DNA from: an uncultured Chitinophagales bacterium
GTDB lineage: Bacteria > Bacteroidota > Bacteroidia > Chitinophagales > JAHDHT01
Length of the DNA: 37,858 nucleotides
Direction of reading: 5' to 3'
NCBI GenBank assembly: GCA_938023075.1
Contig: CALHDG010000155.1
Coordinates: 1 to 37,858 of the forward strand
Both the position numbers and the translations under genes were made by a program. Of this stretch, positions 1 through 37,858 are shown piece after piece (position 1 is the first letter of the stretch; each line of letters opens with the position of its first letter). The notes beneath the pieces are model-generated. The model saw nothing but the letters and a program-made list of their open reading frames with translations, was not told the DNA's origin and did not search any database.

Positions 1-176
1 CTGACCGATCTAGCCCCGATTGCAGCGGTTATGCTGCCTGAAGCGCAAGATTTTGAAGCATTGCCGCAGCATTTGAGTGGAAAGCGGGAGGAGTGTTATT
101 AGAAAGCTAAATGGTTCGCTTCAAAAAAAATCAAAAAAAAAAGCGTCAACTACTTTATGGTTTAGATAAACTTGTT
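1..176 (+). repeat. MITE-A copy 1, right part only
   Basis: The structured core runs from TAGCCCCGAT at 11 to AAAGCGGGA at about 90, with inner arms ATGCTGC and GCAGCAT. It is followed by the tail shared by the family: TTCGCTTC plus an A-rich run, GTCAACTACTTTATGG, and the right end TTTAGATAAACTTGTT ending at 176. The left arm seen in the full copies at 10219, 21609 and 33037 is not recognisable in the first 10 bases, so the copy is cut by the window edge or altered. No transposase is nearby. The gene at 260 begins 84 bases beyond its right end. Confidence 0.75.
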
Positions 177-259
177 TACAAAGAGAATATTAAATAAAAA
201 TGACAATTTAAGGAACTGAATTGTCGTTAAAACTATAAATTAGCTCCATATTTATATTT

Positions 260-2896
260 ATGAAAAATAGTCTGTTTTCAATGCTAACATTCTTAGCAAT
301 ATTTACTTATCATAATGTTGTAACTGCACAATATTGTACCCCCATGTATGGTTTCCAAATAGACACATCTGCCAACGAAGTTATTCCTGTTACAGTTGAT
401 GCCGAGAATGGGCCTATGAATAACATAAATACCTTAACTTCAGAATCAGTTGATGGAATATTATCCGCTACTTTTAATATCAACAACAAATTAATGTATT
501 ATATTGCTTCAGGTAATTCCCAATTTTACACAGTCAATTCGGTAAGTGGAGATGCGCTCATCGACGGTTTTTTTAATGTTGAAGGATTGAAAGAATTGGA
601 GTACAATTGTGAAAACGAAGTGATTTATGGCTTTAGAGAAAATAATACTGGAATTGATTTAGTAAGTGTTGATTGGGAAGCAAAACAGATTGACAATATA
701 TTTAGATTTAATGCAACGAATACAGAAATTACTTCATCTGCCATTAATGCAAAAGGCGATTTAATTTTTGTAGTTACAGGCGGCAGTGAGTTACATACTT
801 ATAATATATCTACCGGAACAGTAAATACGGAAAATTTAAACGTAACTATTATTGATATTGAATATGATGTAAACGATAATATTATGTATGCCTACACCGA
901 AAGTGGTGCTTTTGGTAGCATTGAAAATGGAGTTTTTACTCAAATTGGTAATGAAATTCCACCAGAAGGCGAACCCATTTCAACAGCATTTGATCCATTT
1001 ACGAACACATTTTTTATAGCCAATAATACCACTTTGTTTGCCATTGATACACAGACAGGTGATGTAAATTCTGAAGTAACCTTAAGTCAACCACTGTATC
1101 GATTGAATGCAGGTATCCCTTGCCAAATAGTTGCCGATTTTAATCCAGATAATACGTGTATTGACTTACCCGTTCAGTTTATCGATGCTTCTATTGGCGC
1201 TTCACAATGGCAATGGGATTTTGGTGACGGTATAGGTACTTCAACTGAACAAAACCCTTCCTATACCTATAATACTGCCGGTATGTATGATGTTCGCTTA
1301 CAGGTTTCTGGTTGTGAGTTGGGTATAGATGATACTACTATAGTTATAACAATTACAGAACAACCCATTGTTGATTTAGGAGAAGATATAATGGCTTGTG
1401 GAGATTCGTATAGAATTAATCCTGGAACATTTGATCCTTCTTTTGATTTAAGCTGGACTTTTGGCGTTACCGAACCCACTTTTAATGTAACCCGCGATGG
1501 AACTTATTCTTTATTGGTAAGTAATGGGGGCTGTTTCGGTACAGATGAAATTGAGGTGACGCTTTTAGAAACTCCAGAAGTGGACCTTGGAGAAGATCAA
1601 AGTTTTTGTGATGCTGTAGACGTACAATTAGATGCGGATAATTCTGGTTTAGAGGTTGCTTGGAGTACCGGAGAAACCAGCCAGGAAATTACGGTGAACG
1701 ACACCGGCATTTATTGGGTAGATGTTTCAAATGCAGCTTGTACTGCTCGTGATTCAATTTCAATAGAATTGTTTGATGCTTTTGAGTTAAATTTAGGCGA
1801 TGATGTAACGCTTTGTGCAGAAAGTTATCAATTAGATGCAGGCATCAGCGGACCCGGTGTTAGCTATCAATGGAGCAACGGACCTTCTACCCAAACTATA
1901 ACCGTAACCAATAGTGGAACTTACTCAGTTGAAGTGTCTAGTGGTAATTGCAGCACAACAGATGAAATAGAAGTAAACTTTAGTAATAATATTATGGTAT
2001 CATTGGGAGAAGATATTGAAGCATGCGAAGGAGATACTTTTGAGTTAGATGCGGGTGAAAATGGAGACAGTTATTTATGGAATGATGGTTCAACTAATCA
2101 AACTTTAGCAGTAAGTGGTTCAGGTGAATATAGTGTTGAAATTGTAAGTGGGGAATGCCGCTCTTTAGCATCTATACAAGTAATTTTTAATGAAGTACCT
2201 ACTGTGGTTTTACCTGCTGATATAACTGCTTGTTCTGATACAACCGTTGTTCTATCCGCCCCTACTAATAACAACTATACTTATGAATGGAGTAGCGGAG
2301 AAACCAGCCAAACCATTATTGCCAATACAACCGGCAATTATAGCCTAACGGTAAGTAACGGGGGATGCGAAGCTACTGATGATATAAGGGTCACTATCAA
2401 CCCTGTACCAGAAGTCAATTTGGGAGAAGATCAAGCTATTTGCTTGGTAGAAAACGATGTTGCCGTTTTAAGTGCAGGCGAAAATTTTGTACAATATACT
2501 TGGAGTACCGGTGAAGAAAGTCCAGCCATTCAAGTAATAACACCGGGCAATTATGCGCTTACTGTGGTTGACGATAAAGGTTGTACAAACAGCGACGACA
2601 TTGTAATAATAGAACAATGTGCGGCTCAAGTATATGTGCCTAGTGCTTTTTCACCAAATGGCGATGCCCAAAATGACCTGTTTAAACCCACCGTTAAGTT
2701 TGTTGAAAGCTATGCATTTAAGGTATTTAACCGTTTTGGACAAACGGTTTTCAGCACCACCGATCAAAATGCAGCTTGGGATGGGGTATTTCAAAATATG
2801 AAGCAACCGATAGGTGTATTTTCGTGGATAGTGGAATACACTACAGAAGGCGGAGAAACACAGAAAAAAAAGGGTAACGTTACGCTAATTCGTTAA
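260..2896 (+). CDS. Secreted PKD/Ig-like repeat protein with type B T9SS sorting domain
   Basis: An 878-residue exported protein. Residues 1-23 form a signal peptide ending in VVTAQ. Residues about 27-290 look like a beta-propeller or WD-like region (recurring YNISTG, FDPFTNTFF, IDTQTGDV turns). Residues about 293-366 are a PKD domain with the WDFGDG core. Six tandem Ig-like repeats of about 70 residues follow from residue 370 to 785, each opening with a VDLGEDxxxC-like segment and ending in GxYxVxVSNGGC. The last ~88 residues (VPSAFSPNGDAQND, FNRFGQTVF, WDGVF) are the gliding-motility-associated C-terminal domain that sends proteins through type IX secretion as type B substrates. The ATG at 260 is the only start that keeps the signal peptide. 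No clear promoter element is seen. The role is likely surface adhesion or matrix; no catalytic motif is visible. Confidence 0.93.
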   Translation: MKNSLFSMLTFLAIFTYHNVVTAQYCTPMYGFQIDTSANEVIPVTVDAENGPMNNINTLTSESVDGILSATFNINNKLMYYIASGNSQFYTVNSVSGDALIDGFFNVEGLKELEYNCENEVIYGFRENNTGIDLVSVDWEAKQIDNIFRFNATNTEITSSAINAKGDLIFVVTGGSELHTYNISTGTVNTENLNVTIIDIEYDVNDNIMYAYTESGAFGSIENGVFTQIGNEIPPEGEPISTAFDPFTNTFFIANNTTLFAIDTQTGDVNSEVTLSQPLYRLNAGIPCQIVADFNPDNTCIDLPVQFIDASIGASQWQWDFGDGIGTSTEQNPSYTYNTAGMYDVRLQVSGCELGIDDTTIVITITEQPIVDLGEDIMACGDSYRINPGTFDPSFDLSWTFGVTEPTFNVTRDGTYSLLVSNGGCFGTDEIEVTLLETPEVDLGEDQSFCDAVDVQLDADNSGLEVAWSTGETSQEITVNDTGIYWVDVSNAACTARDSISIELFDAFELNLGDDVTLCAESYQLDAGISGPGVSYQWSNGPSTQTITVTNSGTYSVEVSSGNCSTTDEIEVNFSNNIMVSLGEDIEACEGDTFELDAGENGDSYLWNDGSTNQTLAVSGSGEYSVEIVSGECRSLASIQVIFNEVPTVVLPADITACSDTTVVLSAPTNNNYTYEWSSGETSQTIIANTTGNYSLTVSNGGCEATDDIRVTINPVPEVNLGEDQAICLVENDVAVLSAGENFVQYTWSTGEESPAIQVITPGNYALTVVDDKGCTNSDDIVIIEQCAAQVYVPSAFSPNGDAQNDLFKPTVKFVESYAFKVFNRFGQTVFSTTDQNAAWDGVFQNMKQPIGVFSWIVEYTTEGGETQKKKGNVTLIR

Positions 2897-3349
2897 AGTG
2901 TTTACATATTAATTGTATGATAAAAAATTCGTCAATCAAAATTGAGTGTTCGGTGTTCGATACTCGATATTTTTTGGATGACCCGTCTACCCGACTAAGT
3001 CCGCACACCCGCGTCATACTGAGATTTATGGAGCGAAGTGGAATAAATGCTCAGTATCCCCCAATTACTTCGACCATAGTTAGCATAACCAGTACTCTTT
3101 TTCAATCCGACAGATTTTGAGCAAGCTACTTCACTTCATTCAACATCTTCACTTAGCTAGAATTGCAGTTCCAAAACTTCGGAAAAAAGCGAAACTTAAG
3201 TTATAATGAAGGTACTACATTTCGCTTCAAAAAAATAATGCAATAGTGTCAACTAGTTTAATGTTTAGATAAATCTGTAAAATTTATCGTTTCTATATTG
3301 GAAAACGTTAACTTAGTAGTTAGCTTAACTAATGTAAATTCTAATTAAA
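2897..3349. other. Gene-free stretch with degenerate repeats
   Basis: This interval has no credible gene. At 3016-3057 an imperfect hairpin (ATACTGAG-ATTTAT with ATAAAT-GCTCAGTAT, one bulge) around GGAGCGAAGTGG resembles a degraded copy of the GTCATACTGAG-type palindromes common in this phylum. Short low-complexity pieces surround it. The part from about 3178 is a remnant of the MITE-A family, listed separately. Confidence 0.5.
3178..3279 (+). repeat. MITE-A remnant, right third
   Basis: CGGAAAAAAGCG near 3180 aligns with the core's right arm CGGAAAGCGGG. It is followed in order by TTTCGCTTCAAAAAAA, AGTGTCAACTAGTTT and TTTAGATAAATCTGT, the tail seen in the complete copies. The left arm and left half of the core are missing, so this is a decayed copy. 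It lies 70 bases before the gene at 3350. Confidence 0.55.
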
Positions 3350-4321
3350 GTGTTTCAAAATTTTTTAAAATGGTTGTTAGGTGGAGGAAGAATAGAAGAA
3401 ATTAACCTCGCTCGTAAATCAAGTGACGTTGATTTTTATTTAATGCCTGGGCAATACATCAACTTAAATGAAGAAACACTCTTTAACTGGAAGGATATTG
3501 CACGAAAATATGGCATGCATCATACCGTTTTGCAAAGTTTTAATAAGATAGTTATCCAAACTCGTTTTTGGGGTAAATTAATTGAACACTATACCCAATT
3601 CGTGAACTTAGAAATAGGAGTATCAATCTATATTCCATCAGCCGGGGAAATAGTATATAATGAATTTTTGAGTAGCCATGATGATGAAATTGATGCCATT
3701 CAATACTTTAATAATTGGTTGAGTAGAGAAGAATCAATTATGTTAGAAACGGCTGTTAAAAGGGCAAGCGGAACCCTTGGAAAACATTATGGCACAGAAT
3801 CTCTCATTTTTTTAAGCCCAAATCATCATTTAATTGGTGCCTCTGAAAAAAGAGTAGAGTGGGTAAACAATGAATTACAATACAAAGTAAATTGGGGTGC
3901 CGATTTATGGAAATGCAATATTTATGCCCATGATGTTGTATTTGATGCCGGCTTTCAACCCGATGTACAATCTAATCAACATTATATAACAGCAGGCGAG
4001 CTTCAATTATCTGATAAATTTGAAGAACTTTCTGTTGAAATGGTACAGCCAGGTAATTTGGTTCAGTTATATAGTGGCAATCAATCTAACGATTCGCATA
4101 ATTTAATTTTAGCATCTTTTATAACAAAAACATATATAGAAGACAATTTAGAAACATGGCGATTTATTGGTTTAGGAGCTGAGGCTGACCGAGCAGCCGC
4201 TTCTGAAAGGGTATTTGATATGAAAATTGAACTACAAGAAAACAAATATTATGTGATTGATGGCAAGCGTGAATTAATCCGATTTTTTAAACCTAAATGG
4301 TTGCGTGATGAGATTGTTTAG
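3350..4321 (+). CDS. Putative LysM-like plus NlpC/CHAP-like cysteine amidase protein
   Basis: A 323-residue protein with a GTG start; the only in-frame ATG nearby is residue 32, and the upstream ATG at 3332 hits a stop at once. Residues about 47-97 (WKDIARKYGMHHTVLQSFN ... GVSIYIPS) have the spacing and end motif of a LysM module. Residues about 125-290 look like a papain-fold amidase: WKCNIYAHDVVFDAGF puts Cys189 at the start of a helix, and NDSHNLILASF places His250 at the start of a strand, as in NlpC/P60 and CHAP enzymes. No signal peptide is evident. The family assignment is inferred from motif pattern, not from a confident match. The 3' end overlaps the next gene by 17 bases, so the two are probably co-transcribed and may act together. 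Confidence 0.7.
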   Translation: MFQNFLKWLLGGGRIEEINLARKSSDVDFYLMPGQYINLNEETLFNWKDIARKYGMHHTVLQSFNKIVIQTRFWGKLIEHYTQFVNLEIGVSIYIPSAGEIVYNEFLSSHDDEIDAIQYFNNWLSREESIMLETAVKRASGTLGKHYGTESLIFLSPNHHLIGASEKRVEWVNNELQYKVNWGADLWKCNIYAHDVVFDAGFQPDVQSNQHYITAGELQLSDKFEELSVEMVQPGNLVQLYSGNQSNDSHNLILASFITKTYIEDNLETWRFIGLGAEADRAAASERVFDMKIELQENKYYVIDGKRELIRFFKPKWLRDEIV

Positions 4322-4925
4322 TAAAGATGAATTAGTAAGGATGAATTTTGAATGGCTTAAGATGTTATACCCTATGTTTATTTTAGGCTTGTTTACAACT
4401 TGTTTGCCAAATACCGAAAGCCACGATAATGCGGTTGAACAATTTGAAACTGAGCCTAAAGAAGTTAGTTTAGTTGACTCGATGAAAATAATGCATTTTA
4501 AAAGCAATCTCAAGGAAACTTTTACTATCAAACCAGATACTGTAGTTGATTCAAAATTGAACAATACTAATTTCTCTTTTTTTGAAGGATTTACAGCAAG
4601 TGACAAACGTTCATCAAATTCCTTAACGTTTCAATTCTTTGAGTACAATTCAATCTTGAAATGCGAAAAGGCATACCAACAATTTTTAGATAGCTTAGGA
4701 GATCTGCAAAAAATTAAGCCTGGCAAAAACATGAAATATCTTAAAAGCCCTCCTATCTTTATGATTCAAAATAAAACCAGTTTAATCGTTTTAAAATATA
4801 GTTGTGAAAACAATTTTGATAATCAGCAACTCAACGAACTCCAATTAAATTTACAACAATCTTTTTCTAATCAACAAAGTGAAGTATTAGATATAGAGTG
4901 TGGAGGTCCTGTCAACTGGTTGTAA
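4305..4925 (+). CDS. Hypothetical exported protein
   Basis: A 206-residue protein that I do not recognise. The ATG at 4305 overlaps the upstream gene by 17 bases. An ATG at 4341 would avoid the overlap and leave a cleaner export signal (MNFEWLKMLYPMFILGLFTTC), so the true start may be there. The hydrophobic stretch ends in TTC, which is only a weak lipobox, so lipoprotein status is uncertain. The rest is a mixed alpha/beta sequence rich in Lys, Asn and Ser, with C-terminal cysteines (SCENN, IECGGP). Coupling to the putative amidase gene suggests a shared role, but nothing in the sequence shows what it is. Confidence 0.65.
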   Translation: MMRLFSKDELVRMNFEWLKMLYPMFILGLFTTCLPNTESHDNAVEQFETEPKEVSLVDSMKIMHFKSNLKETFTIKPDTVVDSKLNNTNFSFFEGFTASDKRSSNSLTFQFFEYNSILKCEKAYQQFLDSLGDLQKIKPGKNMKYLKSPPIFMIQNKTSLIVLKYSCENNFDNQQLNELQLNLQQSFSNQQSEVLDIECGGPVNWL

Positions 4926-4984
4926 TTCTTATACAAATAAATTGACGATATTTTTATTAATTTAGTATGAGAGCGAGTTCTATA

Positions 4985-5686
4985 TCATTTAGGATTGGTA
5001 GCCCAAACGCTCACCTCAGGAATAAAGCCTCTGTCATCCATTTCTAAAGTAGCTTTTATAGTGTGGGCAATTTCTTCCGGTCTAAGTTTGCTTGCTTCGG
5101 CTTCACGTTCTACTCGTTCGGTATTATTAAAGGCAGTAGTTACTTCGCTAGGGTTAACCAATATTACCCTAATGTTGTGTGGACGTAATTCTGCCCGCCA
5201 ACATTCGCTTAAACCGCGTAAAGCAAATTTACTGGAGGCATAAACAGAACCTCGTGCAAAACCTCGTAAGGCGGCGGTAGAAGCTACATTTATGATATGT
5301 CCTTTATTTTGTTGCTTGAAATGCTTTACTATTTCTTGAGTAAGCAAGGTAAGACCAAATACATTAGTGGCGTATATTTTTTCAAAATGCTCAATTTTAA
5401 CTTCCTCTAAGGTTGGAAATTCTCCGATACCGGCATTGTTCACCAACACATCTATGCCTTGCAAGGCATCTGTCACTTTTTTGCAATTGCTTGCTAGGTT
5501 GCTATAATCACTCACATCAAAATGAACAGCAATAGCTCCAATACCGGCAGCAATCTTTTCTAACTTGTTTGCATCTCTACCGGTAATAACTACGGTTGCA
5601 CCCGCCTCAACTAATAAGGCAGCAGTGGCTCTGCCAATACCGGAACTTCCTCCGGTTACTAAAATTTTAGCTCCATCTAATTTCAT
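4985..5686 (-). CDS. SDR family NAD(P)-dependent oxidoreductase
   Basis: A classical short-chain dehydrogenase of 233 residues, slightly short for the family (about 250). The Rossmann nucleotide-binding motif TGGSSGIG is at residues 11-18, NNAG at 83-86, and the catalytic Ser136 (INVAS), Tyr149 and Lys153 (YASSK) are all present. Arg37 after the second strand suggests NADP preference. A proline-containing PSEVTT segment follows, as in many SDRs. It is cytosolic and the substrate cannot be told from sequence. The ATG at 5686 directly precedes the first strand. A near-consensus -7 element, TACTATTG (one mismatch to TAnnTTTG), lies a few bases upstream on the minus strand. The gene is cut off from the preceding gene by the terminator at 5718. 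Confidence 0.92.
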   Translation of the reverse strand: MKLDGAKILVTGGSSGIGRATAALLVEAGATVVITGRDANKLEKIAAGIGAIAVHFDVSDYSNLASNCKKVTDALQGIDVLVNNAGIGEFPTLEEVKIEHFEKIYATNVFGLTLLTQEIVKHFKQQNKGHIINVASTAALRGFARGSVYASSKFALRGLSECWRAELRPHNIRVILVNPSEVTTAFNNTERVEREAEASKLRPEEIAHTIKATLEMDDRGFIPEVSVWATNPK

Positions 5687-5717
5687 AGGACAATAGTACT
5701 CATTTTGTGTTATAAAA

Positions 5718-5750
5718 AAAAGCGACTACTCTTTAAAAGTAACCGCTTTT
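5718..5750 (-). terminator. Rho-independent terminator of the 1089-residue protein gene
   Basis: AAAAGCG at 5718 and CGCTTTT at 5744 pair, with inner TACT/AGTA pairing, and the minus-strand reading ends in a run of eight U. It lies 30 bases past the stop codon at 5780 and before the SDR start at 5686, so it separates the two minus-strand genes. Confidence 0.85.
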
Positions 5751-5779
5751 TAAATTTATTTTAAGACCAAGTCAAATTA

Positions 5780-8700
5780 CTATTCTTTTAAAAATTTCTT
5801 GGTGTGTACTTTACTTTCAACTACAGAAGTAACAAAGTATAAACCGTTTGGCAAATCGGTCAATTGAGCAGTATACTTCATTCCATCAAAGTTTAAGCTG
5901 TTTTCATTAAACAATAACTTACCACTAACATTGTAAATTTCAATAGATGACATGGTAGCATTGTTAGTTAATGAAATATCAACAAAGCTGCTTGCCGGAT
6001 TAGGATAAATGTTGATTAAGCTATTGTCTGTTATTACTAATGAACCATTTCTTTGACCTCCACAATTGTTACCAAACTCAACAATAGGGCTCATTTCAGA
6101 TGCTCTGGCATTTGCACAAGTTACTTTTAAACCAAACTCGTACATAGAACATTCATCTAAACCAAAAAGAACTACAAATGGTACCACTGTATTATAAGTT
6201 TTCCATTCCGCTGCATCATCAGTTTTGTAATATAAAGTATACATAGAACCTGAAACAACATCCCAACTTAAAATAGCTGAATTATCTGTTACGTTTAATG
6301 GTACTAATTGAGGACTAATATCAGCACAAGTAACACAACCTGCTGTTGTGAAACGTTGATTCAATGAAGTGATTACATTATTACCACACGGATAATTTAA
6401 GCGTACCTCATATTCTTTACAAGTACCTAAGTTTGGAATAATAACATATCCGTTTCTTTGTGAAACAGAAATCCATCGATTTGAGTCAACAGCTTTGTAC
6501 TGTAAACTCGCATTGGTTTGCGGACTCCATTGTATAGTAGCCGAATTGTTAAAAACAGAATTTACAATAGGAGCTTCTGCCAACATACCACCATTACAAA
6601 TAGAAGGTGCTACAATACTTTGTTGAACAACCTCACAATTATCTATATCATCTTGAGAAATTTCTAAACGAACATCTTCAGCACAGTCGCAACCGGTAGC
6701 TGTATATTCACCTGGTAGAGTAACGGCACCGGCAACTACATCACCATCTGCATTTCGAATAGATGGGGATCCAGAACAAAACGAAAAGCCTTCTATGTTA
6801 CAAACTAATGAATCGCCTGGTAAAATTAAATTAGTATCAGTAACAAGTGTGGCTCTAGGGAAAAGCACTCCACTTATGCAAGTTAAATTATCTGGTACAA
6901 ATTCAATTGAGTATGGACAACAACATGTTCTTGTAATGGTTACAGCATTTGATAATTCTGCACATGTAGAGTTAGAAACCAAATCAACAGCGCTATCGCC
7001 AATTTGAGGTACACTTGCTAAATCACCATCCCAATTTAGATACCAAATTAAACAAGTTCCTTCTGTACCGCCATAAAAATCTAAATTTGGCGCATCTTCA
7101 AAAAGTTCTAAAATTATACCATCACCATCTGTAATAACCCATGCATTATTTTCTCCGTTACCGGCATTAAGTACTTCAAATTGTACAAGGTCTAGAGTTT
7201 CGTCATTTACACAAAGATCAAATGAATCACCACCACCGGCAATTGCAATTTCAGCAGAAGCAGCTGTACAGCAAGTTTCGCGTACAATGGGTATTGAATT
7301 AGAAAGTACGGCACACTCTGAATTATTAACAATGGTTGATGCATTTGCACCAACTGCAGGAGTTTCACTTAAGTCGCCATCCCAATTTAAGTACCAAATT
7401 AAGCAAGTACCCTCACCGGCTCCGTCTAATACAAAAGGTGGAGCATCTGGCATAGCTAAAATATTAGCCTCTTGATCGGTAATTACCCAAGCCGAATTTT
7501 CGCCGCTACCACCGTTAACCGCTACATCAATAGGTTCATTTATCTCATCATCAATACAAATTGAGCTAACACTACCAACTAAATCAATTGTAGCAGCTTC
7601 TGCAGTGCAACAAACTTCTCGTATAATTGAAACAGGATTTGATAGCTTAGCACAAAAAGAATCGTCCACAATAGCAGAAGCATTTTCGCCTACTGCAGGT
7701 GCGTTAGCTAAGTCGCCATCCCAACTTAAATACCAAATTAAGCAAGTACCTTCGCCGGCTCCGTCTAATACAAAAGGTGGCGCAACTGGTAAACCTAAAA
7801 TGTTAGCCTCTTGATCGGTGATTACCCAAGCCGAATTTTCGCCGCTACCACCGCTAACCGTTACATCAATAGGTTCATCTATCTCATCATCAATACAAAT
7901 TGAGGCATCACTACCAACTAAATCAATTGTAGCAGCTTCTGCAGTACAACAAACTTCTCGTTTAACCGAAATAGGATTAGATAGTTGAGCACAAAAAGAA
8001 TCGTCGACAATAGCAGAAGCATTTTCGCCTACTGCCGGTGCGTTAGCTAAGTCGCCATCCCAACTTAAATACCAAATTAAACAAGTACCTTCGCCGGCTC
8101 CGTCTAATACAAAAGGTGGCGCATCTGGTAAACCTAAAATGTTAGCCTCTTGATCGGTAATTACCCAAGCCGAATTTTCGCCGCTACCACCGCTAACCGT
8201 TACATCAATAGGTTCATCTATCTCATCATCAATGCAAATAGTTCTTTCTGTATTCCCACTTGGCATAGCAATTTCTGCAGCTTCTGCGGTACATAGTTTA
8301 CAAGCATCGGTACATACTGCGGTACCGAAACCTATATCATCTCCAATATAAATTCTAGAATAAGTTGGATCATCTGCTGCTGAAGAATCATTACCATAAA
8401 AGATTTTGATTTCATTAATGCAAGATTCAAAAACTACCCGGATACTTTCATCTTCTTCACTAAAAGATGAACTGGTAGTACCAACCGCGCAGTTGCCCGA
8501 AACCTCAACGTTACCGCAATAAGCGCTTACTGAAGGTAGTACTTCAACCCCATCTAAATAACCAACTACACATACTCTTTCTATTTGTTCTGAGCCACCA
8601 TAATATTTACGGTCTAAATCTCTAATAGTAAAAGCAACATAATCGGAAATTAATGATAAGTTGTAGGTAATTTCAAGTTCATCATTAGTTTGTTTTGGAT

Positions 8701-9049
8701 TGATACCAATTGCTAAACCAGTATTATTTTCATAACTGCCATCGTCATCTGGATCAACCATTGGTTGCAAAGGAGCAAATATGCCATCTGGATCAATAAG
8801 ATTAATGTCAAAGGTTTGCTCACCTACTGTGTATGAACCTGATGTACTGTTAAATCTCCAATCAATACCTGGTTGCGAAAAATCTAAAACATTTACATTG
8901 TCGCAAGGATTGAATTGAGGTGTACAAATAGGTTCGGTGTTGTTGGCTTCTTGTGCAAATGCGTTACAACATAGTAGTAAGGCAATAAAAAAACAAAAAG
9001 ATTTGTTCACTAAACTAAATTTAGTGTTGTAGTTAAATTTTTTTCTCAT
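5780..9049 (-). CDS. Large secreted repeat protein, fibronectin III-like, type A T9SS sorting domain
   Basis: A 1089-residue exported protein. Residues 1-33 are a signal peptide ending in NAFAQ. Residues about 35-245 form an N-terminal beta-rich domain with paired cysteines. Residues about 252-710 hold four tandem repeats of about 112 residues, each opening CTAxxAxI, with SGGSGENSAWVITD, a GEGTCLIWYLxWDGDL block, and a closing C. Two fibronectin type III-like domains follow (about 825-905 and 915-990). The last ~75 residues, starting IYPNPASSFVDI and ending in VHTKKFLKE, are a type A C-terminal sorting domain for type IX secretion. It is probably a surface or secreted adhesive or matrix protein; no catalytic site is seen. 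The intragenic repeats are also nearly identical in DNA, listed separately. Confidence 0.92.
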   Translation of the reverse strand: MRKKFNYNTKFSLVNKSFCFFIALLLCCNAFAQEANNTEPICTPQFNPCDNVNVLDFSQPGIDWRFNSTSGSYTVGEQTFDINLIDPDGIFAPLQPMVDPDDDGSYENNTGLAIGINPKQTNDELEITYNLSLISDYVAFTIRDLDRKYYGGSEQIERVCVVGYLDGVEVLPSVSAYCGNVEVSGNCAVGTTSSSFSEEDESIRVVFESCINEIKIFYGNDSSAADDPTYSRIYIGDDIGFGTAVCTDACKLCTAEAAEIAMPSGNTERTICIDDEIDEPIDVTVSGGSGENSAWVITDQEANILGLPDAPPFVLDGAGEGTCLIWYLSWDGDLANAPAVGENASAIVDDSFCAQLSNPISVKREVCCTAEAATIDLVGSDASICIDDEIDEPIDVTVSGGSGENSAWVITDQEANILGLPVAPPFVLDGAGEGTCLIWYLSWDGDLANAPAVGENASAIVDDSFCAKLSNPVSIIREVCCTAEAATIDLVGSVSSICIDDEINEPIDVAVNGGSGENSAWVITDQEANILAMPDAPPFVLDGAGEGTCLIWYLNWDGDLSETPAVGANASTIVNNSECAVLSNSIPIVRETCCTAASAEIAIAGGGDSFDLCVNDETLDLVQFEVLNAGNGENNAWVITDGDGIILELFEDAPNLDFYGGTEGTCLIWYLNWDGDLASVPQIGDSAVDLVSNSTCAELSNAVTITRTCCCPYSIEFVPDNLTCISGVLFPRATLVTDTNLILPGDSLVCNIEGFSFCSGSPSIRNADGDVVAGAVTLPGEYTATGCDCAEDVRLEISQDDIDNCEVVQQSIVAPSICNGGMLAEAPIVNSVFNNSATIQWSPQTNASLQYKAVDSNRWISVSQRNGYVIIPNLGTCKEYEVRLNYPCGNNVITSLNQRFTTAGCVTCADISPQLVPLNVTDNSAILSWDVVSGSMYTLYYKTDDAAEWKTYNTVVPFVVLFGLDECSMYEFGLKVTCANARASEMSPIVEFGNNCGGQRNGSLVITDNSLINIYPNPASSFVDISLTNNATMSSIEIYNVSGKLLFNENSLNFDGMKYTAQLTDLPNGLYFVTSVVESKVHTKKFLKE
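6950..8300 (-). repeat. Four in-frame tandem repeats of about 335-345 bp
   Basis: Inside the 1089-residue protein gene, units start near 8300, 7945, 7612 and 7270 on the minus strand. Units 1 and 2 (about 7605-8220) are almost identical over long stretches in both DNA and protein. Unit 3 carries scattered changes, and unit 4 is clearly divergent. The gradient suggests that the two first units were duplicated or homogenised most recently. Confidence 0.85.
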
Positions 9050-9467
9050 AAGATTTAAAAAATTAGTGATTAAATTGTGATTAAATTGGATTAAAATTAT
9101 TTAATGAAGATGTAACTTAGTAAGTCCTTATGAATAATACTGCTAATTTTAGGAGATTGAATTAGTATAGTATAATTGCTAAATTACCGATCTAATCTTT
9201 TGCAAATAACAGTGAACTTCTTGAAATAAAAAAATTTTTTTGGATTTAACTTTGTATTTTCATCAATAAAATTTTCAACCATGTGTACAAATCGATATGT
9301 TAATTTTTTATGCATTAGTATTTATCATTTAACAAGTCGAATATATTATATATTTACATAATTAGATTAAGTAAAAATGTAAAAAACGCAAAAGCTTTTA
9401 TCAACGTACTAGTAAAACCTTGCTTTTTAATTGTTAATGTTATTAACCTACTCTATAACATAAATAA
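9050..9467. other. Gene-free stretch with an orphan promoter-like site
   Basis: No convincing gene is present. A perfect TAnnTTTG match, TAACTTTG, lies at 9247-9254 on the plus strand. It is followed at 9281 by an ATG opening only a 26-codon frame of low complexity, which I do not believe is a gene. The DNA is very A/T-rich. It borders the cluster of mobile elements starting at 9468. Confidence 0.4.
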
Positions 9468-9737
9468 CTGAAGTTTCGATAGTAGCTATTTGTTTTGTTT
9501 ATGATTTTCAATTATTTGTAAAGATTCAATAATAATTATTTTACTTAAAATTTTGTTTTTGTGATGCTTTACAAGTAGTTTAAATTGTTCATGATAAAAC
9601 TTGTCATTTCGACCGAAGGGAGAGATCTTATATAAACACCTACTTTTCTTTGAATTGAGGGGAAGATTTCTCATTTCATTCGAAATTACAGAATTTTAAG
9701 GACAACTTCGAACATTACTTTACTGCCGAAACTTAAG
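9468..9737 (+). mobile_element. MITE-B copy 1 (270 bp)
   Basis: The ends are CTGAAGTTTCGATAGTAG at the left and, in reverse complement, CTTAAGTTTCGGCAGTAA at the right: an inverted terminal repeat of about 17 bp with few mismatches. The flanks TAAATAA (9461-9467) and TACATAA (9738-9744) match at six of seven positions, consistent with an aged 7-bp target duplication. The interior is closely similar along its whole length to the copy at 32702. It contains a palindromic segment at about 9602-9690 (TGTCATTTCGA ... TCGAAATTACA) of the REP-like type common in this phylum. There is no coding capacity. Confidence 0.85.
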
Positions 9738-9932
9738 TACATAATTTATCTTTAAACAATTAGAGTGGGCTTAAACATAATCGATATATTTAATATGGCA
9801 GCTATTGATTGAACAAGCAAAATTTCATCAAATTATATTGATAGATGTTCAACCGGATTGTATATTACAAACAGCGGAAGTTCGGCAAATAACTTTGATG
9901 GTAAATTTTTTTTTGTAGTTGATAGTTTATTA

Positions 9933-10153
9933 CTTAAGTTCCGGTAGTAAAATAATTACTATTCCAATGGAACCTGTTCCATTGTGTTAATAAAAGCTTA
10001 ACCACTTTACAACAACAAGTGAACCTGTTCACTTGGATGATTTTATGCATTATATGTTGAATTAAGTTAACTTAACCTTATTGAGTACTTCAATTTCCAT
10101 AAATAATTTAGATTTAAGTTATTATGAAATAAATACGACTGCCGAAACTTAAG
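9933..10153 (+). mobile_element. MITE-B copy 2 (221 bp), different interior
   Basis: The termini CTTAAGTTCCGGTAGTA and, at the right, TACGACTGCCGAAACTTAAG form the same inverted repeat as the other MITE-B copies. The 7-bp flanks are identical: TTTATTA at 9926-9932 and 10154-10160. The interior is unrelated to copies 1 and 3. It holds two perfect hairpins with the same CT loop: CAATGGAAC/GTTCCATTG at 9965-9984 and CAAGTGAAC/GTTCACTTG at 10016-10035. There is no open frame, so transposition must be in trans. Confidence 0.85.
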
Positions 10154-10218
10154 TTTATTAGTTGATCGAAACAGATCCTAATCAAAATATTTATGAAGAT
10201 ATTTGGCATTAAAATAAT

Positions 10219-10469
10219 TGACAAGTTTATAAAAGTGGTTGATACTTTTTTGTTTTCGAGTGCCTTTGTTTTTTAATTTTCTACGAAGAACCGAAGTTTT
10301 TAAACTAGCCCCGATTGCAGCGGTTATGCTGCCTGAAGCGCAGAATTTTGTCGCATAGCCGCAGCATTTGAGCGGAAAGCGGGACTGCCCCATATTGAAA
10401 AGCATAATAGTTTCGCTTCAAAAAATATTAAAAAAGTGTCTACTACTTTATTGTTTAGATAAACTTGTT
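10219..10469 (+). mobile_element. MITE-A copy 2 (251 bp), complete
   Basis: A complete member. The left end TGACAAGTTTATAAAAGTGG and right end TTTAGATAAACTTGTT are imperfect inverted repeats. The 7-bp flanks AAATAAT (10212-10218 and 10470-10476) are identical. The central core at 10306-10385 starts TAGCCCCGATTGCAGCGG, has inner arms ATGCTGC/GCAGCAT and ends AAAGCGGGAC. The left arm shared with the other full copies includes CGAGTGCCTTTG and CGAAGAACCGAAG; the right arm has TTTCGCTTCAAAAAA. It lies 30 bases upstream of the hemL -7 element. Confidence 0.88.
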
Positions 10470-10499
10470 AAATAATCGTATACAAAAGCATTCTTTCTG

Positions 10500-10507
10500 T
10501 ATGTTTG
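10500..10507 (+). promoter_or_regulatory. hemL -7 promoter element
   Basis: TATGTTTG matches the Bacteroidota -7 consensus TAnnTTTG exactly. Transcription would start around 10512-10514, which makes the TTG at 10505 untranslatable as a start and favours the TTG at 10526. No good TTG box is seen about 20 bases upstream; that position lies just past the MITE-A target duplication. Confidence 0.6.
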
Positions 10508-10525
10508 CATAAAAATATTTTAGCC

Positions 10526-11815
10526 TTGTTTAAACTCAATCAGTCAGCAAAACATTTTCAACAAGCCCAACAAGTTTTAGTAGGTGGTGTCAACTCCCCG
10601 GTACGTGCATTTAAATCGGTGGGAGGAAAGCCGTTGTTTATAAGCCATGGAAAAGGCAGTAAAATATTTGATGTGGATGGCAATGAATATATTGATTACG
10701 TAGGTTCATATGGTCCTTTAATTGCCGGACATGCGCATCCTAAAGTGGTGAAAGCTTTACAACAATCTGTTGAAAAAGGCTGCACGTTTGGTGCGACCAC
10801 TCAGAACGAAATTGCCTTAGCCCAATTAGTGATAGAAGCCTTTCCTTATATTGATAAAGTACGCTTTGTTAATAGTGGCACCGAAGCCATTTTAAGCACT
10901 CTGCGTTTGGTAAGAGCTTTTACCAACAAAAACAAAATTATCAAATTTAGAGGTTGTTACCACGGGCATTGCGATGCTTTGTTAGTTGATGGTGGTAGCG
11001 GAATTATGACATTGGGTATGAGTGGCTCGGCAGGAGTGCCTGAAAATTTGGTGAATAATACTATTTCAGTTTCATTTAATGATAAAGAAGGTGTTGAAAA
11101 TGCTTTTACTAAATATGGAAAAGAGATTGCTGCCGTTGCCATTGAACCGGTAGCCGGTAATATGGGTGTTATTTTACCAGAAGCTGACTTTCTAACTTTT
11201 TTGAGGGAGATTACCAAAAAACATAATGCTTTATTAGTAATTGATGAAGTGATGACCGGTTTTAGACACGGTTTTTATGGAGCTCAACAAGTTTTTAATG
11301 TACAGCCCGATATAACTTGTTTAGGCAAAGTTATTGGAGGTGGTTTGCCGGTAGGTGCTTATGGTGGTAAAAAAGAAATTATGGATATGGTGGCTCCTTT
11401 AGGCGGCGTATATCAGGCTGGTACCTTATCAGGCAATCCATTAGCGATGCAAGCAGGCATTAGCACTTTGCAAATGTTAAAACAAACTGAAACTTATACG
11501 CATCTTCACCATATTACAGCCCGCTTAAAAAATGGTTTAGAACAACTGTCAACTCATTTTAATGTACCGATGCAAGTGCATCAATTTGGCTCTATGATCT
11601 CCGTGTTTTTTACTTCGAGTAAAGTATATAATTATGATACGGCTAAAACCACCGATACCGACTATTTTGCCCGTTTATTCTGGAAATTATTGGAACATGG
11701 CGTTTATTTGCCACCCAGTAATTTTGAGAGTTGGTTTTTAAGTAGCGCACATAGCATAGAAGATATTGATAAAACAATAGCTGCCTTTGAACAATCTTTC
11801 AAGGAGATTGTTTAA
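10526..11815 (+). CDS. hemL: Glutamate-1-semialdehyde 2,1-aminomutase
   Basis: This enzyme converts glutamate-1-semialdehyde to 5-aminolevulinate in the C5 route to tetrapyrroles, using PLP, in the cytosol. The protein is 429 residues from the TTG at 10526, normal for the family. The N-terminal GGVNSPVRAF signature is followed by FVNSGTEA (PLP phosphate contact), the IDEVMTGFR aspartate motif, and GKVIGGGLPVGAYGG, where the lysine (residue 268 with this start) forms the Schiff base. There is no in-frame ATG near the start. An upstream TTG at 10505 overlaps the -7 element, so the later TTG, giving MFKLNQSAKHFQQAQQ, fits both the promoter and the usual N-terminus. It appears to be a single-gene unit; no terminator is obvious downstream. 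Confidence 0.96.
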   Translation: MFKLNQSAKHFQQAQQVLVGGVNSPVRAFKSVGGKPLFISHGKGSKIFDVDGNEYIDYVGSYGPLIAGHAHPKVVKALQQSVEKGCTFGATTQNEIALAQLVIEAFPYIDKVRFVNSGTEAILSTLRLVRAFTNKNKIIKFRGCYHGHCDALLVDGGSGIMTLGMSGSAGVPENLVNNTISVSFNDKEGVENAFTKYGKEIAAVAIEPVAGNMGVILPEADFLTFLREITKKHNALLVIDEVMTGFRHGFYGAQQVFNVQPDITCLGKVIGGGLPVGAYGGKKEIMDMVAPLGGVYQAGTLSGNPLAMQAGISTLQMLKQTETYTHLHHITARLKNGLEQLSTHFNVPMQVHQFGSMISVFFTSSKVYNYDTAKTTDTDYFARLFWKLLEHGVYLPPSNFESWFLSSAHSIEDIDKTIAAFEQSFKEIV

Positions 11816-12010
11816 ACAATAAATTTTAATATATACCATATATACCATATACTTAAATTATTTACTGGGTAGTATTAGTAAGAATTTTTGTTTCATTCGA
11901 AATTACCAGAAGCATCAGCCCATTTTAAGTTTTAATTTGCTATCGAATCTAAAATAGTTAATCAAAATTTTTTAAAATTAAATTTCTACACTATATTTTA
12001 TAATTAAAAC

Positions 12011-12018
12011 TAACTTTG
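12011..12018 (+). promoter_or_regulatory. -7 promoter element of the GH113-like gene
   Basis: TAACTTTG is an exact TAnnTTTG match only 7 bases before the ATG at 12026, so the transcript would be leaderless or almost so. No TTG box is seen at the usual distance upstream, so this could be chance in A/T-rich DNA. Confidence 0.5.
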
Positions 12019-12025
12019 TTTGCTT

Positions 12026-13042
12026 ATGAAACAGTTTTTTTATATTGTAACATTACTTAGCGTATTAAGTTTAGGAGCCTGTAGCAAAGCCCAAGTTGAA
12101 ACTACTTCTAAAATGGACGGGGTTAGTTTTGTTTCTCCTTCCCGGTCTTTTCCTGAAGAATTTTTATTAGATGTTCAGCAAGTTAACGCGAATTGGGTTG
12201 CCATTTCTCCCTTTGCTTTTTCAAGAGATGGAAATAGCTCAGTTACTTTTAACAGCAATAATCAATGGTGGGGAGAAAAAGCAGAAGGCATTAAAACCAT
12301 TATTGATTATGCTCAAAAAGCAAACCTGCAAATATTATTAAAGCCACAAGTTTGGATGTGGAATAGTTGGGTGGGGTTTTATGATTTATCGACTGAAGAA
12401 GCATGGCTCGATTGGGAGAAAGATTACGAAGCTTACATTCTGACTTTCGCAGAAATAGCGGCGGAGAAAGAAGTCGCTAGTTTTTGCATTGGTACCGAAT
12501 ATAAAATTGCCGCTATAAAAAGAGAAGCCTTTTGGAGAGATCTAATTAATAAAGTTCGCAACATTTATAAAGGAGAACTCACCTATGCCGCCAATTGGGA
12601 CAATTATGAAAATATCCCTTTTTGGGATGACTTAGATTTTATTGGGGTAGATGCCTATTTCCCTTTACAAGAAAAAGCTACACCAGATGTTGCTACCCTT
12701 GTCGAAAATTGGAAGCCCATTAAGGCAGCCTTAAAATCATTTTCTGAAAAACAACAAAAAAATATAGTATTTACTGAGTATGGCTATATGAGTTGTGATT
12801 TTACGGCTTGGAGAAACTGGGAAAACGAAGCCAACCGTGATGCAGTTGGTTTAAATTTAGAAGCACAATCCATTGCATTTGAAGCCTTGTTTCAATCTTT
12901 ATGGAACGAACCTTGGTTTGGTGGTGGGTTTATTTGGAAATGGTATCACAACTATCAAGAATCGGGTGGAACAAACAATAAAGACTATACGCCACAACGC
13001 AAACCTGCCGAAGAAGTGATTAAAAAATGGTATGCCCCTTGA
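12026..13042 (+). CDS. GH113-like glycoside hydrolase lipoprotein
   Basis: A 338-residue lipoprotein. The signal peptide ends in LSLGAC, with Cys19 as the lipidation site. The rest is a TIM-barrel glycosidase resembling family GH113 (beta-mannanase-like): early strand DGVSFVSPSRSF, WVAISPFAFSR, ILLKPQVWMW, then FCIGTEYK with Glu158 as probable acid/base, DDLDFIGVDAYFP, and IVFTEYGYMS with Glu251 as probable nucleophile, and finally FIWKWY near the end. Anchored in the outer envelope, it would cleave beta-linked mannose- or glucose-containing oligosaccharides; the exact substrate is not predictable. The ATG at 12026 is chosen because the upstream TTG at 12020 lies right behind the -7 element. 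Confidence 0.88.
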   Translation: MKQFFYIVTLLSVLSLGACSKAQVETTSKMDGVSFVSPSRSFPEEFLLDVQQVNANWVAISPFAFSRDGNSSVTFNSNNQWWGEKAEGIKTIIDYAQKANLQILLKPQVWMWNSWVGFYDLSTEEAWLDWEKDYEAYILTFAEIAAEKEVASFCIGTEYKIAAIKREAFWRDLINKVRNIYKGELTYAANWDNYENIPFWDDLDFIGVDAYFPLQEKATPDVATLVENWKPIKAALKSFSEKQQKNIVFTEYGYMSCDFTAWRNWENEANRDAVGLNLEAQSIAFEALFQSLWNEPWFGGGFIWKWYHNYQESGGTNNKDYTPQRKPAEEVIKKWYAP

Positions 13043-13375
13043 AATTGATTAAGTAATTATTGACTGATGTTTAAGCACTAAGGGAAGTAATACTCAGCAT
13101 TTGTCTATCGGATAAAGAGCCCCCGTTTAAGCATCCGTATTTAAAACAGCTTGAGTAAACTATTCCAAGACAAGCTGCAGCTGCTCATGATGACAAGACT
13201 CGTTTCCCCGAACGAAGTGAAAAGTTTTGCCAAATTGATCTCAAACCAGCTATTAATATATATTCTTTATTTTCAGCCCCACTATAAATACATTTTTTGA
13301 ATTGTCTAAATACAAATTCCTATGATAAAAAGTTCAAAACTCAACCTAGTTAAGCATAGTCATTTTACAATTATG
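13043..13375. other. Gene-free stretch between convergent genes
   Basis: The interval between the GH113-like gene and the ligase gene, which converge. It contains fragments resembling dispersed palindromic repeats (GTAATACTCAGCATTTGTC near 13088; CCCCGAACGAAGTGAAAAG near 13207) but no complete inverted repeat, no clear terminator and no open frame of note. Confidence 0.35.
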
Positions 13376-14968
13376 CTAACCGTATTTGGTTAGTAGCAAT
13401 TGTAAATCTTGCAAGCTATTTGCTTCACGGGCAACTTTATCTTTTCGCCAACGGTGCATACGAGGAAAACGCAAAGCTAGCCCAGATTTATGCCGTTTGG
13501 AAACTGCAATTCCTTCAAAATGTAACTCAAAAACCAATTCAGGTTTTACCGTTCGTACCGGACCATAGCGTTCCAAAGTATTTCTTTTTACAAAACGATC
13601 TACTTCAACAAACTCGGCATCGGTTAAGCCACTATAAGCTTTGGTAAAAGAAACCAATTGATCGCCATCCCAAACGCCAAAAGTGTAATCGGTATACAAA
13701 TTGGCTCTTCTGCCGTGCCCACGCATGGCATAAATTAAAACCCCATCAATGCTAAATGGTTCTATTTTCCATTTCCACCATTCTCCTCTTTTTCTACCGG
13801 TTTTGTAAGATGAACTTTTTAATTTTAACATCAAGCCTTCATTATGAAGACTTCGGGCTTGTTGCCTTTTTTCATTTAGAGCAATCCAACTATCCGCTTT
13901 TACGATAGCTGAAGTCCTTAACAAATCTAGTTTATTCACTTGTTCAATTACTTCTTCTAATTTGTTTCTTCTAAAACTTAAAGGTTTTTGTTTAATGTCT
14001 TTTCCTTCAAATTCTAATAGATCATAAGCCATAATAATCACCGGACAGTCGTTTAATATTTTTTTAGTCACGTTCTTTCTGCCAATGCGTGTTTGTAAAA
14101 TTTGAAAACTAAGTGGTTTGTCATCTTTAAACGGCATCAACTCACCATCAATAGCTATCCCATCCGGTAAATTATTTTTAAGTAATTGAAATTCAGGAAA
14201 TTTATCCGTTATCAAATCTTCCCCTCTCGACCATAAATAAATTGCTCCTGCTCTTTTTATCAACTGCGATCGAATACCATCCCATTTCCATTCAGCTTGC
14301 CAATCGCTTAAATCGCCGAGCTTTTCCGGTGCTTCTTCTAAAGCATAGGCTAGATAAAATGGATACGGTTTAGATTGGTCGGCTTGTACATTTTCTTCAA
14401 ATATTAATTGCTCAAAGCTGTCGCTTTCCGGCGACCAATTGCCCATTAAACGATGGGAAATTTCTGGGGCTTCTTTCCCGGTGTATTTGGCTAATGCCTG
14501 CACGGTTAAATTTTGAGACACCCCAATGCGCCAACCGCCGGTTATTAATTTGTTAAATACAAAGCGTTCTGTTTTATCTAATTGGTTCCAAGCATTTAAC
14601 ACGGATTGCTTTTTTTGATCTTCCTCTTTATCTTTTAAATTCATTAAGTAGGCTATCCAATCACTCAAACTATTCGCACTTTTTGCTTTAGCTTCGGGTA
14701 AGATTAAGGCAATTGTTTCTGCCAAATCACCGACTATGTGATAACTTTCTTCAAACAGCCATAAGGGTACTTTGGCATATGCAGCCGCCCATGCTCTTAA
14801 TTTGGTGGTATTTACTTGTCGTTTTGGTCGCCGGTGGGTAAATAAAGCAATTGCCCATAACTTGTCTTGCGCACTGCTTTGTTCAAAAAAATGTAGTAGT
14901 GCCTTTACTTTTACCGTCGTTTTAGTGGTTTGATCTAAAGCAGTAATTAACTCGGCAAAATCTTTCAT
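13376..14968 (-). CDS. ATP-dependent DNA ligase (bacterial Lhr-associated type)
   Basis: A 530-residue ligase, the length typical of the bacterial group found with an Lhr-type helicase and a metallo-nuclease in a DNA damage cluster. An alpha-helical N-terminal DNA-binding domain spans about 1-200. The nucleotidyltransferase domain has motif I EWKWDGIR with adenylated Lys228, motif III AIDGEL at 272-277, motif IV NEGLMLK around 376-382, and motif V WWKWK at 397-401. The OB-fold domain follows with the motif VI region near 490-510 (LALRFPRMHRWR). It seals nicks using ATP, in addition to the essential NAD-dependent LigA expected elsewhere. The usual partner genes are not adjacent here. The ATG at 14968 is clear. 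Confidence 0.92.
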   Translation of the reverse strand: MKDFAELITALDQTTKTTVKVKALLHFFEQSSAQDKLWAIALFTHRRPKRQVNTTKLRAWAAAYAKVPLWLFEESYHIVGDLAETIALILPEAKAKSANSLSDWIAYLMNLKDKEEDQKKQSVLNAWNQLDKTERFVFNKLITGGWRIGVSQNLTVQALAKYTGKEAPEISHRLMGNWSPESDSFEQLIFEENVQADQSKPYPFYLAYALEEAPEKLGDLSDWQAEWKWDGIRSQLIKRAGAIYLWSRGEDLITDKFPEFQLLKNNLPDGIAIDGELMPFKDDKPLSFQILQTRIGRKNVTKKILNDCPVIIMAYDLLEFEGKDIKQKPLSFRRNKLEEVIEQVNKLDLLRTSAIVKADSWIALNEKRQQARSLHNEGLMLKLKSSSYKTGRKRGEWWKWKIEPFSIDGVLIYAMRGHGRRANLYTDYTFGVWDGDQLVSFTKAYSGLTDAEFVEVDRFVKRNTLERYGPVRTVKPELVFELHFEGIAVSKRHKSGLALRFPRMHRWRKDKVAREANSLQDLQLLLTKYG

Positions 14969-15110
14969 CCAACAAAAATATCAAAACTAAATATAAATTG
15001 ACTTACAAATATTGAATTGATTTAATTATTATCAATTCGTAGTAGACTTACTTATTTATATGATGGCTATATTTATGGCATGTATATAAAGAGTGATGAG
15101 GTTGGAAGTT

Positions 15111-15188
15111 TAGCCCCGATAGCAGTGGTTATGCTGCTTGAAGTGTTTGCCCTTGTGCGGTGGCGCAGCATTTGAACGGATAGCGGGA
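15111..15188 (+). repeat. Structured core element without full MITE-A arms
   Basis: TAGCCCCGATAGCAGTGG, inner arms ATGCTGC and GCAGCAT, and ATTTGAACGGATAGCGGGA reproduce the MITE-A core. A GTTTCGCT plus A-rich tail follows near 15210. The distal arms do not match the full copies. An 11-bp direct repeat, ATGTATATAAA, lies at 15080-15090 and 15257-15267 on either side. The element fills most of the gap between the ligase start and the end of ribD. Confidence 0.75.
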
Positions 15189-15297
15189 AGCCCGTTTCTA
15201 CATGGTTACACTGTTTCGCTACTAAAAAATATAGTCATTTATACACCACGATAATAATGTATATAAAAAATAGACTTTGGTAGTTAAAAAACTTATT

Positions 15298-16332
15298 TTA
15301 ATAATATTCAATTAAATCTGTATTTAACACGATTTGTTTTTGTAATCTTCCATTAAACAAAGGGGCTTTAATACCTTTATCCCAATAAACGTTGCTTTTT
15401 ATAATTATAGCTTCATCCCATAAACCGGCATCAATAAAGTATTGCAAGGTTTTTATGCCACCTTCCACTATTAAAGATAATATTTTTTGATGATATAGAT
15501 AATTCAATATTTGTGGTAGAATGGGTTGTTCAAAATCAATTTTCACTAATTGAAGTTTATCAACTATTTCATTTTTTTTTGCATTAAAAATACAAGAGGC
15601 AATCGTTTGATCATAAATATGATAATGCTCAGGAATTTCTAATCGTTTATCAATAACTATCCGAAGCGGAGAATTGCCTTTCCAATAGCGCGTATTCAAT
15701 TGAGGATTATCGATAAGCGCCGTTTTTTTACCTACCATGATGGCTTGATTTTCAGCTCTCAATTTGTGGGTGAATCTTTTGCAAAGATCGTTGCTAATCC
15801 AAAGTTGTTGATCACCTTCAGGAGCCATAAAACCGTTACGGGTTTCTGCCCAATTTAATATAATATGTGGACGTTTTTTTTGCTGAAAGGTAAAATAGCT
15901 TTTTAGTTGTTGTTGATGCAAATCATCCAAAATACCATACACTACTTCTACTCCATTTTCTTGCAGATAACTAATCCCTTTTCCTTTTACAATGTTGTTA
16001 CTATCTATTGATGCGACTACTACTTTCGGAATTTTTTTCTGTACAATTAAATGACTACAAGGTGGCGTTTTCCCAAAATGGTTGCAAGGTTCTAAGCTCA
16101 CATATAAAGTCGATTTATTTAAAAGAGCTTCATCTTTTTCAGTAACTCCATTTATGCAATTGACTTCGGCATGATTGCCACCATAAGCCGAAGTATAGCC
16201 TTCACTTAGTATCCGGTTATTATAAACCAACACTGCGCCTACCGATGGATTTGGCGCTGCAGCGTCTTTTCCTAATTTGGCTAATTGAAAGCATCTTGTT
16301 AAATAAAATTCGTATTCTTGCTGTACATCCAT
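15298..16332 (-). CDS. ribD: Bifunctional riboflavin biosynthesis deaminase/reductase
   Basis: RibD carries out two consecutive steps of riboflavin synthesis: deamination of the pyrimidinone ribosylamine phosphate and NADPH-dependent reduction of its ribose chain. The 344-residue protein has an N-terminal cytidine-deaminase-like zinc domain: HAE at 54-56 with His54 and the proton-shuttling Glu56, and Cys83 and Cys92 in the PCNHFGKTPPC segment. The reductase domain follows from about residue 150 (HIILNWAETRNGFMAPEG ... LIVEGGIKTLQYFIDAGLWDE). The ATG at 16332 (MDVQQEYEFYL) is preferred over an upstream in-frame TTG that adds seven residues. It is divergent from prmC with only 36 bases between starts, so the two promoters must overlap. 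A near-consensus TATCTTTA lies upstream on the minus strand. Confidence 0.96.
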   Translation of the reverse strand: MDVQQEYEFYLTRCFQLAKLGKDAAAPNPSVGAVLVYNNRILSEGYTSAYGGNHAEVNCINGVTEKDEALLNKSTLYVSLEPCNHFGKTPPCSHLIVQKKIPKVVVASIDSNNIVKGKGISYLQENGVEVVYGILDDLHQQQLKSYFTFQQKKRPHIILNWAETRNGFMAPEGDQQLWISNDLCKRFTHKLRAENQAIMVGKKTALIDNPQLNTRYWKGNSPLRIVIDKRLEIPEHYHIYDQTIASCIFNAKKNEIVDKLQLVKIDFEQPILPQILNYLYHQKILSLIVEGGIKTLQYFIDAGLWDEAIIIKSNVYWDKGIKAPLFNGRLQKQIVLNTDLIEYY

Positions 16333-16368
16333 TATGGATAATAAAGATAACAATCCTTTTTAATTTAA

Positions 16369-17220
16369 ATGACCATACTTCAATTAAAAAAAGAAATTAT
16401 GGATACTTTAAACAGTCAGTATTCAAGCCATGCGATCAATCAAATCTGCAATGTGCTGTTAGAAAAACATGTAGGGCATCAACCTTATGAAATATTACTA
16501 AATCGTAATCAAATAGTTGATAAAAATACAGTTGATCATATTAAATATGATTTAAAAGAAATATTAAAAGATAAACCTTATCAATATCAAATTGGCTATA
16601 CGTGGTTTTTTGATTTAAAAATTATGGTGAACCCTTCAGTTTTAATACCACGACCAGAAACCGAAGAGTTGGTTCATTGGATTGTAGAACATCATACCCA
16701 AACAAACAAATTAGATATTATTGATATTGGTACCGGAAGTGGCTGTATTGCGCTTGCTTTAAAGCATCAATTAAGCAATGCTTCTGTTACCGGAGTGGAT
16801 ATTTCGCCAGATGCTTTACAAATTGCTCGTAAAAACGCCAAACTGAATAACTTAAACGTGCACTTCGAATTGTTTGATGTACTAAATTATTTGCCCGATA
16901 AGCAACATGCTTTGTTTGATATTGTCGTTAGTAATCCACCGTACATCCCTTTAAAAGAAAAAGCATCCATGGATAAAATAGTGACTAACCATGAACCGGA
17001 TTTGGCTTTGTTTACACCTAATAATAACCCCCTTATATTTTACGAAGCCATTTGCCGATATGCCCGTCAGTACTTAAAACCCAAGGGGCAGTTGTATTTT
17101 GAACTGCATGAGTTGTATCATAACGAAGTTAAAGAGGTGATGCTCAAGTTTGGTTTTCAATGTATAAGTATACAAAAAGATTTGCAAGGAAAGTTTAGAA
17201 TGATTAAGGCTATACTTTAA
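16369..17220 (+). CDS. prmC: Release factor N5-glutamine methyltransferase
   Basis: PrmC methylates the glutamine of the GGQ motif in release factors RF1 and RF2, using S-adenosylmethionine, in the cytosol. The 283-residue protein is of normal length. It has an N-terminal helical domain, IPRPETEELV at about 93-102, the SAM-binding DIGTGSGCIALAL at 119-131, VDISPDAL at 143-150, and the catalytic NPPY at 189-192 that binds the substrate glutamine. ATG at 16369; a second ATG at 16399 would remove ten residues and cannot be excluded. It is transcribed divergently from ribD. Confidence 0.95.
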   Translation: MTILQLKKEIMDTLNSQYSSHAINQICNVLLEKHVGHQPYEILLNRNQIVDKNTVDHIKYDLKEILKDKPYQYQIGYTWFFDLKIMVNPSVLIPRPETEELVHWIVEHHTQTNKLDIIDIGTGSGCIALALKHQLSNASVTGVDISPDALQIARKNAKLNNLNVHFELFDVLNYLPDKQHALFDIVVSNPPYIPLKEKASMDKIVTNHEPDLALFTPNNNPLIFYEAICRYARQYLKPKGQLYFELHELYHNEVKEVMLKFGFQCISIQKDLQGKFRMIKAIL

Positions 17221-17605
17221 CTAATCTAATTTGTTTGCAATCATAACAATCCGAAGAAGCCAATTGTATTTTTAAAGGTAACAAGTTTTATTATTGTAGT
17301 GTTATAAATTATATTTGTTTGGATAGTGCATTGAAGAATTACCACAATTTATGATTGTGTTTTCATTTGTTTTGGAGTTTTTCATTTTTTATAGAGTTGA
17401 AAGTCTGGGTAAAAATTAAATTGAAATTTAGAACCTGTCAAGATTAAGATATGACAAATTGCCTTAACTTAATTTGTTTACAGTTGGTTTGTATATTTTT
17501 GAAGTTAACAGGCTTGCCGGCTCAAGCAGTATTTTCAGTAAAATGCTTCGAAATTAAATCTAATGAAAACTAAACAGACCCACTTAAATTACCAATAACA
17601 AACCC
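17221..17605. other. Gene-free stretch upstream of glyS
   Basis: No gene is seen. It contains a TAnnTTTG match (TATTTTTG, 17494-17501, plus strand), followed closely by a small hairpin, GCTTG-CCGGCT-CAAGC, near 17512. This could mark a second promoter or a leader upstream of glyS, but there is no T-rich terminator and no conserved copy elsewhere in the window to support an RNA gene. Confidence 0.35.
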
Positions 17606-17613
17606 TATATTTG
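17606..17613 (+). promoter_or_regulatory. glyS -7 promoter element
   Basis: TATATTTG matches TAnnTTTG exactly and ends 22 bases before the ATG at 17636, giving a short leader of roughly 17 bases. It supports the ATG over the in-frame TTG at 17627. Confidence 0.65.
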
Positions 17614-17635
17614 CGGCTTCAAAAATTTGGATAGG

Positions 17636-19192
17636 ATGTCACAAACCGGTGATCAGTTTAAAAAAATTATTGCCCATTGTAAAGAATATGGATACATTTT
17701 CCAATCGAGCGAAGTGTATGATGGCTTAGCGGCGGTGTATGATTATGGACCATATGGAGCAGAGTTGAAAAACAACATTAAAGCATATTGGTGGAAAGCC
17801 ATGGTGCATGCCAATGAAAATATTGTGGGTATTGATTCTGCTATTTTTATGCATCCTAAAATATGGAAAGCGAGTGGACACGTAGATGCATTTAATGATC
17901 CCTTGATTGATAACAAAGATTCTAAAAAAAGATATAGAGCAGATACCTTAATTGAAGAATACGTTGAGAAAAAATTAACTGCTAAAATTGAGAAAGAAGT
18001 TGCCAAAGCAGCGAAACGTTTTGGAGATAGTTTCGACCGGGAGCAGTTTGTAAGCACTAATCCACGGGTGGTTGCCAATGTGGAGAAAAGGAAAAAGGTG
18101 ATGGATCGTTTTACTGCGGCTATGGCAAATAATGATATGGCGGAGTTAAAGCAAATTATCATAGATGCGGAAATCAGCGACCCAATTAGTGGCACAAAAA
18201 ATTGGACAGATGTTAGACAGTTTAACTTAATGTTCAGCACACAAATGAGCAACATTGCCGGCAGTGAAGATGATAGCAAGTTGTATTTACGACCAGAAAC
18301 GGCACAAGGTATTTTTGTCAACTTTTTAAATGTGCAAAAAACAACGCGGCAAAAATTGCCTTTTGGAATTGCGCAAATTGGGAAAGCTTTTAGAAATGAA
18401 ATTGTTGCCCGTCAGTTTATTTTTAGAATGAAAGAATTTGAACAGATGGAGATGCAGTTTTTTGTGGCTCCGGGTACAGAAATGAAATGGTATGAACATT
18501 GGAAAGCCGAACGCTTAAAATGGCATCATCAAGTTACCCCTAATGAAAAGTTACGTTATCACGATCATGATAATTTAGCCCATTACGCCAATGCCGCAGT
18601 TGATATAGAGTTTGAATTTCCATTTGGTTTTAAAGAGTTGGAGGGCATACACTCCCGAACGGATTTTGATTTGAGGAGCCACCAGGAATTGTCGGGCAGA
18701 AAATTGCAATATTTCGACAATGAGAAAAATGAAAGCTATGTGCCTTATGTGGTAGAAACTTCAATTGGGGTAGATCGTATGTTTTTATCAGTTATTTCTA
18801 ATGCGTTTAAAGAAGAAGAAGTACCCGATGCCAAAGGTGGAACATCAACAAGAACGGTTTTAAATATTCATCCGGCATTGGCACCGGTAAAGGTTGCGGT
18901 ATTGCCTTTATTGAAAAAAGATGGATTACCGGAAGCGAGCAGGGCTATTATGGATGAGTTGAAATATGATCTTAATTGTTTTTATGAAGATAAAGATACG
19001 ATTGGTAAACGTTACCGTCGTCAAGATGCGGTTGGTACGCCATTTTGTATTACAATAGATCATCAAACTTTAGAAGATGATACAGTTACTTTACGCGATA
19101 GAGATTCCATGAAACAAGAGCGAATTAACAAAAATGCACTGTTAGATAAAGTAAAAGCAGCAACCAGTATGATTAACTTAATAAAAGCATAA
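17636..19192 (+). CDS. glyS: Glycine--tRNA ligase (dimeric type)
   Basis: A 518-residue class II synthetase that charges tRNA-Gly. It is the single-chain homodimeric type, not the alpha2beta2 form of Escherichia coli. The N-terminal part holds KASGHVDAFNDPL and RYRADTLIEEY. Class II motif 2 is FRNEIVARQFIFRMKEFEQMEMQFF, and motif 3 is GVDRMFL. ELSGRKLQYFD lies between them. The C-terminal anticodon-binding domain starts near NIHPALAPVKVAVLPL and includes DDIGKRYRRQD-like and VGTPFCITID segments. ATG at 17636 gives MSQTGDQFKKIIAHCKEYGY. A structured core repeat starts 15 bases past the stop. Confidence 0.96.
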   Translation: MSQTGDQFKKIIAHCKEYGYIFQSSEVYDGLAAVYDYGPYGAELKNNIKAYWWKAMVHANENIVGIDSAIFMHPKIWKASGHVDAFNDPLIDNKDSKKRYRADTLIEEYVEKKLTAKIEKEVAKAAKRFGDSFDREQFVSTNPRVVANVEKRKKVMDRFTAAMANNDMAELKQIIIDAEISDPISGTKNWTDVRQFNLMFSTQMSNIAGSEDDSKLYLRPETAQGIFVNFLNVQKTTRQKLPFGIAQIGKAFRNEIVARQFIFRMKEFEQMEMQFFVAPGTEMKWYEHWKAERLKWHHQVTPNEKLRYHDHDNLAHYANAAVDIEFEFPFGFKELEGIHSRTDFDLRSHQELSGRKLQYFDNEKNESYVPYVVETSIGVDRMFLSVISNAFKEEEVPDAKGGTSTRTVLNIHPALAPVKVAVLPLLKKDGLPEASRAIMDELKYDLNCFYEDKDTIGKRYRRQDAVGTPFCITIDHQTLEDDTVTLRDRDSMKQERINKNALLDKVKAATSMINLIKA

Positions 19193-19206
19193 TGCGAAAG
19201 TACGAA

Positions 19207-19335
19207 GAAGCGAACTATAAAGTTTAGCCCCGATTGCAGTGGTTATGCCGTTTGCAGCGTTGGCTTTGAAGCTGAGCACGGCATTTGAACGGAAAGCGGG
19301 ACTACCTTTAGCAATGAACACCGCACTTTCGCTTC
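19207..19335 (+). repeat. Structured core element with extended outer stem
   Basis: TAGCCCCGATTGCAGTGG begins at 19225 and AAAGCGGGAC ends near 19302. The inner stem here is ATGCCGT with ACGGCAT, a compensated variant of ATGCTGC/GCAGCAT in other copies. An outer stem, GAAGCGAA at 19207-19214 with TTCGCTTC at 19328-19335, encloses the core. An A-run follows, so on the plus strand it lacks the U-tract of an ordinary terminator. The full MITE-A arms are absent. It lies directly behind glyS. Confidence 0.8.
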
Positions 19336-19568
19336 TAAAAAAAAAATTTATTCAACATTTTTTTACTATTAGAATAGATGCATAGTTCAACAATTTCTTC
19401 ATCTATTTACAGTTATTAAAATGCTTAAGAAATGCGGAGAAAATAAATTTTCCAACTCTGACAAAGTCATTTTTTTGATAGACGAGTTGAAAAACACAGA
19501 CTTAGTGGGGCTAAGGCGAGGCTTTTCAAGGAAGTATATCGAAAAATAGCAAAGTCTGATGGTAAATT

Positions 19569-19576
19569 TATTTTTG
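19569..19576 (+). promoter_or_regulatory. -7 promoter element of the lysyl-oxidase-like gene
   Basis: TATTTTTG matches TAnnTTTG. It lies 48 bases before the ATG at 19625, giving a leader of about 40 bases. The preceding ~230 bases are gene-free. Confidence 0.55.
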
Positions 19577-19624
19577 TAGCATTTCTAAGGCACTGCTTGC
19601 TTATTCAATACTATAATTTGAACA

Positions 19625-21472
19625 ATGAGTCATCACAAATATATTTTAATTTACCTTTTTTCTATCTTATCGTTTGGCGGCTTTTCACAGAAAGTAGTGC
19701 CGGGTGGGAACGGTTTAATACCTGATTTTCCGAAGGATACTTGTTTTAAACTGAATCTGGCTGATGTATTTCCGGCAACCTTAGATACCATTTTTGGCTT
19801 GGAAAAATTGTGTGTCAATATTATCCATCCCGATCCGAAAGAATTGGATATTTATTTAGTTGCTCCAGATGAAAATTCGGTGGAAATTAGCACCGATAAT
19901 GGGAATGGAGAAGATATTATTGCTACTTGTTTTAGCATGAGTAGTGCCATTCCGGTTACCGCCGTTAATCAATTGAATGATGTGGAAGTAATACCAGAAG
20001 CTAATTTGGGTGAATTGAATAATGGACAAATGTCCGTTGGTTTATGGCAGCTTTGCATTACCGATGATACCGAAGGAAATTCTGGGGAGTTAGTTTCGTG
20101 GGAGGTGCATTTGGGCGATAATCCGCCGCCACCAGAAGCTGCTACAATTAGTCCGGTTTGTAATACCAATATTACCATTGGCTGTGCTTGCCCCGATGGA
20201 GGAACCAATTGCTTTTTATTACCCGATATTATTATTGCCGAACAGATTATGAGAGAGCAGCATACTGAATTTCCAGGAAAACTGACGGTTACTACCGCAA
20301 CTTCTAATATTGGTTATGGACCTTTAGAATTTAGAGGCACCGGACAGTGGTTTTGTGAAGGCGAACCAGCTCCTGCAGAAGAATATTGTAACAATTATGA
20401 ATTTCCTGAACAATTGGTGGTTCAACGGATTTATCGAAGATTTCCTGATCAAAATTCAGGTTTTGTTGACCGAGAAGCGGGAACGATGAAACATCATGCT
20501 GAGGAAGGACATGATCATCCGCATATTGATAATTGGGCTTTCAACACGTTGAGAATTAGAGGTATTGACCCTGACCCCACTAAATGGCCCATTGTTGGTG
20601 AAGGAACCAAAGTTTCTTTTTGTGCTGAAAATTCGATCCCTTGTTTTGACTATAATTTTTTCTGTGAATATGATTCGGTTTTTTTAGATGTGAATGACAT
20701 GGAGAATGCTCGCATGGGGCAAGTTTATGAATGTAACGCTACGGTACAAGGTGTTTCTGTAGGCTATTCAGACATTTACGGGCAAACTTTAGAAGGACAG
20801 GATATTTCTTTTAGTCCGAATGTGTGTAATGGTAAATATTATGTGGTTAGCGAGTTTGATCCGGATAGTATTTTTCAAGAATTGAATGAAAACAACAATG
20901 TTACCTTTATTGAAATTGAACTTAAAGAACAGTCAGAAGATTGTTGTTCGGTTGATTTTAGTGAACAGCAGTTAGAAATGAATGGCAGTTTTGTTCAATT
21001 TATTGATCGATCGATGCCTATACCAGATAAATGGATTTGGGAATTTGGCGATGGCAAAGCCAGTACTGAGCAATTTCCAGTACATGAATATGCGCAACCG
21101 GGTAATTATTCGGTAACCTTAAGTACCGAAAATCATTTAGGCTGTACCTCTTTTAAAACTATAGAAGTGATGGTTGATTCTGTTAAAGTTGGTATTGATG
21201 AAAATATAGTTAATCAATTTAATTATCAATCAACCTTAGTACCCAACCCCATGAAAGAAACGGCTATTTTTAGTTACTCCATTCATAAAACCGGTTTTGT
21301 TCGGGTAGATGTTTTAGATGCCACCGGAAGGTTGGTTCAAAACTTACAACCCCTTAAAAAGCAAACTTCTGGAGACTATCAGTTAGCTTTAAGTGATTTG
21401 CAGAAAGGTATTTATCTAATTCAAACCAATTTAAACGGCTACTCCATTTTTAAGAAGTTAGTGGTTTTGTAG
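19625..21472 (+). CDS. Secreted lysyl-oxidase-like protein with P domain, PKD domain and T9SS sorting domain
   Basis: A 615-residue exported protein with signal peptide to about residue 21. Residues about 35-165 form a proprotein-convertase P-like jelly roll (KELDIYLVAPDEN, GLWQLCITDDTEGNSGEL). Residues about 198-435 match the lysyl oxidase family: H296-x-H298-x-H300 (GHDHPH) corresponds to the copper ligands. Lys329 in EGTKVSFC and Tyr385 in GYSDIYGQ fall where the lysyl tyrosylquinone cofactor residues of animal enzymes lie. The family-typical C, GQDISF, NGKYYVVSEFDPD and ELNENNN segments are present. A PKD domain (WEFGDG) spans about 442-518 and a type A sorting domain about 535-615. It would act outside the cell, possibly oxidising amines or cross-linking surface proteins; activity is inferred. 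Confidence 0.9.
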   Translation: MSHHKYILIYLFSILSFGGFSQKVVPGGNGLIPDFPKDTCFKLNLADVFPATLDTIFGLEKLCVNIIHPDPKELDIYLVAPDENSVEISTDNGNGEDIIATCFSMSSAIPVTAVNQLNDVEVIPEANLGELNNGQMSVGLWQLCITDDTEGNSGELVSWEVHLGDNPPPPEAATISPVCNTNITIGCACPDGGTNCFLLPDIIIAEQIMREQHTEFPGKLTVTTATSNIGYGPLEFRGTGQWFCEGEPAPAEEYCNNYEFPEQLVVQRIYRRFPDQNSGFVDREAGTMKHHAEEGHDHPHIDNWAFNTLRIRGIDPDPTKWPIVGEGTKVSFCAENSIPCFDYNFFCEYDSVFLDVNDMENARMGQVYECNATVQGVSVGYSDIYGQTLEGQDISFSPNVCNGKYYVVSEFDPDSIFQELNENNNVTFIEIELKEQSEDCCSVDFSEQQLEMNGSFVQFIDRSMPIPDKWIWEFGDGKASTEQFPVHEYAQPGNYSVTLSTENHLGCTSFKTIEVMVDSVKVGIDENIVNQFNYQSTLVPNPMKETAIFSYSIHKTGFVRVDVLDATGRLVQNLQPLKKQTSGDYQLALSDLQKGIYLIQTNLNGYSIFKKLVVL

Positions 21473-21608
21473 CGAAACCCTCGTAAAATGAAGAACGATA
21501 TAACATTGATACATCAGAGTCTTCGGTGAGATACTTTGATTGGGACTAGGTGACATCTTTTTTGAGAAGGTGTCATCTCTACAATCAAAATTTTAAGTTG
21601 ATTTTTTT

Positions 21609-21856
21609 AATAAGTGTATCGAAACAATAAAGCAGTTGACACTTTTGCTATAATTTTTTTGAAGCGAAACCTTATAGCATTATAATAACGTAGGTCCCGC
21701 TTTCCACTCAAATGCTGCGCCTACGCACAAATGCCAACGCTTCATGCAGCATAACCGCTGCAATCGGGGCTAGTTTAAAAACATCGGTTCTTCGTACAAA
21801 GCAAAACGGAGGCACTCAAAATCAGAAACAGTATCAACCACTTGATAAACTAGTCT
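21609..21856 (-). mobile_element. MITE-A copy 3 (248 bp), complete, inverted
   Basis: Read on the minus strand it has the family order: left end near ACTAGTTTATCAAGTGG, CGAAGAACCGATG, core TAGCCCCGATTGCAGCGG (21772 down to 21695) with arms ATGCTGC/GCAGCAT, AAAGCGGGAC, TTTCGCTTCAAAAAAA, GTCAACTGCTTTATTG, and a degenerate right end. Flanks are seven T on each side (21602-21608 and 21857-21863), consistent with a 7-bp target duplication, though homopolymers are weak evidence on their own. It sits 136 bases behind the lysyl-oxidase-like gene. Confidence 0.85.
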
Positions 21857-22251
21857 TTTTTTTCGATGATTAAAACAAACTCTCAGAGGAGTAAAATTTT
21901 GGTAACAGATAAGGTAACAAAAAGGTTAAGCCCCAGAGGAGCGACACTTTGACTGCTACCCAATTGGTGCCACTGTGCTGCAGTTATCTCCTTGTTCAGT
22001 TAAATTTTACTACTAAGTTATCTTCCCTCTTAAACAATATAAATTTCACTCGAAGATTGTCCCAATATTATTAATATTTATTCCTACTAAATTTGAGATT
22101 TTTAAGTTTGGTTAGGCTATAAAAATGGTAGACATTAATTGACGGAACAACAAATCGTAATTCATAATTTAGATCAATAGAAGTGGATTCCATAAAACTT
22201 GTAGTAGAACCTAATATCCTAAATACTTATAATAATAATAATATCACTGTT
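21857..22251. other. Gene-free stretch before the small lipoprotein gene
   Basis: No gene is seen. Around 21880-21960 lie CTCAGAGGAGTAAAATTTTGG and AGCCCCAGAGGAGCGACA, which resemble pieces of the AGCCCCAGAGGGGCGACA-type dispersed repeats common in this phylum. The rest is A/T-rich and featureless. Just before the MITE, at 21535-21589, TTTGATTG and CAATCAAA could pair across two direct copies of a GGTGxCATCT segment. Confidence 0.35.
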
Positions 22252-22644
22252 TTAAATAGCTGCTTCATTTAAGCAATAGGAATTCCATTTTTTCTGATCT
22301 TCATAGGCTTCCCGAACATATATAGGATCATAATAATATTGAACCTTATCTAAAAAGCACATACAAAATTTTATGGCATCGTATTCTTTGCCCAAATTTT
22401 CAAACATAGATTCACAATAGCGTTGTTGAAAATCCATTTGGTCTTTTGTCCAGCCATCTTTTGAAACTATGGTAATTCCTTTTTCTGACTTTGGTACACC
22501 ACCATCTAAATACTCCAATTCTACCAGTTGCCTATTATTAGAGTTAGTTGTTTTGTCTGCTTGCTTAGTTGAGCTATTGGTTTGACAAGCTTGCATTAAA
22601 ATAAACACACTTAACCATAGCCATGCTATATTTTTATTCAACAT
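22252..22644 (-). CDS. Small cysteine-containing lipoprotein, unknown function
   Basis: A 130-residue protein with a clear lipoprotein signal: MLNKNIAWLWLSVFILMQAC, Cys20 being the lipid site. A low-complexity Ser/Thr/Asn linker follows. The C-terminal 70 residues contain RYCESM, KFCMCFL and NSYC, four spaced cysteines that could form two disulfides or a metal site, with a helical, aromatic-rich pattern. I do not recognise the family. The start is 15 bases past the pckA stop on the same strand, so it is probably the second gene of a pckA transcript, though a functional link is unknown. Confidence 0.75.
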   Translation of the reverse strand: MLNKNIAWLWLSVFILMQACQTNSSTKQADKTTNSNNRQLVELEYLDGGVPKSEKGITIVSKDGWTKDQMDFQQRYCESMFENLGKEYDAIKFCMCFLDKVQYYYDPIYVREAYEDQKKWNSYCLNEAAI

Positions 22645-22659
22645 CTTACAAAGATATAT

Positions 22660-24294
22660 TTACGATAATTTAGAAAGATTAGGTTCTGGTACAGCCGCTA
22701 GTACATCCTCATCTACTATAGAAGCAAATTTCTCAAAATTGGCTTTAAACTGTTCCGCCAGATAATTTGCCTTGGTATAATAAGCTCTATCATCCTTCCA
22801 GGTTTCTCTTGGGCTTAACACCGATGAAGGAACATTTGGGCAAGCCGACGGTATAGACACTTTAAATACTGAATGAGTTCTAAAACCGGCATTATTTACC
22901 ATACCGCTTAGTACTCCATTAATCATTGCGCGTGTATATTTTAAAGAGATCCTCTCCCCTATTCCATAAGGTCCACCGGTCCATCCGGTATTAATTAACC
23001 AAACATGGGTTTCACCATTCGCTAACTTCTCTCCTAACATTTCAGCATATTTCACCGGATTTAAAGGCAAAAAAGGAGCTCCGTAACAAGGGCTAAAAAC
23101 ACTAACCGGATCTTTAATACCTGTTTCCGTACCGGCTACTTTAGCAGTATAGCCTGAAAGAAAATGAAACATGGCTTGAGGAATCGACAATTTTGAAATA
23201 GGCGGTAAAACCCCATGAGCATCGCATGTTAAAAAGAATATATTTTTTGGAATGCCTCCACAAGAAGGCTCTAAACGATTTTCAATATGATAAATTGGAT
23301 AAGAAGTCCGAGTGTTTTGCGTGACTTCTGTATTTTTATAATCTACTATACGTTTATTTTCTAAAAACCTTGTATTTTCAACTATCGCTCCAAATTTAAT
23401 CGCATTATAAATTTCTGGTTCTTGCTCTCGTTCCAAGTCTATTACCTTAGCATAACAACCCCCTTCAAAATTAAATACCGTTGTTGCCGACCAACCGTGT
23501 TCATCATCTCCAATTAATTTTCTGGAACTATCGGCAGACAAAGTTGTTTTACCGGTACCTGAAAGCCCAAAAAACAAAGCGGTATCAAAGTCTTTACCAA
23601 CATTGGCAGAACAATGCATCGGTAAAACATTATCATTAACAGGTAGCAAATAATTTAGTACAGAAAAAATACTTTTTTTCATTTCACCAGCATAACCGGT
23701 ACCTCCAATTAATACTACTTTTTCGGTAAGATTAACAATTACAAAATTTTGATCTTTTGTTCCATCGTGGGTAGGGTTTGCCAAAAAATCTGGAATACAA
23801 ATTACGGTATATTCTGGTATAAAATCTTTTAGTTTATAGTCTTCTGGGCGTATAAACATATTGTAGCAAAATAAATTATGCCAAGCTAAGGTGTTAATAA
23901 ATCGTACCCGAATTCTGTAAGTTTTATCTGCTCCGGCATATCCATCTCGAACATATAATTTTTTGGATTGTAGATAACCAGTCATCTTATTAAAAATCTT
24001 TTCATAATGATCTTGAGAAATTGCTTGGTTAATCTCACCCCAATCAATGGTAGATTCTGTGGTAGCATCTTTAACGATGTAGCGATCTTTAGGGCTTCTT
24101 CCTGTATATTTTCCGGTATCACACATCAAGGCACCATTGTCGGTTAGCACACCTTCGCGGTTAATTAAGGCTTGTTCAATAAGTTGCGAAGGACTTAGGT
24201 TTATTTTAATTTCATTAGAATTTAAAATCTCCTTAATGGATACATCAGTAGATTTTTCTGATTTATAGGGAGACTGAATATCAATTTTGCTCAT
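22660..24294 (-). CDS. pckA: ATP-dependent phosphoenolpyruvate carboxykinase
   Basis: PckA decarboxylates and phosphorylates oxaloacetate to phosphoenolpyruvate with ATP, the entry step of gluconeogenesis, in the cytosol. The protein is 544 residues with RSPKD at 66-70 (substrate binding), the kinase-1a P-loop GLSGTGKT at 243-250, kinase-2 LIGDDEHGW at 260-268, and NTGWTGGPYG, all typical of the ATP-dependent family (about 530-540 residues). The ATG at 24294 (MSKIDIQ) is chosen over one at 24339, because the -7 element at 24321-24328 lies between them and the transcript would not include the upstream ATG. The small lipoprotein gene follows 15 bases downstream. Confidence 0.96.
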   Translation of the reverse strand: MSKIDIQSPYKSEKSTDVSIKEILNSNEIKINLSPSQLIEQALINREGVLTDNGALMCDTGKYTGRSPKDRYIVKDATTESTIDWGEINQAISQDHYEKIFNKMTGYLQSKKLYVRDGYAGADKTYRIRVRFINTLAWHNLFCYNMFIRPEDYKLKDFIPEYTVICIPDFLANPTHDGTKDQNFVIVNLTEKVVLIGGTGYAGEMKKSIFSVLNYLLPVNDNVLPMHCSANVGKDFDTALFFGLSGTGKTTLSADSSRKLIGDDEHGWSATTVFNFEGGCYAKVIDLEREQEPEIYNAIKFGAIVENTRFLENKRIVDYKNTEVTQNTRTSYPIYHIENRLEPSCGGIPKNIFFLTCDAHGVLPPISKLSIPQAMFHFLSGYTAKVAGTETGIKDPVSVFSPCYGAPFLPLNPVKYAEMLGEKLANGETHVWLINTGWTGGPYGIGERISLKYTRAMINGVLSGMVNNAGFRTHSVFKVSIPSACPNVPSSVLSPRETWKDDRAYYTKANYLAEQFKANFEKFASIVDEDVLAAVPEPNLSKLS

Positions 24295-24320
24295 TGTTTT
24301 AATTTTAAATAGTGGTGGTG

Positions 24321-24328
24321 CAAAAGTA
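24321..24328 (-). promoter_or_regulatory. pckA -7 promoter element
   Basis: On the minus strand TACTTTTG matches TAnnTTTG, giving a transcript start near 24315 and a leader of about 20 bases to the ATG at 24294. The bidirectional hairpin at 24346-24379 lies just upstream, so the promoter is insulated from the preceding gene. Confidence 0.65.
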
Positions 24329-24345
24329 ACTAAATGCACTTAAAA

Positions 24346-24379
24346 AAAAAGGACAGCTTTTGGTAAAGCTGTCCTTTTT
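24346..24379 (-). terminator. Strong Rho-independent terminator
   Basis: AAAAAGGACAGCTTT and AAAGCTGTCCTTTTT form a perfect 15-bp stem with loop TGGT, followed on the minus strand by a run of T. It lies 26 bases past the stop of the 1255-residue protein gene and upstream of the pckA promoter. Being symmetrical with T runs on both strands, it could work in either direction. Confidence 0.92.
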
Positions 24380-24404
24380 ATAATAATTTATGTTATTTCG
24401 AAAA

Positions 24405-27400
24405 TTACTGTTTTACAAAACGCTTGGTAGCTACTTTGTTATCATTTAAAAGTGTAATAAAGTATACGCCCGATGTTAAACCATTTAAATTTAAATTATA
24501 GAAATTCAAACCATTAATTGATTCTATTTGTAGATCTTGAATAGATCGACCAACCATATCGTAAATTTTAATTTCAGTTATACCGGCAACCGCCTGATAG
24601 TTAACCTGAAGATTAGAAATAACTGGTATTGGTAAAATAGAATTAATATTTAATGCAGTACTTTCACTACGTTGAACATCAACAACACCTACAAAATTAA
24701 CAGTACCATCATTATCTGTCTGCTCTAATTTATAGGTACTCATACCAGCAGGGGCATTTCTATCTAATAACTTATAATTACTAGTGGTATTTTTTGTTCC
24801 ATTTCCTTTTACGGTTCCAATTTCTACAAATTGACCATTTTCTATAGATCGATATAAAGTAAAGTAATCGTTCTCAATTTCAGAACCAGTAATCCACTTA
24901 ATTAAATTACCTTCTTCCAAAGCAGAACCATCTAAAGTAATTAAGCTAATTGGTAATTTAATACATTGTACCGGACCTGAATCAAAAGTGTCTGAACATC
25001 CATTTTGGTCAACAACAGTCACCATATAAGAATCACCATCACTAAATACACCAGAAATAGGATAGGTTCCAGCACCCACGCCACTCAATAAGTTATCACC
25101 GGTTACACTGTAAGTAGCAGAAGCATCACATGCTGGATAACCGCCGCTTATGGTGTAGTTTACAGAAAATTCGCCTACACTGTTATCGCAAACCTCTTCG
25201 CCTTCAATTGAAATTGGAGGAACCCAAAGTGCTGGAGTACCTGGCAATACAATTAAACAATCACTTGTTAAATCAGGTGCTCCTGTTCCATCATCCGGTC
25301 CAAATACATATGATATGTATAATTGATCACACGAATTACCCGAATCGGCAAAAGAACCGGTGGCATTAACTGCAATAATAGTACCGGCTTGATCTGTTCC
25401 GCTGGTATGTAAGGCATAAACTCCCACGTCTCCAGGTGCGAGAACAGAACCAGTTTGAACAGAACTTAATTGTGCACCAGCACAAGCAATTAATGGTACT
25501 TGCGACATAACACCCGGCTCATTTCTACAACCACATTCAGGAGCATCGGAAGAATAAGATGCAACACAGTTTTTGGAATCGGTTACGTTTAGCGAAAATG
25601 GTGTACCATCTGCAAAAGGACCATAAACAACCGGAACGTTATAAGTATGCTGCCCGGTGCCAGAACCTGAAACCGTGTAAACTTGTGCGTTGTTAAATTG
25701 AGGGGTACCACCAGTTATATTAATAGTGGCAGTATATCCATCATCTGTACATTCTAAGGTTACATCAACTACAATTGGGGCAAGAAAAATAATTTCTGTA
25801 CCTGCAGATATCTGACAAGCCGAATCGACATCTGGACATCCAGATGCTCCCGGTGGACCTACAATAGCAGATATATACAAGGCAGAATTATCTGGTAAGG
25901 AAGCCGGTTGACTAAACAAACCACTTGAATTTTGATCATATACAGTTCCTAATTGATCTGTAGGAGAATCGTGCAATATATAACATACCACGTGACCTGG
26001 GTTTAAGTCTAAAGTAGCAGTACCTGAACCGTTTAAACCTGTATTTTCTGCACAAACCCAAATAGCATTTGTTGGCATTGTTGCTGTACTGGTACAAGCC
26101 TCTACTTCAAATGTAGCACAATCATGATCATCTTCATCACCGTTTTCATTGTTTATCGCATTATCAACACAAGAGCCATCATTATTTGGATCATTATCGG
26201 CAGTAGAATCTATATCGGTTGCTGTGTTACCGAAAGGATCTTGTGCTGAACTAATTTCAGCTAAGTTTGTATAAGAACCGCTTTGTACATCAGGATTTAT
26301 TGTAAACGAAATACTAACACTTGCCTGAGCACCGGCAGCAACCGGACCAGCAATGGTAGTGGTAGCAGAGGCACCATCAGCAGCAAGCGACCAATTTCCA
26401 TCTGTTAAAGTTAAACCGGCAGGTATATAATCGGTAATTACAATATTTTGAGCAGCTTCCTGACCTTGATTATACACTGTTATAGTAAAAGAAATAGCAT
26501 CTCCCGGCTCAAACGGACCAGCAGAATCTAATACTTTTGTTAAGGCTAAGTCAAACACTGGATCTACAATTTCTATTGTAGCTAAATCATGATCATCTTC
26601 ATCGCCACCAGCATTGTTTAATTCATCATCAACCGGTGTTCCATCATTACTGTTATTCATATCAGGTGTAGAATCTGCATCAACACCCGGATTTCCGAAC
26701 ATATCATCAGCAGAAGCGATTTCTGAAAAGTTGGTTTCGGTAGAAGAACCGGCAGTATTAGGAACTGAAAAGGTAATATTTACTGAAGATGAGGCACCAG
26801 GAGCTATTGGACCAGCTATAGTTGTAGTTGCTGTAGTGCCCATTTGTGTCCAAGCTGCATCATTTAAAGTTAAACCTGCAGGTATATAATCAGCCACTAC
26901 AATATTTTGTGCCGAGGCTTCGCCCTGATTATAAACGGTGATGGTAAAAGTTACATTATCACCAGGCTGTATAGTTGAACTTTGACCCGCTGCCAAAGTT
27001 TTCATTAAAGCCAAATCAAATACCGGTACATTTACCGCTACTGTTGCGAAATCGTGATCATCTTCATCTCCCATTGATCCGTCTGTAACATTATCGATAG
27101 GTGTTCCATCATTATTCGGATCGTTATCTGGAGTAGAATCCAAATCATCTGCAGGATTACCGGCAAGATCTTCAAAGTTTTCTATTTCAGCAAAATTCAT
27201 ATAAGAACCAGCATCCGTTCCAGGAACTACGGTTAATGTAATATCAACTGTTGTACTAGCACCAGTTGCAAGAGGTCCGGCTATTTCTGTTGTTGCTGTA
27301 TTACCAACTGCCGTCCAATCTGCATCATTTAAAACAAAACCGGAAGGAATATAATCAACAATATTAATTCCCATAACAGAGAAAGAACCTTGATTAAAAA

Positions 27401-28172
27401 CTTCAATAGTAAAAGTTACATCATCCCCGGGCATTACTGTAGCAGCTTGACCATCTGCTAAAACTTTGGTCAATGCTAAATCAAATAAACATGGCTCTGG
27501 AAAAAACTCTAAAGTAGAGGTACAAAATTTTGAATCGGAACAAACAATTTCGAATACTTCAGAATTTGCGGGCAAATCGAAAATAAAAACTCCTCCATCT
27601 GTTTGTCCTTCAATAGCACCTTCCACTTCAACCTTAAATTCACTTGGATCAAAGCCTGGAAAACCACCAGTAACCGTAACCGTAACCTCAGACATTCCTG
27701 TATTTTCATCACAAACTTGTACAGCAGTAATTTGAATATCTGTTAAGAAAACTACTTCTGTGAAACTTCTATCACCACCAGTTAGATTTCCAGAAATAAT
27801 AACGTCAGCATGATTTAGGTCTGGCAAGCCATCTCCATCATCATCTGGACCAACAACAGAATGAATATAATACGTTTCATCGTATAATGGCACTTCATCA
27901 ACATCAAGTAATGTATCTCTTCTAAAAACCCCAGTCGCATTGTACTCAATCAAATCAGTGAAATCGCCAGATGAATTATCTAATAGGAGGTAACCAAGTG
28001 AACAGTCTCCATCTAAAACTAAGTCGTCTGCCAAAGAACTCCCAGATTCACCGTCACAAATAAACACAGGTCCGGGAGACATTATTCCCGGGTCGCACTG
28101 GGAGTAGGATTGAAATCCGAAACCCAAAGTAATTAGTAAGCTTAAGCAAAAGAAGAATAAATTTCTTTTCAT
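24405..28172 (-). CDS. Large secreted DUF11-repeat protein with type A T9SS sorting domain
   Basis: A 1255-residue exported protein. The signal peptide covers about residues 1-24 (ending FQSYS). After an N-terminal beta-rich region, three tandem DUF11-type repeats of about 150 residues span roughly 230-690. Each opens FDLALxK, contains PGDxxxFTIxVYNQG and VDYIPxG, and ends with a DNDPNNDGTPIDN- and GDEDDHDxAT-like acidic segment that could bind calcium. Ig-like modules with paired cysteines follow to about residue 1080. Residues about 1085-1175 (LISLITLDG ... WITGSEIENDYFTLYRS) match a segment common before sorting domains, and the last ~80 residues are a type A sorting domain ending KVATKRFVKQ. 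It is likely a surface adhesin or cell-envelope structural protein. Its C-terminal part is paralogous to the neighbouring gene at 28242. Confidence 0.92.
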   Translation of the reverse strand: MKRNLFFFCLSLLITLGFGFQSYSQCDPGIMSPGPVFICDGESGSSLADDLVLDGDCSLGYLLLDNSSGDFTDLIEYNATGVFRRDTLLDVDEVPLYDETYYIHSVVGPDDDGDGLPDLNHADVIISGNLTGGDRSFTEVVFLTDIQITAVQVCDENTGMSEVTVTVTGGFPGFDPSEFKVEVEGAIEGQTDGGVFIFDLPANSEVFEIVCSDSKFCTSTLEFFPEPCLFDLALTKVLADGQAATVMPGDDVTFTIEVFNQGSFSVMGINIVDYIPSGFVLNDADWTAVGNTATTEIAGPLATGASTTVDITLTVVPGTDAGSYMNFAEIENFEDLAGNPADDLDSTPDNDPNNDGTPIDNVTDGSMGDEDDHDFATVAVNVPVFDLALMKTLAAGQSSTIQPGDNVTFTITVYNQGEASAQNIVVADYIPAGLTLNDAAWTQMGTTATTTIAGPIAPGASSSVNITFSVPNTAGSSTETNFSEIASADDMFGNPGVDADSTPDMNNSNDGTPVDDELNNAGGDEDDHDLATIEIVDPVFDLALTKVLDSAGPFEPGDAISFTITVYNQGQEAAQNIVITDYIPAGLTLTDGNWSLAADGASATTTIAGPVAAGAQASVSISFTINPDVQSGSYTNLAEISSAQDPFGNTATDIDSTADNDPNNDGSCVDNAINNENGDEDDHDCATFEVEACTSTATMPTNAIWVCAENTGLNGSGTATLDLNPGHVVCYILHDSPTDQLGTVYDQNSSGLFSQPASLPDNSALYISAIVGPPGASGCPDVDSACQISAGTEIIFLAPIVVDVTLECTDDGYTATINITGGTPQFNNAQVYTVSGSGTGQHTYNVPVVYGPFADGTPFSLNVTDSKNCVASYSSDAPECGCRNEPGVMSQVPLIACAGAQLSSVQTGSVLAPGDVGVYALHTSGTDQAGTIIAVNATGSFADSGNSCDQLYISYVFGPDDGTGAPDLTSDCLIVLPGTPALWVPPISIEGEEVCDNSVGEFSVNYTISGGYPACDASATYSVTGDNLLSGVGAGTYPISGVFSDGDSYMVTVVDQNGCSDTFDSGPVQCIKLPISLITLDGSALEEGNLIKWITGSEIENDYFTLYRSIENGQFVEIGTVKGNGTKNTTSNYKLLDRNAPAGMSTYKLEQTDNDGTVNFVGVVDVQRSESTALNINSILPIPVISNLQVNYQAVAGITEIKIYDMVGRSIQDLQIESINGLNFYNLNLNGLTSGVYFITLLNDNKVATKRFVKQ

Positions 28173-28221
28173 AATGTTTCTTTTATCTTTAATTTAAATT
28201 ATTTGCTTGTTAATTTATCTA

Positions 28222-28229
28222 CAAAAATA
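28222..28229 (-). promoter_or_regulatory. -7 promoter element of the DUF11-repeat gene
   Basis: On the minus strand TATTTTTG matches TAnnTTTG and lies 49 bases upstream of the ATG at 28172. It is inside the 69-base gap behind the neighbouring gene, so the large gene probably has its own promoter even if read-through also occurs. Confidence 0.55.
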
Positions 28230-28241
28230 GATTATTTATTA

Positions 28242-29720
28242 CTATTTTTTTAGAAATAATTTGTTCACTGAAAAATTAATAGATGCAAAATTTGCATAAT
28301 AAATACCAACTGGTAAATCTGTAACATTAAGTGTATAATTATTAGAGTGATACGTATTTTCTAAATCCACTTTTTTAACAATTTTTCCCTCTATATTTAT
28401 AATATTTAAGTTGATATTTTCATCTGTATTGGCATTAAAAGTAAACTGAAGTTCATTGGTAACTAAATTTGGTGCCAGGTTAGAAACAATAACGCTATTA
28501 TTATCTAATTCTCTTCTGTCAACACTTATAATGCTTTCTTCATGCTCCGTGCCGTCATAGTCGGTTTGAGTAAGTTTATAATATTCCAAATTATTGTCTG
28601 TTTTTCTATCTAAAAATTGATACTGGTTAACTGTATTTGAAGTGCCATTTCCTTTAATTGTATGTATTTTTTCAAACTGAATACCATCTAAGGACTTATA
28701 AACAGTAAAATAGTCATTCTCAATTTCAGAACCGGTTACCCATTTCAACATATTCCCATTTTCCATGGCTTCTCCTTTAAATGAAATGAGTTCAATAGGC
28801 ATTACCCTGGTACAATTAACCATATGTATTGATGATTGTGAAGCACAAAAGTTTAAATCAGAAACAAATAAATAATAAGAAGTGCCATTAGGGATAGGAC
28901 CAACCGATAAATCTTGACCAGCCGAAAGCAACCCAGCATACACCGGCGAACTTACATTATATTGCGCATCTCCATTTATTGCAGGTAAACCACCTTCTAT
29001 AGTAACATCAAACGTATAAACTCCTTCATCTTCATTACAATTAGCGGTATGATTTATGGTTATCGGGTCCAGCATATTAATTTCGATAGTATTGGAAACC
29101 AATAAACACGGATCACTAAAGTCTGGAATTTCTTCGTTACCTGTTTGGGCAACAAATGAAGTAGCCCAAATTTTACCGCTTATTTCTGCTGTATTATCTA
29201 AAAAATTTCCATAAGAAATTATTTGATTGTCATCTAAAGGCAAATCTTCTACAGTTAAATCAGGACCAGCTGTATGATACATATAAAACAGCTTTTGACT
29301 GTTGCTTAAAATAAAACCATTACTGTCAACACTAACTCTTCCATTTTCGCAAATGTTTGTGCCGGTGCTAGAGTTTGCCATTAATATGCCTGGGTTAGAA
29401 TGACATTTTATGTGACAACTAGGCATGGTTACTTGAGCAGTAATTTTACAATCTGTATTTTCCATATCAGATAAGGTAACTTCATACGATCTTCCGGCAG
29501 ATAAACCTTCGAAGGTATAAATCCCTTGTTCCAAATCATCATACACATTTACACCGTCTGTAAAAGTATATTTATCATTCCCATAAAAGGTGACCATCAA
29601 ATTTACGCTGCCTGCATCATCGCAAACTGGTAATACAAACAAATCGGTCAGATTACAGTTTTGTGCATTCAACACAAAAACTGAATTTAGTAGAAGCCAG
29701 CATATTGCAATAAATCTCAT
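28242..29720 (-). CDS. Secreted protein with type A T9SS sorting domain
   Basis: A 492-residue exported protein; the ATG at 29720 gives a good signal peptide, MRFIAICWLLLNSVFVLNAQ. An in-frame ATG at 29825 would add 35 residues without a signal peptide at the start, and a -7 element lies between the two, so I reject it. The middle is Ig-like with paired cysteines (CNLTDLFVLPVC, CNEDEGVYTFDVTIEGGLP). Residues about 310-410 (IELISFKG ... WVTGSEIENDYFTVYKS ... KGNGTSNT) and the type A sorting domain (about 415-492) are clearly paralogous to the C-terminal part of the 1255-residue neighbour. No enzymatic motif is seen. Confidence 0.9.
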   Translation of the reverse strand: MRFIAICWLLLNSVFVLNAQNCNLTDLFVLPVCDDAGSVNLMVTFYGNDKYTFTDGVNVYDDLEQGIYTFEGLSAGRSYEVTLSDMENTDCKITAQVTMPSCHIKCHSNPGILMANSSTGTNICENGRVSVDSNGFILSNSQKLFYMYHTAGPDLTVEDLPLDDNQIISYGNFLDNTAEISGKIWATSFVAQTGNEEIPDFSDPCLLVSNTIEINMLDPITINHTANCNEDEGVYTFDVTIEGGLPAINGDAQYNVSSPVYAGLLSAGQDLSVGPIPNGTSYYLFVSDLNFCASQSSIHMVNCTRVMPIELISFKGEAMENGNMLKWVTGSEIENDYFTVYKSLDGIQFEKIHTIKGNGTSNTVNQYQFLDRKTDNNLEYYKLTQTDYDGTEHEESIISVDRRELDNNSVIVSNLAPNLVTNELQFTFNANTDENINLNIINIEGKIVKKVDLENTYHSNNYTLNVTDLPVGIYYANFASINFSVNKLFLKK

Positions 29721-29755
29721 AAAATTATTTTTCGTATTTAGGTTGATATTGCTAT

Positions 29756-29763
29756 CAAAAATA
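29756..29763 (-). promoter_or_regulatory. -7 promoter element of the 492-residue secreted protein gene
   Basis: On the minus strand TATTTTTG matches TAnnTTTG. It lies 35 bases upstream of the ATG at 29720, with a TTG 20 bases further upstream as a candidate -33 box. Confidence 0.6.
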
Positions 29764-30013
29764 ACATCCAACAAATATACCTTCAATTTTATAATTTTCA
29801 GAATAAAAAGCAGATAAATACTCATAATATTTTCATCTTATAAAAATACAATTGTTAATAATATGTGCAAAAATCATCGATTTAGCTACTTGAATTTAAA
29901 TTTGTTATGTAATTTTTATTCATTTTGTTGTTGTATAATCTTTCCCTGTTATACTTTGTTAAATTAAAAAACATCTTATATGAGATTAAAAATTGACCAA
30001 CTTACCTTAATCT

Positions 30014-30125
30014 GGTGTCTACCAAACAGGCTATCGAATCACTGCTACTGGCAATGTTGCCCAAGCAAATTTTGAGTGATGGAAATATTAATTTTGGTGT
30101 TTGGGTCAGGAGTTCTGATTATTAG
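30014..30125 (+). pseudogene. Possible gene remnant, frameshifted
   Basis: One frame reads GVYQTGYRITATGNVAQANFE and then stops. Shifting by one base continues as SDGNINFGVWVRSSDY and stops at 30125. Together they read like the end of a protein domain, with codon choices similar to the genes around, but broken by a frameshift. I cannot name the family. It could be chance, as the stretch is short. Confidence 0.3.
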
Positions 30126-30178
30126 AAGAGGTATCTCATTTTTTTGAAACGAAACATGGCTTGTATTAATAAACGAAC

Positions 30179-30256
30179 TCCCTGCTATACACTCAAATGC
30201 TGCGGCTTGGCTTCAGTATCAACGCTTCAGCAGCATAACCGCTCCTATCAGGGTTA
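30179..30256 (-). repeat. Degenerate structured core element
   Basis: On the minus strand AACCCTGATAGGAGCGG, inner arms ATGCTGC/GCAGCAT, ATTTGAGTGTATAGCAGGGA, and a GTTTCGTTTCAAAAAAA tail near 30140 match the MITE-A core, with several substitutions. The inner stem is intact while the outer stem has changes (CCCTG with CAGGG) that keep pairing. The full MITE arms are not recognisable. Confidence 0.7.
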
Positions 30257-30301
30257 ATATTCCAACTTCTCTCGGCTTCAATAACGTTCTAAATAAAAAA
30301 C

Positions 30302-30332
30302 ATTGTATTAATACAATAAAATGTTATATTTG
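30302..30332 (+). promoter_or_regulatory. GH20 gene promoter with palindromic operator candidate
   Basis: The -7 element TATATTTG (30325-30332) has a TTG at 30303-30305, 19 bases upstream, the best full promoter match in the window. The TTG lies inside a perfect 16-bp palindrome, ATTGTATT/AATACAAT (30302-30317), which is placed to block or recruit polymerase. Transcription would start near 30338, leaving a leader of about 65 bases before the ATG at 30405. Confidence 0.6.
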
Positions 30333-30404
30333 TTAAAACATCAAATAATTAGTACTTTAAAAATGCTATTCATCATCTGATTTATATACTTCAATTTTCT
30401 TCTT

Positions 30405-32690
30405 ATGAAATTAATTAGTTATGTTTTTTGTGTCATATTGTTATTATCTAAATCCCCAAAATTAAATATAACCAACGATACTACAGCTAATAATTTTACG
30501 GTGGTTAAGGCAATCATTCCCCATCCAAATGTTTTAAATGTAACTGAACAATTTTCTGACATAAAAGAATTAAGGCTTTCAGAAACTGGAAAAAATTATG
30601 AAATTGCCTTCAATGCGGTGAAAGATTATCCTTTTAAAAACTTGCGTTTAAGTAAAGATAAAAATGCCAACGTCGTCATCTCATCATTGGAAAATAATAG
30701 TAATATAATTGGGGCTTTTCAATTCAGTATTTCTAGTAAAAAAATAAGCATTGCTGCCAATGAACAAGAAGGGATTTGCAATGCGATGAGCCGGATTTGT
30801 CAATTATCGGTATTAAACGGAGGTCGTTTACCCATTGTTGAAATCAGTGATGCTCCTCAATTCGGATATCGTGGTATGCACTTAGATGTATGCCGGCATT
30901 TTTTTCCGGTTTCTGATGTTAAAAAGTATATTGATTTTCTGTTTTTTTATGGATACAATACTTTTCATTGGCATTTAACCGAAGATCAAGGCTGGCGTAT
31001 TGAAATTAAAAAATATCCAAAATTACAAGAAATAGCTGCTTATAGAAATGAAACATTGATTGGACATTACAATGATCAACCTCACCAATTTGATGGTACA
31101 CAATACGGCGGATTTTATACCCAAGCGGAGGTACGTGAAGTAGTAAATTATGCTGCCATGCGAGGCATTAGCGTTATACCCGAAATTGAATTGCCCGGAC
31201 ATAGTAGCGCCGCCTTAGCAGCTTATCCGGAGTTGGGTTGCGAACCAAATAAGAATTACGAAGTAGCAACAAAATGGGGAGTTTTTGAAGATATTTATTG
31301 CCCAACCGAAAAAACATTTGTCTTTTTAGAAGAGGTACTCAGTGAAGTGATTGAGTTGTTTCCATCAAAATATATCCATATTGGTGGCGACGAAGCACCT
31401 AAAGCTGCATGGAAAAAAAGTGCCTTTTGCCAACAACTCATTAAAGAAAAAGGATTGGAAGATGAACATGGTTTACAATCGTATTTTATTACTCGTATTG
31501 AGCAATTTTTGAATAGCAAAGGCAAGTCAATTATCGGTTGGGATGAGATTTTGGAGGGCGGATTGGCACCCAATGCAACGGTAATGTCGTGGCGCGGAAT
31601 AACTGGCGGAATTGAAGCGGCAAAGTCGAAACACCAAGTAATTATGACACCAACCACCCATTGTTATTTTGATTATTATCAATCTGACCATCCTGATGAA
31701 CCTCTTGCTATTGGTGGGTTTCTGCCATTAGAAAAGGTGTATCATTATGACCCAATACCGGAATCATTAGGAACTGAATTTCATCAATTTATAATTGGTG
31801 CACAAGGCAATGTTTGGACAGAATACATGAAAAAATTTGACCAAGTTGAATATATGGCACTTGCCCGAATGGCAGCATTATCAGAAGTATTGTGGTGCGA
31901 TGACCGAGTGAAGAACTATGAGCAATTCAAAAACAATCTAGATCAACATATTAATTATTGGGTTTCACAAAATGTAAATATTGCCAATCATTTGCTTGAC
32001 ATTAACACTGCTATTACTACTGAATATAAAACAGGAACTACAGTTGAAATTAAAAGTATACCCGAAGGTGCAACAGTTGAATATGCCAAGCCAAGTGATG
32101 CGACTTTTAAGTTATTTACTGAAACTAAATTAACACTTAAAGAAAATGGCATATATCAATTTAAAGCTATTCGTAGTGGAAAATCGGGTCGTTTAAAAAC
32201 TATCGATTACCAATCGCATTGTGCAAATTTTGCGAAGATTACTTTAAAAAATATGCCTCACGAAAAATATAGTGCCAACGGACCAACTTCTATATTTAAT
32301 GGCATAACAGGTTCAAACGAAAAATATGGTGATACTGAATGGTTGGGTTTTAATGATGGAACTAATTTCGAAGCACAAATTGAATTTCCTGAAATAGAAA
32401 AAATCAACACTCTTTCAATAAGATTTTTTAAGGGTGAAGGGCAATGGATTTACTTACCAAAGCATTTTAAAATATTTAGTTCAGCAGATGGCGAACATTA
32501 TCAATTAGTTGCCGAAACCAGTAACATCAAAACAAACACTAAAGTTGCTACCGTTGTTTTAGAAAATTTGAACTTAGCCACCCAATACCTGAAAATTGAG
32601 GTAGCCAATTTTGGCGAGATTCCTGACGGTAGGATGGGTGCCGGACACGGAGCTTGGCTGTTTGTTGATGAGATTATTGTTAGTCCATAA
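30405..32690 (+). CDS. GH20 beta-N-acetylhexosaminidase
   Basis: A 761-residue exported exo-glycosidase that removes terminal N-acetylglucosamine or -galactosamine from the non-reducing end of glycans or chitin fragments. A hydrophobic N-terminal export signal covers about residues 1-17. A GH20 N-terminal alpha/beta domain runs to about 150. The catalytic TIM barrel starts at FGYRGMHLDVCRHFFP and includes YNTFHWHLTEDQGWRIEI, PEIELPGHS and IHIGGDEAPKAAW, with Asp329 and Glu330 as the substrate-assisted catalytic pair, then GWDEILEGG and MSWRG. After the barrel, about 530-605 is a chitobiase-type C-terminal beta domain. The last ~150 residues look like a discoidin (F5/8 type C) carbohydrate-binding domain. 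There is no type IX sorting domain, so it is probably periplasmic or cell-bound. A MITE lies 12 bases past the stop. Confidence 0.95.
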   Translation: MKLISYVFCVILLLSKSPKLNITNDTTANNFTVVKAIIPHPNVLNVTEQFSDIKELRLSETGKNYEIAFNAVKDYPFKNLRLSKDKNANVVISSLENNSNIIGAFQFSISSKKISIAANEQEGICNAMSRICQLSVLNGGRLPIVEISDAPQFGYRGMHLDVCRHFFPVSDVKKYIDFLFFYGYNTFHWHLTEDQGWRIEIKKYPKLQEIAAYRNETLIGHYNDQPHQFDGTQYGGFYTQAEVREVVNYAAMRGISVIPEIELPGHSSAALAAYPELGCEPNKNYEVATKWGVFEDIYCPTEKTFVFLEEVLSEVIELFPSKYIHIGGDEAPKAAWKKSAFCQQLIKEKGLEDEHGLQSYFITRIEQFLNSKGKSIIGWDEILEGGLAPNATVMSWRGITGGIEAAKSKHQVIMTPTTHCYFDYYQSDHPDEPLAIGGFLPLEKVYHYDPIPESLGTEFHQFIIGAQGNVWTEYMKKFDQVEYMALARMAALSEVLWCDDRVKNYEQFKNNLDQHINYWVSQNVNIANHLLDINTAITTEYKTGTTVEIKSIPEGATVEYAKPSDATFKLFTETKLTLKENGIYQFKAIRSGKSGRLKTIDYQSHCANFAKITLKNMPHEKYSANGPTSIFNGITGSNEKYGDTEWLGFNDGTNFEAQIEFPEIEKINTLSIRFFKGEGQWIYLPKHFKIFSSADGEHYQLVAETSNIKTNTKVATVVLENLNLATQYLKIEVANFGEIPDGRMGAGHGAWLFVDEIIVSP

Positions 32691-32701
32691 TTTGTATTTA
32701 A

Positions 32702-32970
32702 CTGAAGTTTCGGTAGTAGCTATTTTTTTTAGTTTATGTGTTTAAACTATTTACAAAGATTATATATTAATTGTTTTACTTAAAATTTTGTTTTTGTGTT
32801 GCTTTTCAAATAGTTTAATTGTTTATGATAAAACTTGTCATCTCGTCCGAAGGGAGAGCTCTTACATTAACACCTACTATCTTTTAATTGAGGGGAAGAT
32901 TTCTCATTTCATTCGAAATGACAGAATTTTAAGGACAACTTCGAATATTGCTTTACTGCCGAAACTTAAG
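32702..32970 (+). mobile_element. MITE-B copy 3 (269 bp)
   Basis: The ends are CTGAAGTTTCGGTAGTAGC and, at the right, TTTACTGCCGAAACTTAAG, inverted repeats of each other. The 7-bp flanks are identical: TATTTAA at 32695-32701 and 32971-32977. The interior is closely similar to copy 1 at 9468, including the REP-like palindrome (TGTCATCTCG ... CGAAATGACA, 32836-32923). There is no coding capacity. It starts 12 bases behind the GH20 stop and may affect the end of that transcript. Confidence 0.9.
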
Positions 32971-33036
32971 TATTTAATATTGGGTTTTCAAAATTGAGGT
33001 TAAACATTCTTACTACATGTATCTCTTCAAAAATAA

Positions 33037-33286
33037 TAGAAGGTTTATCCAATTGGTTTGTACTTTCCTGTTTACGAGTGCCTTTGTTTTTCTTTCAACG
33101 AAGCACCGAAGTTTGCAAACTAGCCCCGATTGCAGCGGTTATGCCATTTTGAGAGGCTTTTGTAGCGTTGGTAAAATGGCATTTGAGCGGAAAGCGGGAC
33201 CACCGTTATTATGATGCTACAAGTTTCGCTTCAAAAAAAAATCGATGTAAAAATGTCAATTAGTGTATGGTTTAGATAAACTTATC
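33037..33286 (+). mobile_element. MITE-A copy 4 (250 bp), complete
   Basis: The flanks AAAATAA (33030-33036 and 33287-33293) are identical 7-mers. The left arm has CGAGTGCCTTTG and CGAAGCACCGAAG, the core runs 33121-33200, and the right arm has TTTCGCTTCAAAAAAA and TTTAGATAAACTTATC. The inner core stem is ATGCCATTTT paired with AAAATGGCAT, ten perfect pairs that differ in sequence from the other copies, which is compensatory change. It ends 37 bases upstream of the first sigma-54 promoter. Confidence 0.9.
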
Positions 33287-33322
33287 AAAATAATTCAACA
33301 AATATTGCCTGGTAATAAAAAG

Positions 33323-33338
33323 TGGCATAGCGTTTGTA
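33323..33338 (+). promoter_or_regulatory. Sigma-54 (RpoN) type promoter of small RNA A
   Basis: TGGCATAGCGTTTGTA fits the -24/-12 consensus TGGCAYRNNNNTTGCW at every position except T for C in the -12 GC. The GG and GT pairs are 10 bases apart, the required spacing. Transcription would begin near 33349. Such promoters need an AAA+ enhancer-binding activator; its site would normally lie about 80-150 bases upstream, which is now MITE sequence. Confidence 0.72.
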
Positions 33339-33348
33339 TATATATTGT

Positions 33349-33436
33349 TAAACAAATGGATTACCAAAAAACATAAAATTATAGCATAATCGACTGGTTA
33401 ATAAAAGCCGCTTCTATTTTGGTAGCGGCTTTTTTC
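33349..33436 (+). ncRNA. Predicted small RNA A (about 88 nt), sigma-54 dependent
   Basis: The predicted start is 12 bases past the -12 element, and the end is a Rho-independent terminator: stem AAAAGCCGCT at 33403-33412 with AGCGGCTTTT at 33424-33433, ending in U. The block ATAGCATAATCGACTGG and the following GTTAATAAA just before the terminator are identical in the second copy at 33536, while the 5' part has diverged. The only frame, MDYQKT, is absent from copy B, so it is non-coding. There is no plus-strand gene downstream, so this is not a leader. Extent and function are inferred. Confidence 0.72.
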
Positions 33437-33509
33437 AATAAAACAACCCAACTTTAATAAAAACTAAATGATCATCAATATTTAAAAAAAAATACTCTTA
33501 TTTAAAAAG

Positions 33510-33525
33510 TGGCACACGTTTTGTT
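33510..33525 (+). promoter_or_regulatory. Sigma-54 (RpoN) type promoter of small RNA B
   Basis: TGGCACACGTTTTGTT matches the -24/-12 consensus with the same T-for-C change at -12 as the promoter at 33323 and the same 10-base spacing between GG and GT. The preceding bases AAAAAG are shared by both. Predicted start is near 33536. Confidence 0.75.
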
Positions 33526-33535
33526 TTAAATATAA

Positions 33536-33627
33536 TCAAATAATCACATTACTAAAAGGCATAAAAATATATAGCATAATCGACTGGTTAATAAAGCCGC
33601 TTCTGTTTTTACGGTAGCGGCTTTTTT
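33536..33627 (+). ncRNA. Predicted small RNA B (about 92 nt), sigma-54 dependent
   Basis: Homologous to small RNA A 187 bases upstream. Shared features are TTACxAAAAxxCATAAAA, the identical block ATAGCATAATCGACTGG with GTTAATAAA, and the terminator (AAAGCCGCT at 33593-33601, AGCGGCTTT at 33616-33624, then U6). The loop differs (TCTGTTTTTACGGT against TCTATTTTGGT) while the stem is conserved. Nothing here is coding. The next gene, at 33782, is on the opposite strand and convergent. Confidence 0.75.
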
Positions 33628-33781
33628 CTTTATATACTTTAATAAGCTAAATTGATTTTTTTTGATGAAGACTTCTCCCAACAAAGGCTTCCTTTTTCGC
33701 CTCGTCTATCAAAAAATTGTTTAATCTAATAATCAATTAGGCTACTTATAGAAAACCCAATTATAAAAGTAGAAAACTCAA

Positions 33782-34939
33782 CTAATTACAACCTTCAATT
33801 ACTGCTTGAAAAGCATACGGATTACTGGTACTAAAACCATTGGTTAGTGTAATTCTTTTACCTGCGTTATAGGTGACGTTCGCATTTATAGTTGCATTTG
33901 AAGTAATTGTTTCGCCTGCTTGATAAACATCGTTTATAAACTGAGAACCTGAAAAATTAAAAGTTGGATTACAACTATTTATACAATCAACTGTTATAAT
34001 TGAGTTCACTTCTGCTCCTGCACCGTCAGTAACAGTTACTTCATAATTTCCATTAGAAATTCCCGCCAAATCTTTGGTAGTTGAACCGCTCGACCATTGA
34101 AAATTGTACGAACCATTACCGCCTCTAATGTTTAAATCAATAGCCCCATCACTGTTTCCACAAGTAGCATTTGTAACAACTGCATCAATTACAATATCTT
34201 TTGAAGAACCGGAGTTAATGATTTCTTTAGTAGTATAATTTTGTACGAACACCACAACATATACTTCACCGGCTTCGTAACTCGGATGTGTTAAATTATC
34301 GGTATTGTAGTTAAACAATAAACTTGTGGTACTACCCAAAGCAGCCGGAGTAAACACATCTCCATTTTCGTTACTTAAATACTGCCACAACACATTTTTA
34401 TGTTCTGTTAATCCATTTTGTGCCTCAAAATCAACATTTTCAACCACCGCCGCTACAAATAAACGCAAGTTACCGGCAGGTGGAGTTGCAAATGATTTTA
34501 CATATACAAAAACTTGTTTATTGTTGCTTGGTCCCACTTCTATTACTTCAACTCTTAATGGACTTACTTGTCCGGTTTGAGTGTCGATAAATGATTGTGT
34601 TAATAAGGTAGATCCAGAATTTAACTGCGTACCTTGTGTAAACGTTCTGGGAGTGGAAGTTACTCCATAGTAATCTTTTCTGGTATTATTATCTAAAGGG
34701 TTTGCCTGGTTAAATGGACATTGCGGATATGGCACATTTGGGTAAATGGTTGTTAAATGTATATCCTTTTTATTAGCTTGATAGGTTGCGGTTGCCGCCG
34801 GATCGAAAAAAGCACAAAGCCCACACCATGTATTGGTAAACAACTCGACATTTACATATTTTTTAGCCGTTTGATTTTGAGCAGTGACTATTTGACTAAA
34901 GAAAATAGTTACTATAGTTAAAAGTATAAATATTCTCAT
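33782..34939 (-). CDS. Secreted Omp28-like thioredoxin-fold protein with SprB-type repeat
   Basis: A 385-residue exported protein with a signal peptide ending IVTAQ (residues 1-21). Residues about 25-250 look like an Omp28/thioredoxin-fold module: VELFTNTWCGLCAFF has a CxxC pair (Cys39, Cys42), then TIYPNVPYPQCPFN and a YYGVTSTPRTF segment with the cis-Pro position. Residues about 253-315 match a SprB repeat (ATCGNSDGAIDLNIRGGNGSYNFQWSSG ... NGNYEVTVTDGAG). The C-terminal ~60 residues (ITSNATINANVTYNAGKRITLTNGFST) resemble the three-layered beta domain often found before or as the end of exported Bacteroidota proteins, with GC near the end. The CxxC could make it a disulfide-active surface protein, but the partner is unknown. 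Confidence 0.85.
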   Translation of the reverse strand: MRIFILLTIVTIFFSQIVTAQNQTAKKYVNVELFTNTWCGLCAFFDPAATATYQANKKDIHLTTIYPNVPYPQCPFNQANPLDNNTRKDYYGVTSTPRTFTQGTQLNSGSTLLTQSFIDTQTGQVSPLRVEVIEVGPSNNKQVFVYVKSFATPPAGNLRLFVAAVVENVDFEAQNGLTEHKNVLWQYLSNENGDVFTPAALGSTTSLLFNYNTDNLTHPSYEAGEVYVVVFVQNYTTKEIINSGSSKDIVIDAVVTNATCGNSDGAIDLNIRGGNGSYNFQWSSGSTTKDLAGISNGNYEVTVTDGAGAEVNSIITVDCINSCNPTFNFSGSQFINDVYQAGETITSNATINANVTYNAGKRITLTNGFSTSNPYAFQAVIEGCN

Positions 34940-35060
34940 TTTGTTATGATTGTTATGATTGCACGCAAGATAAACAAACTAGAGAGAAACAAATGTCGTG
35001 CAATAGCTTTGTATATTTGTTAGACTGTTAAGAAATAAATGATCAGATAAAACTCAACAA

Positions 35061-35220
35061 CCACCTACTACGAAGTAGGTGGGTTCGTAAAAAAACGATT
35101 TGAAGTCGTTTCTGTACAAAAGATTCTGACGGGGTTTTCCAACAGTCCGTCAAGCTGCGAATCTGTGTAGTAAAATGGAACAGATTGCGCTGTATCTTCC
35201 TGTTTAACAATGGAAGATAC
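35061..35220. repeat. Cluster of four hairpins
   Basis: Four stem-loops lie close together: CCACCTACT/AGTAGGTGG (35061-35082), AAACGA/TCGTTT (35093-35111), GATTC-GACGG/CCGTC-GAATC (35122-35163), and GTATCTTCC/GGAAGATAC (35192-35220). Such palindromes resemble the dispersed repeats found in this phylum. Two overlapping TAnnTTTG matches, TAGCTTTG at 35004-35011 and TATATTTG at 35012-35019 on the plus strand, lie just upstream, so transcription into the cluster is possible. No coding frame is credible. Confidence 0.5.
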
Positions 35221-35383
35221 TTCGCCTTCAAAGCTTCGCAATGAATCGCAGCATGACGCATTCTACATATTTTATTTTAGCCAGGATAATGATGAAAACT
35301 ACAGAAACTTGAAATAGAATTTATTTCATTTAAATGCGAGGTTTTAAACCTTAAAAAGGGAACGTCTGTTCTTCAAAATAGGT

Positions 35384-35497
35384 TTAGTCTTTCATTATTT
35401 CAGCAGCTTTAGCAAGCCGTTGTTTGGTAGCTTCCGACATAAGCTCAACCGCTATGCGCACTAATATATTTTTATTTTGATCTAATTTACTCACCAT
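35384..35497 (-). CDS. Possible small protein of 37 residues
   Basis: An ATG at 35497 opens MVSKLDQNKNILVRIAVEL and continues through an Ala/Lys-rich amphipathic helix (SEATKQRLAKAAEIMKD) to TAA at 35384. Codon use and helix pattern look protein-like, and the frame is closed upstream by a stop. It has no recognised family. It lies on the host side of the attachment site. Chance or a fragment of a larger lost gene are both possible. Confidence 0.35.
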   Translation of the reverse strand: MVSKLDQNKNILVRIAVELMSEATKQRLAKAAEIMKD

Positions 35498-35572
35498 AAG
35501 TTGACTAAAATGTCATAATTAAAGTTCAGCTATTATTACCAATTGTTGTACCCACATTGCACCAAAATAACA

Positions 35573-35630
35573 AAAGCCTCATAATCAAACGATTACAAGG
35601 CTTTAAAGTGCCCCAGGAGGGACTCGAACA
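35573..35630 (-). other. Attachment site: truncated tRNA 3' end plus its terminator
   Basis: On the minus strand TTCGAGT (T loop), CCCTC (T-stem 3' strand), CTGGGGC (acceptor 3' strand) and discriminator A run from 35628 to 35609, followed by a terminator hairpin, AAAGCCT with AGGCTTT (35604-35573). The 5' strand of the T-stem, the anticodon arm and the D arm are absent: the sequence beyond the T loop is unrelated. This is what integration into the 3' end of a tRNA gene leaves at one junction, with the element extending right. Which tRNA it was cannot be told. Confidence 0.7.
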
Positions 35631-35764
35631 ATTAACTCTATCAAACATCAATATTCATTATTTGTATAACAATCAACGATTTATGAAAATTAATTGTTTT
35701 ATTATGTTTCCTGTTGTTCATCTTTGTTCGCAAAATGTTGTACCTATGTTGTACCCAATTAGTT

Positions 35765-35772
35765 TATCTTTG
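35765..35772 (+). promoter_or_regulatory. Integrase gene -7 promoter element
   Basis: TATCTTTG matches TAnnTTTG and lies 38 bases upstream of the ATG at 35811. It overlaps the last TTGTACC repeat (35770), so binding there by the integrase or a repressor would interfere with transcription. Confidence 0.55.
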
Positions 35773-35810
35773 TACCGTATAAATACATTATCAAGGGTAA
35801 ATTTAATCAA

Positions 35811-37028
35811 ATGGCATCAATTAAAGCGGTAATAAGACCTAATAAAACTAAGACTGATGGCACAGCACCAGTAGCTTTGCGTATCACGCATAAACAAAAG
35901 ACCAAATACATTTGGTTAAAGCGGTATATCAACCCTAAAAATTGGGATGCTAACCGTCAGAAAGCTAAAGGTATGAGCAAGGCTGCTAATGAACTGAATG
36001 TATTGATTAACAAATTGAAGTCGAACTATCAATCAATTGTTGATGAATTAGAGGTAAATCGAAATACCTACACATTACAGGATATTGCAGATGTTATTGA
36101 AATTAAGCAGAATGAAAAAGAGCAGATTTGCTTTCATACCTATTTGGACAACTTTATAACCACTAACCCTGATAAACTACAATTTGGTACATTAAAGAAA
36201 TATAAAACACTTCAATCTCATTTAAAAAACTATGCACCGAGTTTATCATTTGATGATATTTCACCAAGTTTTCTAAGCAATTTTGAGAACCATTTAAAAG
36301 ATGAACATAAGCTGCGGATAAACTCCGTTCATTCACTAATGAAGAACATCCGTAAGTTAATGGTTAAAGAATACAATTTAGGAACTATAAGCGACCATCC
36401 GTTTAAAAAGTATAAGCTAAAAACAGAGACAACAAAAAGAGATTATTTAACTGCGGATGAAATACAAACTATCGAAGATTACCAGCCTACTAATCCATCA
36501 CAGCAAATCGCTAAAGATTTATTTGTATTTGCCCTCTACACAGGCTTACGGTTTTCTGATATTTGTTTTATTACACCGGATAATATCATTACCAATAATA
36601 ACGATGATGGAACTACCAACTACAAGATTTATTTTACAATGTCAAAAACAGGTGAGCCAATTTCTTTTAAACTGCCAAATAGTGCAATTACAATACTCAA
36701 AAAATACAACTTGACTGATGATAGCCAATTTATCTTTCCAGTAATTAATCTACCGCCCGATAGTACAAATGATAGGTTGATAAATAAGAAAGAAAGCCGT
36801 AATGCCTACATCAATAAAATATTAAAAGAAATTGCCGCAGCCGTAGAAATAAAAAAGAATGTATCTTTTCACATTTCCCGTCATTCTTTTGCTACTAAAG
36901 CCTTAACTTTGGGTATTAATATGGAAGTCGTCTCAAAGCTATTAGGACACGCTGATTTAAAGACTACACAGATTTATGCTAAGATTGTGGACAAAGCTAA
37001 AGACGATGCTATGGATTTATTTAATTGA
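35811..37028 (+). CDS. Tyrosine recombinase/integrase of an integrative element
   Basis: A 405-residue site-specific recombinase of the kind found on Bacteroidota integrative elements. Residues about 1-95 are an arm-DNA-binding domain (ALRITHKQKTKYIWLKRYINPKNW). Residues about 105-200 are the core-binding SAM-like helical domain. Residues 210-405 are the catalytic domain with all the key residues: Arg247 (TGLRFSD), Lys279 (MSKTGEP), His354 and Arg357 (HISRH), His380 (LLGHADLKTTQIYAK) and the nucleophile Tyr389. The gene lies next to the truncated tRNA and reads into the element. ATG at 35811. It ends just before the next gene, which is probably co-transcribed. Confidence 0.94.
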   Translation: MASIKAVIRPNKTKTDGTAPVALRITHKQKTKYIWLKRYINPKNWDANRQKAKGMSKAANELNVLINKLKSNYQSIVDELEVNRNTYTLQDIADVIEIKQNEKEQICFHTYLDNFITTNPDKLQFGTLKKYKTLQSHLKNYAPSLSFDDISPSFLSNFENHLKDEHKLRINSVHSLMKNIRKLMVKEYNLGTISDHPFKKYKLKTETTKRDYLTADEIQTIEDYQPTNPSQQIAKDLFVFALYTGLRFSDICFITPDNIITNNNDDGTTNYKIYFTMSKTGEPISFKLPNSAITILKKYNLTDDSQFIFPVINLPPDSTNDRLINKKESRNAYINKILKEIAAAVEIKKNVSFHISRHSFATKALTLGINMEVVSKLLGHADLKTTQIYAKIVDKAKDDAMDLFN

Positions 37029-37033
37029 TACAA

Positions 37034-37741
37034 ATGCCTTTTGATAATAATATTCAACTTGATGTAGAGCTAAAGAAACTCTTAGAATCATTTTATAATT
37101 ACCTGCATATTAAAATTTATGTTGCTCCAAGTAATTACCAATGTCCGATATGTAAAAACGATACTAATTTTGGATGTATTAGATTTAGTAAAGATACTTG
37201 CTACTATTCTGAGGAGATGGAAAAGGAACATGGAAAGCTTGAAAATAAACTGAATACATGGCTAAAAACAAATGATAAAAATTACAATAAAGTAAAAAGT
37301 TTAGGAGACAAAGCTCAAAAGGATTTTAAAAATTTAGAAGCCAAATGGATTAGCGAAGAAGATTTTGCAAACAAGTACCCTTTTGAAGAAATGTTAGTTT
37401 TAGAAGGTGTACCCGAAGAAGATGAAGATGGATTTGTATCAGGTTTAAAAACCGTAGAGGTTAAAAGAAAAGTGCCTTATCAACATTATGAGTATCAATT
37501 ATTATACCACAAGTTCAAAGAAAAATGTTATTCATGTGCTAATAAAGTGGAACATTTGATTTTTGTTCGATTGCAAAATATACCTTTACCAGAAAAACTT
37601 ATTGGATTTGATACAACAATAAATAATTGCAGTTTGGACGACATTAGGCCAGCTTATGATACTTTAAAAGATAACGGTTTTATTGTTCAGGGTAATTTGC
37701 AAGATTTCTTTAATATATTTACTAGACTTGTTACCCTTTAA
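37034..37741 (+). CDS. Hypothetical zinc-ribbon-like cargo protein
   Basis: A 235-residue protein of unknown family. The start is taken at the ATG at 37034, six bases after the integrase stop; an in-frame TTG at 37025 would overlap it. A pair of knuckles, CPIC near residue 36 and CYSC near residue 174, could form one split four-cysteine zinc site. Between them is a charged, helix-rich, probably coiled-coil segment (EKEHGKLENKLNTWLK ... KVKSLGDKAQKDFKNLEAKW). It has no signal peptide and is likely cytosolic. Tight linkage to the integrase suggests either a recombination accessory or the first cargo gene of the element; the sequence does not decide. Confidence 0.75.
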   Translation: MPFDNNIQLDVELKKLLESFYNYLHIKIYVAPSNYQCPICKNDTNFGCIRFSKDTCYYSEEMEKEHGKLENKLNTWLKTNDKNYNKVKSLGDKAQKDFKNLEAKWISEEDFANKYPFEEMLVLEGVPEEDEDGFVSGLKTVEVKRKVPYQHYEYQLLYHKFKEKCYSCANKVEHLIFVRLQNIPLPEKLIGFDTTINNCSLDDIRPAYDTLKDNGFIVQGNLQDFFNIFTRLVTL

Positions 37742-37858
37742 GAGAATGAGAATCCTTTGAAAAAATTCCATAGCCCAGCAGCAACGAAGATGGCAAAATC
37801 TCTTAGGGATGCTGACTTGTTTCTAAATTTATTTTGAAGAATTGCATATCGTTTAATT

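Follow-up and report, generated by a model that had tools for sequence, protein, structure and literature searches.

The locus considered here raises the question of whether a bacterial protein that resembles the animal lysyl oxidases (LOX) works as a copper amine oxidase on the cell surface and, if so, which amines it oxidizes. The whole stretch of DNA analyzed, 37,858 nucleotides long and hereafter called the window, is contig C155 (CALHDG010000155.1) of a 6.12-Mb assembly in 288 contigs from an uncultured Chitinophagales bacterium, and the features of the protein are collected in Table 1. Its animal relatives are copper enzymes that cross-link collagen and elastin, and cross-linking of surface proteins by the bacterial LOX is possible. 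The reading that we favor, with a probability of about 0.72, is that the protein is a divergent LOX that leaves the cell through the type IX secretion system (T9SS) and acts on the cell surface as an active amine oxidase with copper and lysine tyrosylquinone (LTQ).

Table 1. Features of the LOX gene and its product (coordinates are those of the window).
Feature	Position	Strand	Basis
P-LOX-PKD-T9SS protein gene, 615 aa	19625..21472	+	ORF and domain scan
Signal-peptide-like N terminus, residues 1-22	19625..19690	+	Sequence reading; helix 3-16 in model
P domain, residues 64-162	19814..20110	+	Pfam PF01483 (P_proprotein), 30.2 bits, cut-off 21
Lysyl oxidase (LOX) domain, residues 198-440	20216..20944	+	PF01186 above cut-off; model; LOXL2 Z 14.9
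His291, fourth histidine (LOXL2 His623 / LOX His289)	20495..20497	+	Alignment, H in 49/55
Copper motif H296-D-H298-P-H300 (predicted)	20510..20524	+	All three His in 53/55
Lys329, predicted LTQ lysine	20609..20611	+	Present in 54/55
Tyr385, predicted LTQ tyrosine	20777..20779	+	Present in 54/55
PKD domain, residues 437-520	20933..21184	+	PF18911 (PKD_4, 468-517), 46.3 bits, cut-off 27
Type A T9SS C-terminal sorting domain, residues 540-614	21242..21466	+	PF18962 (Por_Secre_tail), 39.1 bits, cut-off 27

As judged from sequence profiles and a predicted fold, the protein is a member of the lysyl oxidase family. It scores 26.3 bits on the Pfam profile PF01186 (Lysyl_oxidase; cut-off 20.4), over residues 363-437 only, which correspond to the C-terminal half of the domain, and a single-sequence phmmer search against the PDB returned PKD domains only and no LOX. 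With a profile made from 16 divergent relatives, human LOXL2 (E 1.1e-7) was the only PDB sequence to fall below E 0.01, and three further PDB sequences were listed at E 0.095 to 0.83. In this profile alignment, HRHYH, EGHKASFC and CWDMY of LOXL2 fall on HxHxH, EGxKxxFC and DxY of the subfamily; only the C-terminal piece, which includes DxY, is significant (34.7 bits), the piece with HxHxH and the lysine being correctly placed at just 3.7 bits. PF01186 itself matches 47 of 55 divergent relatives at E 0.001.

The predicted structure leads to the same family. When the model of the LOX domain (residues 176-440; pLDDT 94, pTM 0.90) was submitted to Foldseek, two chains of 5ZE3, the human LOXL2 precursor, were the sole matches under E 0.001. 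Superposition on LOXL2, which the preliminary description had proposed as a check, gave a fold match in VIA-align with Z 14.9 and 2.7 Å over 165 residues at 22% identity; the second-best fold match of the model was a CARDB domain (Z 7.3). In the full-length model (mean pLDDT 84.7, pTM 0.58), in which the domains are not reliably positioned relative to one another, residues 196-436 resemble LOXL2 (Z 12.9), residues 21-166 the P domain of furin (4omc; Z 13.2, rmsd 2.1 over 115 residues) and residues 437-520 a PKD1 domain (6aem; Z 12.8). The original claim of a LOX-like domain with its copper and cofactor residues was borne out, since PF01186 scores above its cut-off and H296, H298, H300, K329 and Y385 lie where they had been placed. 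The further claim that the protein is a T9SS substrate with P and PKD domains likewise stands: all three Pfam matches and TIGR04183 in the sorting tail (34.6 bits, cut-off 23) exceed their cut-offs, and the genome encodes an SprA homologue (SprA_N in a 2588-aa frame) together with 8 PorP_SprF matches. The 615-aa protein is thus apparently a T9SS type A cargo, for which export is predicted from these signatures.

Within the family, the protein is a member of a divergent LOX subfamily that occurs mostly in Chitinophagales. PF01186 has a match in 81 of 298 genomes of the order, and the divergent profile matches 44 of the 298 with over 100 bits, as read from the match list; in a phylum-wide sample it matched 5 of 395 genomes, the long matches being in the window's genome, in G087 of the same order and in G475 of the same class. 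Five PF01186 matches were found in the window's genome, whose closest relative in the comparison set is G001 of the same family; one is canonical (133.7 bits) and four are divergent (25.6 to 34 bits), two of the latter forming a tandem pair on contig C27. A quick tree sets canonical and divergent LOX apart with support 100, with the warning that long branches meet (L053, which joins the canonical rows, L004, L052, L100 and L095). Eleven P-domain rows of the main group lie on one branch with support 86, which is below the starred level, and two other P-domain members, L103 and L084, are placed elsewhere. For 9 of these 11 rows the P-domain label comes from single Pfam scans, that of L035 being marginally under the cut-off (20.7 vs 21), and for L017 and L037 it comes from close relatives and from the total of 13. 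Among the 55 divergent proteins, Pfam domains were counted as P in 13, Ig_7 in 35, PKD in 9 and Por_Secre_tail in 38. In another group of frames, L096-L101, which are 937-1651 aa long, the divergent LOX domain has its catalytic residues and is confined to the N-terminal 440 residues.

Canonical Bacteroidota LOX proteins, such as the paralogue on C112 of the window's genome (L001), share with the window protein the Pfam family, HxHxH, the lysine and DxY, but score about 60-134 bits to PF01186 against 26.3. The subfamily has been restructured around the active site. Cysteines at the positions of LOXL2 Cys685 and Cys695, on either side of the tyrosine, are present in none of the 55 divergent proteins, whereas they are kept in 12/12 and 11/12 canonical Bacteroidota LOX, respectively, and the cysteine before the first motif histidine (LOXL2 Cys625) is present in 0/53 divergent and 15/15 canonical proteins (the disulfide pairs of LOXL2 were taken from a part of PMC9180022). 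Conversely, extra cysteines occur in the divergent proteins at positions 347 (50/55) and 401 (48/55), where the canonical rows have none. Because the equivalents of Cys625, Cys685 and Cys695 are gone, the active-site scaffold differs from that of LOXL2, and the window protein falls outside the animal LOX/LOXL type as delimited by its cysteines. Human LOXL2 and the window protein have in common the fold, HxHxH, the LTQ lysine and tyrosine, the fourth histidine and a cysteine four residues past the LTQ lysine; SRCR domains are found only in LOXL2, and P, PKD and T9SS domains only in the window protein. With its catalytic residues present but no cysteine at three LOXL2 positions, the subfamily is relevant to the question of which part of the LOX disulfide set LTQ formation requires.

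All five candidate catalytic residues are present in 53 of the 55 distinct members of the subfamily that were read, including the four divergent paralogues of the window's genome. The 55 were picked by profile score and coverage, independently of the residues, and matches of 100 bits or less, those with under 170 of 250 positions covered and duplicates were left out; L052, L053 and L097 are among the dropped rows, though they have the catalytic residues. From 20 places taken from lower in the profile list, 14 joined the 55, and L097 and L114 (low score) and L102, L111, L112 and L113 (repeats of earlier rows) were rejected. Alignment A5, from which the comparison of canonical and divergent columns (12 canonical rows) was made, had its rows preselected by the HxHxH and lysine pattern, so that the invariance of these residues in it carries no evidential weight. 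Both exceptions are open frames: L095 (G019:C6) has lost all five residues, and L106 (G060:C2) the three histidines. L095 has the P-LOX-PKD-T9SS architecture, and its genome also has an intact P-LOX. Because this residue-free frame persists, the fold is apparently independent of the five residues, and because the residues are dispensable for an open frame, their retention in the other 53 speaks for catalysis. The sequence comparison therefore suggests that the five residues are kept for catalysis. As an observation in its own right, L095 and L106 are natural pseudoenzyme candidates; with such residue-loss relatives, several copies in one genome and a surface tail, the function of a bacterial LOX becomes testable.

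The fourth histidine, present in most of the divergent proteins, is replaced by D, N, G or I in the canonical Bacteroidota LOX (12/12). It is separated from the first motif histidine by five residues in the window protein and 9 other rows and by three in 43 (53 rows), the window protein thus having two extra residues there compared with those 43. It also occurs in two distant relatives, from a metagenome record titled Prosthecobacter debontii and from Haloactinopolyspora alba. A statement in Grau-Bove et al. gives this histidine as not present in bacteria, and in LOXL2 a His623 mutant formed LTQ at below half (PMC9694262, section 2.8).

It had been proposed that a large distance between Lys329 and Tyr385 in a predicted structure would refute the LOX assignment. 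This is unsound, because in the crystal of the LOXL2 precursor the LTQ lysine and tyrosine are themselves 16.6 Å apart, as given in passages of PMC9694262 and PMC9659206, and the distance is therefore no valid refuter. Along the chain, 56 residues separate the lysine from the tyrosine in the window protein and 36 in human LOXL2; in divergent proteins this spacing ranges from 54 to 125 residues (median 57; 53 rows) and in canonical ones from 29 to 34 (15 rows).

Counting against the favored reading are the low PF01186 score over the C-terminal half, the three missing cysteine positions, the paralogues without the residues and the two extra residues after His291. If it is correct, the protein would probably mature as follows. 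The signal peptide would direct it to the periplasm, where it may fold with disulfides and, as expected of a LOX family member, bind copper via H296, H298 and H300. In this family LTQ arises by self-processing with copper and oxygen, and K329 and Y385 would form it in this way. T9SS substrates pass through the outer membrane in the folded state, and the C-terminal domain would direct the folded LOX protein along this route to the cell surface. Once exposed, the enzyme may convert primary amines to aldehydes, releasing H2O2 and ammonia. The targets, which are a guess, would most probably be lysine side chains, whether on surface, matrix or foreign proteins, and the P and PKD domains would probably keep the LOX domain near its target.

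What the enzyme would oxidize admits of several answers. The best-surviving alternative, to which we assign somewhat less than even odds, is an active, broad amine oxidase that is not a cross-linker and that serves in nitrogen scavenging from amines or supplies H2O2 against competitors. The sole characterized prokaryotic LOX found, that of the archaeon Haloterrigena turkmenica (HTU-LOX), is an active amine oxidase with wide specificity that acts on many small amines, glycine and some antibiotics, according to a part of PMC6452851. HTU-LOX resembles the window protein in being a prokaryotic protein of the LOX family, and a figure legend of that paper marks the three copper histidines and the LTQ residues as conserved across LOX groups; it differs in being archaeal and in that an inhibitory stretch at the N terminus accompanies its signal peptide, its activity having been shown on many amines. 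That a prokaryotic LOX is active also counts in favor of the main reading. A broad oxidase also agrees with the lack of any obvious substrate gene that recurs in the LOX flanks examined and with the few lysines (0 to 4) in the Gly-X-Y stretches of the collagen-like ORFs read. A polymer as target, however, would suit the surface tail and the binding-type domains (P, PKD and Ig) at least equally well.

An enzyme exported by T9SS that cross-links the cell's own surface or matrix proteins appears rather doubtful. It would be in keeping with the five LOX paralogues and 146 DUF11 matches of a single genome, with the tandem pair of divergent LOX genes, whose neighbors are a PorP/SprF gene and a giant frame with DUF11, and with the PorP/SprF-like gene found directly upstream of P-LOX in two genomes of one genus (G019 and G032), PorP/SprF proteins being partners of T9SS adhesins. 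A PorP/SprF-like gene lies directly beside LOX in just 3 of 43 stretches, however, namely the own tandem locus, G019 and G032, and farther off in four (L132, L133, L161 and L162); these labels come from a small home-made profile and many stretches stop at contig ends, so that misses are possible. A conserved LOX operon was rejected on this count. The tandem pair (L120; G000:C27:82000-96000, at 5414-10581 and upstream) directly follows the PorP/SprF gene and the DUF11 frame, which encodes 5178 aa on the same strand. A gene with DUF11 is labelled in 2 of the 43 LOX stretches, the window and the tandem locus, as found with one phmmer query that may have missed others, and because DUF11 matches number 146 genome-wide, a DUF11 neighbor alone means little.

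The preliminary description had gone further in naming the large repeat proteins encoded nearby as an example of possible substrates. This proposal is left unsupported, which is not to say disproved, since gene order does not favor it and the large ones are lysine-poor. In eight named LOX loci (six P-LOX, one other divergent LOX and one actinobacterial; two under 7 kb), no repeat-protein gene of the window has an orthologue next to LOX. What did match were PKD/Ig-type domains, a protein in L045 related to the 878-aa one at 26% identity and, at 29-31%, an SDR and a methyltransferase. Lysine makes up 1.4% of the DUF11 protein, 1.9% of the 1089-aa and 1.5% of the 878-aa protein, and 4.2% of the 527-aa protein and 3.7% of the LOX protein, all being raw values with no genome-wide baseline. 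Recurrent neighbors of LOX are few. The P-LOX loci are alike in gene sizes in two pairs (L049 with L050, and L045 with L048), and genes of a likely two-subunit 2-oxoacid oxidoreductase adjoin LOX in five genomes (three by sequence, two by size), an adjacency that seems to reflect shared ancestry of the gene order rather than a common pathway.

Collagen-like proteins were considered as another substrate of a cross-linker. The window's genome has 38 PF01391 collagen matches, and of the collagen-like ORFs read, 13 have Gly-X-Y runs totalling 75-192 residues and one has 30, with 0-4 lysines each in the Gly-X-Y part. Collagen-rich status (10 or more matches, the search scoring about 20 candidates per genome) is commoner in genomes with LOX (29/84) than in those without (24/214; odds ratio 4.2, Fisher p 7e-6), as is any collagen (48/84 vs 87/214, p 0.014), both tests ignoring kinship; the 84 comprise 81 genomes with a PF01186 match and three with long divergent-profile matches. 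One family supplies 17 of the genomes that have both LOX and collagen-rich status. For divergent LOX the link is weak (collagen-rich 13/44 vs 40/254, p 0.03; any collagen 21/44 vs 114/254, p 0.75), and for P-domain LOX it is not significant (4/11 vs 49/287, p 0.11). The excess over all genomes with LOX counts in favor of a cross-linker; collagen-like proteins as its substrate were set aside. Apart from this, three contigs of the genome (C107, C276 and C231; L115, L116 and L117) carry clusters of signal-peptide-bearing Gly-X-Y proteins of 317-403 aa, the C terminus of which is similar in most.

Still less probable is the extended idea that these bacteria have their own lysine cross-linking, delivered by T9SS and performed by a restructured LOX with a disulfide set unlike the animal one, in parallel to the maturation of animal matrix, with the paralogues' locus of LOX, PorP/SprF and giant repeat protein marking one of the substrates. 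That the LOX fold is a pseudoenzyme, serving as a binding module only, as the loss of all five residues in L095 and of three histidines in L106 might indicate, is very unlikely given that the other 53 of 55 proteins, the genome's four divergent paralogues included, keep all five.

LOX in Bacteroidetes was already reported in 2015, in a survey that does not settle what bacterial LOX does (PMC4448552). Among the papers listed by a search of the open-access literature, none dealt with a LOX that has a P domain or is exported by T9SS, and no later one settled the function of bacterial LOX. Bacterial LOX is thus already known, and the restructured T9SS/P-domain branch is one for which no study was found in the open-access literature.

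Some further features of the window were recorded. The promoter consensus TANNTTTG has 59 matches in the window against 62 expected by chance and was discarded as useless. An intergenic repeat of ~80-100 bases has inverted copies that flank the LOX gene (19200-19302 and 21694-21797), and its core also occurs at 13, 10308, 15113, 25769 and 33123. With two mismatches or fewer, the core has 7 matches in the window against 0.25 expected and at least 40 in the own genome (40 scored of 452 candidates). Other domains encoded in the window are GH113 and GH20 glycosidases and a tyrosine-type integrase (12020-13042, 30405-32690 and 35811-37028).

Follow-up and report, generated by a model that had tools for sequence, protein, structure and literature searches.

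What is the structured core that recurs across the window, the whole 37,858-nt contig of an uncultured Chitinophagales bacterium analysed here, both within and outside a MITE, and is it under constraint? The 80-letter core is the hairpin of Flavo-1 (RF01705), a known hairpin with hundreds of intergenic copies in flavobacteria. A relation to Flavo-1 had been suggested by the first-pass annotation, and cmscan bears it out: the core at 33118-33205 lies above the curated RF01705 threshold, and the other six window cores align to the model at full length with 26.8-38.0 bits, below the gathering score (Table 1). With Flavo-1 as described (PMC2864571) the window cores share the outer strands TAGCCCCGATNGNAGYGG ... 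CGGANAGCGGGA, the internal loops, occurrence in Bacteroidetes and numerous intergenic copies. They differ in the inner stem, which is ATG(C)...(G)CAT rather than ATCCTTT/AAAGAT, in a longer loop, in a 3' arm that runs to GTTTCGCTTC and a string of A about 35 nt past the core, and in that most score slightly under the cut-off; Flavobacterium copies, in contrast, mostly end with AATAGCTCCTAAAAA immediately after the core.

Table 1. Flavo-1 cores, MITE-A elements and target-site duplications in the window.
Feature	Position	Strand	Details
Flavo-1 core	33118..33205	+	RF01705 43.1 bits, E 3.8e-6, gathering 42; inner stem ATGCCATTTT/AAAATGGCAT
Flavo-1 core in MITE-A truncated by contig start	8..95	+	RF01705 32.5 bits; right end GATAAACTTGTT at 165-176
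Flavo-1 core within MITE-A	10303..10390	+	RF01705 35.7 bits
Flavo-1 core within MITE-A	21689..21775	-	RF01705 34.4 bits
Stand-alone Flavo-1 core	15108..15194	+	RF01705 35.6 bits; without outer arms; 3' arm TTTCGCTACTAAAAAA retained
Stand-alone Flavo-1 core	19222..19307	+	RF01705 38.0 bits; without outer arms; inner arms retained
Stand-alone core, most diverged of the seven	30174..30259	-	RF01705 26.8 bits, E 0.12
Full MITE-A	33038..33286	+	Model match 33041-33284, full-length; left end AGAAGGTTTATC, right end GATAAACTTATC
Target-site duplication, left	33030..33037	+	AAAATAAT, exact match to right copy
Target-site duplication, right	33287..33294	+	AAAATAAT
MITE-A	10220..10469	+	Duplications 10212-10219 AAATAATT / 10470-10477 AAATAATC
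MITE-A	21609..21855	-	T7-8 run (+ strand) at either flank
MITE-A relic, right arm	3186..3276	+	Without intact Flavo-1 core; MITE-A model match

The anchor sequences reported earlier, TAGCCCCGAT at 33121 and AAAGCGGGA ending at 33199, were both verified. The exact anchor 10-mer occurs at 11, 10306, 15111, 19225 and 33121 (+) and at 21763-21772 (-); with at most one mismatch it matches nine times against 1.2 expected, a number reached in none of 100 shuffles. The inner stems also read as first described (ATGCTGC/GCAGCAT; ATGCCGT/ACGGCAT at 19225; the pair listed in Table 1 at 33121), and the minus-strand core at 30174-30259 carries TAACCCTGAT/AGCAGGG, a C-G to T-A change that altered both sides of the stem. 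All seven window cores lie outside ORFs of at least 80 aa. The copies at 15111, 19225 and 30179 had been said to lack the MITE-A arms; this holds for the outer arms (the terminal inverted repeats), but the inner 3' arm is still there, as GTTTCG(C/T)T(T/A)C with an A run after it, and the 19225 copy has the inner 5' arm ACGAAGAAGCGAAC as well.

In the whole genome, RF01705 matches were obtained for 143 of 150 scored candidates, 72 of them at or above the gathering score and the best at 65.9 bits. Extrapolation from 15 copies in 186 kb, a sample of contigs C1-C12 only, picked by number, gives about 500 copies per genome; our other statistics for this genome come from 1.06 Mb (about one sixth, 17%), partly selected for containing matches. 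The copies fall into two classes, one short and canonical (55-66 bits, ATCCTTT..AAAGAT) and one long, as in the window (ATGC..GCAT). Beyond the Rfam model, the copies of this genome have in common a 5' arm (ACGAAGAACCGAAGTTTGTAAAC) and, on the 3' side, an arm that terminates in GTTTCGCTTC plus A7. Comparison of these ends with those from Flavobacterium points to a common 3' end made up of GCT(C/T)C and a following A run, which a short insert may separate from the core. Flavo-1 cores without MITE-A arms were present in Flavobacterium, Chryseobacterium, Epilithonimonas, Halpernia, Soonwooa and Balneicella, and F. psychrophilum had 108 RF01705 matches among 150 scored candidates. Flavo-1 was also seen on MAG contigs labelled Candidatus Nitrotoga (L162) and Sphingobacterium (L193); binning contamination is likely at L162, because 3.8 kb of it aligns to Flavobacterium.

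The compensated stem changes that had been read from the window copies are matched by genome-wide compensation well beyond chance, and covariation persisted in the larger alignment. Pair 10-6, the outer pair that varies most, was paired in all 102 own copies (T-A 82, A-T 15, G-C 5; the best of 500 shuffles reached 77) and in 127 of 134 copies from other genomes, with 44 double changes. Across these 102 own and 134 foreign copies, pair 10-6 occurs as T-A, A-T, G-C and C-G, pair 15-1 as T-A and C-G, and pair 6-10 as C-G and T-A, to which F. psychrophilum adds A-T (CCCAGAT..AGCTGG); the outer pairs are nearly always Watson-Crick, with several positions changed on both strands. In the inner stem of 81 long-class copies, positions 4 and 5 were paired in 81/81 and position 6 in 80/81 (242 of 243 cells over positions 4-6, with two or three pair types per position), and wobble was found in 2 of 405 cells at the variable inner pairs (positions 2-6). 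Overall, G-T cells (about 26) outnumber A-C cells (about 6), and the Rfam strand is therefore the folded strand. Folding z-scores of -1.3 to -2.9 (+ strand) indicate an only moderately unusual energy, and since this test is weak by itself the argument is built on covariation. At one orthologous site (L133/L192, in G041/G042), in species about 91% identical, the outer strands and 3' flank are identical and the inner hairpin is wholly different with pairing preserved.

MITE-A, the element that surrounds the core at 33118-33205, measures about 245-250 nt and has 12-bp inverted ends (GACAAGTTTATC / GATAAACTTGTC) and 7-8 bp target duplications. It resembles other MITEs in its shortness, the lack of a coding ORF, the 12-bp inverted ends, the A/T-rich duplication of about 8 bp and the high copy number, but differs from them in bearing a hyper-conserved structured cargo. 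Among 35 full copies in 1.06 Mb, the 7-mer duplications had an identity of 0.70 versus 0.39 for mispaired flanks and were exact in 11, and the left end was found genome-wide 90 times with at most two mismatches, versus 0 for a reversed control pattern, and 124 times with at most three. The end was absent from 40/40 relatives searched, which are distant (one of the same family), and no autonomous transposon with MITE-A ends was found in 1.06 Mb and a further 30 end loci (about 17% of the genome).

Other mobile elements have inserted into MITE-A. A second MITE, about 235 nt long (CTAAGTGTTG.../...GACACTTAG), occupies one fixed point inside its Flavo-1 core (L096 902-390, L085, L077, L097, L090 and L106; also L343 and L356), and at L090 a third MITE (GGCTACCCGTCTAA..TTAGACGGGTAGCC) is nested in the second, with the 9-bp duplication GACACTTAG. 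The window relic at 3186-3276 is preceded by CACTTAGCTAGAATTGCAG, which is the junction left by the second MITE. The window contig itself starts within a MITE-A variant (1-176). Contigs L341 and L364 both end within this same core, at CTAGCCCCGATTGCAGCGGTT, and have a REP in their left arm, which indicates near-identical recent copies.

That the core is the older unit, taken up by MITE-A, had been proposed from the window copies and is now supported on four counts. About half of the own copies read lack outer arms and are flanked by unrelated sequence; such armless copies, together with the MITE-A-free cores of other genera, place the core before its capture. Capture is further supported because MITE-A has genuine inverted ends and target duplications and its end is missing from the 40 relatives. 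At L362 (1500-1800), MITE-A ends with an exact 8-bp duplication, AATTGAGG, enclose no Flavo-1 core, and in at least six MITE-A copies the core is interrupted by another MITE (GATT|GCAGCGG), one of which, at L096, still has its MITE-A duplication CCTTTGGT. The elements at L096 and L362 moved, and MITE-A is therefore mobile without an intact Flavo-1, which is its cargo. Thus one Flavo-1 was captured by a MITE and dispersed with it, beside older stand-alone copies. Mobility of the stand-alone copies themselves is unproven, because about 24,000 offset tests gave no target duplication that stood out from the noise. The search for empty sites yielded neither a clean one nor an excision: blasts of flanks in this genome gave just self-overlaps and one two-repeat mosaic, and between Flavobacterium species (83-94% identity) the sites were shared, unalignably diverged or, as at one orthologous site, decayed in place rather than excised.

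Dispersal by MITE-A allows the core to be compared with its own arms. Across 52 distinct full-length MITE-A copies, pairwise distance was 0.008 in the core (two outer strands) versus 0.258 in the arms, and non-consensus letters made up 8 of 2,080 in the 40 outer core columns and 635 of 3,484 in the arms. Nearest-neighbour arm distance had a mean of 0.125 (range, 0.066-0.318), and from the arm distance about 130 core changes were predicted on terminal branches alone; 8 were observed. Ascertainment is not an obvious explanation, because the copies were chosen by overall or end similarity and not by core, and gene conversion confined to two 20-nt strands is unlikely, because the middle between them is variable (23% divergence). 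Unpaired core positions are equally invariant, the inner stem may vary in sequence but pairs, and the loop is free. Stand-alone copies are more variable, with 9-13% at the same columns, partly from mixing of the short and long classes; they may be under weaker constraint or be older. The core is under constraint, and each dispersed core seems to be kept intact; constraint does not by itself demonstrate a functional role. What is new here is a core held near-constant across MITE-A copies whose arms have drifted.

Position and orientation bear on what kind of molecule is constrained. About 95% of placed copies (97/102) are intergenic in DNA that is 79% coding, and copies between co-oriented genes show no preference for one sense (22 same-sense, 27 antisense); in two complete Flavobacterium chromosomes no strand bias by replication arm was found. 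An intrinsic terminator was considered and rejected: the A run beyond the 3' arm lies on the wrong side for both strands. Five of 43 copies adjoin a terminator-like stem versus 0.4 expected, and Flavo-1 is thus sometimes beside terminators, yet no terminator itself because the A run is misplaced. In two Flavobacterium genomes, 6/6 rRNA operons checked have a Flavo-1 on each side, directed away from the operon: one about 0.7 kb upstream of 16S and antisense to the operon, the other right after 5S, sense and beyond a terminator-like stem (L308-L313). In the post-5S variant the outer stem has GGG/CCC exchanged, and the closing ends read GCGTT/AACGC. Some other carriers lack this arrangement, with no Flavo-1 at their 5S. 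In the window, 33368-33431 gave an NsiR4-like match of 28.2 bits, under the cut-off of 40; its GC-rich stem (AAGCCGC..GCGGCTT) is probably a terminator between convergent genes.

REP elements, which are recognised by their transposases (RAYT/TnpA-REP), are a close comparison in the way they work (PMC8266576). Like them, Flavo-1 is an imperfect hairpin present between genes in hundreds of copies, keeps its mismatches conserved, folds from one strand, and has an xTAG tag at its 5' base; the tag differs in being mostly (C/T/A)TAG, not GTAG. Membership of a RAYT-linked REP family was rejected, as no Y1 gene recurs near Flavo-1 at the loci examined and none was detected in F. psychrophilum; nor was a Y1 transposase detected in the carriers Balneicella and G029. 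The RAYT-like Y1 genes examined in this genome sit among other REPs, those at L051 and L055 having their own palindromic repeats alongside (CCTCGTTTGTAACGAGG and AGATTTGTAATCTCGCC types). Of 20 Y1 loci tested in other carriers, none had Flavo-1 within 1.5 kb, and the IS200-type gene at L049, which was the single close neighbour, did not recur elsewhere. Across 41 genomes, Y1 was present in 14 of 16 Flavo-1 carriers versus 12 of 25 others (P = 0.019), a weak association that may be an effect of genome size.

Flavo-1 could instead be a functional RNA motif, either a trans-acting sRNA or a protein-bound UTR element, of which MITE-A spreads ready-made copies. Rfam classes it as 'sRNA' and Weinberg et al. 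rated it 'probably RNA' (PMC2864571), and the covariation, the invariant internal loops and the tolerance of G-T above A-C on one strand are consistent with this, as is the coincidence of some F. psychrophilum 5' transcribed regions with Flavo-1 matches (PMC9723704). However, Guerin et al. (PMC9723704) found F. psychrophilum matches equally sense and antisense of transcripts and often untranscribed, orientation relative to genes is even here, wobble is scarce at the inner variable pairs, and the rRNA-flanking copies of Flavobacterium lie past the terminator-like stem after 5S. An ordinary RNA gene is disfavoured because of the missing orientation preference and these published transcriptome data, and we hold an RNA role to be a possibility on the unlikely side. 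Less probable still is a purely selfish repeat with no host role, in which the core is the part needed for spread and its invariance comes from recent active sources. The high copy number, intergenic location and lineage-specific arms would suit such a repeat, as would the restriction of MITE-A to this genome (versus 40 relatives) and contig breaks inside near-identical copies, which suggest recent activity; against it, in these very copies the arms have drifted far enough to predict the core changes that are missing, and the movement of L096 and L362 with Flavo-1 interrupted or absent makes the core unnecessary for MITE-A. Template switching between hairpin arms in replication would produce compensated changes with the structure as a palindrome by-product, and template-switch repair can create perfect stems without function (PMC8794818). 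The A-T/T-A flips nearly without intermediates and the orthologous site at which the whole inner stem was replaced beside unchanged outer strands agree with such switching, but arm-to-arm copying cannot explain equally invariant unpaired core letters, and we consider it very improbable.

The reading that we prefer, at about even confidence, is a strand-specific hairpin that is read as folded single-stranded DNA in the manner of REPs, was captured and dispersed by a MITE, and has its copies kept intact. A protein would recognise the hairpin, which forms from one specific strand, with folded single-stranded DNA at work, e.g., on the lagging strand or during recombination; by analogy with REP transposases, the reader may be a strand-specific hairpin-binding enzyme or a host protein. 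After dispersal, purifying selection or repeated renewal would preserve each copy. A DNA role is favoured over an RNA role because position ignores transcription; both the step from constraint to DNA rather than RNA and the reader protein are what we infer. A bolder version, which we find rather doubtful, is that Flavo-1 provides the genome with a set of single-strand hairpins for an undescribed protein of Bacteroidota to recognise, each copy being under purifying selection at whatever place it inserts, with the MITE recruited in this lineage to seed sites and no RNA gene involved.

Since 2010 (Weinberg et al. 2010, PMC2864571), Flavo-1 has counted as a probable RNA with no function assigned to it, and the present case warns that covariation and copy number alone are insufficient to call it an sRNA gene. 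By copying one core to many unrelated places, the MITE has provided a natural experiment in which changes in the core can be told apart from changes in the DNA around it, and whether Flavo-1 is functional, and whether as RNA or as DNA, are now testable questions.
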